A DNA stretch of 64,000 nucleotides from the NCBI RefSeq assembly GCF_017795745.1, contig NZ_CP059067.1:2108001-2172000 (forward strand), given 5' to 3'. The position numbers were made by a program, and so were the translations under genes. The first letter of the stretch is position 1. Each line of letters begins with the position of its first letter. Below are positions 1-64,000 of the stretch, one piece after another. The notes beneath the pieces are model-generated. The model saw nothing but the letters and a program-made list of their open reading frames with translations. It searched no databases and was not told the DNA's origin. This stretch comes from Rhizobacter sp. AJA081-3. Its GTDB lineage: Bacteria; Pseudomonadota; Gammaproteobacteria; Burkholderiales; Burkholderiaceae_C.

Positions 1-499
1 GTCGTTGTCGGGCAAGCAGGTCACGCTGACCTACGTCGAGCCCGGCACCTGGTTCGGCGACATCGCCCTGTTCGACGGCCTGCCGCGCACGCACGATGCC
101 AGCGCGCATGGCGAGACCACGCTTCTGGTGGTGCGCAAGGCCGACTTCAAGGAGCTGCTCGCGCAGCACGTCGAGTTGTACGACGCGCTGCTGCGCCTGA
201 ACTGCCGGCGATTGCGCCTGATGTTCGACACCATCGAAGACCTGAACACCCGGCCGCTGGCAGCGCGCCTGGCCAAGCAGGTGCTGCTGCTGGCGCGTGC
301 CTATGGCATCGATCAAGGCGAAGAAATCCGCATCGGGCTGCAGCTTGCACAGGAAGATCTGGCCCAGCTGCTCGGTGCCTCGCGGCAACGGGTCAACCAG
401 GAGCTCAAGGGTTTCGAACGCGAAGGCGCGGTGCGCATCGAGCCGACGCGCCTGGTCGTGCTCTCGAAAGAGAAGCTGCTCGCCATCGCCGAGAAGTGA
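1..499 (+). CDS. Crp/Fnr family transcriptional regulator (5' truncated)
   Basis: This is the C-terminal part of a cyclic-nucleotide-binding-type regulator; the reading frame is open to the window edge, so the true start lies upstream. The visible part begins in the beta-roll with 'PGTWFGDIALFDGLPRT', a cNMP-binding signature. It continues through the dimerisation helix and ends in a Crp-type helix-turn-helix ('LAQLLGASRQRVNQELK', about nt 359-409). Ligand and targets cannot be told from what is present. It may control the downstream phosphotransferase and dehydrogenase genes, but that is only positional inference. Confidence 0.85.
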   Translation, partial: SLSGKQVTLTYVEPGTWFGDIALFDGLPRTHDASAHGETTLLVVRKADFKELLAQHVELYDALLRLNCRRLRLMFDTIEDLNTRPLAARLAKQVLLLARAYGIDQGEEIRIGLQLAQEDLAQLLGASRQRVNQELKGFEREGAVRIEPTRLVVLSKEKLLAIAEK

Positions 500-559
500 T
501 CTCACGCCGCGCCGGTCGCGGCTGCGGCCGGCTTGTCATTCACCGTTTCTGACCAGCCC

Positions 560-1636
560 ATGGACGCCTACTCCGGAACCAAGCCCATCGCCGAGCAGCA
601 CGCCTTCGACATCGCCGTGCTGCAGGCCCATCTCGAGGAGCGCCTCGACGGCTTTCGCGGCCCGCTGACGGTCGAGCAGTTCAAGGGTGGGCAGTCCAAC
701 CCGACCTTCAAGCTGATCACTCCGGCCACCACCTACGTGATGCGCTGCAAGCCCGGGCCGGTGGCCAAGTTGCTGCCGTCCGCACACGCCATCGAACGCG
801 AGTTCACCGTGATGCGCGCGCTGCGCGGCAGCGGCGTGCCGGTGCCGACGATGCATCTGCTGTGCGAAGACGAATCCGTCATCGGCCGCGCCTTCTACGT
901 GATGGAGTTCGTGCAGGGCCGCGTGCTATGGGACCAGACCTTGCCGGGCCTGCCCCACACCGAACGCAGCGCGATCTACGACGAGATGAACCGCGTCATC
1001 GCGGCACTGCACAAGGTCGACGTGAGCGCCGCCGGCCTGGCCACATACGGCAAGCCTGGCAACTACTTCGACCGCCAGATCGGCCGCTGGAGCAAGCAGT
1101 ACATCGCCTCGATCACCGAGCCCATCGAGGCCATGGACCGGCTGATGGAATGGTTGCCCGCGCACATGCCGGCCAGCGCGCGCGACGAGAGCCAGGTGTC
1201 GGTGGTGCACGGCGACTACCGGCTCGACAACCTCGTCTTCCACCCCACCGAGCCGCGCATCCTCGCGGTGCTCGACTGGGAACTGTCGACGCTGGGCCAC
1301 CCGCTGGCCGACTTCAGCTACCACTGCATGTCGTGGCACATCCCGCCGGGATCGTTCCGCGGCATCGGTGGCGTCGACCTCGCGGCGCTGGGCATCCCCG
1401 ACGAGAAGACCTACGTGCGCCGCTACTGCGAGCGCACCGGCCGGCCCGACGCCGATGCGGTGATGGCCGACTGGAATTTCTACATGGCCTACAACCTGTT
1501 CCGCATGGCCGGCATCCTGCAGGGCATCGCCAAGCGCGTCGTTGAGGGCACCGCCTCGAGCGCGCAGGCGACCTCCGCCGGCGCCGGCGCGCGGCCCCTG
1601 GCCGAAATGGGCTGGCGCATCGCGCAGTCCGCCTGA
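560..1636 (+). CDS. Phosphotransferase family protein (APH / ACAD10-like)
   Basis: This 358-residue kinase-fold protein belongs to the aminoglycoside phosphotransferase superfamily. The Brenner motif HGDYRLDN covers residues 217-224 with the catalytic Asp at 219, and the metal-binding Asp of DWE is residue 239. In ACAD10/11 proteins such a domain is joined to an acyl-CoA dehydrogenase and is thought to phosphorylate hydroxyacyl substrates. Here the dehydrogenase is the next gene, 17 bases downstream, which supports a shared role in fatty or hydroxy acid breakdown rather than antibiotic resistance. I chose the ATG at 560 over a TTG at 533 because the family consensus begins after it. Confidence 0.85.
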
Positions 1637-1653
1637 CAACCCCGGAGAGACAC

Positions 1654-2895
1654 ATGGACTTCAGCTACTCGCCACGCACCCGCGAACTGCAGGCTCAACT
1701 GCAGCGCTTCATGGACGAGCACATCTACCCGGCCGAGCCGGCCTGGTGGGCCGAGATCGAGGCCAACACGGCAGCCGGCAAGCGCTGGACGCCGCTGGAG
1801 GTGATCGAGAAGCTCAAGCCGAAGGCGCGCGCCGCGGGCCTGTGGAACCTGTTCCTGCCGCCCAGCGCCGACGGCCACAAGAACACCTCCGGCAACTACG
1901 GCGTGGGCCTGTCGAACCAGGAGTACGCGCCGCTGGCCGAGATCATGGGGCGCGTGCCCTGGGCCAGCGAGGTCTTCAATTGCTCGGCGCCTGACACCGG
2001 CAACATGGAGACCATCGTCCGCTACGGCAGCGAGGAGCACAAGAAGCTCTGGCTCGAGCCCTTGCTCGACGGCAAGATGCGCAGCGCCTTCGCGATGACC
2101 GAGCCGGCAGTGGCTTCATCGGACGCCACCAACATCGAGGCGCGCATCGTGCGCGACGGCAACGACTACGTCATCAACGGCCGCAAGTGGTGGACCTCCG
2201 GCGCCGGCGACCCGCGCTGCAAGATCTACATCTTCATGGGCAAGACCGACCCGACGGCGGCGCGCCATTCGCAGCAGTCGATGATCCTGGTGCCCGCCGA
2301 CACCCCGGGGGTGAAGGTGCTACGCGCCCTGCAGGTGTTCGGTTACGACGACGCGCCGCACGGCCACATGGAAGTGCTGTTCGAGAACGTGCGCGTGCCG
2401 GCCAGCAACATCCTGCTCGGCGAGGGCCGCGGCTTCGAGATCGCGCAAGGCCGCCTCGGCCCCGGGCGCATCCACCACTGCATGCGCCTGATCGGCCTGG
2501 CCGAGCGTTCGCTCGAGCTGATGTGCAAGCGCGCCACGAAGCGCGTGGCCTTCGGCCGCCCGGTGGCCGAACAGGGCGTGACGCGCGAGCGCATTGCCGA
2601 GGCGCGTTGCATGATCGACCAGGCCCGCCTGCTGACGCTCAAGGCCGCGTGGATGATGGACATGGCCGGCAACAAGAGCGCACAGGCCGAGATCGCCATG
2701 ATCAAGGTCGTCGCACCGACGATGGCCTGCAAGGTGATCGACTGGGCGATGCAGGTCTATGGCGGCGCCGGCATGAGCCAGGACACGCCGCTGGCCTACT
2801 TCTACACCGCTGCGCGCACGCTGCGCTACGCGGACGGCCCGGACGAGGTGCACCACAACGCGATCGCCAAGATCGAGATCGGCAAGCACGCCTGA
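1654..2895 (+). CDS. Acyl-CoA dehydrogenase family protein
   Basis: This 413-residue FAD enzyme oxidises acyl-CoA thioesters at the alpha-beta bond. The N-terminal helical domain is followed by the flavin-binding '[14 protein letters not shown]' strand (about residues 148-161) and a C-terminal helical domain ending in a '[14 protein letters not shown]' stretch and '[12 protein letters not shown]'. Length and motifs fit the ACAD10/11-like subfamily. It is in an apparent operon with the phosphotransferase-like gene at 560. GAGAGACAC just before the ATG supplies a ribosome-binding site. The exact chain-length specificity cannot be read from the sequence. Confidence 0.93.
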
Positions 2896-2941
2896 AACAC
2901 CGGGGCTGCGTGCCGGCCCCGGCCTGCGCGGCGCAGACCGC

Positions 2942-3685
2942 TCAGCGCGGTTTGCTGTCGTCGAAGTTCTGCCAGGCGGTCGAGCCGGTGCTCGGCCATT
3001 CCTGGGCGCTGTCGCCCAGGTGCGCGGCGACGCGCAGTGCCTGGGCCACCGCGGTCTCGAAGAGGTCGAGTGCGATCGCCAGCGAGGCCGGGTCGGGATC
3101 GACCAATTGCGTACGCAGGTAGGCGCGCCCGCGCAAGGTCATCAGCACGAAGGGCGGGTCGTTCTGCAGCAGCGTGCCCAGCGCGCGCTCGAGGTGCAGG
3201 CCCAGCGGCCCCTCGATCCAGGCCAGGCCCGTCGGCGGCGCGCTGGCCACCATGCCGAAGTGGCTGCGCAGCACGCGGTAGCCGTTCAGGTTGAGCTTGG
3301 GGAACATCACCAGCCAGCGCATCTCCTCGGGTGACGAGGTGTCGATCTGCGTCTGCAAGCCTTCGGTGAAATTCTCGTAGGTCTGCCGCTCGAGCTGGTC
3401 CATCAGCGGCTTGGACAGCAGCAGCATCTGCAGGTCGCCGGGCAGCTTGAGCTCCATGCGGATGCGCAACTCGCGGCCGGCGATGTAGGCGCGCTGCGGC
3501 GGGCCCCATTCCATGCGCCAGGGCTTGTCGTCCAATCGCCCGTCGACGACGAAGCCCTCGCCCTCGTGCACCCGCTTGAAGTGCAGGCCGCGCTTGCCCG
3601 CCCAATCGGCCACGTCGGCCCATTCGGGAGCGGGCGCCTGGCCCGCGAAGAAGCGCTTGAACGACTCCAGCATGCCGGCGATCAA
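2942..3685 (-). CDS. Hypothetical protein
   Basis: This 247-residue soluble protein has no signal peptide or membrane segment, and I recognise no domain. It is rich in Trp and Arg in its first half ('PEWADVADWAGKRGLHF') and shows an alternating pattern that could be beta sandwich. Composition and codon use match the neighbours, so it is probably a true gene. It converges on the acyl-CoA dehydrogenase gene and is divergent from the glutathione transferase gene 51 bases away, so the two may share a promoter region. No function is proposed. Confidence 0.7.
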   Translation of the reverse strand: MIAGMLESFKRFFAGQAPAPEWADVADWAGKRGLHFKRVHEGEGFVVDGRLDDKPWRMEWGPPQRAYIAGRELRIRMELKLPGDLQMLLLSKPLMDQLERQTYENFTEGLQTQIDTSSPEEMRWLVMFPKLNLNGYRVLRSHFGMVASAPPTGLAWIEGPLGLHLERALGTLLQNDPPFVLMTLRGRAYLRTQLVDPDPASLAIALDLFETAVAQALRVAAHLGDSAQEWPSTGSTAWQNFDDSKPR

Positions 3686-3736
3686 TCCACTAGAGTGTCA
3701 GCAGCGGCGAGCTGCCCTGACCAGGAGAACGAGAAC

Positions 3737-4429
3737 ATGATCGAAGTGTATTCGTGGGCGACGCCGAATGGCCACAAGGTTCACATCATGCTCGAGGAGT
3801 GCGGCCTGCCGTACCGCGTGATCCCGGTGGACATCGGCGCCGGCGACCAGTTCAAGCCTGAGTTCCTGCGCATCAGCCCGAACAACAAGATCCCCGCCAT
3901 CGTCGACCCCGACGGCCCGGACGGCGCGCCGATCTCTCTGTTCGAGTCCGGCGCCATCCTGCTCTACCTCGCCGGCAAGACCGGCCGATTCCTGCCTGCC
4001 GACACACGCGGCAGGTACGAGGTGCTGGAGTGGCTGATGTTCCAGATGGGCGGTGTCGGGCCGATGCTCGGCCAGGCGCACCACTTCCGCATCTATGCGC
4101 CCGAGAAGATCGCCTACGCGGTGGACCGCTACACCAACGAGGCGAAGCGCCTGTACGGCGTGATGGACCGGCGTCTGGCCAAGAGCAAGTACATCGGCGG
4201 GCCGGAATACTCGATCGCCGACATCGCCATCTTTCCCTGGCTGCGCTCCTGGAAGAACCAGGGCATCGACTGGAACGACCATCCGCACCTCAAGGGCTGG
4301 TTCGACGAGATCGGTCACCGCCCCGCGGTGCAGCGCGGCGTCGAGGTGCTGGCGAACCAGCGCAAGCCATTGATCGACGACAAGGCGCGCGAGACGCTGT
4401 TCGGCGCCACCCAGTACCAGAAGCGCTGA
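3737..4429 (+). CDS. Glutathione S-transferase family protein (YfcG/Ure2-like)
   Basis: This 230-residue protein has a thioredoxin-fold N-terminal half ('MIEVYSWATPNGHKVHIMLEE') and an all-helical C-terminal half. The 'TPNGHKV' and 'SPNNKIPAIVD' segments are typical of YfcG/YghU disulfide-bond oxidoreductases, which bind glutathione and reduce small disulfides or peroxides. The ATG at 3737 was chosen because AGGAG lies nine bases upstream and the YfcG family starts exactly there. The frame stays open further upstream but is not conserved-looking. It is likely cytoplasmic and monocistronic. Confidence 0.88.
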   Translation: MIEVYSWATPNGHKVHIMLEECGLPYRVIPVDIGAGDQFKPEFLRISPNNKIPAIVDPDGPDGAPISLFESGAILLYLAGKTGRFLPADTRGRYEVLEWLMFQMGGVGPMLGQAHHFRIYAPEKIAYAVDRYTNEAKRLYGVMDRRLAKSKYIGGPEYSIADIAIFPWLRSWKNQGIDWNDHPHLKGWFDEIGHRPAVQRGVEVLANQRKPLIDDKARETLFGATQYQKR

Positions 4430-4559
4430 CGGCGCCTGGCGCGGTATCGCGCCGCGGCACCACCGGTGTCGCCCGGCGCCAAGCCCGATCTTGCCCCGAT
4501 GACCCGGAGTGCGCGCGGCTACGATGCCTGCGCCGCATCACGGCACCTGGGGAGAATCG

Positions 4560-5540
4560 ATGGACTTGAGACTGGCGCTGTACGAACTCGCCGCCGAACA
4601 CCGGCTGGAGGCGCGCGCTTCGCGGCGGCTCGAAGAACTGGCAGGCTTCGACCGCCAGCCCGAATCACTGTCGCGCTGGCTGCCGATCGGCATCGCGGGG
4701 CTGGCCGCGGCGCTCGGCGGGCTCGGGCTGATTTTCTGGATCGCGGCCAACTGGGAGACGCTCGGCCGCTTCGGCCGCTTCGCCGTCCTCGAAGGCGCCA
4801 TCGTCGCGATGGGTCTGGGCGCCTTCTGGCGCGCCGGCGCACGCGCGGCGCTGGGGCTGGTCGCGCTGCTCGCCACGGGTGGCCTGTTCGCCTACTTCGG
4901 GCAGACCTACCAGACCGGCGCCGACCCCTGGCAGCTGTTTGCCCTGTGGGCCGCGCTCACGCTGCCGTTGTGCCTGGGGTTGCGCTCCGAACTGCTGTGG
5001 TCGCCCTGGGCGCTGGTGACGATGACGGCGATCTCGCTGTGGGTGCATGCGCACACGGGTCACCGCTGGCGCGTCGAGCCCGGTGACCTGGCCGCCCACC
5101 TGGCCGGCTGGTCCGCGGCCTTGCTGGTGCTCGGCTTCCTGAGCGCGCCGCTGCAGCGAATCACCGGCGCGGGGCCCTGGGCCTTGCGAACGGCCGCGAC
5201 GCTGGCCGTGGTGATCATCACGCTGACGGCGCTGGGCGGCCTGTTCTCGCGCTCGGTCGGCACGCACTACGCTTTCGGCCTGATCGTGCTGGCGGTGGCG
5301 GCAGCGGCCTTTGCGGCGCGCCGCAGCTTCGACGTCTTCGCGCTCAGCGCCGTGGCCCTGGGGCTGAACACGCTGCTGGTGGCCGGCCTGGGCCGCCTGC
5401 TCTTCGAGAACTCGCGCGGAGGTGACGGGATCGGCAGCCTGTTCCTGCTCGGCATCGTGGCCGCCGGCCTGCTGGCCGCCAGCGTGAACGGCGTGCTGCG
5501 ATTGTCTCGCCACCACGCAGCCACGGGAGCCTTGTCATGA
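4560..5540 (+). CDS. DUF2157 domain-containing membrane protein
   Basis: This 326-residue inner-membrane protein has a soluble N-terminus of about 40 residues ('RRLEELAGFDRQPESLSRW') followed by roughly nine hydrophobic segments. The layout, with a short cytoplasmic head and an 'AANWETLGRFGRFAVLEGA' loop after the first membrane span, is that of DUF2157 proteins. Function of this family is unknown. Its stop overlaps the start of the next gene in an ATGA, so the two are translationally coupled. GGGGAG about seven bases before the ATG is the ribosome-binding site. Confidence 0.82.
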   Translation: MDLRLALYELAAEHRLEARASRRLEELAGFDRQPESLSRWLPIGIAGLAAALGGLGLIFWIAANWETLGRFGRFAVLEGAIVAMGLGAFWRAGARAALGLVALLATGGLFAYFGQTYQTGADPWQLFALWAALTLPLCLGLRSELLWSPWALVTMTAISLWVHAHTGHRWRVEPGDLAAHLAGWSAALLVLGFLSAPLQRITGAGPWALRTAATLAVVIITLTALGGLFSRSVGTHYAFGLIVLAVAAAAFAARRSFDVFALSAVALGLNTLLVAGLGRLLFENSRGGDGIGSLFLLGIVAAGLLAASVNGVLRLSRHHAATGALS

Positions 5541-7177
5541 GCCGCCATCCCCTCGATGCGGTGCTGCATGCCGGCATCTCAGAAGGCCTGCTGCCGGCCG
5601 GGGCCACCGCCCCCACCGACAACGACCGCCCCTGGCCGGTGGTGCTGCTCACCGCGCTGGGCGCCTGGCTCGCCACGCTGCCGCTGCTGGGCGTCGTCGG
5701 CATGTTGCTGGGCGACCTGATCAGCCGCAGTGCCGGGCCCTACTTCATCGGCACGCTGATGCTGGCCGGCGCAGTGGTGGTGCTGCGCTCGCGCTCGGTG
5801 CCCCTGTTCATCGAACAACTGGCCGTGCCGGCCCTGCTGGTGGGCGGCGGATCGCTGGGCTTCGGCTTGTTCCGCGACCTGCACCATACAACCGGCGCCG
5901 CCGTGCTCTGCCTCGTCTCGCTGGGCGTGGCTCTGCTGGTGCGCGGCCCCTGGCTGCGCGTGCTGCTCGGCGCGGCCGCGGCGATCCTGTTCGTCGTCGC
6001 TGGCTCGCCCTCGCGCTGGCGCTTCGACGGCGACTTTGCCCTGGACCGCTTCTGGCTCAGCTGGCACCTGGCTGCCGCCGTCTGGCTTCTTGCTCTGTGG
6101 CTGCAGCGCCAGCTGCAGGGCGACGCGGCACGAGCGCGAGCAGCGGCGGCGCTGGAGTCGATCGCCGCGGGCTGGCTGCTCGCCACGCTGGCCGGCCTGG
6201 CCTGGTGGTCCGGCATGACCTTCCTGGTGGGTGGCAGCCTGGGCGGGGGTTTCGTCGGCGAGGTGGCGCGCGAACTCGGCCGCCGGGCGCCCGCCGCGTG
6301 GTCGATGGGGATTCGGCAGGCGCTGTCCGCGGTGCTGGCGCTGGCCGGCATGGGGTGGGCCGTGCGAGGCTGGCCGGGCCTGGGCCGGCCCGCCTACGCC
6401 GGTGTCGGTGCGGTGCTGGTCGCTCTGGCCTGGTTCATGCCGGCGCTCGGAGCCGTGCTGCTCGCGTTGGCGGTCTGTGCCACCAGTGCGCGCTGGCGGC
6501 TGGCTACGGCGGCCGGCGTGGCCGCGGCCTGGATCGTCGGCGCCTTCTACTACCAGCTCGACTGGCCGCTGGCGACCAAGGCCGCCGTGCTGGTGGGCGC
6601 CGGCGCGGTGCTCGGTGCGCTGGGATGGTGGGCGGGCACGGCCCACCGGGCTGGCCAGGCCACACCGGCAGCGCCCGAGAACCGGGGCGGCGCTTCGGCG
6701 CGCTGGGGCATCGCCGCCAGCGTCGTCGCCGTGCTGGCCGTCGCCAACGTGGGCATCTGGCAGAAGGAGGACCTGATCGCGCATGGCCGGCCGGTGTACG
6801 TCGAGCTCGCACCGGTGGACCCGCGTTCGCTGATGCAGGGCGACTTCATGCGCCTGAACTTCCGCATGCCTGGCGAGGTGCAGTCGCGGCTGGACGGCCT
6901 GACGAGCAGCCAGCGGCCGCGCATGATTGGCCGCCGCGACGAGCGCGGCGTGGCCACCCTCGTGCGCCTGGACGACGGCACCGCGCTGGCCACCGAGGAG
7001 TTCCGTTTCGAACTCACGCCCAAGGACGGCCGCTGGATCCTGGTCAGCGACGCCTGGTTCTTCCGCGAGGGCGAAGCGCAGCGCTGGCAGCCGGCGAAGT
7101 ACGGGGAGTTCCGCGTCGATGCGAACGGCAAGGCCTTGCTGGTGGGCCTGCGCGGGCCGAACCTCGAAGCGCTGTGA
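5537..7177 (+). CDS. DUF4401 / GDYXXLXY domain membrane protein
   Basis: This 546-residue protein has about twelve hydrophobic segments in residues 30-400 (DUF4401-like). After a last membrane anchor (about 395-415) comes an extracytoplasmic C-terminal domain. That domain carries 'PRSLMQGDFMRLNF' (about 431-444), a clear variant of the GDYXXLXY motif (GDFMRLNF). In many bacteria the DUF4401 and GDYXXLXY parts are separate genes next to a DUF2157 gene; here they are fused. The pair is conserved in proteobacteria but has no known role. Confidence 0.82.
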   Translation: MSRHPLDAVLHAGISEGLLPAGATAPTDNDRPWPVVLLTALGAWLATLPLLGVVGMLLGDLISRSAGPYFIGTLMLAGAVVVLRSRSVPLFIEQLAVPALLVGGGSLGFGLFRDLHHTTGAAVLCLVSLGVALLVRGPWLRVLLGAAAAILFVVAGSPSRWRFDGDFALDRFWLSWHLAAAVWLLALWLQRQLQGDAARARAAAALESIAAGWLLATLAGLAWWSGMTFLVGGSLGGGFVGEVARELGRRAPAAWSMGIRQALSAVLALAGMGWAVRGWPGLGRPAYAGVGAVLVALAWFMPALGAVLLALAVCATSARWRLATAAGVAAAWIVGAFYYQLDWPLATKAAVLVGAGAVLGALGWWAGTAHRAGQATPAAPENRGGASARWGIAASVVAVLAVANVGIWQKEDLIAHGRPVYVELAPVDPRSLMQGDFMRLNFRMPGEVQSRLDGLTSSQRPRMIGRRDERGVATLVRLDDGTALATEEFRFELTPKDGRWILVSDAWFFREGEAQRWQPAKYGEFRVDANGKALLVGLRGPNLEAL

Positions 7178-7191
7178 CGTGAACCGTGCGC

Positions 7192-7674
7192 TCAGGCGCC
7201 GCCGTCGCCGTCCGCGGCAGGTTCGAGCGTCTCGACCAGTTCGTCGAGCACGGCATAGAGCCGCTGCAGCAGCGGCGCACCGACCTGCCCCTCCAGCTCG
7301 GCATAGGCTGCTTCGACCTGCGGCGCCATGCGCACCGCCAGCGTTCGGCTCTTCGCCGTCAGCGAGACCCGCAGGCGGCGCTGGTCGTGGTCCAGGCGCT
7401 CGCGCGTCACGAAACCCAGTTCCTCCATGCGCGCCAGCACGCCGGCCAGACTCGGGCTGGAGATGCCGCACACCGCGACGATCTCGCGCGGCTCCAGCGG
7501 CCCCGTCTCGAGCAGCGCCCGCACGATGCGCCACTGCTGCTCGGTGATGCCGTTCGCGTTGAGCAGCGGGCGAAAGCGGCCGATCACGCGCTCGCGCGCC
7601 TGCAGCAGCAGCAGAGGCAGGTTGCGGTGCTTGAACCCGGGGGCGGCGCGGGCGCGGCGGACAGGCGAGGCCAT
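7192..7674 (-). CDS. hpaR: Homoprotocatechuate operon repressor HpaR (MarR family)
   Basis: This 160-residue winged-helix regulator has 'PLLNANGITEQQWRIVRALLE' (split: PLLNANGITEQQ, WRIVRALLE) and 'SSPSLAGVLARMEELGFVTR', typical of HpaR rather than of general MarR proteins. HpaR represses the meta-cleavage genes and is released by hydroxyphenylacetate-type inducers. It is transcribed away from hpaG1, with a perfect inverted repeat in the 78-base gap (7715-7734). This is the classical divergent arrangement and suggests it controls both directions. A basic N-terminal arm (RRARAAPGFKHRN) precedes the fold. Confidence 0.9.
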   Translation of the reverse strand: MASPVRRARAAPGFKHRNLPLLLLQARERVIGRFRPLLNANGITEQQWRIVRALLETGPLEPREIVAVCGISSPSLAGVLARMEELGFVTRERLDHDQRRLRVSLTAKSRTLAVRMAPQVEAAYAELEGQVGAPLLQRLYAVLDELVETLEPAADGDGGA

Positions 7675-7687
7675 GGGCGGATCGTAC

Positions 7688-7717
7688 TTGACTCGTTCAC
7701 ATCTGAGCGACTACATT
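7688..7717 (+). promoter_or_regulatory. Probable hpaG1 promoter
   Basis: TTGACT (7688-7693) and TACATT (7712-7717) are separated by 18 bases and face the hpa operon. The -10 hexamer overlaps the left arm of the HpaR-type operator, so a bound repressor would block RNA polymerase. This is pattern recognition only. Confidence 0.5.
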
Positions 7718-7734
7718 GCTAACATCTTAGCAAT
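7715..7734. promoter_or_regulatory. HpaR operator (perfect 8-4-8 inverted repeat)
   Basis: ATTGCTAA, then CATC, then TTAGCAAT: two perfect 8-base arms around a 4-base spacer, in the intergenic region between hpaR and hpaG1. AT-rich palindromes of this size are typical MarR-family sites. It lies 18 bases before the hpaG1 ATG and 41 bases before the hpaR ATG, so it can serve both genes. Confidence 0.85.
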
Positions 7735-7752
7735 CAAGTCCGGCCGCGGTCC

Positions 7753-8448
7753 ATGTCATCGCCCTGCTCGCTCGATCTGGATTTCGCGCCCTGGCGGCTC
7801 TCCGGGGTGGTGATCGGCACGCTGCTGAACGATCCGGCCTCGCTCGCCGCGATCGGCGATGCCGTGAACGCCCCGCCCTACAAGGCGCCGCCGCGGGCCC
7901 CGGTGCTCTATGTCAAGCCGCGCAACACACTGGCCGCCGACGGGGCTGCCGTGGCGGTGCCTGGCGACGCCGGCCGCATGGAGATCGGTGCGTCGCTGGG
8001 CATCGTCATCGGCCGCAGTGCCTGCCGCGTGAGGGCAGACGAGGCGCTGTGCTTCGTCGCTGGCTGGGTGCTGGTGGCCGACCTGTGCGTGCCGCACGGC
8101 AGCCTCTACCGGCCCAACGTCAGGCTGCGCGCACGCGACAGCTCGTGCCTGCTCGGCGTGCCGGTGCCGCGCGACACGCTGGCCGACGCCGATGCGCTGC
8201 AGATCCGCATCTCGGTGGGCGACCGCCCGGCCCATGTCGCCCGCACGGCCGGCATGACCCGCCCGGTGGCGCAACTGCTGCAGGACGTCACCGAGTTCAT
8301 GACGCTGCACGCCGGCGACGTGCTCATGCTGGGCGTGGCGGCCGGCGCGCCGCAGGGTGGTGCCGACGAATCCTTCGCCATCGACTGCGACGGGCTGGGC
8401 CGCCTGCACGGCCGGCTGGTCGCCGAGACCGAAGAGTCCAGTGCATGA
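7753..8448 (+). CDS. hpaG1: HpaG1: homoprotocatechuate pathway isomerase/decarboxylase subunit (FAH family)
   Basis: This 231-residue member of the fumarylacetoacetate hydrolase fold corresponds to the N-terminal half of E. coli HpaG, which decarboxylates and isomerises the ring-cleavage product of homoprotocatechuate. 'APVLYVKPRNTL' and 'GRMEIGASLGIVIGR' are the family metal-site region. The second half is a separate gene (hpaG2), overlapped by four bases, so the two subunits are probably made in equal amounts. It is the first gene of the hpa operon. Confidence 0.88.
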   Translation: MSSPCSLDLDFAPWRLSGVVIGTLLNDPASLAAIGDAVNAPPYKAPPRAPVLYVKPRNTLAADGAAVAVPGDAGRMEIGASLGIVIGRSACRVRADEALCFVAGWVLVADLCVPHGSLYRPNVRLRARDSSCLLGVPVPRDTLADADALQIRISVGDRPAHVARTAGMTRPVAQLLQDVTEFMTLHAGDVLMLGVAAGAPQGGADESFAIDCDGLGRLHGRLVAETEESSA

Positions 8449-9212
8449 AGACCGCCCGCGTCGCCTACGCCGGCGCCCTTCACGAGGCGCACCCGCACGA
8501 GCGTGGCCTGCAACTCGCCGACGGCCGCGTGCTCGCCGAGCACGAGGTGGTGTGGCTGCCGCCCTTCGAGGTCGGCACGATCATCGCGCTGGGCCTGAAC
8601 TATGCCGATCATGTGAAGGAACTCGCCAAGGAGCTGACCGTCACGTCCAAGGACGAGCCGCTGGTGTTCCTCAAGGGCCCCGGATCGCTGATCGGCCACC
8701 GCGGCGTGACGCGCCGCCCGCGCGGCGTGGCCTTCATGCACTACGAGTGCGAGCTCGCCGTCGTCATCGGCAAGACTGCACGGCAGGTGTCGCGCGGCGA
8801 GGCGATGCGGCACGTGGCCGGTTACACCGTGTGCAACGACTACGCCGTGCGCGACTTCCTCGAGAACTGGTACCGCCCCAACCTGCGCGTGAAGAATCGC
8901 GATGGCGGCACCGTGCTCGGGCCCTGGTTCGTCGACGCTGCCGACGTGCCCGACCCTCACGCGCTGGCCTTGCGCACGCGGGTCAACGGCGTGGTGACGC
9001 AGCAAGGAAACACCTGCGACATGATCGACGACATCCCGGCGCTGATCGAGTACCTCAGCGGCTTCATGACGCTGCAGCCCGGCGACGTGATCCTCACCGG
9101 CACGCCCGACGGCGTGGTCAACGTCAACGAGGGCGACGAGGTGGTGACCGAGATCGACGGCATCGGCCGGCTCGTCAACACCATCGTCGGCGACGAGATC
9201 TTCGGCCGCTGA
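8445..9212 (+). CDS. hpaG2: HpaG2: homoprotocatechuate pathway isomerase/decarboxylase (FAH family)
   Basis: This 255-residue FAH-fold protein equals the C-terminal half of fused HpaG. The segments 'FLKGPGSLIGH', 'HYECELAVVIGK' (metal-binding E-x-E) and 'GDVILTGTPDGV' are all intact. It acts after ring opening and dehydrogenation, removing CO2 from 5-oxo-pent-3-ene-1,2,5-tricarboxylate. The ATG at 8445 sits in an ATGA overlap with the end of hpaG1. The upstream open frame inside hpaG1 is rejected. Confidence 0.9.
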   Translation: MKTARVAYAGALHEAHPHERGLQLADGRVLAEHEVVWLPPFEVGTIIALGLNYADHVKELAKELTVTSKDEPLVFLKGPGSLIGHRGVTRRPRGVAFMHYECELAVVIGKTARQVSRGEAMRHVAGYTVCNDYAVRDFLENWYRPNLRVKNRDGGTVLGPWFVDAADVPDPHALALRTRVNGVVTQQGNTCDMIDDIPALIEYLSGFMTLQPGDVILTGTPDGVVNVNEGDEVVTEIDGIGRLVNTIVGDEIFGR

Positions 9213-9237
9213 GCGCGGCCGCCAGGAGCCCCCTTCC

Positions 9238-10695
9238 ATGCACATCCAGCACCTGATCGACGGCAAGCCGGTGGGCAGCCGCGGCCGCTTCGAGTCCCTC
9301 AACCCGGCCACGCAGGAGGTGCTGGGCGAGGTGGCGCAAGGCGGTGCCGCCGAGGTCGATGCCGCAGTGGCCGCGGCGAAGGCCGCCTTCCCGAAGTGGG
9401 CCGGACTGCCCGCCACCGAGCGCGCGAAGCTGATGCGCAAGCTCGGCGAACTGATTGCCGCGCACGTGCCGGAGATTGCGCGCACCGAGACGCAGGATAC
9501 GGGCCAGGTGATCGCGCAGACCGGCAAGCAGCTGGTGCCGCGCGCCGCCGACAACTTCCACTACTTTGCCGAGATGTGCGTGCGCGTGGACGGCCACACC
9601 TACCCGACGCCCACGCACCTGAACTACACGCTGTACCACCCGGTGGGCGTGTGCGCGTTGATCAGCCCGTGGAACGTGCCCTTCATGACGGCGACCTGGA
9701 AGGTCGCGCCGGCGCTGGCCTTCGGCAACACCGCCGTGCTGAAGATGAGCGAACTCTCGCCGATGAGCGCGGCGCGCCTGGGCGAGCTGGCGCTGGAGGC
9801 CGGCATCCCGGCCGGCGTGCTCAACATCGTGCACGGCTACGGCCGCGAAGCCGGCGAGCCGCTGGTCGCCCACCCCGACGTGCGCGCCATCTCCTTCACC
9901 GGCAGCACCGTCACCGGCAACCGCATCGTGCAGGCCGCGGGGCTGAAGAAGTTCAGCATGGAGCTTGGCGGCAAGAGCCCCTTCGTGGTCTTCGACGACG
10001 CCGATCGGGCCCGCGCTCTCGACGCCGCCGTGTTCATGATCTTCAGCAACAACGGCGAGCGTTGCACGGCGGGCAGCCGCATCCTCGTGCAGAAGTCGAT
10101 CTATGCCGACTTCGCGGCGAAGTTCGCCGAGCGCGCGAAGCGCATCACGGTGGGCGACCCGCTGGACGAGAAGACGATCATCGGCCCGTTGATCAGCCAG
10201 GCGCATCTTGCCAAGGTGCGCCACTACATCGAGCTGGGCCCGAAGGAAGGCGCCACGCTGCTGTGCGGCGGGCTGGAGGCACCCGATCTGCCGGCGCACC
10301 TGAAGCGCGGCAACTTCGTGCGGCCGACCGTATTCGCCGACGTCGACAACCGCATGAAGATCGCCCAGGACGAGATCTTCGGCCCGGTGGCCTGCCTGAT
10401 CCCCTTCGACGACGAGGCCGACGCGATCCGCATCGCCAACGACATCGCCTATGGCCTGTCGAGCTATGTGTGGACCGAGAACCTCGGCCGCGCGCACCGC
10501 GTGGCGGCGGCCATCGAGGCCGGCATGTGCTTCGTCAACAGCCAGAACGTGCGCGACCTGCGCCAGCCTTTCGGCGGCACCAAGGCCAGCGGCACCGGAC
10601 GCGAGGGCGGCACCTGGAGCTACGAGGTGTTCCTCGAGCCGAAGAACGTTGCGGTGTCGCTGGGCTCGCACCACATTCCGCACTGGGGGGCCTGA
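9238..10695 (+). CDS. hpaE: 5-carboxymethyl-2-hydroxymuconate semialdehyde dehydrogenase
   Basis: This 485-residue NAD-dependent aldehyde dehydrogenase oxidises the semialdehyde formed by HpaD. The 'SFTGSTVTGNRI' nucleotide-binding turn, 'MELGGKSPFVVF' general-base Glu region and 'NNGERCTAGSRI' with the catalytic Cys at residue 276 are all present. Length matches HpaE from E. coli. AGGAGCC precedes the ATG. It is placed between hpaG2 and hpaD as in other hpa operons. Confidence 0.93.
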   Translation: MHIQHLIDGKPVGSRGRFESLNPATQEVLGEVAQGGAAEVDAAVAAAKAAFPKWAGLPATERAKLMRKLGELIAAHVPEIARTETQDTGQVIAQTGKQLVPRAADNFHYFAEMCVRVDGHTYPTPTHLNYTLYHPVGVCALISPWNVPFMTATWKVAPALAFGNTAVLKMSELSPMSAARLGELALEAGIPAGVLNIVHGYGREAGEPLVAHPDVRAISFTGSTVTGNRIVQAAGLKKFSMELGGKSPFVVFDDADRARALDAAVFMIFSNNGERCTAGSRILVQKSIYADFAAKFAERAKRITVGDPLDEKTIIGPLISQAHLAKVRHYIELGPKEGATLLCGGLEAPDLPAHLKRGNFVRPTVFADVDNRMKIAQDEIFGPVACLIPFDDEADAIRIANDIAYGLSSYVWTENLGRAHRVAAAIEAGMCFVNSQNVRDLRQPFGGTKASGTGREGGTWSYEVFLEPKNVAVSLGSHHIPHWGA

Positions 10696-10697
10696 GC

Positions 10698-11624
10698 ATG
10701 GGCACGCTGGCACTCGCCGCCAAGATCACCCACGTCCCGTCGATGTACCTCAGCGAGCTCGACGGCCCGCGCAAGGGCACGCGGCAGGACGCGATCGACG
10801 GGCACAAGGAGATCGGCCGCCGCTGCCGCGCGCTCGGCGTCGACACCATCGTCGTGTTCGACACGCACTGGCTGGTCAACGCCAACTACCACGTCAATTG
10901 CGCGCCGCACTTCAGGGGCCTGTACACGAGCAACGAGCTGCCACACTTCATCTCCAACCTGGGCTACGAGTTCCCGGGCAACCCGGCACTCGGCCAATTG
11001 CTCGCCAAGGTGGCCAATGAGATGGGCGTGGAGACGCTGGCGCATGAGCGCACCACGCTCGCGCCGGAGTACGGCACGCTAGTGCCGATGCGCTACATGA
11101 ACGAGGACCAACACTTCAAGGTGGTGTCGGTGTCGGCGCTGTGCCAGGCGCACTACCTGAACGACAGCTCGCGGCTGGGCTGGGCGATGCGACGCGCGGT
11201 GGAGAAGCACTACGACGGCACGGTGGCCTTTCTCGCGAGCGGGTCGCTTAGCCACCGCTTCGCGCAGAACGGCCTCGCGCCGGAGTTCGCCTTCAAGATC
11301 TGGAGCCCCTTCCTGCAGGCGCTGGACCACGAGGTGGTCGAGATCTGGAAGCGCGGCGACTGGAAGACCTTCTGCGGCATGCTGCCCGAGTACGCCGCCA
11401 AGGGCCACGGCGAAGGTTTCATGCACGACACCGCGATGTTGATGGGCGCGCTCGGCTGGAGCGACTACGACGCGCCGGTGGAGATCGTCACGCCCTACTT
11501 CGGCGCCTCCGGCACCGGGCAGATCAACGCCGTGTTCCCCGTCACGCCGCAGTCGGGCGCGGCGATCCCGGCGCCCGTCGCGTCCAGCGCCGAGGGCTAC
11601 ACCTCGATCGCCACGCGGCTGTGA
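10698..11624 (+). CDS. hpaD: 3,4-dihydroxyphenylacetate 2,3-dioxygenase
   Basis: This 308-residue extradiol ring-cleavage enzyme of the LigB (class III) superfamily opens homoprotocatechuate between C2 and C3 using Fe(II) or Mn(II). His12 in 'KITHVPSMYLSELDGPRKG' lies in the conserved N-terminal metal region, and 'DTHWLVN' and 'GSLSHRFAQNG' are family motifs. The ATG at 10698 follows the hpaE stop by two bases. An open frame continues upstream through hpaE but is a shadow of that gene. Confidence 0.93.
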   Translation: MGTLALAAKITHVPSMYLSELDGPRKGTRQDAIDGHKEIGRRCRALGVDTIVVFDTHWLVNANYHVNCAPHFRGLYTSNELPHFISNLGYEFPGNPALGQLLAKVANEMGVETLAHERTTLAPEYGTLVPMRYMNEDQHFKVVSVSALCQAHYLNDSSRLGWAMRRAVEKHYDGTVAFLASGSLSHRFAQNGLAPEFAFKIWSPFLQALDHEVVEIWKRGDWKTFCGMLPEYAAKGHGEGFMHDTAMLMGALGWSDYDAPVEIVTPYFGASGTGQINAVFPVTPQSGAAIPAPVASSAEGYTSIATRL

Positions 11625-11637
11625 ACGAGAAGCCGCC

Positions 11638-12042
11638 ATGCCGCACCTCGTCATCCTCTACACGCCCAACCTCGAGCCCGAGACCGACATGACGGCACTG
11701 TGCCGCACGCTCGCCGATGCGATGCTGTCGGTGCGCGACGAGGCCGGCGCACAGGTCTTCCCGACCGGCGGCACGCGCGTGCTGGCCTACCCTGCAACGC
11801 ATTTCGCAGTGGCCGACGGCTCGGGCGACCACGCCTTCTGCTGGTTCAACCTGCGCATGGGCCGCGGCCGCAGCGAGGCCACGCAGCGCGCCGCCGGGCA
11901 GGCGCTCGCCGACGCGGCGAAGCGGCATTTCGCACCCGTGCTGGCACGCCGCCCGGTCGGGCTGACGCTGCAGGTGGACGTCGGCGACGAAGTGTTCGAC
12001 GCCAAGTTCGGCAACCTCCATCCGCTGTTCGCCAAGGGCTGA
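11638..12042 (+). CDS. hpaF: 5-carboxymethyl-2-hydroxymuconate delta-isomerase
   Basis: This 134-residue tautomerase-superfamily enzyme has the catalytic proline as residue 2 (MPHLVILYTPNLE), which becomes Pro1 after Met removal. It moves the double bond in 5-carboxymethyl-2-hydroxymuconate so that HpaG can decarboxylate it. 'YPATHFAVADG' and 'RGRSEATQRAAGQAL' match the CHMI family. AACGAGAAG upstream of the ATG is a modest ribosome site. Confidence 0.9.
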   Translation: MPHLVILYTPNLEPETDMTALCRTLADAMLSVRDEAGAQVFPTGGTRVLAYPATHFAVADGSGDHAFCWFNLRMGRGRSEATQRAAGQALADAAKRHFAPVLARRPVGLTLQVDVGDEVFDAKFGNLHPLFAKG

Positions 12043-12045
12043 GCC

Positions 12046-12849
12046 ATGCTCGACACCGCCACCATCAGCGCGCTGGCGCGCCAGCTCTACGACGCGCGCA
12101 AGGCGCGCACGCCGCTGCGCCACTTCTCGCGGCAGCACCCGCAGATGAGCATCGACGACGGCTACGCGATCCAGCGCGCCTGGGTGGCGCTGGAGCTGGC
12201 CGACGGCCGCTGCATCCAGGGCCGCAAGATCGGCCTGACCTCGCGCGCGATGCAGCTGTCCAGCCAGATCGACGAGCCGGACTACGCGCCGCTGATGGAC
12301 GACATGTTCTTCGCGCAGGGTGGCGACATCCCCATCGAGCGATTCATCGCACCGCGTGTCGAGGTCGAGCTCGCCTTCGTGCTCGGCCGGCCGCTGCAGG
12401 GCCCGGGCACGACGCTGTTCGACGTGCTCGCCGCCACCGACTACGTCTGCCCGGCGCTGGAGATCATCGACGCGCGCATCGAGCAGTTCGATCGCGAGAC
12501 GAAGGCGCCGCGCAAGGTGTTCGACACCATCAGCGACTTCGCCGCCAACGCCGGCATCGTGCTCGGCGGGCGGCCGGTGAAGCCCGACGCGCTGGACCTG
12601 CGCTGGGTCGGCGCGATGTTGTTCAAGAACGGCGTGATCGAGGAGACGGGCCTGGCCGCCGGCGTGCTGAACCATCCCGCCACCGGCGTGGCCTGGCTGG
12701 CCAACAAGATCGCGCGTCACGACGAGCGCCTGAACGCCGGCGACGTGGTGCTGGCCGGCTCCTTCACGCGCCCCACTCCCGCCGTGGCGGGCGACTGCAT
12801 CCACGCCGACTACGGCCCGTTGGGCACCGTGTCCTTCCGATTCGCCTGA
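12046..12849 (+). CDS. hpaH: 2-oxo-hept-4-ene-1,7-dioate hydratase
   Basis: This 267-residue enzyme adds water to 2-oxo-hept-4-ene-1,7-dioate. It belongs to the MhpD/HpaH hydratase branch of the FAH fold: '[12 protein letters not shown]', '[13 protein letters not shown]' (metal-binding Glu pair) and '[10 protein letters not shown]' are diagnostic. The start is three bases after the hpaF stop, with translation probably coupled. Its product is the substrate for an aldolase. The usual HpaI is not in this operon; a class II aldolase-fold gene follows instead. Confidence 0.92.
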
Positions 12850-12858
12850 GGAGCCGCC

Positions 12859-13629
12859 ATGACTTCGCCTGCCCCCGCCTTCGCCCGCCCGGAGCGCTTC
12901 AGCGCCGCCGAATGGGATGCCCGCGTGCAGCTCGCCGCCGCATACCGCATCTTCGACCACCTGGGCTGGACCGAGCTGATCTACAACCACCTGTCGCTGC
13001 GTGTGCCCGGCGAGGACGGCCAGTTCCTCGTCAACCCCTTCGGGCTGCACTACAGCGAGGTGACGGCCTCCAATCTCGTCAAGGTCGACGTCAACGGCAA
13101 GATCCTCGGCCACAGCGACTGGCCGATCAACCCGGCCGGCTTCACCTTCCATGGTGCCATCCACGCCACGCTGCCGGATGCGCACTGCGTGATGCACGTT
13201 CACACCACGCCGACGATGGCGGTGTGCTGCCTCGAGGAGGGCCTGTCCTTCACCAACTTCTACGCCGCGCAGCTGTGGGGCAAGGTGGCGTACCACGCGT
13301 TCGAGGGCATCACGGTGCACCTCGAGGAGGGCCAGCGCATCCTCGCCAGCGCGGATGGCAAGCCGGTGCTGCTGCTTCGCAACCACGGCCCGGTGGTGAT
13401 CGGGCAGACGCTGCCGCAGGCCTTCGCCTACATGTGGGTGCTGCAGCGCGCCTGCGAGGTGCAGCTGGCGTCACAGGGCAAGGGGGCGCTGCGGCCGATC
13501 CCGGTGCCGGTGCTCGAGGCCTGCGTGCGCGATGCGCTGAACTTCAACCCGAAGTACGGTGCGGGCGAAGACGGCTTCACCGCGCTGCAGCGGCTGGTCG
13601 ACGCGAAAGACCCGGGCTACCGCCGCTGA
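12859..13629 (+). CDS. Class II aldolase/adducin family protein
   Basis: This 256-residue protein has the AraD/FucA fold: 'IYNHLSLRVPG', zinc-site 'MHVHTTPTMAV' and 'LLRNHGPVVIG'. Such enzymes cleave or form carbon-carbon bonds using Zn2+, although many members are decarboxylases or of unknown role. It is the last gene of the hpa operon, nine bases after hpaH and just before the terminator. That is the place normally held by hpaI, which is unrelated in fold. A role as the 4-hydroxy-2-oxoheptanedioate aldolase is possible but is inference only. Confidence 0.85.
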   Translation: MTSPAPAFARPERFSAAEWDARVQLAAAYRIFDHLGWTELIYNHLSLRVPGEDGQFLVNPFGLHYSEVTASNLVKVDVNGKILGHSDWPINPAGFTFHGAIHATLPDAHCVMHVHTTPTMAVCCLEEGLSFTNFYAAQLWGKVAYHAFEGITVHLEEGQRILASADGKPVLLLRNHGPVVIGQTLPQAFAYMWVLQRACEVQLASQGKGALRPIPVPVLEACVRDALNFNPKYGAGEDGFTALQRLVDAKDPGYRR

Positions 13630-13631
13630 AC

Positions 13632-13654
13632 CGGCCGGTCGGGCGGCCGTTTTT
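13632..13654 (+). terminator. Intrinsic terminator of the hpa operon
   Basis: CGGCCG, loop GTCGGG, CGGCCG, then TTTTT: a 6-bp GC-only stem with a U-tract, two bases after the last hpa stop codon. It separates the hpa operon from the arsenic genes. Confidence 0.8.
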
Positions 13655-13668
13655 CGATCTCTGCCTGC

Positions 13669-13708
13669 TTGACCGCGTGCAATGCTTCGATATACTTAGA
13701 ATTATGAA
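13669..13708 (+). promoter_or_regulatory. arsR promoter with overlapping ArsR-type operator
   Basis: TTGACC (13669-13674) and TATACT (13691-13696) are 16 bases apart. Transcription should start near 13703, almost at the ATG at 13704. An imperfect dyad at 13686-13708 (TTC....ATaCT-t-AGaAT....GAA) covers the -10 box and the start codon and would let ArsR shut off its own gene. No Shine-Dalgarno sequence is visible. The unusually AT-rich patch stands out in this GC-rich region. Confidence 0.6.
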
Positions 13709-14033
13709 TGAGCAATCCGCCGTCGCTGCGCTCGCCGCACTCGCCCAGGAAGCCCGGCTTCGCGTCTTCCGTGCACTGGTGGGCGCAGGCCCGCAGGGCA
13801 TGACCCCCGGCGCGCTTTCCTCGATGCTCGACATCCCGGCCTCGACGCTCTCTTTCCACCTCAAGGAACTGGTCCATGCCGACCTCGTCCATGCCGAGCG
13901 GGAAGGACGCAACCTGCACTACCGGCCCGCCCTCGGGCAGATGAACGAACTTCTCGCCTATCTCACCGCCCACTGCTGCATGGGCCAGTCCTGTGCACCG
14001 TCCAGCGGCTCCAAGCGCCGCACCACCTGCTGA
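13704..14033 (+). CDS. arsR: ArsR/SmtB family arsenic-responsive repressor
   Basis: This 109-residue winged-helix repressor has the DNA-recognition helix in 'IPASTLSFHLKELVHADLV'. It lacks the classic ELCVCDL metal site. Instead Cys91, Cys92 and Cys97 sit at the C-terminus, with a last Cys109. This is the pattern known for Acidithiobacillus-type ArsR, in which three C-terminal cysteines bind As(III) and methylarsenite. It is the first gene of the arsenic island, 12 bases before arsI. Translation is probably leaderless. Confidence 0.9.
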   Translation: MNEQSAVAALAALAQEARLRVFRALVGAGPQGMTPGALSSMLDIPASTLSFHLKELVHADLVHAEREGRNLHYRPALGQMNELLAYLTAHCCMGQSCAPSSGSKRRTTC

Positions 14034-14045
14034 CCCGGAGAACCC

Positions 14046-14516
14046 ATGAAGCGATTCCACGTTCACGTCCACGTCGAGGATCTCGACAAGAGCATCGGCT
14101 TCTATTCGAAGCTGTTCGCCGCGGAACCGAGCCGTGTCGAAGGCGACTATGCCAAGTGGATGCTCGACGATCCGCGCATCAACTTCGCGATCTCGACGCG
14201 AGGCAGCAAGCCCGGCATCGACCACCTCGGCTTCCAGACCGACGATGCCGAGGAACTGGCCGCCTTGAAGGCGCGCGCCGAGGCCGCCGACATGGCGCTG
14301 CTCGACGAAGGCAATACGACCTGCTGCTACGCGCGCAGCGAGAAGCACTGGGTCACCGACCCGCAGGGCATCGCCTGGGAGCACTTCCACACGCTGGGCA
14401 ACATCCCGGTCTTCAGCGAAGGCAGCAAGACCGACGCTGCAACAGCCTGCTGCACGCCGACAACCCGCGGCAAGCCGATCGGCATCCCGGTGAAGTCGCA
14501 ATCCTCCTGCTGCTGA
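14046..14516 (+). CDS. arsI: ArsI organoarsenical C-As lyase (VOC fold)
   Basis: This 156-residue ArsI/CadI family dioxygenase breaks the carbon-arsenic bond of trivalent methyl- and aryl-arsenicals using Fe(II) and O2. The family metal ligands appear as His5 (or a neighbour in FHVHVHVED), His60 and Glu112. The vicinal pair Cys93-Cys94 (TTCCYA) is the known arsenic-binding site. Two further Cys pairs (135-136 and 155-156) lie in the C-terminal tail. The product As(III) can then be removed by the ACR3 pump encoded in the same island. Confidence 0.9.
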   Translation: MKRFHVHVHVEDLDKSIGFYSKLFAAEPSRVEGDYAKWMLDDPRINFAISTRGSKPGIDHLGFQTDDAEELAALKARAEAADMALLDEGNTTCCYARSEKHWVTDPQGIAWEHFHTLGNIPVFSEGSKTDAATACCTPTTRGKPIGIPVKSQSSCC

Positions 14517-14565
14517 CGGGGGCCGCGGCCGGCCCGCGGGCCGCGGGCTGTCACGGTTTCGTCAT

Positions 14566-14586
14566 CCATCATTTCTACACTGATGG
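14566..14586. promoter_or_regulatory. Inverted repeat before the GAPDH-arsJ pair
   Basis: CCATCA, nine bases, TGATGG: a perfect 6-base dyad, 33 bases before the GTG start of the GAPDH gene. It contains TACACT, a possible -10. It could be a second ArsR site giving the arsJ part its own promoter. Just upstream a CG-only 14-base palindrome (CGGCCCGCGGGCCG) has no U-tract. Confidence 0.35.
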
Positions 14587-14619
14587 AAGTACCGTTTCTT
14601 TTCCGGAAGGAATCCCATC

Positions 14620-15663
14620 GTGAGAGTCGGCATCAACGGCATGGGTCGCATCGGACGGCTGGCCCTGCGTGCGGCCCTGGGTGCGGCCGAGCGCCCTGGG
14701 GACGATCCCCGCGCCGGCAACCGGCTGGAGGTGGTGCACCTCAACGAACTGAAAGGTGGTGCCGCCGCCACGGCGCACCTGCTGGAGTTCGACAGCGTGC
14801 AAGGCCGTTGGCGCAGCCGCATCGCAACCGAAGGCGATGCCACCATTCGCATCGACGACCGCCAGCTCGGCTTCTCGTTGCACGCGAGCGCAGCAGCGAT
14901 TCCCTGGGGGGACCTGGGCGTGGATCTGGTGCTCGAGTGCACCGGCAAGTTCCTCACCCCCGAGACGCTGCAGGGACACCTCGACCGCGGCGCCAAGCGT
15001 GTCATCGTCGCCGCGCCCGTGAAGGTCGGCGACGTGCTGAACATCGTGGTCGGCATCAATCACCACCTGTACGACCCGGCGAAGAACCGCATCGTCACGG
15101 CCGCGTCCTGCACGACGAACTGCCTGGCCCCGGTGGTGAAGGTGGTCCATGAAGGCATCGGCATCCGCCACGGCCAGATCACCACGATCCACGACCCGAC
15201 CAACACCAACCTGATGGTCGACGCGCCGCACAAGGACCTGCGCCGCGCCCGCAGCGCGATGCTCAGCCTGGCGCCGACCACCACGGGCAGCGCCACCGCC
15301 ATCGCGCTGATCTATCCCGAGCTCAAGGGCAAGCTCAACGGCCACGCCGTGCGCGCGCCCGTGCTGAACGCATCGCTGACCGACTGCGTGTTCGAACTGA
15401 AGCGCGAGACCACGGCCGAGGAGGTGAACCGCCTGTTCGCCGAAGCCGCGCAGGGATCGCTGGCCGGCATCCTCGGTTACGAGGAGCGGCCGCTCGTCAG
15501 CGCGGACTACGCCCGCGACACCCGCAGCAGCATCGTCGATGCGCTGTCCACGATGGTCACCGACGGCACGCTGCTGAAGGTCTATGCCTGGTACGACAAC
15601 GAGATGGGCTACGCCTGCCGCATGGTCGACCTGGCGTGCCACATGCAGCAGCAAGGCGTTTGA
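14620..15663 (+). CDS. ArsJ-associated glyceraldehyde-3-phosphate dehydrogenase
   Basis: This 347-residue GAPDH has an intact NAD-binding start ([15 protein letters not shown]) and the catalytic Cys164 in '[12 protein letters not shown]'. In ars operons this enzyme uses arsenate in place of phosphate to make 1-arseno-3-phosphoglycerate, which ArsJ exports. It starts with GTG; GGAAGGA eight bases upstream fixes the start. The next gene is arsJ, 16 bases on. An insertion-like stretch (residues about 20-33, '[14 protein letters not shown]') appears relative to glycolytic GAPDH. Confidence 0.92.
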
Positions 15664-15679
15664 CCGGACCGCCGTCGCG

Positions 15680-16909
15680 ATGAACACAGGCACGCGCAAC
15701 TACGCGATCGTCACGGCGGGCTACTGGGGCTTCACGCTCAGCGACGGCGCGCTGCGCATGCTGGTGCTGCTGCACTTCTACCGGCTGGGCTATTCGCCGT
15801 TCACGCTGGCCTTCCTGTTCCTGCTCTACGAAGCGATGGGCGTGGTGGCCAACCTGATCGGCGGGTGGCTGGCCACGCGCTACGGCATCAAGCGCATGCT
15901 GACCGTCGGGCTGTTCACCGAGATCACCGGCTTCCTGCTGATGTCGGCACTCTCGCCGGCGTGGTCGGTGGCCTTGTCGGTCGCCTGGGTCGTCGGTGCG
16001 CAAGGCATCTGCGGCGTGGCCAAGGACCTGACCAAGACCGCCAGCAAGTCGGCCATCAAGGCCACCGCGGGCGACGCGTCGGGCCAGCTGTTCAAGTGGG
16101 TGGCCTTCTTCACCGGCAGCAAGAACGCGATGAAGGGCGTGGGCTTCTTCCTCGGCGGCGTGCTGCTGCAGGCGGTCGGCTTTCAGGCGGCGCTGTGGAT
16201 CATGGCGGCCGGACTGGCGATCGTCTTCGTCGGCGTCGTCAGTTTCGTGCCGCCGCTGATGGGCAAGAGCAAGGCGTCGAAGTCGGCCAAGGAACTGTTC
16301 GCCAAGAACCGCGGCATCAACCTGCTGGCAGCTGCGCGTGTGGCGCTGTTCGGCGCCCGCGACGTGTGGTTCGTGGTCGGCGTGCCGGTGTTCCTGTACG
16401 CCTCGGGCTGGACCTTCACGATGGTCAGCGGCTTCGTCGCGCTGTGGACCATCGGTTACGGCGTGGTGCAGGCAGCCGCACCGGCGATCGTGCGGCGCAG
16501 CGACGATGGCCTGAGCGCCGAAGTGCCCGCAGCGCGCCTGTGGTCGGCGCTGCTGGCCGTCGTGCCCATCGGCCTGGCCGTGCTCGTGGCGATGAAGGTG
16601 CCGAACCTCGAATGGGTGGTCGTCGCCGGGCTCGGCCTGTTCGGCTTCGCCTTCGCGGTCAACTCGTCGGTGCACTCGTACCTGGTGCTGGCTTATGCCG
16701 GCTCGGAGAAGGCCGCCGAGGACGTGGGCTTCTACTACGCCGCCAACGCACTGGGTCGATTCTTCGGCACCCTGCTCTCCGGCCTGCTGTACCAGTGGGG
16801 CGGCCTGCTGTACTCGCTGATCGGCTCGGCGGCCATGTTGGTCGCCTGCTGGCTGGTCACCCTGGCGCTGCCGACCCGCGCGCAGGCATCCGTCCAGCCG
16901 GCCACATGA
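15680..16909 (+). CDS. arsJ: ArsJ organoarsenical efflux MFS transporter
   Basis: This 409-residue major facilitator protein has about eleven to twelve membrane segments. The N-terminal 'RNYAIVTAGYWGFTLSDGA' (19 residues) and 'AKDLTKTASKSAIK' loop are hallmarks of ArsJ. It exports 1-arseno-3-phosphoglycerate made by the upstream GAPDH, and the product falls apart outside the cell to arsenate. Its stop overlaps the second arsR by ATGA. The pairing GAPDH-arsJ strongly supports the assignment. Confidence 0.92.
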   Translation: MNTGTRNYAIVTAGYWGFTLSDGALRMLVLLHFYRLGYSPFTLAFLFLLYEAMGVVANLIGGWLATRYGIKRMLTVGLFTEITGFLLMSALSPAWSVALSVAWVVGAQGICGVAKDLTKTASKSAIKATAGDASGQLFKWVAFFTGSKNAMKGVGFFLGGVLLQAVGFQAALWIMAAGLAIVFVGVVSFVPPLMGKSKASKSAKELFAKNRGINLLAAARVALFGARDVWFVVGVPVFLYASGWTFTMVSGFVALWTIGYGVVQAAAPAIVRRSDDGLSAEVPAARLWSALLAVVPIGLAVLVAMKVPNLEWVVVAGLGLFGFAFAVNSSVHSYLVLAYAGSEKAAEDVGFYYAANALGRFFGTLLSGLLYQWGGLLYSLIGSAAMLVACWLVTLALPTRAQASVQPAT

Positions 16910-17250
16910 ACGCGATGGACGAGAAGGCGGCCGTGCGGGCGCTCGGGGCGCTCGCACAGGAGGTGCGCCTGCGCATCTTTCGAGCTGTCGTCGGCGTCGG
17001 CCCCGGCGGCATGACGCCGGGAGCCCTGGCGGCCGAGCTGGCCGTACCGCCTTCGACGGTGTCCTTCCACGTCAAGGAATTGCTGCACGCCGGCCTGCTG
17101 ACGCAGGAGCGCGACGGCCGGTTCCTGATCTACCGGCCGAGCATCGGCACGATGAACGAGTTGCTCGCCTACCTGTCGGCGCACTGCTGCCAGGCCGTCA
17201 CCTGCGAGCCGGCATCGTCTGCGCCCGGCCTGGCGTGCACCACCTGCTGA
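16906..17250 (+). CDS. arsR: Second ArsR/SmtB family repressor
   Basis: This 114-residue paralogue of the repressor at 13704 shares the 'MTPGALAAELAVPPSTVSF' recognition region and the same C-terminal arsenic site (Cys94, Cys95, Cys100), with extra Cys111 and Cys114. It is embedded mid-operon, coupled to arsJ by a 4-base overlap and 31 bases before arsC. Two closely related ArsR proteins in one island may give graded or two-site control, or may reflect joining of two ars modules. Confidence 0.9.
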   Translation: MNAMDEKAAVRALGALAQEVRLRIFRAVVGVGPGGMTPGALAAELAVPPSTVSFHVKELLHAGLLTQERDGRFLIYRPSIGTMNELLAYLSAHCCQAVTCEPASSAPGLACTTC

Positions 17251-17281
17251 ACAGAATCGAACCCACCTTCGGAGAATCCCG

Positions 17282-17776
17282 ATGAACGACAAGGTCTACA
17301 ACGTGCTCTTCGTGTGCACCCACAACTCGGCGCGGTCGATCATGGCCGAGGGCATCCTGAACAGCCTCGGCCGCGGCCAGTTCAAGGCGTTTTCCGCGGG
17401 CAGCCACCCCGGCACGTCGGTCAACCCGTTCGCGCTGAAGACCTTGTCGGCCCTTCACATCCCGACCGACGGCTATCGCAGCAAGGACTGGGACGAGTTC
17501 GCTCGCCCGGGGGCGCCGGAACTCGACTTCGTCTTCACGGTCTGCGACAAGGCGGCCGGCGAGGTGTGCCCGGTCTGGCCCGGCCAGCCGATGACGGCCC
17601 ACTGGGGCGTGGCGGATCCGGCCGCCTTCGAAGGCACCGACGAGCAGAAGGCCAAGGTGTTCTGGGACACGGCGGTCGTCCTCAAGCGCCGCATCGAACT
17701 GATGCTGGCCCTGCCTCTGGCGTCGCTGGACAAGATGGCGATCCAGCGCGAGATCCGCGACATCGGCAGCCGATGA
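17282..17776 (+). CDS. arsC: Arsenate reductase ArsC (LMW phosphatase type, thioredoxin-coupled)
   Basis: This 164-residue enzyme reduces arsenate to arsenite. The nucleophile is Cys12 in the P-loop CTHNSARS; Cys88 and Cys96 ('VCDKAAGEVCPVWPG') provide the relay typical of the low-molecular-weight phosphatase-like class that is recycled by thioredoxin. GGAGAATCCC before the ATG is a good ribosome site. Its stop overlaps the acr3 start by four bases, coupling reduction with export. Confidence 0.93.
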   Translation: MNDKVYNVLFVCTHNSARSIMAEGILNSLGRGQFKAFSAGSHPGTSVNPFALKTLSALHIPTDGYRSKDWDEFARPGAPELDFVFTVCDKAAGEVCPVWPGQPMTAHWGVADPAAFEGTDEQKAKVFWDTAVVLKRRIELMLALPLASLDKMAIQREIRDIGSR

Positions 17777-18801
17777 GCATCTTCGAGCGCTACCTGAGCG
17801 TCTGGGTCTTCCTGTGCATCGTCGTCGGCATCGCCCTGGGCCAGTGGCTGCCGGGCCCGGTCCAGGCCATCGGCGGGATGGAAGTCGCCCAGGTCAACCT
17901 GCCCGTCGGAGCGCTGATCTGGGTGATGATCATCCCGATGCTGCTGAAGGTCGACTTCGGCGCATTGAGCCAGGTGAAGCAGCACTGGCGCGGCATCGGC
18001 GTCACGCTGTTCGTCAACTGGGCGGTGAAGCCGTTCTCGATGGCGCTGCTGGGCTGGATCTTCATCCGCCACGTGTTCGCGCCCTACCTGCCGGCAGGCC
18101 AGGCCGATAGCTATATCGCCGGCCTGATCCTGCTCGCCGCGGCACCCTGCACCGCGATGGTCTTCGTGTGGAGCCGGCTCACCAATGGCCACCCGCTCTT
18201 CACGCTCAGCCAGGTGGCCTTGAACGACACCATCATGGTGTTCGCCTTCGCGCCGATCGTTGCGTTGCTGCTCGGCCTGTCGTCGATCACGGTGCCCTGG
18301 GACACGCTGATCACTTCGGTGGTGCTCTACATCGTCATCCCGGTCGTCATCGCGCAGCTCTGGCGCAAGGCGCTGCTGGCTCGCGGCCAGGCCGCCTTCG
18401 ACGCCGTGCTCGCGAGAATCGGCCCCTGGTCGATCGCCGCGCTGCTGGCCACGCTGGTGTTGCTGTTCGGCTTCCAGGGCGAGGCGATCCTGAAGCAGCC
18501 GCTGGTCATCGCGATGCTCGCCGTGCCCATCCTCATCCAGGTGCTGTTCAACTCGGGTCTGGCCTATTGGCTCAACCGGCGCCTGGGCGAGTCGCACAGC
18601 GTCGCCTGCCCGTCGGCGCTGATCGGCGCGAGCAACTTCTTCGAACTGGCGGTGGCCGCGGCGATCAGCCTGTTCGGCTTCGAGTCCGGCGCGGCACTGG
18701 CCACCGTGGTGGGGGTGCTGATCGAGGTGCCGGTGATGCTGCTGGTGGTGCGCGTCGTCAACCGGAGCAAGGGCTGGTACGAGGCCGGCGCCGCACCCTG
18801 A
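17773..18801 (+). CDS. acr3: ACR3 family arsenite efflux permease
   Basis: This 342-residue inner-membrane carrier has ten predicted membrane segments. 'LLAAAPCTAMVFVWSRLTNG' contains the cysteine essential for As(III) transport in ACR3, and 'VACPSALIGASNFFELAVA' is the second family signature. It belongs to the BART superfamily and is not related to E. coli ArsB. A 44-base gap leads to the ArsA-like ATPase gene, so the pump may be ATP-driven here, as in organisms pairing ACR3 with ArsA. Confidence 0.94.
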   Translation: MSIFERYLSVWVFLCIVVGIALGQWLPGPVQAIGGMEVAQVNLPVGALIWVMIIPMLLKVDFGALSQVKQHWRGIGVTLFVNWAVKPFSMALLGWIFIRHVFAPYLPAGQADSYIAGLILLAAAPCTAMVFVWSRLTNGHPLFTLSQVALNDTIMVFAFAPIVALLLGLSSITVPWDTLITSVVLYIVIPVVIAQLWRKALLARGQAAFDAVLARIGPWSIAALLATLVLLFGFQGEAILKQPLVIAMLAVPILIQVLFNSGLAYWLNRRLGESHSVACPSALIGASNFFELAVAAAISLFGFESGAALATVVGVLIEVPVMLLVVRVVNRSKGWYEAGAAP

Positions 18802-18845
18802 TCGCCGTCAAGCCCGCAGGCGCCACGTGGCGCACAGTCGGCTTC

Positions 18846-20867
18846 ATGGACACTCACCTGAAGATCAAGGTTCTGGGATCGGGTTGTAGCAAGTGCCGCA
18901 GCACGATCGGCCTCATCGAACGTACCGCTCGAGATTCAGGCATCGAGATCGAGATCGTCAAGGTCGAGCGCCCCGACGAGATCCGGCGCTACGGTGTGCA
19001 CGCCACCCCGGCCGTCGTCATCGCCGAGCAGGTGGTGCACAGTGGCGGCATCCCATCGCATGAAGCCGTGCAGGCCTGGTTCAAGCCGGTCGGCATCGGG
19101 TTCCTGAACCATCCGACGCGACATCTCTTCTTCACTGGCAAGGGCGGCGTGGGCAAGACCTCGCTGTCGACGGCCGCCGCGCTGACGCTGGCCGATGCCG
19201 GCAAGAAGGTGCTGCTCGTCAGCACCGACGCCGCGTCGAACCTCGACGAAATGCTGGGCATCGAGTTGCGCAACACGCCCGTGCCCGTCCCGGGTGCGCC
19301 CGGGCTGTCGGTGCTCAACATCGACCCCGACACCGCGGCCGAGTCCTATCGCCAGCGCGTGCTGGCTCAGATGGGCGCGAGTGCGAGCACGGAAGAGCTT
19401 TCGACCGTGCGTGAGCAGCTCTCCGGTGCCTGCACGACCGAGATCGCATCTTTCGACGAGTTCTCTTCCTTGCTGGCCGATGGCGCGCAATCCTGGGACC
19501 ACATCGTCTTCGACACGGCGCCGACGGGCCACACCCTGCGCCTGCTCAGCCTGCCCAAGGCCTGGACAGGCTTCCTGGACGGCAACGACCGCGGCGCATC
19601 GTGCCTCGGCCCGCATTCGGGCCTGAAGATGCAGGAGGTCCGCTTCAAGGCCGCGCTCGACGCCTTGAGCGATCCGGTCCGCACGACCGTGATCCTGGTG
19701 ACGCGCCCCGACCAAGGCGCGATCGCCGAAGCGGCACGCACCTCGGACGACCTGCGCGAGCTGGGGCTGAACAACCAGCGCCTGGCGATCAATGCGGTCT
19801 TCCATGCCAGTGACCGCGAGGACGCCGTGGCGCGCTCGATCGAGAGTCTGGGGCAGCTGGCGCTCGAAGGCATGCCGGCGTCGCTGCGTGCGTTGCCCCA
19901 GGACCAGGTGCCGCTGCGGCCCTTCGACACCGTGGGCCTGCCCGCCTTGCGGGCGCTGCTGAAGCCGGGCGCCGAAGCCGCCATGCCTCTCGCGACGAGC
20001 GCGACGGCCAGCGTCGATGACCTCCAGGGCCTGGGCGCGCTGGCCGACGAGCTGGCCTCAGCCGGGCACGGGCTGATCATGGTGATGGGCAAGGGTGGTG
20101 TCGGCAAGACGACGATCGCCGCCGCCCTGGCCCTCGGCTTGATCGAGCGCGGCAAGACCGTGCACCTGAGCACCACCGACCCGGCCGCCCACCTGGCGGC
20201 GACGCTGAACGGCAACGTGCCCGGCCTGAACGTGAGCCGCATCGACCCGAAGGTCGAGACGCAGCGCTACATCGACAAGATCATGGCGTCCCGGTCGCCG
20301 AAGCTCGACGCGGCGGAGCAGGCGCTGCTGCTCGAAGACCTGCAGTCGCCCTGCACCGAAGAGGTGGCCGTCTTCCATGCGTTCTCTCGCATCGTCAGCG
20401 AGGCACGCGGCTCCTTCGTCGTACTCGACACGGCCCCCACCGGCCACTCGATGCTGCTGATGGACGCGACCGGCGCCTACCACCGGCAGATGACCCGGGA
20501 GTTCGAGGGGCACGGGGCGCCGCGGGTGGTCACGCCCCTGATGCGACTGCAGGACGCCGCCTACACGAAGATCGTCCTGGTGGCGCTGCCGGAAGCCACA
20601 CCCGTGTCGCAAGCCGCCGCACTGCAGGACGACCTGCGCCGGGCGAAGATCGAACCCTGCGCCTGGGTGCTCAACAAGAGCGTGCTGGCCGCCGGCACGC
20701 GCGACCCGCTGCTCGCGGCGCGACTGGCCGGCGAGCGCAGGCAGATGGAACGCCTGTCCGCCGGGCTCGCCCGGCGCCTGTTCATCGTGCCCTGGCTGAC
20801 ATCGCCGCCGGTCGGTCTGGCCGCGCTGTCGAAGCTCGTCAGCGACAGGCCGGCGCAGCCTGGTTGA
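18846..20867 (+). CDS. arsA: ArsA arsenical pump ATPase with N-terminal thioredoxin-like domain
   Basis: This 673-residue protein is a fusion. Residues 1-80 are a small thioredoxin-like domain of the MTH895/TM0996 (thioredoxin_3) kind with the redox motif Cys14-Ser-Lys-Cys17 and a cis-Pro loop (HATPAVVI). Residues 90-673 are a duplicated ArsA ATPase with P-loops GKGGVGKT at 98-105 and 415-422. The three cysteines that form the As(III)/Sb(III) site of E. coli ArsA are all kept: Cys196 (GACTTEIA), Cys253 (GASCLGP) and Cys503 (SPCTEEVA). No arsD gene is present; the fused domain may deliver arsenite or reduce a partner. The ATG at 18846 is required to include the CxxC domain. Confidence 0.9.
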   Translation: MDTHLKIKVLGSGCSKCRSTIGLIERTARDSGIEIEIVKVERPDEIRRYGVHATPAVVIAEQVVHSGGIPSHEAVQAWFKPVGIGFLNHPTRHLFFTGKGGVGKTSLSTAAALTLADAGKKVLLVSTDAASNLDEMLGIELRNTPVPVPGAPGLSVLNIDPDTAAESYRQRVLAQMGASASTEELSTVREQLSGACTTEIASFDEFSSLLADGAQSWDHIVFDTAPTGHTLRLLSLPKAWTGFLDGNDRGASCLGPHSGLKMQEVRFKAALDALSDPVRTTVILVTRPDQGAIAEAARTSDDLRELGLNNQRLAINAVFHASDREDAVARSIESLGQLALEGMPASLRALPQDQVPLRPFDTVGLPALRALLKPGAEAAMPLATSATASVDDLQGLGALADELASAGHGLIMVMGKGGVGKTTIAAALALGLIERGKTVHLSTTDPAAHLAATLNGNVPGLNVSRIDPKVETQRYIDKIMASRSPKLDAAEQALLLEDLQSPCTEEVAVFHAFSRIVSEARGSFVVLDTAPTGHSMLLMDATGAYHRQMTREFEGHGAPRVVTPLMRLQDAAYTKIVLVALPEATPVSQAAALQDDLRRAKIEPCAWVLNKSVLAAGTRDPLLAARLAGERRQMERLSAGLARRLFIVPWLTSPPVGLAALSKLVSDRPAQPG

Positions 20868-20977
20868 ACCGGATCCATCGCCGCGTGAGATCCGCCAGTT
20901 CCATCCGGCGCAGCCGTGGTGACGGCATCGGTTCCGGTATTTCGTGGGTTCGCGTGGGACCTTCTGAACCCACCAGG

Positions 20978-21054
20978 TGGCCTGCCCGGAGGGACTCGAA
21001 CCCCCGACCCCCAGCTTAGAAGGCTGGTGCTCTATCCAGTTGAGCTACGGGCAG
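20978..21054 (-). tRNA. tRNA-Arg (TCT)
   Basis: Reading the minus strand, a 7-bp acceptor stem (CTGCCCG/CGGGCAG) is perfectly paired. The anticodon loop CTTCTAA gives anticodon TCT, the T-loop is TTCGAGT, and the CCA end is encoded (20978-20980). The D-arm (GCTC...GAGC) is intact. Confidence 0.95.
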
Positions 21055-21080
21055 CACGGGCCGTGGGTGGCCGGAAGGAT

Positions 21081-21157
21081 TGGTCGGGGTGAGATGATTC
21101 GAACATCCGACCCACTGCTCCCAAAGCAGTTGCGCTACCAGGCTGCGCTACACCCCG
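21081..21157 (-). tRNA. tRNA-Pro (TGG)
   Basis: On the minus strand the acceptor stem is CGGGGTG/CATCCCG-like: CGGGGTG pairs with CACCCCG. The anticodon loop TTTGGGA gives TGG, the T-loop is TTCGAAT, and CCA is encoded at 21081-21083. It lies 26 bases upstream of tRNA-Arg in the same direction, so they are probably one transcript. Confidence 0.95.
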
Positions 21158-21179
21158 AGTGGGCGCATTGTACCCAGCG

Positions 21180-21683
21180 TCACGCGGCGGCGGGTGTGGG
21201 CAGCGCGAGCTGGCGCGAGACGTCCATGCACTGGCGGATGTGCTGTTCGCAGACGTACTTCAATGCCGAGAAGGTGAGCAGCGCCGACACGGCCTGCCCG
21301 GCCACCGGCACGAACTTGGCCGCCTGCTGCGTGGTCAGGCGCACGCCGACCAGGCGCAGCGTGTGCATCACGACTTCGCGCGTGACCAGTCGCCCGACCA
21401 GCAGGCTGCCACCGGCCGAGATCGCCTTGTAGACCACCACCCGGCGGTCGGGCGAGAGCCGCTCGACCTGCTCCGGCGTGAGGCCGAAGGCGCGGTTGAT
21501 CTCGGGGATGAGCTTGACCAGGATCGCCACGTCGGTGACCCAATCGATGCCGGGAATCGGCACCAGGGCCACGCCGGCACCCACGAGCGCGCGCCGCGTC
21601 ACGAGCCGGCGGCAGTGCTTCGCCACCGCGTCGATCTGCTGCGGCGTCTCGGGCACCAGCTCCCAGTGGGTGATCTTTGCCAT
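21180..21683 (-). CDS. Hypothetical membrane-associated protein (DUF697-like)
   Basis: This 167-residue protein has two or three hydrophobic, glycine-rich stretches ('ALVGAGVALVPIPGIDWVTD', 'KFVPVAGQAVSALLTFSAL'). The pattern 'PIPGIDWVTDVAILVKLIPEI' (split: PIPGIDW, DVAILVKLIPEI) is reminiscent of DUF697/YcjF-type C-terminal domains. Function is unknown. It follows the GlsB-like gene by nine bases in the same direction, so both may be co-transcribed and then read into the tRNA genes. Confidence 0.7.
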   Translation of the reverse strand: MAKITHWELVPETPQQIDAVAKHCRRLVTRRALVGAGVALVPIPGIDWVTDVAILVKLIPEINRAFGLTPEQVERLSPDRRVVVYKAISAGGSLLVGRLVTREVVMHTLRLVGVRLTTQQAAKFVPVAGQAVSALLTFSALKYVCEQHIRQCMDVSRQLALPTPAAA

Positions 21684-21692
21684 GAGGCGGCC

Positions 21693-21956
21693 TCAAGAGC
21701 CTTCCGAGGCCCCCGGCCCCTTGAGCTTGCCGACGATGAACAGCAGCACGATAGCGCCGAGCAGCGAGCCGATGAAGCCCGTGCCCTCCCCGGCCTGGTA
21801 CCAGCCGAGCGCCTGGCCGACGAAACCTGCCGCGAACGAGCCGGCAATGCCCAGCACCGTGGTCAGCACGATGCCCATGCTTTGCGAACCCGGCATGATG
21901 GCGCGAGCGATCAGCCCGACGACGAAGCCCACCAGGGCCATCCAAACGTAGCTCAT
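21693..21956 (-). CDS. GlsB/YeaQ/YmgE family stress-response membrane protein
   Basis: This 87-residue protein has three membrane helices and Gly-rich loops ('GLIARAIMPGSQSMGIVLT', 'GFIGSLLGAIVLLFIVGK'), the signature of transglycosylase-associated YeaQ-like proteins. Members are small inner-membrane proteins often under general stress control. The ATG at 21956 gives the normal family length; the frame stays open further upstream into hrpA but without family similarity. Confidence 0.9.
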   Translation of the reverse strand: MSYVWMALVGFVVGLIARAIMPGSQSMGIVLTTVLGIAGSFAAGFVGQALGWYQAGEGTGFIGSLLGAIVLLFIVGKLKGPGASEGS

Positions 21957-22015
21957 GGCGATTCCTTGTGAGTGGCGATGCGGCGCAATGTACCCCAGGG
22001 GCGTGACACGCGACA

Positions 22016-25000
22016 TCAGCGCTGCATCTGCTCCCACGCCTTTTCGAGCCGCTTCACACTGACCGGCTGCGGGGTGCGAAGTTCCTGGGCGAACAGGCTG
22101 ATGCGCAGTTCCTCGATCAGCCAGCGGAACTCCTCCAGCCGCGCATCGGCCACACCCTTGCGATCGGCCAGCGCGCGGCTGAATCGCTGCTCCAGCGGGC
22201 GCAGCTCGGCCAGGCGCTGGGCATCGCGGGCCGGGTCGGCACGGTACTTCTCCAGGCGCATCTGCACGCCCTTCAGGTAGCGCGGCAGGTGCGCCAGCGC
22301 CGACCACGGCGTGGCCACCACGAAGCGTTTGCCGACCAGCCGTGCCAGCTGCGCGGCGATGTCGTCGGCGCTCTCCTTGGCCGGCCGGGTGTCCTTGAGC
22401 TTGCGCTGGGCCGCGGCCCAGTCGAACAGCACGACACCGGCGGCGCGGGCAATCTCGTTGGCGATCAGCGTCAACCGGCCGCGGCCTTCGTCGATGCGCC
22501 TCGCGAACGAGGCAGCGTCCGTCGGCAGCGGGTCGGCGAGGAAGGCGCGATCCAGCGCCAGCTCGACGATCTGATCGCGCAGGTCGTCGGCGCTGCCCAT
22601 CGGCATGTAGGCGACAGCCATCTTCTGCAGATCGGGGATGTTCTTCTCGAGGTACTTGAGCGCGTCGCGGATCTGCAGCGCGACCAGGCGCCGCAGGCCG
22701 CCACGGTGCTTGGCGGCGGCCACCTCGGGCTCGTCGAAGACCTCGATCTCGACATGATCGCGGTGGTCGATCAGCGCGGGAAATCCCACCAGCGATTGCC
22801 CACCCTTGCGCAGCTCGAGCAGTTCGGGCAACTCGCCGAAGCTCCAGGCGGTGTACTTCTCTGCTGGGCGCGCGGCGACGGCGGGTTCGGGTTCGCGTGC
22901 CTTCGTTTCGGCGGGCCGCAGGCCTGTCGGAGCCGCCGCCTCCGCCACAGGCGCAGCTGCCACCTTCAGTGCCGCCAGGGCCTGGAAGGCGGAGCGCGCC
23001 TGGCCGCCCAGCTCGGCCTTCAACGCGGCGAGGTTGCGGCCGGTGGCGAGCTGGCGGCCGTGCTCGTCGACGATGCGGAAGTTCATCAGCAGGTGCGGGC
23101 TCAGCTGCTCCTGCTTGAAGTCGTTGCGCTGCACGGCGAGCTGGGTGCGTTCGCGCACATGGCGCAGCAGCGCATCGAGCAGGCCACCCTGGGCGAACGC
23201 CGCCTCGGCGACGAACTCATCGGCATAGGCCGGCAAGGGCACCAGGCGCGAACGCGGCCGCTGGTGCAGTGTCTTCACGAGCGCCAGCACCTTGTCCTTG
23301 AGCATGCCGGGCACCAGCCAGTCGCAGCGCTCTTCGTTCACCTGGTTGAGCACGTAGATCGGCACGGTGACGGTCAGGCCGTCCTTCGCATCGCCGGGCT
23401 CGTGCAGGTAGCTCGCCGCGCAGTCGATGCCGCCCAGGCGGATGGTCTTCGGGAACGAGGCCGTGGTGATGCCCGCCGCTTCGTGGCGCATCAGCTCGTC
23501 GCGGGTGAGCAGCAACAGCTTGGGCTGGCGCTTCACCTCGAGGCGGTACCAGTGTTCCAGCGAAGCCCCGCTGTGCACCTCGGCCGGGATCTGCTGGTCG
23601 TAGAAGGCGTGGATCAGCTCGTCGTCGACCAGCACGTCCTGGCGGCGCGACTTGTGCTCCAGCTCCTCCACCTGCGCGATCAGCTTGCGGTTGGCGGCCA
23701 GGAACGGCAGCTTCGTCTCCCACTCGCCATGGACCAGCGCCTCGCGGATGAAGATCTCGCGCGCTGCGGCGGGGTCGACCTGGCCGAAGTTCACTCTTCT
23801 GTTGTTGTAGACGACGATGCCATAGAGAGTCGCCCGCTCCAGCGCCACCACCTCGCCTGCCTTCTTCTCCCAGTGCGGCTCGAGGAGCTGCTTCTTGATG
23901 ACGTGCGCGGCGATGCCCGGCAGCCAGGCCGGGTCGATGGCGGCGATGCCGCGGCCGAACAGCCGCGTCGTCTCGACCAGCTCAGCCGCGACGATCCAGC
24001 GCCCCGGCTTCTTCGACAGGTGCGTGCCCGGGTGGCGATGGAAGCGGATGCCGCGCGCGCCGAGGTACCAGTCCTCGTCCTCGCTCTTGCAGCCGATGTT
24101 GCCCAGCAGCCCGGCAAGCAGCGACAGGTGCAGCTGCTCGTAGGTGGCCGGCGAGGTGTTCAGCCGCCAGCCATGCTCGGCCACCACGGTGTGCAGCTGC
24201 GAATGCAGGTCGCGCCATTCGCGCACGCGGCGCGGCGAGACGAAGTTCTCGCGCAGCAACTGCTCCTGCTTGCGCAGGCTGAGCTTGTGCTCGCCGTGGC
24301 CGCCCTTGCTGTCTTCCAGCCACTTCCACAGCTTCAGGTCGCCGGTGAATTCGGAGCGCTCGTCGTCGAACTTCTTGTGCGCGGCGTCGGCGGCCTGCTG
24401 CTGCTCGAGCGGCCGGTCGCGCACGTCCTGCAGGCTGAAGGCGGCGGCGATGATCAGCACCTCGGTGAGCGCCTGGCGGTCGCGCGCCTCGAGGATCATG
24501 CGGCCCACGCGTGGGTCCAGCGGCAGCTTCGACAGCTCGCGGCCGATCGGCGTGAGCTCGTTCAGGTCGTCGACGGCGCCGAGCTCCGAGAGCAGCTGGT
24601 AGCCGTCGGCGATGGCGCGACGTGGCGGCGGCTCGAGGAAGGGGAAGTCCTCCACCGTGCCCAGCCCGAGCGACTTCATGCGCAGGATCACGCCGGCCAG
24701 CGAGGAGCGCAGGATCTCCGGGTCGGTGAAGCGCGGCCGGCCAGCGAAGTCCTTCTCGTCGTACAGGCGGATGCAGATGCCGTCGCTGACCCGCCCGCAG
24801 CGGCCGGCGCGCTGGTTGGCGGCGGCCTGGCTGATCGGCTCGATCATCAGCTGCTCGACCTTGTTGCGGTAGCTGTAGCGCTTGACGCGCGCCGTGCCCG
24901 CATCGACGACGAACTGGATGCCCGGCACCGTCAGCGAGGTCTCGGCCACGTTGGTGGCCAGCACGACACGGCGCGCGCTGTGCGGCTCGAAGATGCGGTC

Positions 25001-25840
25001 CTGCTCCTGCTGGCTCAGGCGGGCGAACAGCGGAAGGATCTCCACGCCCGGCGGGTGGTGCTTGCGCAGGTGCTCGGCGGCCTCGCGGATCTCGCGCTCG
25101 CCGGGCAGGAAGACGAGCACATCGCCAGAACCTTCGCGCCAGAGTTCGTCGACGGCCTCGCCGATGGCGTCGTTGAGGTCGAACTCGCGCGACTCCTCGA
25201 AAGGCCGCCAGCGCTGCTCGACCGGGAACAGCCGCCCCGACACCTGGATCACCGGCGCCGGGCCATGCCGGCTGGCGAAATGCTGCGCGAAGCGGTCGGC
25301 GTCGATGGTCGCCGAGGTGACGATGATCTTCAGGTCGGGCCGGCGCGGCAGGATCTGCCGCAGGTAGCCGAGCAGGAAGTCGATGTTCAGGCTGCGCTCG
25401 TGCGCCTCGTCGATGATCAGCGTGTCGTAGTTGCGCAGCAGCGGGTCGCTCTGCGTTTCGGCGAGCAGGATGCCGTCGGTCATCAGCTTCACCGAGGCGC
25501 CGCGTTGCAGCCGGTCCTGGAAGCGCACCTTGTAGCCGACCACCTCGCCCAGCGGCGAGTTCAGCTCCTGCGCGATGCGCTTGGCCACGCTGGACGCAGC
25601 GATGCGCCGCGGCTGCGTGTGGCCGATCAGGCCCTTGCCCCCGGCGCCCAGGCCGCGGCCGAGTTCCAGCGCGATCTTCGGCAGCTGCGTGGTCTTGCCC
25701 GAACCCGTCTCGCCGCAGACGATGACCACCTGATTCGCCTCGATGGCGCGCGCGATCTCCTCGCGCCGGGCCGAGACCGGCAGCGATTCGGGAAAGGTGA
25801 TGTGCGGGACGGCGGTGGCCGCCGGGGTGGAGGTCTTCAC
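22016..25840 (-). CDS. hrpA: ATP-dependent RNA helicase HrpA
   Basis: This DEAH-box RNA helicase has about 1274 residues. The Walker A GETGSGKTTQLPK, DEAH in 'LIIDEAHERSLN', the SAT motif 'VTSATIDADRFA' and QRAGRCGR (motif VI) are all present. They are followed by the helicase-associated, OB and long C-terminal DUF3418 parts. HrpA works in mRNA processing and ribosome rescue. Start choice is unsure: GTG at 25840 is used here. GTG at 25873 overlaps the stop of the upstream gene (GTGA) and would add eleven residues encoded by a hairpin. Confidence 0.93.
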   Translation of the reverse strand: MKTSTPAATAVPHITFPESLPVSARREEIARAIEANQVVIVCGETGSGKTTQLPKIALELGRGLGAGGKGLIGHTQPRRIAASSVAKRIAQELNSPLGEVVGYKVRFQDRLQRGASVKLMTDGILLAETQSDPLLRNYDTLIIDEAHERSLNIDFLLGYLRQILPRRPDLKIIVTSATIDADRFAQHFASRHGPAPVIQVSGRLFPVEQRWRPFEESREFDLNDAIGEAVDELWREGSGDVLVFLPGEREIREAAEHLRKHHPPGVEILPLFARLSQQEQDRIFEPHSARRVVLATNVAETSLTVPGIQFVVDAGTARVKRYSYRNKVEQLMIEPISQAAANQRAGRCGRVSDGICIRLYDEKDFAGRPRFTDPEILRSSLAGVILRMKSLGLGTVEDFPFLEPPPRRAIADGYQLLSELGAVDDLNELTPIGRELSKLPLDPRVGRMILEARDRQALTEVLIIAAAFSLQDVRDRPLEQQQAADAAHKKFDDERSEFTGDLKLWKWLEDSKGGHGEHKLSLRKQEQLLRENFVSPRRVREWRDLHSQLHTVVAEHGWRLNTSPATYEQLHLSLLAGLLGNIGCKSEDEDWYLGARGIRFHRHPGTHLSKKPGRWIVAAELVETTRLFGRGIAAIDPAWLPGIAAHVIKKQLLEPHWEKKAGEVVALERATLYGIVVYNNRRVNFGQVDPAAAREIFIREALVHGEWETKLPFLAANRKLIAQVEELEHKSRRQDVLVDDELIHAFYDQQIPAEVHSGASLEHWYRLEVKRQPKLLLLTRDELMRHEAAGITTASFPKTIRLGGIDCAASYLHEPGDAKDGLTVTVPIYVLNQVNEERCDWLVPGMLKDKVLALVKTLHQRPRSRLVPLPAYADEFVAEAAFAQGGLLDALLRHVRERTQLAVQRNDFKQEQLSPHLLMNFRIVDEHGRQLATGRNLAALKAELGGQARSAFQALAALKVAAAPVAEAAAPTGLRPAETKAREPEPAVAARPAEKYTAWSFGELPELLELRKGGQSLVGFPALIDHRDHVEIEVFDEPEVAAAKHRGGLRRLVALQIRDALKYLEKNIPDLQKMAVAYMPMGSADDLRDQIVELALDRAFLADPLPTDAASFARRIDEGRGRLTLIANEIARAAGVVLFDWAAAQRKLKDTRPAKESADDIAAQLARLVGKRFVVATPWSALAHLPRYLKGVQMRLEKYRADPARDAQRLAELRPLEQRFSRALADRKGVADARLEEFRWLIEELRISLFAQELRTPQPVSVKRLEKAWEQMQR

Positions 25841-25864
25841 GGGCCGCGGATTATCCGCGGCCCG
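25840..25864. repeat. Perfect inverted repeat between VOC gene and hrpA
   Basis: CGGGCCGCGGA, TTA, TCCGCGGCCCG: an 11-bp perfect stem with a 3-base loop, no U-tract on either strand. It lies at the junction of two minus-strand genes and touches the GTG chosen for hrpA, so it may tune hrpA expression. Confidence 0.6.
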
Positions 25865-25869
25865 GCCGA

Positions 25870-26259
25870 TCACCCTTGGCGCGGTTCGTAAGTGATGATG
25901 TTCAGCGCCGCGCCCTGCTTGTCGAGGATGACGGCGAAGCGGCCGACGCCCGGGATGTCCTGTGGCGGCACGGCGACCTTGCCGCCGAGCTCGGTGCAGC
26001 GCTTCGCCGTGGCGTCGACATCGGCGACCGTGACATAGCAGCCCCAGCTGGGCGGCATCGGCCCGGCATTCGCCGGCATCGCCATGATGCCGCCGACCGC
26101 CTCGCCGCCGACCTTGACGACCTGGTAAGTGCCCTCGGCCATGGGCATCGTCTCGATCGTCCAGCCGAAGAGCGTGCCGTAGAACTCGGTGGCGGCCTTC
26201 GCGTCGGTGGTCATCAGTTCCGACCAGCTGAAGGCCCCAGGGGTGGTGTAGACGTCCAT
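25870..26259 (-). CDS. VOC family protein (glyoxalase/bleomycin-resistance fold)
   Basis: This 129-residue protein has the two beta-alpha-beta-beta-beta units of the VOC superfamily. 'PGAFSWSELMTTDAKAATEFY' (split: PGAFSWSELMTTD, AKAATEFYGTLFGW) and 'CYVTVADVDATAKRCTELGG' are typical of the YdeP/hydroxylase-like subgroup. Substrate is unknown. It is encoded upstream of hrpA on the same strand and divergent from argA, sharing a 120-base intergenic region. Confidence 0.85.
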   Translation of the reverse strand: MDVYTTPGAFSWSELMTTDAKAATEFYGTLFGWTIETMPMAEGTYQVVKVGGEAVGGIMAMPANAGPMPPSWGCYVTVADVDATAKRCTELGGKVAVPPQDIPGVGRFAVILDKQGAALNIITYEPRQG

Positions 26260-26379
26260 GCGCGGCTCCCTGAAGTTGCGGGGGCAGCCATGCTGCGCCG
26301 CGCGTGGGGCGACGTCAACGGCCCGCGGGCCCGCTGCGGCACAATCGCGCCCGGGCCTCCTGCCCTCTGCCCCGCGCCC

Positions 26380-27717
26380 ATGAGCCTTGTCTTCCCCCAT
26401 ACCTTCGTGCCCTGGTTCCGCCATGTCGCGCCGCACATCCACGCCTACCGGGGCAAGACCTTCGTCGTCGCCATCGCCGGCGAGCTGATCGCCGCCGGCA
26501 AGCTCGGCAGCTTCGCGCAGGACCTGGCCATCCTGCAGGCCATGGGCATCAAGCTGGTGCTGGTGCACGGCTTCCGGCCGCAGGTCAACGAACAGCTGCG
26601 CGTGAAGGGCCACGAATCGCGCTACAGCCACGGGCTGCGCATCACCGACGCGATCGCGCTCGACTGCGCCCAGGAGGCCGCCGGCCAGCTGCGCTTCGAG
26701 ATCGAAGCCGCCTTCTCGCAGGGCCTGCCGAACACGCCGATGGCCAATGCCATCGTGCGCGTCGTGTCGGGCAACTTCCTCACCGCGCGGCCAGTCGGCA
26801 TCGTCGACGGCGTGGACTTCATGCACAGCGGCGTGGTGCGCAAGGTCGACGCCGCGGCGATCCGTCGTGTCATCGACATCGGCTCGATGGTGCTGCTGTC
26901 GCCCTTCGGCTTCTCGCCCACCGGCGAGGCCTTCAATCTGACGATGGAAGACGTGGCCACCAGCGCGGCGGTCGCGCTGCAGGCCGACAAGCTGCTCTTC
27001 ATCACCGAGGTGCCCGGCATCCGCGAGCGCCTGGACGACCCGGAAAGCGGCATCGACACCGAGCTCGCGCTGGCCGATGCCGAGCGGCTGCTCTCGGCCC
27101 TGCCCGCGCCCACGCAACCCACCGACACCGCCTTCTACCTGCGCCACTGCGTGAAGGCCTGCCAGGGCGGCGTGGAGCGCTCGCACATCCTGCCCTTCGC
27201 GGTGGACGGCGCGCTGCTGCTGGAGGTCTTCACGCACGACGGCATCGGCACCATGGTCGTCGACGAGAAGCTGGAAAGCCTGCGCGAGGCGACGGCGGAC
27301 GACATCGGCGGCATCCTTCAGCTCATCGAGCCGTTCGAGAGCGACGGCACCCTGGTCAAGCGCAGCCGCACCGAAATCGAGCGCGACATCGGCCACTACA
27401 CCGTGATCGAGCACGACGGCGTGATCTTCGGCTGCGCCGCGCTGTACGCCTACCCGGAGTCGCGCACGGCCGAACTGGCAGCGCTGACGGTGTCGCCCAA
27501 CGTGCAGGGCCAGGGCGACGGCGAGCGCATCCTCAAGCGCGTCGAGCAGCGCGCCAAGGCGATGGGTCTGGAGAGCATCTTCGTGCTCACCACCCGCACG
27601 ATGCACTGGTTCATCAAGCGAGGCTTCGTCCAGGTCGACCCGGACTGGCTGCCCGAGGCGCGCAAGCGCAAGTACAACTGGGACCGGCGCTCGCAGGTCC
27701 TCGTCAAGAAACTTTGA
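26380..27717 (+). CDS. argA: N-acetylglutamate synthase ArgA
   Basis: This 445-residue enzyme makes N-acetylglutamate from glutamate and acetyl-CoA, the first step of arginine synthesis. Residues 1-290 form an amino-acid-kinase-fold domain (arginine sensing, '[18 protein letters not shown]'); residues 295-445 form the GNAT acetyltransferase domain ('[19 protein letters not shown]'). Both lobes and the length match E. coli ArgA. The ATG at 26380 was chosen because the family starts there. The next gene, yggX, is 14 bases downstream. Confidence 0.94.
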
Positions 27718-27731
27718 AAAGGAGTTCGACC

Positions 27732-28004
27732 ATGGCCCGTACCGTGCAGTGCACCTACCTCAAGAAGGAAGGCGAAGGCCTGGACTTCGCGCCCTACCCC
27801 GGCGAACTGGGCAAGCGCATCTACAACGAGGTCAGCAAGGAAGCCTGGGCGCTCTGGATGAAGCACCAGACGATGCTGGTCAACGAGAACCGACTGAACC
27901 TCGCCGACCAGCGCGCCCGCCAGTACCTCGCGCGGCAGATGGAGAGCTTCTTCTTCGGGCAAGGCGCCGAGCAGCCGGCCGGCTACGTTCCGCCGGCGCC
28001 CTGA
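27732..28004 (+). CDS. yggX: Fe(2+)-trafficking protein YggX
   Basis: This 90-residue protein protects iron-sulfur clusters from oxidation and is proposed to move Fe(II). The family pattern is fully present: '[15 protein letters not shown]' (with the conserved Cys7), '[18 protein letters not shown]' and '[13 protein letters not shown]'. AAAGGAG seven to ten bases before the ATG is a strong ribosome site. It is co-directional with argA; just downstream is a putative iron-regulated gene. Confidence 0.94.
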
Positions 28005-28041
28005 GGCTGCTCCGGCTTTGATGCCGGTCAAACAAACACTA

Positions 28042-28059
28042 GTGAGAACCATTCGCGTT
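28042..28059. promoter_or_regulatory. Candidate Fur box
   Basis: GTGAGAACCATTCGCGTT resembles the Fur-binding pattern ATGAGAATCATTCTCATT in 14 of 18 positions by eye. It lies 39 bases before a ferric-iron binding protein gene, and a TAGAAT (-10-like) follows at 28066. Iron regulation is thus expected but not shown. Confidence 0.5.
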
Positions 28060-28097
28060 TAGAACTAGAATGCGGGCATCCGACCTCTGGAGCCCGC

Positions 28098-29141
28098 ATG
28101 ACCTACCACCGCACACTCGTCGCCGCCCTGGCGACTCTCGCCACCGCCCTGCCGCTGGCCGCCTCGGCCCAGGAGAAGGTGCTGAACCTCTACTCGGCCC
28201 GCCATTACCAGACGGACGAGGCGCTCTACGCGAACTTCAGCAAGGCCACCGGCGTGCGCATCAACCGCGTCGACGCCGACGATGCCGGCATCCTGGCGCG
28301 CCTGAAGAGCGAGGGCACCGCCAGCCCGGCCGACGTGATCCTGCTGGTCGACGCCGCGCGCCTGTGGCGCGCCGAGACCGATGGCCTGTTTCAGCCGGTG
28401 AAGTCGGCCCTGCTCGAGTCGCGCATTCCCGCCACGCTGCGCGGCGCGGACACCGGCCAGGGCTCGCAGTGGTTCGGCTTCTCGACCCGCGGCCGGGTGA
28501 TCGTCTACAACAAGGCCAGCGTGGCCAAGGCCGACGCCGACACCTACGAGGAACTCGGCGACCCGAAGAACAAGGGCAAGGTCTGCACGCGCTCGGGCTC
28601 GCACCCGTACAACCTGTCGCTGTTCGGCGCCGTCATGCAGCACCTGGGCGAGCCGGCCACCGAGGCCTGGCTCAAGGGCATGGTCGCCAACATGGCGCGC
28701 GCGCCCAAGGGCGGCGATACCGACCAGATCAAGGCCGTGGCCAGCGGCGAATGCCAGATCGCGCTGACCAATACCTATTACCTCGCCCGCATGATGCGGT
28801 CTTCCAACCCGGACGACCGGGCCGTGGTCGAAAAGGTCGGCGTGGTTTTCCCCAATCAGTCGAGCTGGGGCACGCATGTGAATATCGCCGGCGCCGGCGT
28901 TGCGAAGAATTCCCCGAACCGCGCCGCCGCGCAGCAGTTTCTCGAATACCTCGCCAGCGAGCAGGCTCAGGCCTATTTCGCGGACGGCAACAACGAATGG
29001 CCGGTGGTCGCCGGGGCGAAAACCACCAACCCGGCGCTGGATGCGCTGGGGCCTTTCAAGGCCGAGACGATTCCGGTGTCCGTCACGGGCATGAACCAGA
29101 CCAAGGTGCAGCAAATGCTCGACCGGGTGGGCTACAAGTAA
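28098..29141 (+). CDS. Periplasmic Fe(III) ABC transporter substrate-binding protein
   Basis: This 347-residue protein has a Sec signal peptide (about residues 1-24, 'TLATALPLAASAQEK') and the two-lobe binding fold of the FbpA/FutA/AfuA class. 'VLNLYSARHYQTDEALY' starts lobe one; 'SSWGTHVNIAGAGV' and 'NTYYLARM' supply Tyr ligands of the ferric site. It captures Fe(III) in the periplasm for an ABC importer. The permease and ATPase genes are not in this window. A possible Fur box precedes it. Confidence 0.9.
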   Translation: MTYHRTLVAALATLATALPLAASAQEKVLNLYSARHYQTDEALYANFSKATGVRINRVDADDAGILARLKSEGTASPADVILLVDAARLWRAETDGLFQPVKSALLESRIPATLRGADTGQGSQWFGFSTRGRVIVYNKASVAKADADTYEELGDPKNKGKVCTRSGSHPYNLSLFGAVMQHLGEPATEAWLKGMVANMARAPKGGDTDQIKAVASGECQIALTNTYYLARMMRSSNPDDRAVVEKVGVVFPNQSSWGTHVNIAGAGVAKNSPNRAAAQQFLEYLASEQAQAYFADGNNEWPVVAGAKTTNPALDALGPFKAETIPVSVTGMNQTKVQQMLDRVGYK

Positions 29142-29235
29142 TCCACCGGGAATCTCCTGAGGATTCATTTCAGCGGGATTGACGCCCTGTCCCTAGAATG
29201 CGGCAGCCGGGCATATTCGACCCGGGGAGTCGCAC

Positions 29236-29541
29236 ATGGCCACGCTGCAAGAGCTGCTGACGCAGAAAGAAGTCCTCGAGCGCGAAATCGAGCAAACCAA
29301 GAAGCGCGACCGCGCCGAGGCCATCGCCAAGGTGCGGGCGCTGATGGCGGAATACGGCCTGACCTTGTCAGACCTCGGCACCAAGGCGGCACCTGCGGCG
29401 CGCCAGGGCGCACGCACCAAGGTACCCGCCAAATACCGTGACGCGTCCACCGGCGACAGCTGGAGCGGCCGCGGGCTGCAGCCCAAGTGGCTCAAAGCAG
29501 CGTTGGCTGCGGGCCGCAAGATGGACGACTTCAAGGTCTGA
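29236..29541 (+). CDS. H-NS family nucleoid-associated protein
   Basis: This 101-residue protein has an N-terminal coiled coil ('LLTQKEVLEREIEQTKKRDR') for dimerisation and a C-terminal DNA-binding domain with 'KYRDASTGDSWSGRGLQPKW'. That C-terminal motif matches the H-NS/BpH3 proteins of beta-proteobacteria, which bind the minor groove of AT-rich DNA and silence foreign genes. Length is normal for the short type. It is preceded by GGGGAG, a good ribosome site. Confidence 0.93.
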   Translation: MATLQELLTQKEVLEREIEQTKKRDRAEAIAKVRALMAEYGLTLSDLGTKAAPAARQGARTKVPAKYRDASTGDSWSGRGLQPKWLKAALAAGRKMDDFKV

Positions 29542-29572
29542 CCGGCAGCGCTGCCCGGCCATCGGATCCGGC

Positions 29573-32563
29573 ATGCCCAGCATCCGCCTTCCTCGAGTCA
29601 CGCCGCTTCCGGCGCGCTGGGACGGGTTGTGGCTCGTCTGGGGCCTGGTGCTGGCCGCGGCGTACTACGCCAGCGGCATGTTCGGGTTGGCCACGCCGCA
29701 GATCGGCGCCCATGTCAGCCTGATATGGCCGGCGGCCGGGCTGGCCTTCGCTGCGCTGGTGCGATTGGGGCCGGGCATGTGGCCGGCGGTCGCGCTGGGC
29801 GCGCTGCCGGTGGCCTTGTCGACCGGCTTGCCGCTGTGGGCGGCCGTCCTGACCGCGCTGGGCAACGCTGCCGGGCCTGCGCTGGCTGCCGAATCGCTGC
29901 GCCGGCACGGCCTGCACACCAACCTCGACCGCCGCCAGGACCTGTGGCGCTTTGGCCTGGGCGCCGGCGCGGCGACGTTGGTCAGCGCGACCAACGGCAC
30001 CTGCTGGCTGGTTCTCAGCGGCGCCCTGCCCTGGACGCTGGCACCCGCCGCCTGGGCTTCCTGGTGGCTGGGCGATCTGATGGGTGTCATCGTCGTCGGT
30101 GTGCCGCTGCTCACCGCATCGCGCGCGACGCTTCGCCGCGCTTTCGGCGATTGGCGCTGGGTGCCGGGCTTGCTGCTGGCCGGTGGATCGGTGGCCGGAG
30201 CCTGGTTCTCGTTCCGCGGCCAGCCGGGGGTCGTCTCGCCCCTGCTGTTCCTGCCCTATCTGCTGCTCGGCTGGCTCGCCTTGCGCAGCGGCGTGTTCGC
30301 CGCTTCCGCCACCGTGCTGCTGCTGGCGGTGATGTCGGTCGTCGCGACCTTGACCTCCCACGGGCCGTTCGCCGGAGCCGACGCGCCGGCCGCGCTGGCG
30401 ATGCTTGCCGGCTACATCGCCACGCTGTCGGCGCTGCCGATGCTCGTCACGGCGCTGGTCGGCGAACTTTCCGCCACCGAGGATCGCTGGCAGCTCGCGC
30501 TGGCCGCCTCCAACCTCGGCGTCGGCGACTGGGACCTGCGCCGAGGCATGCTCGACTTCTCGCCGCGCTGGCTCGACTTGCTGGACCTCCCGGCGCGCCC
30601 GCGCGGCCACCCGGCCGACGTGTTCTGGTCGCGCATCCATCCCGACGAGCTCGCGTCCGTGCAGCAGATGCTCGAATCGCTTCGCAACCCAGGTTCGGAG
30701 CAGTTCCGCACCGAGTGCCGCATGAGGCGGGGCGATGGCAGCTGGCACTGGTTCGAACTCAACGCGCTGGTGGCCGACCGCAGCGCGGCCGGCGAGCCGA
30801 TGCGCGTGGTCTGCACCGCGCGAGATATCAGCAACGAACGCGACGCCTCGGAGCGCCAGCAGGTCGCCGACAGCCTGTTCCGTCAACTGCATGAGGGGCT
30901 GCTGGTCACGGATGCGCAGCACCGCGTGATCGAGACCAACCCGACCTTCTGCCGCATCACCGGCTTCAATCGCGAAGAACTGCTCGGGCGGGTGCCCGTC
31001 CTGCTGCTGGGCGGCACCTCGGCGGACGGCGAACCCGGGCCGTCCGAAGCCATGCGACAGGGCCTGGCCGACGAAGGCATGTGGCGCGGCGAGGTCGTGC
31101 ACCAGAGGCCGGACGGCGCGTTCCGCGAGCTCGAGCTCACCGTCTCGGCCGTGCGCGGGCACGACGGCTCGGTGCGCAGCCACGTGGTGGCCGTATCGGA
31201 CATCACCCAGTCGCGCCAGCAGCAGGAGCGCCTGGAGCGCCAGGCCCATTTCGACGAGCTGACCGGCCTGCCCAACCGCGTCAAGCTGGCCAGCCTGCTG
31301 CAGGCAGCGCTCGAGACGAGCCAGCGAGAGGGTTCGCTGCTCACCGTGTGCCACCTCGACATCGATCATTTCAAGGCCATCAACGAGCTGCACGGCCACG
31401 ACGCCGGCAACGCGCTCCTGGTCAAGCTGTCGGAGCGCATCCAGGCGTCGCTGCGCTCCTGGGCTGGCGGGGACGACGTGGCCGCGCGCGTGGGCGGCGA
31501 CGAGTTCGCCCTGCTGTTGCGCACCGCCACGCTGCGCGAGAGCCACCACGCTGTCGAGCGGGTCCTGCAACAGATCGCGATGCCCTGCGACGTGGGCCTG
31601 GCCGGCGGGCCGCTCGCCGTGACCGCCAGTATCGGCGCCACCGTGTTCCCTTACGACCGCGCCGACGGCGAGGCCCTGCTTCGCCACGCCGACCAGGCGA
31701 TGTACGGTGCCAAGCAGGCGGGGCGCAACGGCTACCTCTTCTTCGACGCCGAACAGGACCGCCGCACCAAGGACCGTTTCGTGGCCCTGGGCCGCGTGCA
31801 GGAGGCGCTGGACGCATCGGAGTTCAGCCTGCACTACCAGCCCAAGGTCGACATGCGGCAAGGCCGCGTGCTCGGCGCCGAAGCGCTGCTGCGCTGGAAC
31901 CACCCGGAGCACGGACTCGTTCCTCCGGGGCAGTTCCTGCCGCTGGTCGAACACACCGGGCTGGGCATCGCACTGGGCCGCTGGGTGCTCGCGCAAGGTG
32001 TCTCGCAGCTGGCGGCCTGGCAGCGCGACGGCCTGGACATCACCGTCAGCATCAACGTCTCGGCACGCCACCTGCAAGAGCCGGCCTTCGCCGACGAGCT
32101 GGCCGAGCTGCTCGCCCCGCACGGCCCCGACGTGGCCCGGCACCTGGTGCTGGAGGTGCTGGAGACTGCCGCGCTGGCCGACATCGACTACACCTGCGAG
32201 CTGATGCAGCGCTGCCGGGCGCTGGGCGTGCGCTTCGCGCTCGACGACTTCGGCACCGGCTACTCGACATTCACCTACCTGAAGCGCCTGCCGCTGGACA
32301 TGCTGAAGATCGACCGTTCCTTCGTGAACCAGATGCTCGAGGACCACCAGGACCTGGCCATCGTCGAGGGCGTCATCGCGCTGTCGCGCACCTTCAGCTG
32401 CGAAGTGGTCGCCGAGGGTGTGGAGACGCCGGCGCAGGCGCAACGGCTCATCGAGCTGGGTTGCGGCATCGGCCAGGGCAACGGCATCGCCGCCGCGATG
32501 CCCTCCGAGCAGCTGCCCGGCTGGGTGCGCGCCTACAAGGGGCAGATGACGGCCGGCGCGTAG
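29573..32563 (+). CDS. MASE1-PAS-PAS-GGDEF-EAL cyclic-di-GMP protein
   Basis: This protein has 996 residues. An N-terminal MASE1-type membrane sensor (about residues 15-300, eight hydrophobic segments) is followed by two PAS domains (about 305-430 and 435-560). A GGDEF domain follows with an intact GGDEF at 641-645, then an EAL domain with EALLRW at 770-775 plus 'DDFGTGYSTFTYLKRLP'. Both synthesis and breakdown of cyclic-di-GMP look possible. The ATG at 29573 begins just before the first membrane helix. It ends only 21 bases before dnaG. Confidence 0.92.
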   Translation: MPSIRLPRVTPLPARWDGLWLVWGLVLAAAYYASGMFGLATPQIGAHVSLIWPAAGLAFAALVRLGPGMWPAVALGALPVALSTGLPLWAAVLTALGNAAGPALAAESLRRHGLHTNLDRRQDLWRFGLGAGAATLVSATNGTCWLVLSGALPWTLAPAAWASWWLGDLMGVIVVGVPLLTASRATLRRAFGDWRWVPGLLLAGGSVAGAWFSFRGQPGVVSPLLFLPYLLLGWLALRSGVFAASATVLLLAVMSVVATLTSHGPFAGADAPAALAMLAGYIATLSALPMLVTALVGELSATEDRWQLALAASNLGVGDWDLRRGMLDFSPRWLDLLDLPARPRGHPADVFWSRIHPDELASVQQMLESLRNPGSEQFRTECRMRRGDGSWHWFELNALVADRSAAGEPMRVVCTARDISNERDASERQQVADSLFRQLHEGLLVTDAQHRVIETNPTFCRITGFNREELLGRVPVLLLGGTSADGEPGPSEAMRQGLADEGMWRGEVVHQRPDGAFRELELTVSAVRGHDGSVRSHVVAVSDITQSRQQQERLERQAHFDELTGLPNRVKLASLLQAALETSQREGSLLTVCHLDIDHFKAINELHGHDAGNALLVKLSERIQASLRSWAGGDDVAARVGGDEFALLLRTATLRESHHAVERVLQQIAMPCDVGLAGGPLAVTASIGATVFPYDRADGEALLRHADQAMYGAKQAGRNGYLFFDAEQDRRTKDRFVALGRVQEALDASEFSLHYQPKVDMRQGRVLGAEALLRWNHPEHGLVPPGQFLPLVEHTGLGIALGRWVLAQGVSQLAAWQRDGLDITVSINVSARHLQEPAFADELAELLAPHGPDVARHLVLEVLETAALADIDYTCELMQRCRALGVRFALDDFGTGYSTFTYLKRLPLDMLKIDRSFVNQMLEDHQDLAIVEGVIALSRTFSCEVVAEGVETPAQAQRLIELGCGIGQGNGIAAAMPSEQLPGWVRAYKGQMTAGA

Positions 32564-32584
32564 GCCAACGCGTAGACTAGGCTG

Positions 32585-34432
32585 GTGATCCCGAACGGCT
32601 TCATCCAGGACCTGCTTTCGCGCGCCGACATCGTCGATGTCGTGGGCCGCCACGTGCAGCTCAAGAAGGCCGGCATCAACCACAAGGGCCTGTGTCCCTT
32701 CCATGGCGAGAAGTCGCCCAGCTTCATCGTCAGCCCGACACGCCAGACCTACCACTGCTTCGGCTGCGGCGTGCACGGCAACGCGGTCGGTTTCCTGATG
32801 GAGCATGCCGGCCTGAGCTTTCCCGACGCGGTGCGCGAGCTGGCGCAGCAATACGGCATGACGGTGCCAGAAGACGACACCTCGCCCGCCGAGCGCGAAC
32901 GTGCTGCCGCGCGGAAGCAGCGCCAGGCGACCTTGAGCGACGTGCTCGCCAAGGCGGCCGAGCACTACCGGCGCGAGCTGCGCGGCAGCCCGCGCGCCAT
33001 CGACTACCTCAAGCGCCGCGGCCTGTCGGGCGAGATCGCCGCACGCTTCGGGCTGGGCTATGCGCCCGAAGGCTGGCGCAGCCTGGCCAGCGCCTTCCCG
33101 AAGTACGACGACCCGCTGCTGGAGGAAAGCGGCCTGGTGATCGCCAAGCCGTCCGACGACGGCAACGAGGCCGACACCAAGCGCTACGACCGCTTCCGCG
33201 ACCGCGTGATGTTCCCGATCCGCTCGGTGCAGGGCGAAGTCATCGGCTTCGGCGGCCGCGTCATCGACCAGGGCGAACCCAAGTACCTGAACTCGCCGGA
33301 AACGCCGGTGTTCAGCAAGGGGCGCGAGCTCTACGGCCTGTTCGAAAGCCGCACGGCAATCCGCCAGCGCGGCTTCGTGCTGGTCGTCGAAGGCTACATG
33401 GACGTGGTGGCGCTGGCCCAATCGGGCTTCGGCAATGCCGTGGCAACGCTGGGAACGGCCTGCACCGCGGAGCACGTGCAGAAGCTGTTCCGCTTCACCG
33501 AGTCGGTGGTGTTCAGCTTCGACGGCGACGCCGCCGGCCGCCGCGCCGCAGGCCGCGCTCTGGAGGCGAGCCTGCCACACGCCACCGACATGCGCACGGT
33601 GCGCTTCCTGTTCCTGCCCACCGAACACGACCCGGATTCCTACGTCCGCGAACTCGGCGCCGAGGCCTTCGAGGCCTGCATCGCGCAGGCGGTGCCGCTG
33701 TCGCGACAACTCGTCGAGGCCGCGGCTGAAGGTGTCGCCCTGGACAGCGCCGAGGGCCGCGCGCGCATGCTGGCCAACGCACGCCCCTTGTGGGGTGCGC
33801 TTCCCGAGGGCGCGCTCAGACGGCAGTTGCTCGGCGACCTGGCCACCCAGGCGAGGCTGCCGCTGTCGGAGCTTGAAACCCTTTGGGGGCTCTCCGCGCA
33901 AGGCCCCGCCAACGCCGGCGGCTTCGAGCGGCGGCCGGCCCGACGCGAGTTCCGCCGGCCGGAACGAGTCAGCCGCGCGGCGGCCAACCTGCTCGACCGC
34001 GCACTGTGGCTGTTGATACAGCGCGTCGAACTGTGGTCCGCCCTCGACGGCGAGGCACACGATCTTCTGGCGGGCCAGGCACTGCCCTACGGCGCGCTGT
34101 TCGCTCATCTCGAACGCGCGCTCCTAGAACATGGCCCGCAAACGCCAGCGGCCGTGCTCGACGACCTTCGTGCTCAGGCCCAGGCGATCGGCGGTGAAGT
34201 CGTGTTGTCGCGGATCTCCGAACTGCACGAACCCGAAGCATCGGCGGACCTGGCGGGCCAACTGGCCATCGTGATGGACCGGCTGCGCCTTCAGGCCATC
34301 GAGGACGAGCTGAAACAGTTGTTCGAGTCGGGAGATCTTTCCCCGGACGCGCAGCAGCGGGGCAAGGAACTGAGCCTGGACCGCGCCCGGCTGAAGGCAT
34401 CGCTCACCCAAGTGCAGGTTGGCACCGCCTGA
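32585..34432 (+). CDS. dnaG: DNA primase DnaG
   Basis: This 615-residue primase makes RNA primers for replication. The zinc-binding domain uses Cys37, His40, Cys58 and Cys61. The TOPRIM catalytic centre contains 'VVEGYMDVVALAQSG' and 'FSFDGDAAGRRAAGRA'. The C-terminal part that binds DnaB is present (about residues 450-615). It starts with GTG at 32585 after TAGACTAGGCTG; no strong ribosome site is visible. As in many bacteria, rpoD follows. Confidence 0.95.
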   Translation: MIPNGFIQDLLSRADIVDVVGRHVQLKKAGINHKGLCPFHGEKSPSFIVSPTRQTYHCFGCGVHGNAVGFLMEHAGLSFPDAVRELAQQYGMTVPEDDTSPAERERAAARKQRQATLSDVLAKAAEHYRRELRGSPRAIDYLKRRGLSGEIAARFGLGYAPEGWRSLASAFPKYDDPLLEESGLVIAKPSDDGNEADTKRYDRFRDRVMFPIRSVQGEVIGFGGRVIDQGEPKYLNSPETPVFSKGRELYGLFESRTAIRQRGFVLVVEGYMDVVALAQSGFGNAVATLGTACTAEHVQKLFRFTESVVFSFDGDAAGRRAAGRALEASLPHATDMRTVRFLFLPTEHDPDSYVRELGAEAFEACIAQAVPLSRQLVEAAAEGVALDSAEGRARMLANARPLWGALPEGALRRQLLGDLATQARLPLSELETLWGLSAQGPANAGGFERRPARREFRRPERVSRAAANLLDRALWLLIQRVELWSALDGEAHDLLAGQALPYGALFAHLERALLEHGPQTPAAVLDDLRAQAQAIGGEVVLSRISELHEPEASADLAGQLAIVMDRLRLQAIEDELKQLFESGDLSPDAQQRGKELSLDRARLKASLTQVQVGTA

Positions 34433-34456
34433 AGAGACGGAAGTTGCTTCGAGTTG

Positions 34457-34462
34457 TATAAT
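34457..34462 (+). promoter_or_regulatory. Candidate rpoD promoter -10 in the dnaG-rpoD spacer
   Basis: A perfect TATAAT lies in an AT-rich patch (TTGTATAATTAAAGG) just after dnaG. No good -35 hexamer is seen 16-18 bases upstream. The 296-base spacer 34433-34728 otherwise holds no gene that I can support. If used, this start would give rpoD a leader of about 260 bases, rich in C and GC, with several weak hairpins but no known riboswitch pattern. Confidence 0.5.
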
Positions 34463-34728
34463 TAAAGGCTTAGTACGCGCGGCAAGAGTGACAGCAGCAC
34501 CTCCGGGCCCCGGCCACCCTCTGACCCAGGGTCCCCTCCAAGGCCACCTTTCACCCGCAAGAGCTGCACCCTCCAGGATGTTCACGCCAGCTTGCCCGCC
34601 CGATGCCGAACTGTCTTCGAGCTGCCCATGGGCCGCAGCGGGACAGTTCCGCTTGCGCATGGGTTCGGCGCCTTCGCTGCCTTCGGGCCAGTGACGGCGT
34701 CCAGGCCACCTACCATCCGAGGATCCGC

Positions 34729-36957
<2,229 letters not shown>

Positions 36958-36985
36958 TCCGACCGACGGTGGCGCGCCACGGACG

Positions 36986-37009
36986 AAGGGCCCTCCAAGG
37001 GGCCCTTTT
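36986..37009 (+). terminator. Intrinsic terminator of rpoD
   Basis: AAGGGCCC, loop TCCAAG, GGGCCCTT then TT: an 8-bp perfect stem continuing into a T-run, 29 bases after the rpoD stop. Confidence 0.85.
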
Positions 37010-37069
37010 CCGTTCCGGAACCGGGCGTCCAGCGGATAAACTTTCGAGCATGCAGAGCCCGTCTCTCCG

Positions 37070-38008
37070 ATGACCCAGATCGTCCAGCGCACCATCCTGT
37101 TTGCCGACCTGCGCGGCAGTACCTCGCTGTACGAGACCATGGGCAATGCCGAGGCCACCGCCGTGGTGACGCAGAGCGTGTCCCTGCTCGCGCGCATCGT
37201 CGAGACCCTCGGCGGCCAGGTGGTGAAGACGCTCGGCGACGGCCTGATGGCGATGTTCGAGGCGCCCACTGAAGGGGTGCAGGCCGCCGACGAGATGCAC
37301 GAGTCGATGGAGCGCATCGGCGGCCCGGGCAGTGCGCTGCCGCAGCCGCTGAAGGTGCAGGTGGCGCTGGCCTGCGGCGAAGTCGTGGAGATGTCGGGCG
37401 ACGTCTTCGGTGACGCCGTCAACGTGGCCGCGCGGCTGCTCGACCATGCTGGCGACAACGAAACCCTGGTCACCGCCAACGTGCTGGCCGGCCTGGCGCC
37501 CATCGAGCGGCTGCGCTTTCGCAGCCTCGACCGCATGCAGCTGCGCGGGCGCGTGGAGCCGGTGCACGTGCACCTGCTGGAGGCCCAGCGCAACGCTGGC
37601 GACACCGCGGCCACCGCCTTCGGCGACCTCGCCCCGGCCCCCGAACCCGAAGGCATCCGGCTCGTCTGGACCACCCTGAACCGCATCTACAGCGGGGCCA
37701 GCCTGCCGGTGGTGCTCGGGCGCAGCCCGCAGGTCACCTACTGCATCGACGACACGCGGGTGTCGCGCTCGCATGCCCGCATCGACTGGCACGGCGGCAC
37801 CTTCCAGCTCACCGACCTCAGCTACAACGGCACCTACGTGCGCTTCGACCACGACCCGGAAGTGATCAGCCTGCGCCGCGGCACCTGCACACTGCACGGC
37901 AGCGGCCTGATCGGCCTGGGCACGCCACCCATCGAGGCCGATGGCCCCAGCGTGAGATTCGAGGTCATGAAGTTCGCGGATACGCAGCCGCACGACCTGT
38001 TGCGCTGA
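37070..38008 (+). CDS. Class III adenylate/guanylate cyclase domain fused to an FHA domain
   Basis: Residues 1-175 of this 312-residue protein form a cyclase homology domain. 'TILFADLRGSTSLYETMG' and 'KTLGDGLMAMFEAP' carry the metal-binding Asp residues, and 'GDVFGDAVNVAARLLD' carries the transition-state Asn/Arg. Residues 200-300 are an FHA phosphothreonine-binding domain ('VLGRSPQVTYCIDDTRVSRS', then 'SHARIDW' and 'LSYNGTYVRF'). It is cytoplasmic. It lies two bases before a giant sensor kinase gene, so the two are likely partners. Whether it makes cAMP or cGMP is not certain. Confidence 0.9.
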   Translation: MTQIVQRTILFADLRGSTSLYETMGNAEATAVVTQSVSLLARIVETLGGQVVKTLGDGLMAMFEAPTEGVQAADEMHESMERIGGPGSALPQPLKVQVALACGEVVEMSGDVFGDAVNVAARLLDHAGDNETLVTANVLAGLAPIERLRFRSLDRMQLRGRVEPVHVHLLEAQRNAGDTAATAFGDLAPAPEPEGIRLVWTTLNRIYSGASLPVVLGRSPQVTYCIDDTRVSRSHARIDWHGGTFQLTDLSYNGTYVRFDHDPEVISLRRGTCTLHGSGLIGLGTPPIEADGPSVRFEVMKFADTQPHDLLR

Positions 38009-38010
38009 CC

Positions 38011-41000
38011 ATGCCCGCGTCCGCTTCGGCCGACCGCGCAGCCTGGCTGGCCGAGCTTCGGCTCGATGAGGCACCGCACTTGGTCGCCGCGCTGGACGCG
38101 TTGCTGCGCAGCGTCTGCCGACAGACTGGCGCGCAAGGTGCGGCGCTGGTTCTCGACAACGGCTCCAGGCGCTGGGTCGCCAGCGCGACGGAGGGTGCCT
38201 GGCCCGCGGCGCCGGATGCATCGTCGCCCGTCCAGATCGGCGAACTCGGCATCGGTTGCGTACAGCTCTGGAGCCCGAGCGGCCCCTGCGACATGGCCCT
38301 CGCCGATGCCGCACGGGTCGCCTCGGCCCTTCTCGACGCGCGCCTGCACGAAAGGGTGTTGACCAGCATCCTGGAGCGCGAACGGATGGCCTCCGCCGCG
38401 GGCAGCGACTGGCTCTGGGAGACCGATGCCGAAGGCTTCGTGACCTGGGTGTCGGACAGTGCCGAGCGCCACACCGGATGGCCGGTCAGCCGCGAGATCG
38501 GCGCGCATGCGTCGCGCTTCGTTCGCCCGCCGCCCGGGCCTGAAGAGTTGGCGAGCTGGAACCGCTATCGAGCCGATCGAGAAGCGCATCGACCGTTTCG
38601 CGAAGCGATCTGCGAGCGCGACACGGCCCACGGGACCATGCTGGCCGCGATGAGCGGGCAGCCCCGTTTCGATCAATCCGGCCGGTTTCAGGGCTATCGC
38701 GGCGCGGCGCGTGACGTGACGGCCGAGGTGGCACAACGACACGCGGCCCGGCAGGCCCACCAGCAGCTGATGCAGGCGATGGATGCGGTGCACGCCGCGC
38801 TCATGATCAGCGGGCCCGATGGCCGCGTTCAGGCATCGAACGCCGCCTGGAAGTCGCTGCTGAACACCATGGTGGCCAGTGGCCTCTATCCCGATGCGGC
38901 TGGCCGCGAAGAAGAATTCGTTCGCTGGCGGCTCTCGCTCGCCTCGCCCGATGCGCCAACCCAGGAACTGAGCTTCGGTGACCGGACGGTGCTCGTGTCC
39001 GACAAGCGGCTTCCGGACGGCAGCACGGTGCACCTGTCGATCGATGTGACGGAGCAGCGCCGCGCCGAACAAGGTCGACGCGAGACCGAGGCACGGCTGT
39101 CGGCTGTGCTGCGGGCGGTTCCCGACCTGTGGTTCGTGGTCGATCGGGACGACCGCCTGCTGATGTGCAGCGACGAACACCATCCGCTCTTGATCGCGCC
39201 GTTCGAACAGCAGCGCGGCCAGCGATTGGGCGCGGTGCTGACGCCGCCCTACGACACCATGGCGCAGGCGGCGCTCACCATGGCCCGCGGCACGGGCGAA
39301 ACCCAGCGATTCGAATACGAGAGCGTCACGCTCGACGGCCGGCGGCACCACTTCGAGGCCCGACTGGCGCCGATGCCCGACAACCAGGTGCTTTACCTGA
39401 CTCGGGACCTGACGGACCTGCGCCAGCTCGAGCGCGAGTTGATGGTGCTGCAGCGGGCCATCGAGACCGACAGTTCCGTGCCCATCATCGTGACGGATGC
39501 CACCCGTGATGACGAGCCGATCGCCTACGTCAACCCCGCCTTCGAGCGCCTGACCGGTTACCCGCGCGAGGAGGCCCTCGGCCGCAACTGCCGCTTTCTG
39601 CAGGGAGCGGATCGCAACCAGCCTGCCCTCGCCGCGCTGCGCGAGGCGCTCGCTGGCGAACAGCCTTGCACGGTCGTGCTCAGCAACCGACGGCGCGACG
39701 GCAGCGAGTTCCTCAACGAGCTGAGCGTGGTGCCGATCCGTGATGCGCAGGGTCGTGTGATGCAGCACCTGGGCGTGCTCAAGGACGTCACCGAACGCGT
39801 GCGCGCCGCGGAGCGCCTGCGCGTCAGCGAGGACCTCTACCGCTCGGTGGCCGCGACGATCAGCGATGGCCTGCTCGTCGTCGGCCCTGACGGGCGCATC
39901 GTCGCGTGCAACCCGTCGGCTTGCGAGATGCTGGCCTGCTCGCCCGAGCGCCTGAGCGGAAGGCGGCTCAGCGAGCTCGGCTATCGCATCCACACCGAGG
40001 CCGACCTGCCGTTCACCGAGGCAGAACACCCGGTGCGCCAGGTGCTGCTGGGCGGGCCGCCCGTGCGCGACCGCGCGCTGCAACTGCATCGGCCCGATGG
40101 CAGCACGCGCACCATGATGCTCACCGCTCGGGCCTTGAGTGGCGCAGGCTCGCCCGCGGCCTCGTGCCTGGTCTCTTTCCGCGACGTCACCGACCAGCGT
40201 GTCGCCGCGCGGGCGCTGGCTGTCGCGGAGGAACGATGGAAGTTCGCCCTCGAAGGTGCCGGCGATGGCGTCTGGGACTACGACGAGGACACGCGCCGGA
40301 TCTTCTATTCGAAGAGCTGGAAGGAGATGCTCGGCCACGCCGAATCGGAGATCGGCCCGTCGCTGTCGGAGTGGTCCGATCGCATCCATCCCGACGACCG
40401 CGCGGCGGTGCTTGCGGCGATCGCGGAGTACCGCAGCGGCAGGCGCTCGAGCTACCAGACCGAGCACCGCCTGCGCCACCGCGACGGCCATTGGATCTGG
40501 GTGCTCGATCGCGGCAAGATCGTCGAGCGTCATGCCGACGGCCGGCCGCGCCGCGTGGTCGGCATCCACACCGACATCACGCGACTCAAGCAGGCCGAGC
40601 AGGCCCTGATGGACAAGCAGGCGGCCGAACTGGCCAGCCGTGCGAAGAGCGAGTTCCTCTCGCGCATGAGCCACGAGATGCGCACGCCGTTGAACGCGGT
40701 GATCGGCTTCACGCAGCTGCTCAAGCTGCAGCCCGACGGCGGGCCGGCGAAGGTGGCCGAGTACGCCGACCATGTGCTGCGGGCCAGCGAGCACCTGCTC
40801 GGGCTGGTCAACGAGGTGCTGGACCTGCAGCGCGTCGAGGAAGGCCGCACCGAGATGCAGCCACAGGCGCTGGAACTGGCGCCCTTCCTCGACAGCACGC
40901 TCGACCTGATGCGACCCGCCGCGCTGCGCGAAGGCATCGCGCTGACCAACCAGGTTCCTGCCGGTCGCTGGGTGCACGCCGATGCGCGCTCGCTGCGCCA

Positions 41001-41769
41001 GGTGCTGATGAACATGGTCTCCAACGCCGTCAAGTACAACCGCAACGGCGGCTGGGTGGTGATCTCGCTGCTGCCCGCGCCGCCGGGCCGCTGCGTGATC
41101 GCCATCGAGGACACCGGCTCCGGGCTGTCCGACGAGCAGCTCTCCCGGCTGTTCCAGCCCTTCGAGCGCCTGGGCCACGAGACCTCGGCCATCGAAGGCT
41201 CCGGCCTCGGCCTGGTCATCACGCGCAGCCTGATCGAGTTGATGGGCGGCACGGTCACCCTGTCGAGCGTGCCCGGCGCCGGCACGCTGGCGCGCATCGA
41301 CCTGCCGGCAGCCGACCCGCCCGCATCCGCTCCGCCATCGCCGGCCAACGTGCCGCCCGTCATCGAGGAACAGCGCCCCATGGACCAACCTGCGCTTCGC
41401 GTCCTCTACGTGGAGGACAACCGCATCAACGCCCTGCTGTTCGAGGAGGCCATGCGTGTGCTCGGCGGCATCGAACTGCTGGTTGCCGAAAACGGCGCCG
41501 ATGCGCTGCGCACCGTGGAGGCCTGGACGCCGCAGGTGCTGGTGCTCGATGCCAACCTGCCCGACATGAACGGCAACGAGTTGCTCGTGCGCCTGCGCCG
41601 GCGGCCTGAACTGGCCGGGGTACCGGCCTACATGTGTTCGGCCGATGCGATGCCCGAAGACCTGCAGCGCGCACGCGACAGCGGCTTCCAGGGCTATTGG
41701 ACCAAACCCATCGAGCTGAACATGGTCAGCGCCGCGCTCGACGCGCAGCGGCCTGCAGCCCCGGCCTGA
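38011..41769 (+). CDS. Hybrid histidine kinase with GAF-like, multiple PAS and a LOV domain
   Basis: This soluble protein has 1252 residues and no membrane segment. By eye the order is: GAF-like (10-125), PAS (128-245), PAS (250-350), PAS (358-475), LOV (480-605), PAS (605-735), PAS (740-865). HisKA follows with His888 in 'MSHEMRTPLN', then HATPase (985-1105, 'DTGSGLSDEQL'), then a receiver with Asp1180. The fourth sensory unit carries GRNCRFLQG with Cys527, the flavin-adduct cysteine of LOV photoreceptors, and the FMN-contacting Asn and Gln residues. The Gln of the usual GVQ motif is Leu590. A blue-light response is inferred. It is two bases downstream of a cyclase-FHA gene. Confidence 0.9.
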   Translation: MPASASADRAAWLAELRLDEAPHLVAALDALLRSVCRQTGAQGAALVLDNGSRRWVASATEGAWPAAPDASSPVQIGELGIGCVQLWSPSGPCDMALADAARVASALLDARLHERVLTSILERERMASAAGSDWLWETDAEGFVTWVSDSAERHTGWPVSREIGAHASRFVRPPPGPEELASWNRYRADREAHRPFREAICERDTAHGTMLAAMSGQPRFDQSGRFQGYRGAARDVTAEVAQRHAARQAHQQLMQAMDAVHAALMISGPDGRVQASNAAWKSLLNTMVASGLYPDAAGREEEFVRWRLSLASPDAPTQELSFGDRTVLVSDKRLPDGSTVHLSIDVTEQRRAEQGRRETEARLSAVLRAVPDLWFVVDRDDRLLMCSDEHHPLLIAPFEQQRGQRLGAVLTPPYDTMAQAALTMARGTGETQRFEYESVTLDGRRHHFEARLAPMPDNQVLYLTRDLTDLRQLERELMVLQRAIETDSSVPIIVTDATRDDEPIAYVNPAFERLTGYPREEALGRNCRFLQGADRNQPALAALREALAGEQPCTVVLSNRRRDGSEFLNELSVVPIRDAQGRVMQHLGVLKDVTERVRAAERLRVSEDLYRSVAATISDGLLVVGPDGRIVACNPSACEMLACSPERLSGRRLSELGYRIHTEADLPFTEAEHPVRQVLLGGPPVRDRALQLHRPDGSTRTMMLTARALSGAGSPAASCLVSFRDVTDQRVAARALAVAEERWKFALEGAGDGVWDYDEDTRRIFYSKSWKEMLGHAESEIGPSLSEWSDRIHPDDRAAVLAAIAEYRSGRRSSYQTEHRLRHRDGHWIWVLDRGKIVERHADGRPRRVVGIHTDITRLKQAEQALMDKQAAELASRAKSEFLSRMSHEMRTPLNAVIGFTQLLKLQPDGGPAKVAEYADHVLRASEHLLGLVNEVLDLQRVEEGRTEMQPQALELAPFLDSTLDLMRPAALREGIALTNQVPAGRWVHADARSLRQVLMNMVSNAVKYNRNGGWVVISLLPAPPGRCVIAIEDTGSGLSDEQLSRLFQPFERLGHETSAIEGSGLGLVITRSLIELMGGTVTLSSVPGAGTLARIDLPAADPPASAPPSPANVPPVIEEQRPMDQPALRVLYVEDNRINALLFEEAMRVLGGIELLVAENGADALRTVEAWTPQVLVLDANLPDMNGNELLVRLRRRPELAGVPAYMCSADAMPEDLQRARDSGFQGYWTKPIELNMVSAALDAQRPAAPA

Positions 41770-41819
41770 AGCCGGATGCGCTGCGTCGCCGATAATCGCC
41801 GGCCACCCGACGCCCCCGC

Positions 41820-42908
41820 ATGACCTTCGCGCCCGAACCACCCTTTCGCCACGGCACGCCCGAGACCACTGCGGTGGTGCTCGTCAACCTCGGTACCCCT
41901 GACGCACCCACCCCGGCCGCGCTGCGCCGCTACCTGGCGCAATTCCTCAGCGACCCGCGGGTGGTGGAGATTCCCCGCGCGCTGTGGTGGTTGATCCTGC
42001 ATGGGGTCATCCTGCGCGTGCGGCCGGCCAAGTCGGCGAAGAAGTACGAGAGCATCTGGATGCCCGAAGGCTCGCCGCTGCAGGTCTGGAGCGCCCGCCA
42101 GGCCACCCTGTTGCGCGGCTACCTCGGCGAGCGCGGCCATGGCGTCGTGGTGCGCCACGCCATGCGCTACGGCAACCCCTCGGTGGCCAGCGTGATGGAC
42201 GAGCTCAAGGCCGCTGGCGCCACGCGCGTGCTGCTGCTGCCGATGTACCCGCAGTACTCCGGCCCCACCACGGCCAGCGCCTGGGACGCAGTGGGCGCCT
42301 GGGCGGCGCAGGTGCGTCACGTGCCCGAGCTTCGTTTCGTCAACCGCTACCACGACGACGCCGGCTACATCGAGGCCCTGGCGCAACGTGTGCTGGCGCA
42401 GTGGCAGACGCATGGCCGCGGTGACCGGCTGGTGCTGAGCTTCCACGGCGTGCCCAGGCGCACGCTGCTGCTGGGCGACCCCTACCACTGCGAATGCCTG
42501 AAGACGGCACGCCTGCTGGGCGAGCGGCTCGCGTTGAAGAAGGACGAACTGGTCGTCACCTTCCAGAGCCGCTTCGGCAAGGCCGAATGGCTGCAGCCCT
42601 ACACCGAGCCGACGCTGATCGAGCTGGCCCGTCAGGGCATCGCGCGGGTGGACCTGATGTGCCCGGGCTTCACCTCCGACTGCCTGGAGACGCTGGAAGA
42701 GATCGACCAGGAGGCGCGCGAGGCCTTCCTCGCGGCCGGCGGCAAGGAGTTCCACTACATCCCCTGCCTGAACGACAGCCACCCGTGGATCGCGGCGCTG
42801 GCCGACATCGCCATCCGTCACCTCCAAGGCTGGCCGACGCACCCGGCCGATCCGGCCGTGCTCGATGCGCAGCGCCAGCGGGCGCTGGCGGCCGGCGCGA
42901 CCCAATAG
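41820..42908 (+). CDS. hemH: Ferrochelatase HemH
   Basis: This 362-residue enzyme inserts Fe(II) into protoporphyrin IX, the last step of heme synthesis. '[19 protein letters not shown]' is the N-terminal signature, '[17 protein letters not shown]' the substrate loop, and '[11 protein letters not shown]' contains the metal-binding His. '[15 protein letters not shown]' is the C-terminal motif. The ATG at 41820 is usual for the family. It converges on tctA. Confidence 0.95.
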
Positions 42909-42932
42909 GTCACACCCCGCAGCGCGGGCCGT

Positions 42933-44429
42933 TCAGGGCGCGCGGCGCAGCTTGCGGCGCAGCCGCAGCAGCCGCGGCAGGCCGAGCACGGTGACGATCA
43001 CGACGAGCAACACCACCGACATCGGGCGCTGCACGAACACGCCCCAGTGGCCCTCGCCGATCGACAGCGCATTGCGCATCTGCGCCTCCGCCAGCGGCCC
43101 GAGGATCATGCCCACCACGACCGGCGCAGTCGGGAAGTCGTAGCGGCGCATCACCACGCCGAGCAGGCCGATCGCGTAGAGCAGCACCAGGTCGAAAGCC
43201 GACTGGCGCATGCCGTACACGCCCACCGTGGCGAAGATCAGGATGCCGGCATACAGCGGCGGCTTGGGGATCTTCAGCAGCTTGACCCACAGGCCTACCA
43301 GCGGCAGGTTGAGGATCAGCAGCATCACGTTGCCGATGTACAGCGAGGCGATCAGCGCCCACACCAGGGCGGCGTTCTTGTCGAACAGCTGCGGCCCCGG
43401 GTTGATGCCATAGTTCTGGAACGCGCCCAGCAGGATCGCCGTGGTGTTCGAGGTCGGGATGCCCAGCGTCAGCAGCGGGATCAGCGTGGCGGTGATGGCT
43501 GCGTTGTTGGCGGCCTCGGGGCCGGCCACGCCCTCGATGGCGCCGGTGGTGCCGAACTCCTCCTTGTGCTTGGACAGCTTCTTCTCGGTCGCGTAGCTCA
43601 GGAAGGTCGGGATCTCGCTGCCACCGGCCGGGATGGTGCCGAAGGGAAAGCCGATGAAGGTGGCGCGCAGCCAGGCCGGCCAGGAACGGCGCCACTCCGA
43701 CGCCGTCATGTGGACCTTGCTCATGCGGTTCTGCGACTCGACCGTGCGGCCCTCGTAGAGCACCGCGTAAAGCGCTTCGGCCACTGCGAACAGGCCCACC
43801 GCGATGAGCACCACCTCGAGCCCGTCCATCAGCTCGGGCACGCCGCCGGTGTAGCGGGCCTGGCCGGAGATCTGGTCGATGCCCACCAGGCCCAGCGCCA
43901 GGCCGACGAACAGCGCCGTCAGGCCGCGCAGCGTGCTCTTGCCCAGCACGGCCGACACGGTGCAGAAGGCCAGCACCATCAGCAGGAAGTACTCCGGCGG
44001 CCCGAGCCGCACGGCGTACTCGGCCACCAGCGGCGCGAACAGGGTCACGAGCACGGTCGCGATGGTGCCGGCAACGAAGGAGCCGATGGCCGCGGTGGCC
44101 AGCGCCGCACCGGCGCGGCCGTTCTTGGCCATCTTGTTGCCCTCCATGGCCGTGACCATGGAGCCCGCCTCGCCCGGCGTGTTGAGCAGGATCGAGGTGG
44201 TGGAGCCGCCGTACATCGCGCCGTAGTAGATGCCGGCGAAGAAGATCATCGATGCGGTCGGGTCGACCTTCAGCGTGATCGGCAGCAGCATGGCCACCGC
44301 CGTGGCCGGCCCGATGCCAGGCAGCACGCCCACCGCCGTGCCGATGGTGCAGCCCAGCAGCGCCCACAGAAGGTTGATCGGCGTGCCAGCCGTGATGAAG
44401 CCCTGCAGCAGGTTGTTCCAGATGTCCAT
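42933..44429 (-). CDS. tctA: Tripartite tricarboxylate transporter, large permease TctA
   Basis: This 498-residue inner-membrane permease has about twelve membrane segments. '[17 protein letters not shown]' and '[19 protein letters not shown]' are the two TctA signature loops. With TctB and a periplasmic TctC it imports citrate or other carboxylates using an ion gradient. It is the last gene of a minus-strand tctCBA set; an 83-base spacer with a GC-rich repeat separates it from tctB. Confidence 0.94.
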
Positions 44430-44461
44430 TGGTCAGGCCTTCCGCCGGGCCGCCCCAAGGA

Positions 44462-44508
44462 AGGACTGCGCCCCCTCGGGGGGCCGGAGCGCAGCGACGA
44501 AGGGGGCT
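44462..44508. repeat. GC-rich hairpin repeat between tctB and tctA (REP-like)
   Basis: Contains CTGCGC / GCGCAG arms around a CCCCCTCGGGGG core, followed by AAGGGGGC. Sequences of this kind ('AAGGACTGCGCCCCCTCGGG') are, from general experience, spread through genomes of Burkholderiales. It could act as a REP-like mRNA stabiliser or weak terminator. No other full copy is seen in this window. Confidence 0.5.
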
Positions 44509-44512
44509 GTCA

Positions 44513-45007
44513 TCAAAGCCAGCCGGTCGATGTGAGGCCAGGCAGGTTGATGGCCAGCAACTTGGTGAACATCCAGTAGACGGGCGCAGCGATGGCCGCG
44601 CCGATGGCCAGGTCGATCAGCCAGGCCTTTGGCGACAGGTCGAGCCGACCTTCGGCCGACTTGAAGCCGCGCACCGCCAGCACGAAGCACAGCGCGCAGC
44701 TCAGGATGAAGCCGATGGTGGTGATCAGCGCCGCGTTGACGAGGATCGCCACCGACACCCACACGAAGCCCGGCCAGTGGCCGCGTTCGTCGCCCGACGG
44801 CGTTTCCATCGCGCGGTAGCCGCCGCTGGCCGCCTCCCAGACCAGGAAGGCGCCGCAGGCGAGCAAGGCGAAGCCGACCACCCAGGGCAGGAAATTGGGG
44901 CCGACCCCGCCGTAGCCGGCCTCGCTGCTGATCTGCGTCGCGCCGGCCACCAGCACGGCGCCGATCACCAGCGTACCGCCGCCGACCAGCGCCTGCCGCA
45001 TGTTCAT
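44513..45007 (-). CDS. tctB: Tripartite tricarboxylate transporter, small permease TctB
   Basis: This 164-residue membrane protein has four hydrophobic helices in a TctB layout: helix 1 near 'LVGGGTLVIGAVLVAG', a polar loop 'GYRAMETPSGDERGHWPG', and a tight C-terminal pair. The sequence is poorly conserved in this family, so the call rests mostly on position between tctC and tctA and on topology. It probably forms the membrane complex with TctA. Confidence 0.87.
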   Translation of the reverse strand: MNMRQALVGGGTLVIGAVLVAGATQISSEAGYGGVGPNFLPWVVGFALLACGAFLVWEAASGGYRAMETPSGDERGHWPGFVWVSVAILVNAALITTIGFILSCALCFVLAVRGFKSAEGRLDLSPKAWLIDLAIGAAIAAPVYWMFTKLLAINLPGLTSTGWL

Positions 45008-45031
45008 GTGAGCACCCTACGGCCTGCGGCC

Positions 45032-45050
45032 GGTCCCGCCAAGCGGGACC
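45032..45050. repeat. Hairpin between tctC and tctB
   Basis: GGTCCCGC, CAA, GCGGGACC: a perfect 8-bp stem with a 3-base loop in the 73-base tctC-tctB gap. There is no U-tract. It may stabilise the tctC message so that the binding protein is made in excess, which is common for such systems. Confidence 0.55.
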
Positions 45051-45080
45051 CTTCGCGCTTGGGACGGCCCGGCGCGCTCA

Positions 45081-46037
45081 TCAGATCATCCCGGACTTGG
45101 CCATCACCGCACGCAGGCTGGCGAACTCGTCGTCGACGAACTTCTCGAAATCGGCACCGGCCAGCAGTGCCGGCGTCCAGCCGTTCTTCTCGAGCGCTTC
45201 GCCCCAGGCCTTGGTCTTGGTGGCCTTCACCACCATGTCGGTCAAGGCCTTGCGCTGCTCGGCGGTGATGCCGTTGGCGCCGTACACGCCGCGCCAGTTG
45301 CCGATCACGACATTGACGCCCTGCTCCTTCAGCGTGGGCACGTCGATGCCCTTGAGGCGCTTCTCGGACGTGACACCGATCGCGCGCATCTTGCCGGTGG
45401 TGATGTACTCGGCGAACTCGCTGTAGCCGCTGCCGCCGATGGTGACGTTGCCACCCAGGATGGCCGCGGTGGCCTCGCCACCCCCACGGAAGGCCACGTA
45501 GTTGATCTTCGCCGGGTCGACGCCGACCTCGCGGGCGATCATCGCCGCGGCGATGTGCTCGGTGGATCCGCGCGAGCCGCCGCCCCACTTGACGCTGCCC
45601 GGGTCCTTCTTGAGCTGCTCGATGACGTCCTTCATGGTCTTCAGCGGCGAATTGGCCGGCAGCACGAAGACGTTGTACTCGCTGGTCAGGCGCGCGATCG
45701 GCGTGGCCTGCGACAGGCTCACCGGCGGCTTGCCGGTGATGATGCCGCCGAGCATGACGGCGCCCATCACCATCATCGCGTTGGCGTCGCCCTTGTTGGC
45801 GTTGACGAACTGCGCCAGGCCGATGGCCCCGGCGGCGCCGCCCTTGTTGTCGAAGCTCACCGATGCGGCGCCGGCTTCCTGCAGCGCCTTGCCGAGCGCG
45901 CGGCCCGTGCTGTCCCAGCCGCCGCCGGGGTTGGCGGGAATCATCATCTTCAGGTTGGCGCTGGCGCGGGCCGACAGCGGCAGCGCGCCGGCGGCGGCCA
46001 GGGCGGCCAGGGAGCGGAGGAAGGTGTCGCGACGCAT
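45081..46037 (-). CDS. tctC: Tripartite tricarboxylate transporter substrate-binding protein TctC (Bug family)
   Basis: This 318-residue periplasmic protein has a signal peptide of about 25 residues (LAALAAAGALPLSARAS). 'LKMMIPANPGGGWDSTGRA' and 'DNKGGAAGAIGLAQF' are typical Bug/TctC ligand loops. It delivers carboxylate to TctAB. It is transcribed away from tctDE over a 138-base region where the regulator TctD probably binds. The ligand cannot be told from sequence. Confidence 0.92.
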   Translation of the reverse strand: MRRDTFLRSLAALAAAGALPLSARASANLKMMIPANPGGGWDSTGRALGKALQEAGAASVSFDNKGGAAGAIGLAQFVNANKGDANAMMVMGAVMLGGIITGKPPVSLSQATPIARLTSEYNVFVLPANSPLKTMKDVIEQLKKDPGSVKWGGGSRGSTEHIAAAMIAREVGVDPAKINYVAFRGGGEATAAILGGNVTIGGSGYSEFAEYITTGKMRAIGVTSEKRLKGIDVPTLKEQGVNVVIGNWRGVYGANGITAEQRKALTDMVVKATKTKAWGEALEKNGWTPALLAGADFEKFVDDEFASLRAVMAKSGMI

Positions 46038-46175
46038 GCGGGTGTCTCCTTGCTGGATTGCGAGTGGGCCGATGTTCGGCGCAAAAGCTGTCAGTCGGCT
46101 GTCCGTTCACCTAGGGAAAGCTCTAGGATCACTGGCGTCTGGACCCGCGCCCGATCGCCGAGACTGGCGCCCCCG

Positions 46176-46850
46176 ATGAAGCTGCTGCTGATCGAAGACA
46201 ACGCCGCGATGCAGACCACGCTGCAGCGCTCGTTCCAGCGTCGCGGCATCCAGGTGGTGCCGTGCACCGACGGCGCCCGCGCCCTCGACCGCTGGCGTGC
46301 CAGCGTTCCCGACGTGGTGCTGCTCGACCTCAGCCTGCCCGGCCTGGACGGCCTGCAGGTGCTCACGCAGGCGCGTGCCGAGGGACTGCGCACGCCCGTG
46401 CTCATCCTCACCGCGCGCGGTACCGTGGGCGATCGCATCCTCGGCCTGAACAGCGGCGCGGACGACTACCTGCCCAAACCCTTCGACCTCGACGAACTCG
46501 AGGCGCGCATCCGTGCGCTGGCACGCCGGCGCGAGTTGCCCGGTACGAGCGACACCGCAGCGCCGGCCTTCGCCGGCCTGAGCGTCGACGGCCCCAGCGG
46601 CGCCGTCTGCCTGAACGGCACGCCGATGGAGCTGACGCCCCGCGAAGCCGCGATGCTGCGCGCCCTGCTCGCCCGCCCCGGCCAGGCGCTGGCCAAGGAG
46701 CGTCTGGTCGAGACCGTGTTCCCCGGCGAAGCGGTGCAGGCCGATGCCATCGAGGTGGTGGCCTACCGGCTGCGCAAGCGCCTCGCCGCCACCGGCGTGC
46801 AACTGGTGACGCTGCGCGGCCTGGGTTACCTGCTGAAGGCCGCGGCGTGA
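46176..46850 (+). CDS. tctD: Response regulator TctD (OmpR family)
   Basis: This 224-residue regulator has a receiver domain with phospho-acceptor Asp51 (VVLLDLSLPG) and Lys in 'YLPKPFDL', followed by an OmpR-type winged helix ('ELTPREAAMLRALLARPGQA', 'VEVVAYRLRKRL'-like). It lies opposite tctC and next to tctE. In Salmonella and relatives this pair turns on tricarboxylate uptake. Its 3' end overlaps tctE by GTGA. Confidence 0.93.
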   Translation: MKLLLIEDNAAMQTTLQRSFQRRGIQVVPCTDGARALDRWRASVPDVVLLDLSLPGLDGLQVLTQARAEGLRTPVLILTARGTVGDRILGLNSGADDYLPKPFDLDELEARIRALARRRELPGTSDTAAPAFAGLSVDGPSGAVCLNGTPMELTPREAAMLRALLARPGQALAKERLVETVFPGEAVQADAIEVVAYRLRKRLAATGVQLVTLRGLGYLLKAAA

Positions 46851-48262
46851 GGCTGGGGCAGCTTTCGCTGCGCAGCCAGCTGCTGCTGGGCATCCTGCTG
46901 CCAGTGCTGCTGGGGGTGCTGGTCAACACGGTCAGCCTGTACCGCCAGGCGCTGCGCGCGGCCGACACGGCCTACGACCGCACGCTGCTGGCCAGCGCCA
47001 AGTCGATCGGCGAGCAGCTCGAGGTCAGTGGCGCCGGCGACGCGGCGCGAGTGCGCGCCACCGTGCCCTACTCCGCGCTCGAGGCCTTCGAAGCCGACAA
47101 CCGCAGCCGCATGTTCTTCAAGGTCAGCGGCTTCCAGGGCGAGATGGTGTCGGGCTTCGAGGACCTGCCGGCCTGGCGCGGCAAGCTGCCCGACAAGGGC
47201 CCGTATGCGGCGCTGGTCGACTTCTACGACGACGTCTACCGCGAGCAGCCGGTGCGCGTGGCCGTGCTGCTGCAGCCGGTGGCCAGCGTCGAGGGGCGCG
47301 GCGTGGCCACCGTCCAGGTGGCCGAGACACTCGAGCTGCGCCAGACGCTGGCGCGGCAGATCCTCGTCGACACGCTGTGGCGGCAGGCCGCGCTGCTGGC
47401 CGTGCTGATCGGCGTGGTGCTGTGGGTGGTGCAGCGTGCGACCCGACCGGTGCGCGAGCTCAGCGCGCAGCTGCGCGGCCGCGCCGAGAACGACCTCTCG
47501 CCGATCGCCGCCGCCGATGCGCCGCGCGAGCTGCAACCGCTGGTCGACGCCACCAACCAGGTGATGGGCCGGCTCGCCCACCTGCTGGACCACCAGAAGC
47601 GCTTCGTGCGCGACACCGCGCACCAGCTGCGCACGCCGCTGGCGGTGCTGAAGACACAGCTGCAATCGGCGCTGCGCGGTGACGTCGAACCGGTGCAGGC
47701 GCTGCACGAGATCAACCACACGGTGGACCGCGCCACGCAGCTGGCCAACCAGATGCTGGCGCTGGCCAAGGTCGAGCAGTTGCGCCAACAGGGTGATGCA
47801 CCGGTGCTCGACTGGGCAGAGATCGCCCGCGCCGTGGCGCTCGACCTGGGCGCGCTGATCGCGCAGCGCCAGCTCGACTTCGAGATCGCCACCGTGCCCG
47901 CGCCGGTGCGCGGCCACGAGTGGGCGCTGCGCGAACTCACGCGCAACCTGCTGCACAACGCCATCAAGCTGTGCCGCGAAGGCGGCACGCTGGCCATGCG
48001 AGTCGTCAGCGACGGCCGCACCGCAGCCCTGACCATCGCCGACAGCGGCCCGGGTCTCGCGCCCGAACTGCGCGAGCGTCTGTTCCAGTCCTTCGCCGCC
48101 GGCGAACGCGGCGGTGGCTCGGGCCTCGGCCTGGCGATCTGCCACGAGATCGTCGGCTCGCTCGGCGGCAGCCTGTCGCTGGACAACCGGCTCGCCAGCG
48201 GCCGCGTCGTCGGGCTGGACGCGACGGTGCGCGTGCCCTTGGCGGACAATCCCGATCGATGA
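46847..48262 (+). CDS. tctE: Sensor histidine kinase TctE
   Basis: This 471-residue kinase has a short cytoplasmic head, membrane helix one (about residues 11-27), a periplasmic sensor of about 130 residues (2CSK-like), membrane helix two ('ALLAVLIGVVLWVV') and HAMP. The phospho-acceptor His lies in 'FVRDTAHQLRTPLAV', and the HATPase domain shows 'NLLHNAIKLC' and 'GSGLGLAICHEIV'. It starts with GTG inside the tctD stop. It probably senses citrate or a similar acid. Confidence 0.92.
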   Translation: MRLGQLSLRSQLLLGILLPVLLGVLVNTVSLYRQALRAADTAYDRTLLASAKSIGEQLEVSGAGDAARVRATVPYSALEAFEADNRSRMFFKVSGFQGEMVSGFEDLPAWRGKLPDKGPYAALVDFYDDVYREQPVRVAVLLQPVASVEGRGVATVQVAETLELRQTLARQILVDTLWRQAALLAVLIGVVLWVVQRATRPVRELSAQLRGRAENDLSPIAAADAPRELQPLVDATNQVMGRLAHLLDHQKRFVRDTAHQLRTPLAVLKTQLQSALRGDVEPVQALHEINHTVDRATQLANQMLALAKVEQLRQQGDAPVLDWAEIARAVALDLGALIAQRQLDFEIATVPAPVRGHEWALRELTRNLLHNAIKLCREGGTLAMRVVSDGRTAALTIADSGPGLAPELRERLFQSFAAGERGGGSGLGLAICHEIVGSLGGSLSLDNRLASGRVVGLDATVRVPLADNPDR

Positions 48263-48696
48263 GCGACGACGACAGCGACAAGACCCGAGTGCGCCTGGAC
48301 AAGTGGCTGTGGGCCGCACGCTTCTACAAGACGCGCAGCCTGGCCGCCGACGAGATCGCCAAGGGACGCGTGCAGGTCAACGGCCAGGCGGCCAAGCCCT
48401 CGCGGGAGGTGCGCGAGGGCGACACGATCGAGCTGCGCCAGCAGCAGAGCGCGCGCACCGTGCAGGTCCATGGGCTGAGCCATGTGCGCGGGCCGGCGCC
48501 GGTGGCGCAGGCGCTGTATGCCGAGACCGAAGAGAGCATCGCCCTGCGTGCGAAGCAGGCCGAGCAGCGGCGTTTCGGAACCGAGCCGGCGCAGACCATC
48601 GAACAAGGGCGGCCGACCAAGCGCGATCGCCGCAAGCTGGCCGACTGGGATCGCTGGAGCGCCGCAGTCGAGCCGCCGCCGCGCGGACGCTCCTGA
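48259..48696 (+). CDS. hslR: Hsp15-type RNA-binding S4 domain protein
   Basis: This 145-residue protein has an N-terminal S4 RNA-binding domain (about residues 9-60, 'VRLDKWLWAARFYKTRSLA' and 'GRVQVNGQAAKPSREV'). The C-terminal tail is basic ('RPTKRDRRKLADWDRW'). Hsp15 binds stalled 50S subunits carrying a nascent chain and is heat-induced in E. coli. It overlaps tctE by ATGA, an odd partner, so its expression may follow tctDE unless it has its own promoter. Confidence 0.92.
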   Translation: MSDDDSDKTRVRLDKWLWAARFYKTRSLAADEIAKGRVQVNGQAAKPSREVREGDTIELRQQQSARTVQVHGLSHVRGPAPVAQALYAETEESIALRAKQAEQRRFGTEPAQTIEQGRPTKRDRRKLADWDRWSAAVEPPPRGRS

Positions 48697-48706
48697 ACGA
48701 CCCGCC

Positions 48707-49702
48707 TCAGCCCAGCTCCCAGAGGTCGCCTGCAGCCAGCCCGGCGGGCGCCCGCAGGCGCTCCTTGGCGGACGCGTCGCCGAGCAGGTGCCAGCGCCAC
48801 CAGTCGGCGGAGACTCCCGCCACCACGCGCTGGTGCAGCGACTGCAGCGCGGCGGCCTGGGGCCCGCGACGCAACCGGCGACCGCCCTCGCGCGCCTCGG
48901 CCATGCCGGTGCCACCGCCGAAAGTCATGTGGTCCGCCCCGGCCAGCACCAGCTGCGCCTTCTGCCCCGCCGGCAGGCCGCGATAGACGGCGCGGCGCGC
49001 CGCATTGCTGGCATCGCCGACGATCATCGCGTCGTCGTCGGTGCCGGTGATGGCGAGGAAGGGACGCGCGATCGCGCCGAATCGCGCCGCCATGGCGGCG
49101 TCGTCGAGCCCGTCGCGCTCGTTGAAGCCCGGGCTGAAGGCGATGAAGGCCCGCGGGCGCGGGTCGGCGATGCGCGCCACGCTGGCCGAGCGCCCTGTAC
49201 GCGCCGGCCGTTCGCCGGCGACCGCCTGGGTGAGACGGGCGCCGAAGGAATGACCCGAGAAGCCGATCGCATCGCCACGCAGCCGCGCCCAGGCGCCGCC
49301 GGCGGCCTGGCGGCGCAGCACTTCGTCGATGGCGAAATGCGCGTCGGCGATGCGCGCGAGGTACTGCTCCGCCCCAGCCGCCTGGCGTGCGCCGCGCAAT
49401 CCCGACTGCCAGATGCTGCTGTCGCTGCCCGGGTGCTGCAGGTGCAGCGCGGCCAGCCCCGCGGCCTGCCAGGCCTCGCCCCAGACGGCACCCCCGGCCC
49501 GGCTGCCGCCCAGGCCGTGGGAGTGGATGACCAGGCCGCAAGGGCCGTCGCCGGCTGGCCAGCGAACGCGCACCGGCAGTTCGCGCTGACGCGCCGGATC
49601 CTGCCAGGTCTGGTCCTCGAAGGCCGCAGGCGGCGCCCCCCAGGCGCGGCCGGACGCCCAGGCGGACGCCAGGCCGGCGGCAAGCAGGTCTCGGCGATTC
49701 AT
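48707..49702 (-). CDS. Exported alpha/beta hydrolase (dienelactone hydrolase-like)
   Basis: This 331-residue protein begins with a twin-arginine-like signal ('MNRRDLLAAGLASAWASG') ending near 'RAWGAPPA'. The mature part has an alpha/beta hydrolase core: 'CGLVIHSHGLGGSRAG' and the nucleophile elbow GHSFG in 'AIGFSGHSFGARLTQ', with a likely acid in 'AITGTDDDAMI' and His in 'GADHMTFGG'. The Met at 49702 gives a proper signal; upstream codons are rejected. Substrate unknown. Confidence 0.85.
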   Translation of the reverse strand: MNRRDLLAAGLASAWASGRAWGAPPAAFEDQTWQDPARQRELPVRVRWPAGDGPCGLVIHSHGLGGSRAGGAVWGEAWQAAGLAALHLQHPGSDSSIWQSGLRGARQAAGAEQYLARIADAHFAIDEVLRRQAAGGAWARLRGDAIGFSGHSFGARLTQAVAGERPARTGRSASVARIADPRPRAFIAFSPGFNERDGLDDAAMAARFGAIARPFLAITGTDDDAMIVGDASNAARRAVYRGLPAGQKAQLVLAGADHMTFGGGTGMAEAREGGRRLRRGPQAAALQSLHQRVVAGVSADWWRWHLLGDASAKERLRAPAGLAAGDLWELG

Positions 49703-49739
49703 GGCAGCGGATTCTGGCGCGTTTTCCGCGAAAGTCCCT

Positions 49740-49766
49740 CTTGAAAGCACGGCCTCCGCCCCAAGG
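49740..49766 (+). promoter_or_regulatory. Sigma-32 (heat shock) promoter for grpE
   Basis: CTTGAAA (49740-49746), a perfect -35 for sigma-32, is followed after 12 bases by CCCCAAGG (49759-49766), close to the -10 consensus CCCCATnT. It lies 28 bases before the grpE ATG. This matches the expected heat-shock control of grpE-dnaK-dnaJ. Confidence 0.75.
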
Positions 49767-49794
49767 TCGAGGCCTGCACCCCTTTTGACCCGTC

Positions 49795-50313
49795 ATGTCG
49801 AACCACGAACAAGCTCCCCAGACCCCCGAAGCCGCCGAGCCGGCATCGCAGGCGCTCGACCTGCAGGCACAGTTCACGGAACTGCAGGCCAAGCACGCCG
49901 ACATGTCGGATGCCTACCTGCGCGCCAAGGCCGAGGCCGAGAACACCCGCCGCCGCGCCGAGGAAGAGATGTCGAAGGCGCGCAAGTACGCCATCGAGAG
50001 CTTCGCCGAGAGCCTGGTGCCGGTGAAGGACAGCCTGGAGGCGGCCATCGCCATCCCCGCGGCCACCAACGAGCAATTGCTCGAGGGCGTCCACGCCACG
50101 CTGCGCCAGCTGAGCGCCGCGCTGGAGCGCAACAAGGTGATCGAGCTGAACCCCGCAGCCGGCAGCAAATTCGACCCGCACCAGCACCAGGCGATCAGCG
50201 TGGTGCCGGCGGAGCAGGAGGCCAACACCGTGGTGGCCGTGCTGCAGAAGGGCTACCTGATCGCCGAGCGCGTGCTGCGCCCCGCGCTGGTCACCGTGGC
50301 CGCGCCGAAGTGA
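49795..50313 (+). CDS. grpE: Nucleotide exchange factor GrpE
   Basis: This 172-residue protein starts with an acidic disordered arm and a long coiled coil ('[20 protein letters not shown]') and ends with the beta domain '[19 protein letters not shown]'. GrpE removes ADP from DnaK. Its location just upstream of dnaK and behind a sigma-32-type promoter is typical. The family 'GSKFDPxxHxA' motif is intact. Confidence 0.95.
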
Positions 50314-50335
50314 CGAACTCCACAGGCTGTTCACC

Positions 50336-50360
50336 CTTGAAATAGCCGCAGTTATCCACA
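50336..50360 (+). promoter_or_regulatory. Second CTTGAAA box and perfect DnaA box before dnaK
   Basis: CTTGAAA (50336-50342) is a full sigma-32 -35 match; the expected -10 (near ATCCACA) is weak. TTATCCACA (50352-50360) is an exact DnaA-box 9-mer. Both lie in the 87-base grpE-dnaK gap. The dnaK ribosome site is CAGGAG about eight bases before the ATG. Confidence 0.5.
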
Positions 50361-50400
50361 ACTCGAAGACAACCGGAAACCCGTTCTCAGGAGCACACAC

Positions 50401-52328
<1,928 letters not shown>

Positions 52329-52331
52329 CCA

Positions 52332-52360
52332 GACGGACAGCCCGCTCGCGGGCTGCCGTC
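52332..52360 (+). repeat. Hairpin 1 between dnaK and dnaJ
   Basis: GACGG-A-CAGCCCG, loop CTCG, CGGGCTG-CCGTC: 12 base pairs with one bulged A, starting four bases after the dnaK stop. No U-tract follows, so it may be a stability or attenuation element rather than a full stop. Confidence 0.65.
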
Positions 52361-52366
52361 CTGTCT

Positions 52367-52411
52367 CGCCGCGTTCGATGTGACAGGCCTCGCCTGCACG
52401 TCAACGCGGCG
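52367..52411 (+). repeat. Long hairpin 2 between dnaK and dnaJ
   Basis: CGCCGCGTT-C-GATGTG-A-CAGGC, loop CTC, GCCTG-CACGTC-AACGCGGCG: 20 paired bases in a 45-base element, with two single-base bulges on one side only and one G-T pair. It ends 29 bases before the dnaJ ATG. It is clearly more structured than chance spacer and may modulate dnaJ output. Confidence 0.7.
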
Positions 52412-52440
52412 TTCTGCGTTGTGAAGCACTGAGAAATTGC

Positions 52441-53604
52441 ATGGCAAAGCGCGACTACTACGAGACTCTCGGCGTGGCGAAGAACGCCTCCGAGGACGAT
52501 ATCAAGAAGGCCTACCGCAAGCTGGCCATGAAGCACCACCCTGACCGCAACCAGGGTGACGGCGACGACGCGAAGAAGGCCGAAGAGAAGTTCAAGGAGG
52601 CCAAGGAGGCCTACGAGATGCTGTCGGACGCGCAAAAGCGCGCCGCCTACGACCAGTACGGCCATGCCGGCGTCGACCCGAATATGGGCGGCGCGGGCTT
52701 TCGTCCGGGCGGCCCGGGCGCCGACGGCTTTGGCGGCTTCGCCGAGGCCTTCGGCGACATCTTCGGCGACATCTTCGGCGGCCAGGGCGGCCCGCGCCGC
52801 GGCGGCGGCGGGCAGCAGGTGTTCCGCGGCAGTGACCTGAGCTACGCGATGGAGATCACGCTCGAGGAAGCCGCCCACGGCAAGGAAACCCAGATCCGCA
52901 TCCCGAGCTGGGAAAGCTGCGAAACCTGTCACGGCACCGGCGCCAAGCCCGGCACCAGCCCGAAGACCTGCAGCACCTGCAACGGCGCGGGCACGGTGCA
53001 CATGCGCCAGGGATTCTTCAGCATTCAGCAGTCCTGCCCGCACTGCCACGGCACCGGCAAGATCATCCCCGACCCCTGCATGACCTGCAGCGGCCAGGGC
53101 AAGATCAAGAAGAACAAGACGCTGGAAGTGAAGATCCCCGCCGGCATCGGCGAGGGCATGCGCATCCGCTCCAGCGGCAACGGCGAGCCGGGCACCAACG
53201 GCGGCCCGCCAGGCGACCTGTACATCGAGATCCGTGTCAAACAGCACGACATCTTCGAGCGCGACGGCGACGACCTGCACTGCACCGTGCCGGTGGGCCT
53301 GACCACGGCGGCGCTGGGCGGCGGCATCGAGGTGCCCACGCTCAGCGGCAAGGCCGAGATCGAGCTGCCCGAGGGCACCCAGCACGGCAAGACCTTCCGG
53401 CTGCGCGGCAAGGGCATCAAGGGCGTGCGCTCCAGCTACCCGGGCGACCTGTATTGCCACGTGGCGGTGGAAACGCCGATCAAGCTCACCGAACACCAGC
53501 GCAAGTTGCTCAAAGAGCTCGAGGAGTCGTTCCGCAAGGGCGGCGACAAACATTCGCCCAACGCCAAGAGCTGGACGGACCGGGTGCGCGACCTGTTCAA
53601 GTAA
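52441..53604 (+). CDS. dnaJ: Chaperone DnaJ (Hsp40)
   Basis: This 387-residue co-chaperone has a J domain with HPD ('[14 protein letters not shown]'), a Gly/Phe-rich linker (about residues 76-125), and four zinc-binding repeats ([32 protein letters not shown]). The C-terminal substrate-binding domains follow. It stimulates the DnaK ATPase. All motifs are intact, in contrast to dnaK just upstream. A 112-base structured spacer separates the two. Confidence 0.96.
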
Positions 53605-53624
53605 GCCGGGGGGCGTGCCGATAA

Positions 53625-53654
53625 GAAGGCTTTCCGACCTCGTCTGAAGCCTTC
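53625..53654. promoter_or_regulatory. Inverted repeat abutting the start of the receiver-TPR gene
   Basis: GAAGGCTT, 14 bases, AAGCCTTC: perfect 8-base arms ending right before the ATG at 53655. It could be a repressor operator, or an RNA hairpin that hides the start. No other ribosome-binding site is visible. Confidence 0.45.
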
Positions 53655-55286
53655 ATGGCACGTCTGCTGTACCCCGATATCGGCGACTGCCGCGCCCTCG
53701 TGATCGATGGCAACATGACCTCGCGGAGCATCCTCAGCGGGATGCTGCGCGACATGGGCGTGGGCCACGTGGCGCACGCCAGCCGTGCCGCCGACGCGCG
53801 ACGCATGCTCGAAGGCCGCACCTTCGACGTGGTGCTGTGCGACTACCACTTCGACCACTCGCCGATGTCCGGGCAGGACCTGCTGGACGACCTGCGCCGC
53901 TCGCAGCTGCTGCCCTACTCCACCGTGTTCGTGATGGTCACCGGCGAGGCCGGCTACACGCACGTCGCCGAGGCCGCCGAGGCGGCCCTCGACAGCTACC
54001 TGCTCAAGCCCCACACCGCCAGTGCGCTCGAGCAGCGGGTGCTGCAGGCGCGCCACCGCAAAAAGGTGCTCGGCCCGATCTTCGAGGCGATCGCCGAAGA
54101 GGACTTCGAGACCGCCGCCAGGCTCTGCCAGGAGCGTTTCGAGCAGCGGGGCGAATACTGGCTGTACGCCGCGCGCGTCGGCGCGGAACTGTGGGTGCGG
54201 CTCAACCAGCTCGACAAGGCGCGCTACCTCTACGAAGCGGTGCGCGAAGCCCGCGCCGCGCCCTGGGCCAAGCTGGGCATCGCCCGCGTCGAACTCGAAT
54301 CGGGCCAGCTCCAGCAGGCCACGCGCACGCTGGAGAGCCTGATCGGCGAACAGCCGACCTACGCCGACGCCTACGACGTGATGGGCCGGGTGCAGGTCGA
54401 ACAAGGCGACATGACGGCGGCGCTGGAGACCTACCGCACCGCCACCGAGCTCACGCCGGCGAGCATCAGCCGCCTGCAGAAGCAGGGCATGCTGGCCTTC
54501 TACATGGGCGAGGCTGCCGAGGCGACCGACGCGCTGGAGCGCACGGTGCGCATCGGCATCAGCTCGAAGATGTTCGACTGCCAATCGCTCGTGCTGCTGG
54601 TGCTGCTGCACCACGACACGCGTGACACGAAGGCCTTCGTGCGCGCCTGCAGCCACATCGAGCGCGCTGTCGAGAAGCGGCCGGAAAGCGCCCGCTTGCG
54701 ACGCTTCCTCGAGACTGCGCGCATCCTGCAGGCGCTGGTCGAGCGCCAGGTCGGCAATGCGATGCGCGCAGCCACCACGCTGGCCGCACAGATCCGCGAT
54801 GAGGACTTCGACTTCGAGGCGGCCGCCAACCTGCTGGCCGCACTCTCGCGCATGAGCGGGACCGAGATCCAGCTGCCCGAAGCCGACAGCTGGGTGATGG
54901 ACCTGGCACGACGCTTCTGTGCCTCCAAGGCCTCCACCGACATGCTGTGCATGGCCTGTGCGCCGCACCCGCCTTTCGAGGCCCTCGTGCGCGCCGCGCA
55001 CCAGACGATCACCACCGCGGCCGAGAAGGCCATGACGAACAGCCTGAACGGCGCGCACGAAGCCACCGTGCGCTCGCTGCTCGAGCTCGGCGGCTCGACG
55101 CTGAACGCCAAGCTGCTCGACATGGCCGGCCTGGTGCTGAACCGCCACGGCGCCAAGATCGCCGACTGCGAGCAACTCGGCGATCAGATCGCCGGGCTGC
55201 GCCGCCGCTTCTGCACGCGAGGCACCCAGGTCGCCCTGGGCACCAGCGCCGGGCGTTCCTCGGGCGGGCTGACGCTGCGCCACTGA
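53655..55286 (+). CDS. Response regulator with TPR repeats
   Basis: Residues 1-130 of this 543-residue protein form a receiver domain: 'CRALVIDGNMTSRSILSGML' and phospho-acceptor Asp in 'DVVLCDYHFDHSPMSG', with Lys in 'YLLKPHTASALEQR'. The rest is helical with tetratricopeptide-type repeats ('PTYADAYDVMGRVQVEQGDM', 'LQQATRTLESLIGEQP'). There is no DNA-binding or enzymatic output domain, so it probably acts through protein contacts. No partner kinase gene is adjacent. Confidence 0.86.
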   Translation: MARLLYPDIGDCRALVIDGNMTSRSILSGMLRDMGVGHVAHASRAADARRMLEGRTFDVVLCDYHFDHSPMSGQDLLDDLRRSQLLPYSTVFVMVTGEAGYTHVAEAAEAALDSYLLKPHTASALEQRVLQARHRKKVLGPIFEAIAEEDFETAARLCQERFEQRGEYWLYAARVGAELWVRLNQLDKARYLYEAVREARAAPWAKLGIARVELESGQLQQATRTLESLIGEQPTYADAYDVMGRVQVEQGDMTAALETYRTATELTPASISRLQKQGMLAFYMGEAAEATDALERTVRIGISSKMFDCQSLVLLVLLHHDTRDTKAFVRACSHIERAVEKRPESARLRRFLETARILQALVERQVGNAMRAATTLAAQIRDEDFDFEAAANLLAALSRMSGTEIQLPEADSWVMDLARRFCASKASTDMLCMACAPHPPFEALVRAAHQTITTAAEKAMTNSLNGAHEATVRSLLELGGSTLNAKLLDMAGLVLNRHGAKIADCEQLGDQIAGLRRRFCTRGTQVALGTSAGRSSGGLTLRH

Positions 55287-55353
55287 GGTTCCATCGCCGA
55301 CCGCGGCCAGCCGTAACCCGTCCTTAACGCCGGGGCAAGGCGGGGGACCGACA

Positions 55354-57009
55354 ATGCCGGGCATGTCCAGACCGATGTCCTTTGCGTCGCGCGAGTGGAA
55401 TCCGCTGACGCTGGCCTTGATCACCAGCCTGTGGGTCGCCGCCTTCGCCAACTGGCCGCTGTGGCGGGCCTTGCTCGCGTTGCCTGAGAACGCGAGTCTG
55501 CGCGGCGCGCTGTTCATCGCTGGCTTCGGCGCGATGATCGCGTCGCTGACCTTCGTGCTGCTGTGCGTGGCCGCCTGGCGCCGCGCCATCAAGCCGGCGG
55601 CCGCGCTCTTCCTCGTGCCGGCGGCCGCCGGTGCGCACTTCATGGGCACCTACGGCGTCGTCATCGACCCGACCATGATGGTCAACGTGCTGCAGACCAA
55701 CGCGACCGAGACGCGCGACCTGATCAGCCTGCGCCTGGTGATGAGCCTGCTGTTCATCGCGGCCCTGCCGATCGCCTTGATGTGGCGTCTGCCGGTGCGT
55801 CGCCTGAGCTTCGTCGCCCAGCTCTCGCGCAACCTGGGTGCGATGCTCGCCGGCATCGCGCTGCTGGCGGTGCTGCTGTTCGCGCTGTTCGCCGACCTGT
55901 CCGCGACCATGCGCAACCACAAGTCGATGCGCTACCTGATCAACCCGCTGAACTCGTTCTATGCGCTCGGCTCGCTGGCGCACCAGGCGAACGCGCGGCC
56001 CAAGGGGCCGCCGGAGGCGATCGGTGTCGGTGCGACGCTGGCGCCGCGTGCTGCCGGTGCGCGTCCGCCGCTGATGCTGCTGGTGGTCGGCGAGACGGCG
56101 CGCTCCGACCACTTCTCGCTCAACGGCTACGAGCGGCCGACGAATCCGCAGCTCGCGACGCTGGGTGTGGTGAGCTACCGCGACGTCACGTCCTGCGGTA
56201 CCAACACGGCGGCCTCGCTGCCCTGCATGTTCTCGCACCTCGGCCGCGCCGGCTACGAGTCGCGCGAGCGCGAGCACGAGAACCTGCTCGACCTGGCGCA
56301 GCGTGCCGGCCTGGCCGTGCTCTGGCTGGACAACCAGTCCGGCTGCAAGGGGCTGTGCGAGCGCGTGCCCAATGGCATGGCTTCGGAGGGTGCCCCCGCC
56401 ACCCTGTGCAGCGATGGCGAGTGCCTCGATGAAGCCCTGCTGCACGGGCTGGATGCGCGACTGGCCGCGCTCGATCCGGCACGCCGCGCAAACGGCGTGC
56501 TCCTCGTGCTGCACCAGATGGGCAGCCACGGGCCGGCCTACTGGCGCCGCGCTCCGGCCGATCGCAAGCCCTTCCAGCCCGAGTGCCTGACCAACGTGCT
56601 GCAGCAGTGCGACCGGCAGGCGCTGGTCAACGCCTACGACAACTCGATCGCCTACACCGATCACGTGCTGGCGCAGTCGATCGCCTGGCTGGGCCGCCAG
56701 CAGGGGGCGTTCGACCCGCTGCTGCTGTACGTCTCGGACCACGGCGAATCGCTGGGCGAGAACGGCCTGTACCTGCACGGCCTGCCCTACGCGGTGGCGC
56801 CGCGCGAGCAGGTCCATGTGCCGATGGTCGTGTGGCTGCCCGCTCAGACCGAGCAGGCGGCCGGGCTGCGCAAGGCCTGCCTGGCCGAGCAGCGCGACCG
56901 GCCGATCAGCCACGACCACCTGTTCCACACGGTGAGCGGCGCTCTGGGCATCCGCGCCGGCGAGTACCGCGCCGAACTCGACGCCTTCGCGGCGTGCCGC
57001 CAGCCCTGA
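55354..57009 (+). CDS. eptA: Phosphoethanolamine--lipid A transferase (EptA family)
   Basis: This 551-residue enzyme of the alkaline-phosphatase superfamily has five N-terminal membrane helices and a periplasmic catalytic domain. The nucleophile is Thr283 in 'SCGTNTAASLPCMFS'. 'LMLLVVGETARSDHFSLNGY' and 'DHGESLGENGLYLHGLPYA' hold the zinc ligands. It transfers phosphoethanolamine to lipid A phosphates, lowering the negative charge of the outer membrane; this is associated with tolerance to cationic peptides. An in-frame ATG at 55363 is an alternative start. Confidence 0.92.
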   Translation: MPGMSRPMSFASREWNPLTLALITSLWVAAFANWPLWRALLALPENASLRGALFIAGFGAMIASLTFVLLCVAAWRRAIKPAAALFLVPAAAGAHFMGTYGVVIDPTMMVNVLQTNATETRDLISLRLVMSLLFIAALPIALMWRLPVRRLSFVAQLSRNLGAMLAGIALLAVLLFALFADLSATMRNHKSMRYLINPLNSFYALGSLAHQANARPKGPPEAIGVGATLAPRAAGARPPLMLLVVGETARSDHFSLNGYERPTNPQLATLGVVSYRDVTSCGTNTAASLPCMFSHLGRAGYESREREHENLLDLAQRAGLAVLWLDNQSGCKGLCERVPNGMASEGAPATLCSDGECLDEALLHGLDARLAALDPARRANGVLLVLHQMGSHGPAYWRRAPADRKPFQPECLTNVLQQCDRQALVNAYDNSIAYTDHVLAQSIAWLGRQQGAFDPLLLYVSDHGESLGENGLYLHGLPYAVAPREQVHVPMVVWLPAQTEQAAGLRKACLAEQRDRPISHDHLFHTVSGALGIRAGEYRAELDAFAACRQP

Positions 57010-57018
57010 GCTCGCAGC

Positions 57019-58137
57019 TCAGAAAAGCGCGGCCTGCGCGGGCGGCGTCGCGTCGTGCGGCGCGCGGAACAGCGTCAGGTCCAGCGGCTCACGTTCGCGG
57101 TTCAGGCCCAGCCGCGCGCACGCCTTCTCGAAACGCTGGCGCAGCAGCTTCGCCCACACGCCCTCGCCCGTCATGCGCGTGCCGAAGCGCGCGTCGTAGT
57201 CGCGGCCGCCGCGCATCTCGCGCACGCGCGCCATGACGCGCTCGGCTCGCTGGGGGAAGTGCGTGCCCAGCCAGTCCTGGAAGATCGGGTTCACCTCCCA
57301 GGGCAGGCGCAGCACGATCGAGAACGCCGAACGGGCTCCCGCCTGGGCAGCGGCTTCGAGGATGCGCTCGAGTTCGGGCTCGTTGATGAAGGGGATGACC
57401 GGCGACACGCTCACCCCGACCGGCACACCGGCGCTCGCCAGCGCCGCGATGGTCTTCAGCCGCCGCTGTGGCGACGCCGCGCGCGGCTCGAGGATGCGCG
57501 CGAGCGACGCATCGAGCGTCGTGACCGACACGTACACGGCGGCCAGCCGCTGCGCGGCCATCGGTGCGATCAGGTCAAGATCACGTTCGACGCCGGCCGA
57601 TTTGGTGACCAGCGAAAAGGGGTGGCGCCATTCGCTGAGCACCTCGATCACCGAGCGCGTGATGCCCAGCCTGCGTTCAGCGGGCTGGTAGGCGTCGGTG
57701 GCCGAGCCGATGTTGAGCATCAGCGGTTCGTAGCCGCGGTGGGCGAGCGCCTCGCGCAGGCGCTGAGCAGCGTTCACCTTGGCGATGATGCGCGACTCGA
57801 AGTCGATGCCCGGCGACAGGTTGAGGTAGCTGTGCGTGGGCCGTGCGAAGCAGTAGACGCAGCCGTGTTCGCAACCCCGATACGGGTTGATCGACAGATC
57901 GAAGGAGATGTCGGGCGAATCGTTGCTGGTGAGGATCGACTTGACGCGCTCTTCGATGATCCGCGTCTGCGGCGCCAGTACTTGCTCGGTGGCTTGCTGA
58001 TCCAGCGTGCCCCAGCCGTCGTCCCACGGTTCGGCGTGCTGCGAACTGAAGCGGTGCTCCAGCGCCCAGGTGGTGCCGCGGCCCTTCACGGCCTGGGATT
58101 CGGCGGGAACGATGGCGATTCGGCGGGCATGTCGCAT
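57019..58137 (-). CDS. PA0069 family radical SAM protein
   Basis: This 372-residue protein has the radical SAM cluster motif Cys89-xxx-Cys93-xx-Cys96 ('YRGCEHGCVYCFARP') and the spore-photoproduct-lyase-like 'LSINPYRGCEHG'. The PA0069 family is related to SPL-type enzymes. A perfect LexA-type palindrome covers its start codon, so SOS induction is very likely, which fits a DNA-repair role. The ATG at 58137 lies where transcription should begin (leaderless); an upstream TTG-type start at 58173 would place the operator inside the gene. Confidence 0.88.
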   Translation of the reverse strand: MRHARRIAIVPAESQAVKGRGTTWALEHRFSSQHAEPWDDGWGTLDQQATEQVLAPQTRIIEERVKSILTSNDSPDISFDLSINPYRGCEHGCVYCFARPTHSYLNLSPGIDFESRIIAKVNAAQRLREALAHRGYEPLMLNIGSATDAYQPAERRLGITRSVIEVLSEWRHPFSLVTKSAGVERDLDLIAPMAAQRLAAVYVSVTTLDASLARILEPRAASPQRRLKTIAALASAGVPVGVSVSPVIPFINEPELERILEAAAQAGARSAFSIVLRLPWEVNPIFQDWLGTHFPQRAERVMARVREMRGGRDYDARFGTRMTGEGVWAKLLRQRFEKACARLGLNREREPLDLTLFRAPHDATPPAQAALF

Positions 58138-58159
58138 ACTGTGAATATATACAGTATGC
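58134..58159. promoter_or_regulatory. LexA (SOS) box and promoter of the radical SAM gene
   Basis: Core TACTGTGAATATATACAGTA (58137-58156) matches CTGT-N8-ACAG exactly, and the flanks extend the perfect arms to 9 bases. On the minus strand TTGGCA (58173-58168) and TATATT (58149-58144) form a promoter with an 18-base spacer. Its start would fall at the ATG. Confidence 0.88.
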
Positions 58160-58173
58160 GCCTCACGTGCCAA

Positions 58174-59601
58174 TCAGTAGTCGTCGCCCCCGTTGCCCAT
58201 GCCCGGCGCCAGGTTGTCGAACTTGGTCAGCGGCTTCAGGAAGGTCAGCTTCACCGTGCCCGTCGGGCCATTGCGCTGCTTGCCGATGATGATCTCGGCG
58301 ATGCCCGGCTCCTTGCAGGCTTCCTTGGTGTAGTACTCGTCGCGGTAGATGAACATGATCACGTCCGCGTCCTGCTCGATGGCGCCTGACTCGCGCAGGT
58401 CGCTCATCATCGGCCGCTTGTCGGTGCGCGTCTCGACGCTGCGGTTGAGCTGCGACAGCGCGATCACCGGGCACTTCAGCTCCTTGGCGAGCGACTTCAG
58501 GCCGCGCGAGATCTCGCCGATCACGGTGGCGCGGTTCTCGTCGCTGCTGCCGCCGCTGCCGCTCATCAGCTGCAGGTAGTCGACGACGATCAGGCCGAGC
58601 TGCCCGCACTGCCGCGCCTGGCGCCTGGCACGCGCGCGCACTTCGCTGGGCGTGAGGGCCGGGCTCTCGTCGATGTACATGCTGACCTTGCCGAGCTTCT
58701 CGACGGCCTCGGACAGGCGGCCCCATTCGTCGTCGCGCAGCCGGCCGGTGCGCAGGTTGCTCTGGTCGATGCGGCCGAGCGAGCCGACCATGCGCAGTGC
58801 GAGCTGGGCGGCGCCCATTTCCATCGAGAAGACCACCACCGGCAGGCCTTCGTTGACGGCCACGTACTCACCGATGTTCAGCGCGAAGGCCGTCTTGCCC
58901 ATCGAGGGCCGCGCCGCCAGGATGATCAGGTCGCCCGGCTGCAGGCCGGCGGTCATCTTGTCGAGGTCGAAGAAGCCGGTGCGCACGCCGGTCACGTCCT
59001 CGGCGCCGTTCTCGTGCAGTTCGTTGACGCGGTCGATCAGCTGCACGACCAGCTGGTCCATGCTCTGGAAGCCCTGCTTCGAGCGCGAGCCTTCCTCGCC
59101 AATGCGGAAGATCTTGCCCTCGGCTTCGTCGAGGATCTCCGAGACCTGCCGGCCCTGAGGGTTGAAGGCCGCGGTGGCGATCTCGTCCGACGTGGCGACC
59201 AGCTTGCGCAGCACCGCGCGCTCGCGAACGATCTCGGCGTAACGGCGCAGGTTGGCGGCGCTGGGCACGCTCTGCGCCAATGCGTTCAGGTAGACCAGGC
59301 CGCCGCATTCCTCGGCCTTGCCGTGGCTCTGCAACTGCTCGAACACGGTGATCACGTCGGCCGGCTTGGTCGCGTTGACCAGCGCACCGATGGCGGCATA
59401 GATGTGCCGGTGCTCGAAGCGGTAGAAGTCGCTGTCGGTCAGCAGGTCACCAGCGCGGTCCCAGGCGCTGTTGTCCAGCAGCAGGCCGCCCAGGACGCTT
59501 TGCTCCGCCTCGATCGAATGCGGCGGGATGCGCAGACGCGCCACCTCGTCGTCGCGCGGCGGCGCCGCACTCTGCTCGGAAGACTCGTAGACCTTGGACA
59601 T
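58174..59601 (-). CDS. dnaB: Replicative DNA helicase DnaB
   Basis: This 475-residue hexameric helicase unwinds DNA at the fork and binds DnaG primase. Residues 1-130 are the N-terminal collar ('PHSIEAEQSVLGGLLLDNSA'). The RecA-like motor has Walker A 'ARPSMGKTAFALNIG', Walker B 'LGLIVVDYLQLMSG' and 'ALSQLNRSVETRTDKRPMMS'. The ATG at 59601 gives normal length. An extension upstream ('CPQPCPQDCPQKR') is a tandem DNA repeat and is rejected. It is separated from rplI by a terminator. Confidence 0.95.
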   Translation of the reverse strand: MSKVYESSEQSAAPPRDDEVARLRIPPHSIEAEQSVLGGLLLDNSAWDRAGDLLTDSDFYRFEHRHIYAAIGALVNATKPADVITVFEQLQSHGKAEECGGLVYLNALAQSVPSAANLRRYAEIVRERAVLRKLVATSDEIATAAFNPQGRQVSEILDEAEGKIFRIGEEGSRSKQGFQSMDQLVVQLIDRVNELHENGAEDVTGVRTGFFDLDKMTAGLQPGDLIILAARPSMGKTAFALNIGEYVAVNEGLPVVVFSMEMGAAQLALRMVGSLGRIDQSNLRTGRLRDDEWGRLSEAVEKLGKVSMYIDESPALTPSEVRARARRQARQCGQLGLIVVDYLQLMSGSGGSSDENRATVIGEISRGLKSLAKELKCPVIALSQLNRSVETRTDKRPMMSDLRESGAIEQDADVIMFIYRDEYYTKEACKEPGIAEIIIGKQRNGPTGTVKLTFLKPLTKFDNLAPGMGNGGDDY

Positions 59602-59610
59602 GGTTCGCTT

Positions 59611-59646
59611 CTGTGGGCAATCTTGTGGGCAAGGCTGTGGACAGCC
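59611..59646. repeat. Three 12-base direct repeats (DnaA-box-like) before dnaB
   Basis: CTGTGGGCAATC, TTGTGGGCAAGG, CTGTGGACAGCC follow each other without a gap, ten bases before the dnaB start. Each contains a degenerate DnaA-box complement (TGTGGATAA-like; TGTGGGCAA twice and TGTGGACAG). They may form a regulatory cluster. Confidence 0.55.
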
Positions 59647-59692
59647 GGTGACCAAGCGGGGGAAACAGCTTGAAAACCCGGCGGCCAATGAG

Positions 59693-59714
59693 AAAGGGCC
59701 GGCAATGCCGGCCC
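59693..59714 (-). terminator. Terminator of the rpsF-priB-rpsR-rplI operon
   Basis: On the minus strand GGGCCGGC, ATT, GCCGGCCC, TTTCT: an 8-bp perfect stem with a short T-rich tail, 22 bases after the rplI stop. Confidence 0.8.
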
Positions 59715-59736
59715 CGTCGTGGTCGCGTCGAGAACC

Positions 59737-60189
59737 TTAATCGGTTTCGCCGATCACCACAACCTTGACTTCCACCAGCACATCGGTGTGCGGGACCACC
59801 GAGACGGTGTGCTCGCCGACGGTCTTCAGCGGACCGTTGGGCATGCGCACCTGCGCCTTGGCGATCTTGAAGTCGATGCGGGTCAGCGCGTCGGCGATGT
59901 CGGCGTTGGTCACCGAACCGAACAGACGACCGTCCACACCCGCCTTCTGGGTGATGTGCACGGTGCGGCCGTTCATCTTCTCGCCCAGCGCTTGCGCGGT
60001 GGCGAGCTTGTCGGCGGCGGCTTTCTCGAGCTCGGCACGCTTGGCCTCGAACTCCTTGATCGCGGCGTCCGTGGCGCGGCGGGCGGCACGGGTCGGGATC
60101 AGGAAGTTGCGGGCGTAGCCGTCCTTGACCTTGACGACGTCGCCGAGGTTGCCGAGGTTGATCACCTTTTCGAGCAGGATCACTTGCAT
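59737..60189 (-). CDS. rplI: 50S ribosomal protein bL9
   Basis: This 150-residue protein begins with '[19 protein letters not shown]' and '[20 protein letters not shown]', the conserved N-terminal rRNA-binding domain, followed by the long connecting helix and the C-terminal domain. It sits at the base of the L1 stalk. AAAGGAGCC precedes the ATG. It is the last gene of the operon, followed by a terminator. Confidence 0.97.
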
Positions 60190-60201
60190 GGCTTGGCTCC
60201 T

Positions 60202-60492
60202 TTAGACCTTGTGCTGGTCGCTGTACGGCAGCAGGGCCAGGAAGCGAGCGCGCTTGATGCAGGTGGTCAGCTGACGCTGGAAGAAGGCGCGCGTGCCGGT
60301 CAGGCGGGCGGGCGTGATCTTGCCGTTTTCGCTGATGAAGTCGCGCAGGGTATCGACATCCTTGTAGTCGATTTCCTTGACGCCGGTGACCGTGAAGCGG
60401 CAGAAGCGCTTGCGGCGGAACAGCAGCGATTGTTGGTTGCGCTTGGGCTTGCGGTCCTTCGAGAACCGACCTTTACCACGTGGCGGGGGCAT
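60202..60492 (-). CDS. rpsR: 30S ribosomal protein bS18
   Basis: This 96-residue protein has '[20 protein letters not shown]' and '[19 protein letters not shown]', the bS18 signature. The basic N-terminal arm ([20 protein letters not shown]) is longer than in E. coli, as usual in beta-proteobacteria. bS18 pairs with bS6 in the small subunit, consistent with the shared operon. GAAAGAGGTG lies before the start. Confidence 0.96.
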
Positions 60493-60531
60493 ATTTCACC
60501 TCTTTCAAATCTATCCGGATACGAACAATGT

Positions 60532-60801
60532 TCAGTCGAGCTCGGTCACATGGAACACGACGCCGCGGCCGTTGCGCTGGGAACCGAGGAAGCCGGCAAA
60601 GCCGTGTTCGCTTCCGAGTTCGAGGGCCGAGACCCGCTGCGTGATCTCCCCGATCGCCCGGGCCCGGATTTCCACCGAGACCTTGCGGGCCTGACCGTCC
60701 TGCGTGACCTGCGATTCGTGCCTGAGGCTCAGATCGAGGGCCGGCAGCCCGGCGGGGGTGTAGCGCAGCGCGCCGCGTTCGACCAGCGTGGCCGACAGCA
60801 T
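60532..60801 (-). CDS. priB: Primosomal replication protein PriB
   Basis: This 89-residue OB-fold protein (from ATG at 60801) binds single-stranded DNA and helps PriA restart stalled forks. 'LSATLVERGALRYTPAGLPA' and 'GFLGSQRNGRGVVFHVTEL' are the family ends. The expected N-terminal 'NRL' lies just upstream in frame as CTG-AAC-AGG-CTG. The CTG at 60813 overlaps the rpsF stop as CTGA and may be the true, non-standard start (93 residues). The place between rpsF and rpsR is classical. Confidence 0.92.
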   Translation of the reverse strand: MLSATLVERGALRYTPAGLPALDLSLRHESQVTQDGQARKVSVEIRARAIGEITQRVSALELGSEHGFAGFLGSQRNGRGVVFHVTELD

Positions 60802-60809
60802 CAGCCTGT

Positions 60810-61172
60810 TCAGGCAGCCGACTCCTGCGGCGCCTTGCGCGACTCTTCCTTCTCGACCATCTTCATCATGACCGACGGCGTGGTCTCGGCCTGGGCCTTC
60901 ACCACCGTCAGGTGGCGCAGCACGGCGTCGTTGAAGCGGAAGCCCGTCTCGATCTCGGCCAGGGTTTCCTTGCTGCACTCGATGTTGATGCACAGGTAGT
61001 GCGCCTTGGCGAGCTTCTGGATCAGGTAGGCCATCTGACGGCGGCCCCAATCCTCCACGCGATGGACCTTGCCGCCACCTGCGGTGACGAGTCCCTTGTA
61101 GCGCTCCAGCATGGCCGGAACCTGTTCGCTTTGATCCGGATGGATCAGCAACACGATTTCATAGTGACGCAT
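60810..61172 (-). CDS. rpsF: 30S ribosomal protein bS6
   Basis: This 120-residue protein starts '[20 protein letters not shown]' and contains '[19 protein letters not shown]' and '[15 protein letters not shown]', all typical of bS6. The C-terminus is acidic and Lys-rich ('[15 protein letters not shown]'). AGAAGGAG before the ATG is a strong ribosome site. First gene of the rpsF-priB-rpsR-rplI operon. Confidence 0.97.
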
Positions 61173-61274
61173 TGATACTCCTTCTGGTTTCCGTTGCGAC
61201 CGCCCGAATGGCAGTCACACCGTGGAAGCCACCCCGAAGCGTCGAACCCGGGTGTGGCAAGGGGAAAGCCCATG

Positions 61275-61280
61275 AGTATA
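61275..61280 (-). promoter_or_regulatory. Candidate -10 of the rpsF operon
   Basis: On the minus strand TATACT follows GCGGG about 100 bases before the rpsF ATG; no clear -35 is seen. A small hairpin CCCGC-ACATT-GCGGG (61281-61295) lies between it and the nadB stop. The leader 61173-61302 holds no gene. Confidence 0.4.
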
Positions 61281-61302
61281 CCCGCAATGTGCGGGCAGAG
61301 GC

Positions 61303-62943
61303 TCAGCCGCTGAGTCCGTAGACCTTGGGCTTGGCGCCGCTGCGAGCCCGGCGCACCAGCACGGTGGGGAAGCTCACCGGCAGCGTGTTCGGGAAATCGC
61401 GGCTGTAGTGCAGGCCGCGGCTCTCATGGCGCATCAGCGCCGAGCGCACGATCAGCTCGGCGCAGTCGACCAGGTTGCGCAGTTCCAGAAGGTCGCGGTT
61501 GACGCGGAAGTTGGCGTAATAGTCGTCGATCTCGCTCTTCAGCAGCTTGATGCGGTGCAGCGCCCGCTCCAGGCGCTTGGTGGTGCGCACGATGCCCACG
61601 TAGTTCCACATCAGCAGGCGCAGCTCGTCCCAGTTGTGGGCGATGACCACCTGCTCGTCGGCGTTCTCGACCTGGCTCTCGTCCCAGGCCGGCAATGGCG
61701 GATGGGCGGGTTCGGGCCGGCGCAGGATGTCCTCGGCGCAGCTGCGGCCGAGCACGACGCATTCGAGCAGCGAATTGCTGGCAAGCCGGTTGGCGCCATG
61801 CAGGCCGGTGTAGGTGGTCTCGCCCACCGCGTACAGCCCAGGCAGATCGGTGCGGCCGTGCAGGTCGGTCACCACCCCGCCGCAGGTGTAGTGCGCTGCC
61901 GGCACGACGGGAATCGGCTGCCGCGCGATGTCGATGCCCAGCGACAGGCAACGTGTATACACCGTCGGGAAGTGCTCCTTCAGGAACGCTTCGCCCAGGT
62001 GGGTCGCATCGAGCAGCACGTTGTCCAGGCCATGCTTCTTCATCTCGAAGTCGATCGCACGAGCGACGATGTCGCGCGGTGCCAATTCGCCACGCTCGTC
62101 GTGCGCGGGCATGAAGCGCGTCCCGTCGGGCAGCTTGAGCTGCCCGCCCTCGCCCCGCAGCGCCTCGGTGATGAGGAAGCTGCGCTCCTGTGGGTGGTAA
62201 AGGCAGGTCGGGTGGAACTGCACGAACTCCATGTTGCCGACGCGACAGCCGGCGCGCCAGGCCATCGCGATGCCGTCGCCGGTGGAGGTGTCGGGGTTGG
62301 TCGTGTAGCGGTAGACCTTGCCGGCGCCACCGGTGGCCAGCACCACGGCCCGCGCGGGCAGCGTCTCGACGCGCTGGCTGTCGATGTCGAGCACGTAGAT
62401 GCCGTAGCAGTGCGGCTGTTCTTCGCGTTTCAGGTGGCGCGTGGTGATCAGGTCCAGCGCCATCCAGCGCTCGCGCAAGGTGATGTTCGGATGCCGGCGC
62501 ACTTCGTCGAGAAGCACGTCGTGGATCGCCTTGCCGGTGGCGTCGGCCGCATGCGCGATACGCCGCACGGCATGGCCTCCTTCGCGCGTGAGGTGCAAGC
62601 CCAGTGGGCCTGCCGGGTCGGGCGAGAACGGCACGCCACGCTCGACCAGCCACTCGACGGCCTCGGCACTGTTCTGCGCGATGTAGCGGGCCGTGTGCTC
62701 CTCGACCAGGCCGGCGCCTGCTTCCTGCGTGTCGCGCACGTGCGATTCGATGCTGTCGTCGCTGCCGAGCACGCCCACGATGCCGCCCTGTGCCCAGGCG
62801 GTCGCGCCTTCGGTGAGCTCGCGCTTGGCGATCACCACCACGGGCTGATCCTGCGCCAGGTGCAGCGCGACCGTGAGCCCCGCCAGCCCGGCACCGACGA
62901 TGACGACAGGCAAAGCGTCGGAAGCACTCGGTGCTGGGCTCAT
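61303..62943 (-). CDS. nadB: L-aspartate oxidase NadB
   Basis: This 546-residue flavoprotein oxidises aspartate to iminoaspartate, the first step of NAD synthesis. It has the FAD-binding GAGLAGLT near residues 17-24, '[20 protein letters not shown]', '[19 protein letters not shown]' and '[20 protein letters not shown]'. Length matches the family. nadA and nadC are not nearby in the window. The frame is intact. Confidence 0.95.
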
Positions 62944-63042
62944 GGCATCGTTCGTGAAGTACGCGGCATTCTATCGGTGCCCCTCGAGCACACCCGGAAT
63001 GTGCCGACTGCACAGCCGCGTGAGAACATCCACGCCTGCCCG

Positions 63043-63078
63043 ATGTCATGGCGACATGAGGACACTTACACTGTGTCC
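63043..63078. promoter_or_regulatory. Two inverted repeats in the nadB / 63105 divergent region
   Basis: ATGTC-ATGGC-GACAT (63043-63057) and GGACAC-TTACACT-GTGTCC (63060-63078) are two short perfect dyads side by side in the 161-base gap between nadB (minus) and the next gene (plus). They may be operator sites; no regulator is known from the sequence. Confidence 0.4.
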
Positions 63079-63104
63079 CGCGGTAGTCACCAAGGGACGC
63101 GACC

Positions 63105-64000
63105 ATGAGCAACCAACATCCGCCCGCCGGCGCCGCGCCCGACACGCCCGAGGCCTGGCAGGCCACGCGAGCCCAGACGGCGCTGGCCACTCAGTTCATG
63201 CGGGACCCGGACGCCTACCTGTCCGACGAGAAGAAGGAGATCGGTCGCCAGGTCGGCGCCAACGAACGCGAGTTGTTCGTCTCCTGCGCTCCTCCCGAAG
63301 CGCTCCAGCAGCAGTTCGACCACGTCAACCCGGAATTCATTGCCGTGCACGACGTCGGCACGACCTCGTCGCGGCGCTTGCTCACCGGCATCGCCGCGGC
63401 CAGCAACCGTGCGGTGCAGAAGCTCTTCATCCGGCGGCAGGGCTACGGCACCGCACTGGCCACGCTGGAATTCGTCGAACTGCCCACGTCCGACGGTTCG
63501 AAGCTGATGATGTTCTCTACCGAGGCCGATGCGGACACGTCGTCTCGCCAGGGCCTGGCGCGCACCCTGCTCGCGAACAGCCGGCTCGGCGTCGTGATGG
63601 TCGGGGAACTGCCCAGCCACGCGCTGGAAGCGGCCTTCAAGCCGCTGCGCGACGAGATCCTGGCCGGCACCTGGTCCAACCGGCACCTGCTGGTCTTGCC
63701 GCTGTCCGGCGGCAGCACCGTGGCCACGCTCGCGGCCGAGATGGGCCGCGGCACGGGCGTCGATGTGCGCACGACACCTCAGGTGACGCGCCCCGCCGAC
63801 GCCTGGGGTTTCATCAACGGCACCTGGGCGCGCATCCGCGAGCATCTGCCGCCTTCGCGCGGCACGCCGCCACCCGCACCGCGCGGCGGAAACTTTCCCC
63901 GCGTGGCGGCGGCGCCTGCCGAGCCGGCGAGCCCGGCGCAGGCCCCGTTGGCCATGCGCCCGATGCCGGCCGTGCCGACTTCGCGGGCCCGCGCCCCCGA
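63105..64000 (+). CDS. Hypothetical protein (3' truncated by the window)
   Basis: An open frame starts at ATG 63105 (AAGGGACG upstream as ribosome site) and runs to the window edge without a stop, at least 298 residues. I do not recognise the family. Residues 1-245 look globular and soluble ('ATQFMRDPDAYLSDEKKEIG', 'LLVLPLSGGSTVATLAAEM', 'AWGFINGTWARIREHLPP'). After about residue 250 it becomes Pro/Ala-rich and probably disordered. Codon use agrees with the neighbouring genes. It is divergent from nadB. Confidence 0.75.
   Translation, partial: MSNQHPPAGAAPDTPEAWQATRAQTALATQFMRDPDAYLSDEKKEIGRQVGANERELFVSCAPPEALQQQFDHVNPEFIAVHDVGTTSSRRLLTGIAAASNRAVQKLFIRRQGYGTALATLEFVELPTSDGSKLMMFSTEADADTSSRQGLARTLLANSRLGVVMVGELPSHALEAAFKPLRDEILAGTWSNRHLLVLPLSGGSTVATLAAEMGRGTGVDVRTTPQVTRPADAWGFINGTWARIREHLPPSRGTPPPAPRGGNFPRVAAAPAEPASPAQAPLAMRPMPAVPTSRARAP

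Follow-up and report, generated by a model that had tools for sequence, protein, structure and literature searches.

A thioredoxin-like domain of the MTH895/ArsE type fused to ArsA in a Rhizobacter arsenic island and in an ArsD-free branch of ArsA

Introduction

In the arsenic literature consulted, ArsA is treated alongside ArsD, for example in the available extracts of PMC6205960. In the ArsD-ArsA pair (ArsD profiles PF06953 and NF033727), ArsD has a thioredoxin fold, carries its cysteines near the N-terminus in a CC-x4-C site and is encoded directly before ArsA. ArsA of the R773 and L. ferriphilum type (1f48, 9nbl) has two P-loops and three As(III) cysteines. Another family with a bearing on this pair is MTH895/ArsE (TIGR00412, 'redox-active disulfide protein 2'), whose free-standing members are found at ars or ArsP_1 loci. 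Such genes are described beside ars genes in section 3.9 of PMC2963123, where the family is called disulfide oxidoreductase; as far as the extracts of that paper go, it described the proteins in ars operons in 2010 and proposed that they have a role in ArsC reduction. In the excerpted text of PMC3091736, the best SCOP match of ArsD is d1iloa, i.e. MTH895 itself. Among solved structures, the entry 9ncl is titled as an arsenic-treated thioredoxin.

Fusions between ars genes are known: ACR3-ArsC, ArsR-ArsC, AqpS-ArsC and ArsN with either ArsC or ArsD are given in PMC6205960. They likewise join ars functions, and none of those named in the extracts of that paper joins a thioredoxin-like domain to ArsA. 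Here, we analyse such a fusion in a window of 64,000 nucleotides from Rhizobacter sp. AJA081-3 (contig NZ_CP059067.1, positions 2,108,001 to 2,172,000). Its N-terminal domain is of the same family as the free-standing MTH895/ArsE proteins, which are separate genes and usually have CANC and TPGV in the copies compared, whereas the fused form mostly has CSKC and TPAV. Like ArsD it has a thioredoxin fold, N-terminal cysteines and a place directly before ArsA. Unlike ArsD it is covalently attached, has a CxxC rather than a CC-x4-C, has no match to the Pfam ArsD profile and is dispensable in its lineage. The ArsA part shares the fold, the two P-loops and the three As(III) cysteines with the R773 and L. 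ferriphilum type, but the two types are only about half identical.

Results

A single gene encodes both domains

The fusion gene occupies 18846..20867 of the forward strand as a single open frame, from the ATG at 18846 to the stop at 20865-20867, and encodes 673 residues. No clear Shine-Dalgarno sequence was seen by eye before the start at 18846. A sequence-only reading of this DNA had proposed that residues 1-80 form a thioredoxin-like CxxC domain, fused to a full duplicated ArsA, and both parts of this proposal were borne out. Residues 6-79 (18861..19082, forward strand) match Pfam Thioredoxin_3 at 71.6 bits (cut-off 24.8, E 5.6e-20) and the NCBIfam profile TIGR00412, 'MTH895/ArsE family thioredoxin-like', at 68.0 bits (cut-off 62). 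Structural hallmarks of the family are also present, i.e. the thioredoxin fold and a CxxC after strand 1, here Cys14-Ser-Lys-Cys17 (18885..18896). The AlphaFold2 model of the domain has a pLDDT of 92.6 and its best match with Foldseek/VIA is 1ilo, the structure of MTH895, which is also the closest solved structure by sequence. Thr54-Pro55-Ala56 (19005..19013) stands at what we take to be the cis-Pro position of the thioredoxin fold. A chance CxxC is ruled out by the profile match, the fold and the conservation of the motif.

By the limits of the profile domains, a short linker of ~11 residues (19083..19115) leads to ArsA, both halves of which are contained in 19101..20864. The match to TIGR04291 covers residues 90-652 at 705.6 bits (cut-off 650), and the model resembles the solved ArsA structures from L. 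ferriphilum and from E. coli. Each half has a P-loop, GKGGVGKT, located by alignment at residue 98 (19137..19160) and at residue 415 (20088..20111). Three candidate As(III)-site cysteines, assigned by context and each in an invariant column, are Cys196 (19431..19433), Cys253 (19602..19604) and Cys503 (20352..20354); given their conserved contexts, they presumably correspond to Cys113, Cys172 and Cys422 of E. coli ArsA. From its family membership, the protein is predicted to be an ArsA-type, As(III)-stimulated efflux ATPase.

A separate translation start near residue 85, as the only one used, had been named as one of two circumstances that would speak against the fusion, the other being a profile search without a thioredoxin-like match. 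The only in-frame ATG, GTG or TTG codons in codons 1-110, besides the start itself, are GTG at 51, 63, 64, 75 and 102. There is no second in-frame ATG within these first 110 codons and no start codon of any of the three kinds near residue 85, which rules out a separate start there. Nor is the gene an assembly fault, since the same fusion is found in 53 of 116 distinct relatives, isolates among them.

The surrounding arsenic island

Upstream of the fusion gene and on the same strand, the island encodes an ArsR-type regulator (13704..14033; HTH_20, HTH_5), an ArsI/CadI metalloenzyme (14046..14516; NF041414), an ArsJ-associated GAPDH (14620..15663; NF033735), the ArsJ transporter (15680..16909; NF033734), another ArsR-type regulator (16906..17250; HTH_20, HTH_5), an ArsC of the low-molecular-weight phosphatase (LMWP) type (17282..17776; PF01451, with arsC_pI258 as top NCBIfam match, under its cut-off) and the arsenite efflux permease ACR3 (17773..18801; TIGR00832, 388 bits). 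ACR3 is separated from the fusion gene by 44 bases and is likely the membrane partner of the fused ArsA. The sequence-only reading had found no arsD in the island, and indeed the Pfam ArsD profile (PF06953) has no match in the island or in the whole genome.

Three arsenic routes are joined between 14046 and 18801: ArsI/CadI, ArsJ with its GAPDH, and ArsC with ACR3. The right end of the island, 110 bases past the fusion gene, has tRNA-Arg (tct) and tRNA-Pro (tgg) at 20978-21157 on the reverse strand; tRNA genes are common borders of such islands.

Two groups of ArsA, one of them without ArsD

The pooled ArsA loci, 206 in total and 169 when made distinct, split cleanly by their identity to the source: 116 have 63-87% (the source itself 100%) and 53 have 48-53%. 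ArsD adjoins ArsA in 49 of the 53 loci of the second group vs none of the 116 in the first. The numbers are much the same, 47/50 vs 0/109, if one considers only loci with more than 1.2 kb upstream. Genome-wide, ArsD was found in a single one of the 36 genomes of the first group, and this one genome encodes a second-group ArsA as well. The fusion is confined to the first, ArsD-free group. In this group the domain is fused to ArsA in 53 loci, present as a partial remnant in 8, encoded by a separate neighbouring gene in 2 and lacking in 53, with flanks from <1 kb to ~9 kb depending on the locus. Within the available flanks, these last 53 loci lack ArsD as well as any recognisable domain. The two separate cases are a plasmid of Ideonella and locus L163, a fused-type gene that is broken in a 77%-complete assembly.

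All aligned ArsA rows of both groups have the three As(III) cysteines (52 fused, 7 with a remnant, 53 domainless, 1 adjacent and 52 of the second group; rows under 450 aa, i.e. L204, L163, L174 and L156, are left out of the alignment), and the two P-loops are kept in the three large sets of rows in which they were counted. An extra cysteine at source column 109 is present in 51 of the 52 second-group, arsD-linked rows; the first group does not conserve a cysteine there. ACR3 scores above its cut-off in 24 of the 36 first-group genomes.

Early-branching members of the first group are informative on the order of events. Among these 29 loci, 28 have neither ArsD nor the domain and one has a separate domain gene adjoining ArsA. 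Since they already lack ArsD, the absence of ArsD is older than the fusion, which rules out the fusion as the cause of arsD loss, and the fused domain is no obligatory replacement for ArsD.

We compared the presence of the fusion with the ars context (ACR3, ArsC, ArsH and others), gene by gene, in the 66 of 87 fusion-group loci with enough flank, searching ~6 kb on each side and excluding two broken rows. No association was significant in these tests, which ignore shared ancestry. Genes of a reference set (ACR3, the two ArsC types, ArsH, ArsI, ArsJ, aquaporin and ArsP_1, with ArsB outside the set) are near 17 of the 41 fused loci and near 10 of the 25 that are unfused. The remaining 24 fused and 15 unfused loci have no other reference ars gene near, so the substrate and the partner of this ArsA branch may differ between loci.

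Two other types of neighbours were observed. In 12 of the 116 ArsD-free loci (9 fused, 3 domainless) ArsA is directly followed by a gene of one cluster, assigned to DUF302 from the one member scanned (L103:8050-8457; the others are in L079, L080, L082, L084, L085, L089, L095, L119, L145, L179 and L202), and 7 of these 12 have no other reference ars gene near. In six loci a gene of the cation diffusion facilitator type is near ArsA (L106:4948-5901, L085, L099, L100, L133 and L157), four of them also having an ArsP_1-type permease. Such a neighbour may point to a metal other than arsenic for ArsA of this branch.

Distribution of the fusion

The sequence-only reading had left room for similar fusions being already in the databases. 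This was right as far as sequences go, given the 53 fused loci, but no account of a thioredoxin-ArsA fusion turned up in the open-access literature searched. In the genus sample, six of eight genomes have an ArsA match; the gene is fused in the source and in two others (G590, G589) and in pieces in a fourth (G588). Fusions become scarce in broader samples: 6 fused, including the source genome, among 49 genomes with ArsA out of 200 in the family, and only the source genome itself among 40 with ArsA out of 399 in the order and among 11 out of 398 in the phylum (fusion in the family and order samples being scored by alignment of the N-terminus). Many more were found in the best 80 of 402 contigs of a scan with six peptide words, of which one lies in the thioredoxin part. 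These 80 are mainly, by titles and lineages, from Sphaerotilaceae, Comamonadaceae, Oxalobacteraceae or unassigned Burkholderiales bins. Naturally, a frequency of 53/116 overstates the commonness of the fusion, because both the query and the choice of the best 80 favour fusions. The carriers include the isolates Rhizobacter sp. Root404, Rubrivivax albus and Massilia eurypsychrophila.

A tblastn search matched 2236 plasmid records. None of the best 60 has the fusion; one, the Ideonella plasmid, has thioredoxin sequence matching the N-terminal domain, as a separate gene, and one other match reaching residue 46 overlies an arsD gene. Ten phage records match, and in none of the five listed is the N-terminus covered. 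A planctomycete metagenome-assembled genome (L101) has the fusion at 75% identity, which may be a binning error. ArsA comes in several pieces, on one contig or on two, in L174/L176 (G770) and at G549:C1:2169736-2171416; these might be split genes, pseudogenes or assembly breaks.

A probable single origin and repeated losses

In a tree of the domain all 53 fused rows (47 distinct loci and 6 copies) form one clade with 100/100 support and a long stem (L110, L130, L155, L202, L203 and L204 are absent from this tree). Of the 30 rows scored free-standing, 29 fall outside this clade; the exception is the broken L163. Though the domain offers few columns, this points to one fusion event. The tree of ArsA alone, a quick tree rooted with 11 of the 52 arsD-linked rows, is less simple. 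Its early branches (29 loci) are unfused, and fused loci are in two groups with SH-aLRT of 99 and 97, with unfused members inside both; the tree does not separate the union of the two from an unfused group of five rows. The label 'fused' requires at least 20 changes on this tree, at least 9 of them forced by well-supported branches, which means repeated loss of the domain. Hence, the fusion seems to stem from one event, with many losses thereafter.

Traces of these losses can be seen. In unfused members inside the fusion group, the N-terminal word of the domain, the word near its end, or both often remain while the core is gone. With a scoring matrix and 200 shuffles per row, 15 of the 34 unfused loci inside the fusion group show such a vestige (p <= 0.005), vs 0/29 early-branching loci and 0/53 of the second group; without L136 (at a contig end) and the broken L163 the count is 14/32, and many of these rows are metagenome bins. 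Variovorax offers a pair that differs in the domain, fused in sp. YR216 (L095) and eroded in sp. WDL1 (L145). The test reads only the last 75 upstream residues and therefore misses the N-terminal word in most intact fused proteins (found in 2/53, vs 51/53 for the C-terminal word). Locus L133 (6001-7911) has an in-frame deletion of ~24 residues inside the domain that spares the CxxC and the TPA, and a separate copy of the domain lies ~3 kb upstream.

Where it is kept, the domain is conserved. The CxxC is intact in 52 of the 53 fused loci, L148 having lost the first cysteine, and Cys17, Thr54, Pro55, Ala56, His65, Gly67 and Trp78 are invariant in the 49 fused rows compared, with Cys14 at 98%. 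Median dN/dS is 0.27 for the domain and 0.14 for ArsA (896 of 1176 pairs usable; L204, L130, L110 and L155 are excluded from the dN/dS and structure sets). As judged from these substitution patterns, the retained domain is under purifying selection, and a dN/dS well below 1 together with near-invariant CxxC and TPA suggests a selected thiol function.

Kinship with ArsD and free-standing relatives

Alignments of the fused domain and of ArsD match each other with 95% probability in hhalign (E 3.8e-8, 56 columns), whereas the best of 40 column-shuffled ArsD alignments reaches 3.0%. A single ArsD sequence matches the domain profile weakly (38%), and ArsD structures surface at E 0.08 in a profile search. 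In a Foldseek search with the domain model MTH895 comes first and ArsD (3kgk and 3mwh) has ranks 35 and 37, with a TM of 0.59, so that many ordinary thioredoxins outrank ArsD by fold. The cysteines are at similar positions: counted along the aligned fragment, the CC-x4-C of ArsD starts at residue 10-12 in 49/49 sequences, and the fused CxxC is at residue 14 in the source and at ~10 in relatives starting four residues later. The ArsD site itself is not in the fused domain, which has CSKC at 14-17 instead; the 20 Pfam families matched do not include PF06953, nor do the 25 listed of the 41 NCBIfam matches include NF033727. On these profile and fold comparisons, the fused domain is a distant cousin of ArsD that is not ArsD by family.

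Domains of the MTH895/ArsE type are present in 34 of the 200 genomes of the family sample. Of the 33 non-fused matches, 24 genes were fetched, and 18 of these have an ArsP_1-type permease within ~1.5 kb. Identity to the permease of Ideonella is 58-88% in 17 of the 18 and 29% in the other. Within the same distance, one has ACR3 and one a glutaredoxin-type ArsC. Since most adjoin a permease, the results suggest that the donor family already served efflux before the fusion. In the plasmid of Ideonella dechloratans the order is ArsP_1 permease, free-standing domain and ArsA, the last two being 7 bases apart. This is a plausible pre-fusion arrangement, even if that copy is not the nearest to the fused clade on the tree.

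Discussion

We showed that a branch of ArsA without ArsD has acquired, apparently once, a thioredoxin-like domain that many of its members have since lost. What does the domain do? The sequence-only reading suggested that it could replace ArsD. In favour of this are the ArsD-like fold, the profile similarity, the similar position of the cysteines and the lack of ArsD in all 116 loci. Yet, with neither ArsD nor the domain in 53 of these loci and in 28 of the 29 early-branching ones, and with repeated loss, the idea is supported in part and fails as a replacement that ArsA would need. Our preferred reading, which we hold tentatively and at somewhat less than even chances, is that the fused domain is a tethered dithiol that receives As(III) for transfer to ArsA and is useful yet dispensable. 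In their reduced state, Cys14 and Cys17 would accept As(III), or Sb(III), from thiols of the cytosol; the ~11-residue linker would hold the domain near ArsA; the metalloid would move on to Cys196, Cys253 and Cys503; and ArsA would hydrolyse ATP and deliver it to the ACR3 encoded just upstream. The domain would then be ArsD-like in action though not ArsD by family. Its benefit would be conditional, because the ArsA of this lineage persists without it, and this would explain the repeated losses. Several observations count against this reading: the fused domain has two cysteines vs three in the ArsD motif, its presence does not track the ars context, the match to a single ArsD is weak, thioredoxins outrank ArsD by fold, and section 3.9 of PMC2963123 calls the free-standing form an oxidoreductase.

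The last two points would fit better with a redox guardian. As a disulfide reductase, the domain would maintain the three As(III)-binding cysteines of the ArsA it is attached to in reduced form, or make the pump depend on redox state, while carrying no arsenic. The CxxC intact in 52/53 loci, the invariant Thr54-Pro55-Ala56 and thioredoxins as closest structures are all what one would expect of such an enzyme. Yet, domainless ArsA rows keep the same three cysteines, so there is no visible special need for a dedicated reductase, and the free-standing relatives are mostly paired with a permease. We regard this alternative as unlikely, albeit the strongest of the rivals. Kinship with ArsD, a position just before ArsA and this permease association are our reasons for preferring the tethered dithiol over a pure reductase. 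The same association weighs on another idea of the sequence-only reading, that the domain couples thioredoxin-type reduction to efflux by recycling the ArsC of the island, so that both would be carried out on one protein. An LMWP-type ArsC is indeed encoded two genes upstream of the fusion gene and extracts of PMC2963123 propose a similar role for the free-standing relatives. But LMWP ArsC is only somewhat commoner at fused loci (16/41 vs 6/25, p = 0.28), 25 of the 41 fused loci have none in ~6 kb on each side, and the relatives are near an ArsP_1-type permease in 18 of 24 cases vs near an ArsC, of the glutaredoxin type, in one. This idea was thus not supported and we think it very improbable. 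Finally, the domain might be an accessory appendage with little catalytic effect, acting in stability, localisation or membrane docking, kept in some lineages and eroding in others. The 20 changes of label on the ArsA tree, the vestiges and the faster evolution of the domain relative to ArsA are in line with erosion; the low dN/dS and the near-invariant CxxC and TPA in 49 rows are at odds with it, and we find it improbable, if less so than the recycling of ArsC.

One might speculate further that the fusion is a second, ArsD-free way to load ArsA. A redox-active cousin of ArsD would have been recruited once from a permease-associated thioredoxin to become a two-thiol, redox-gated loading arm, and the ATP-driven pump would take up metalloid only with this arm in the reduced state. 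This more specific scenario is doubtful, and we give it slightly less credit than the dedicated reductase.

Whatever the role of the domain, here is an ArsA branch that kept its catalytic motifs and yet was never found beside ArsD, and to which an ArsD-related redox domain was fused once and lost often. Close relatives with and without the domain permit a direct test of the contribution of a chaperone domain to ArsA, and of As(III) carriage by a CxxC of the thioredoxin type. If the fused domain is a loading arm, its natural losses would be ready controls for what a metallochaperone adds to ArsA.
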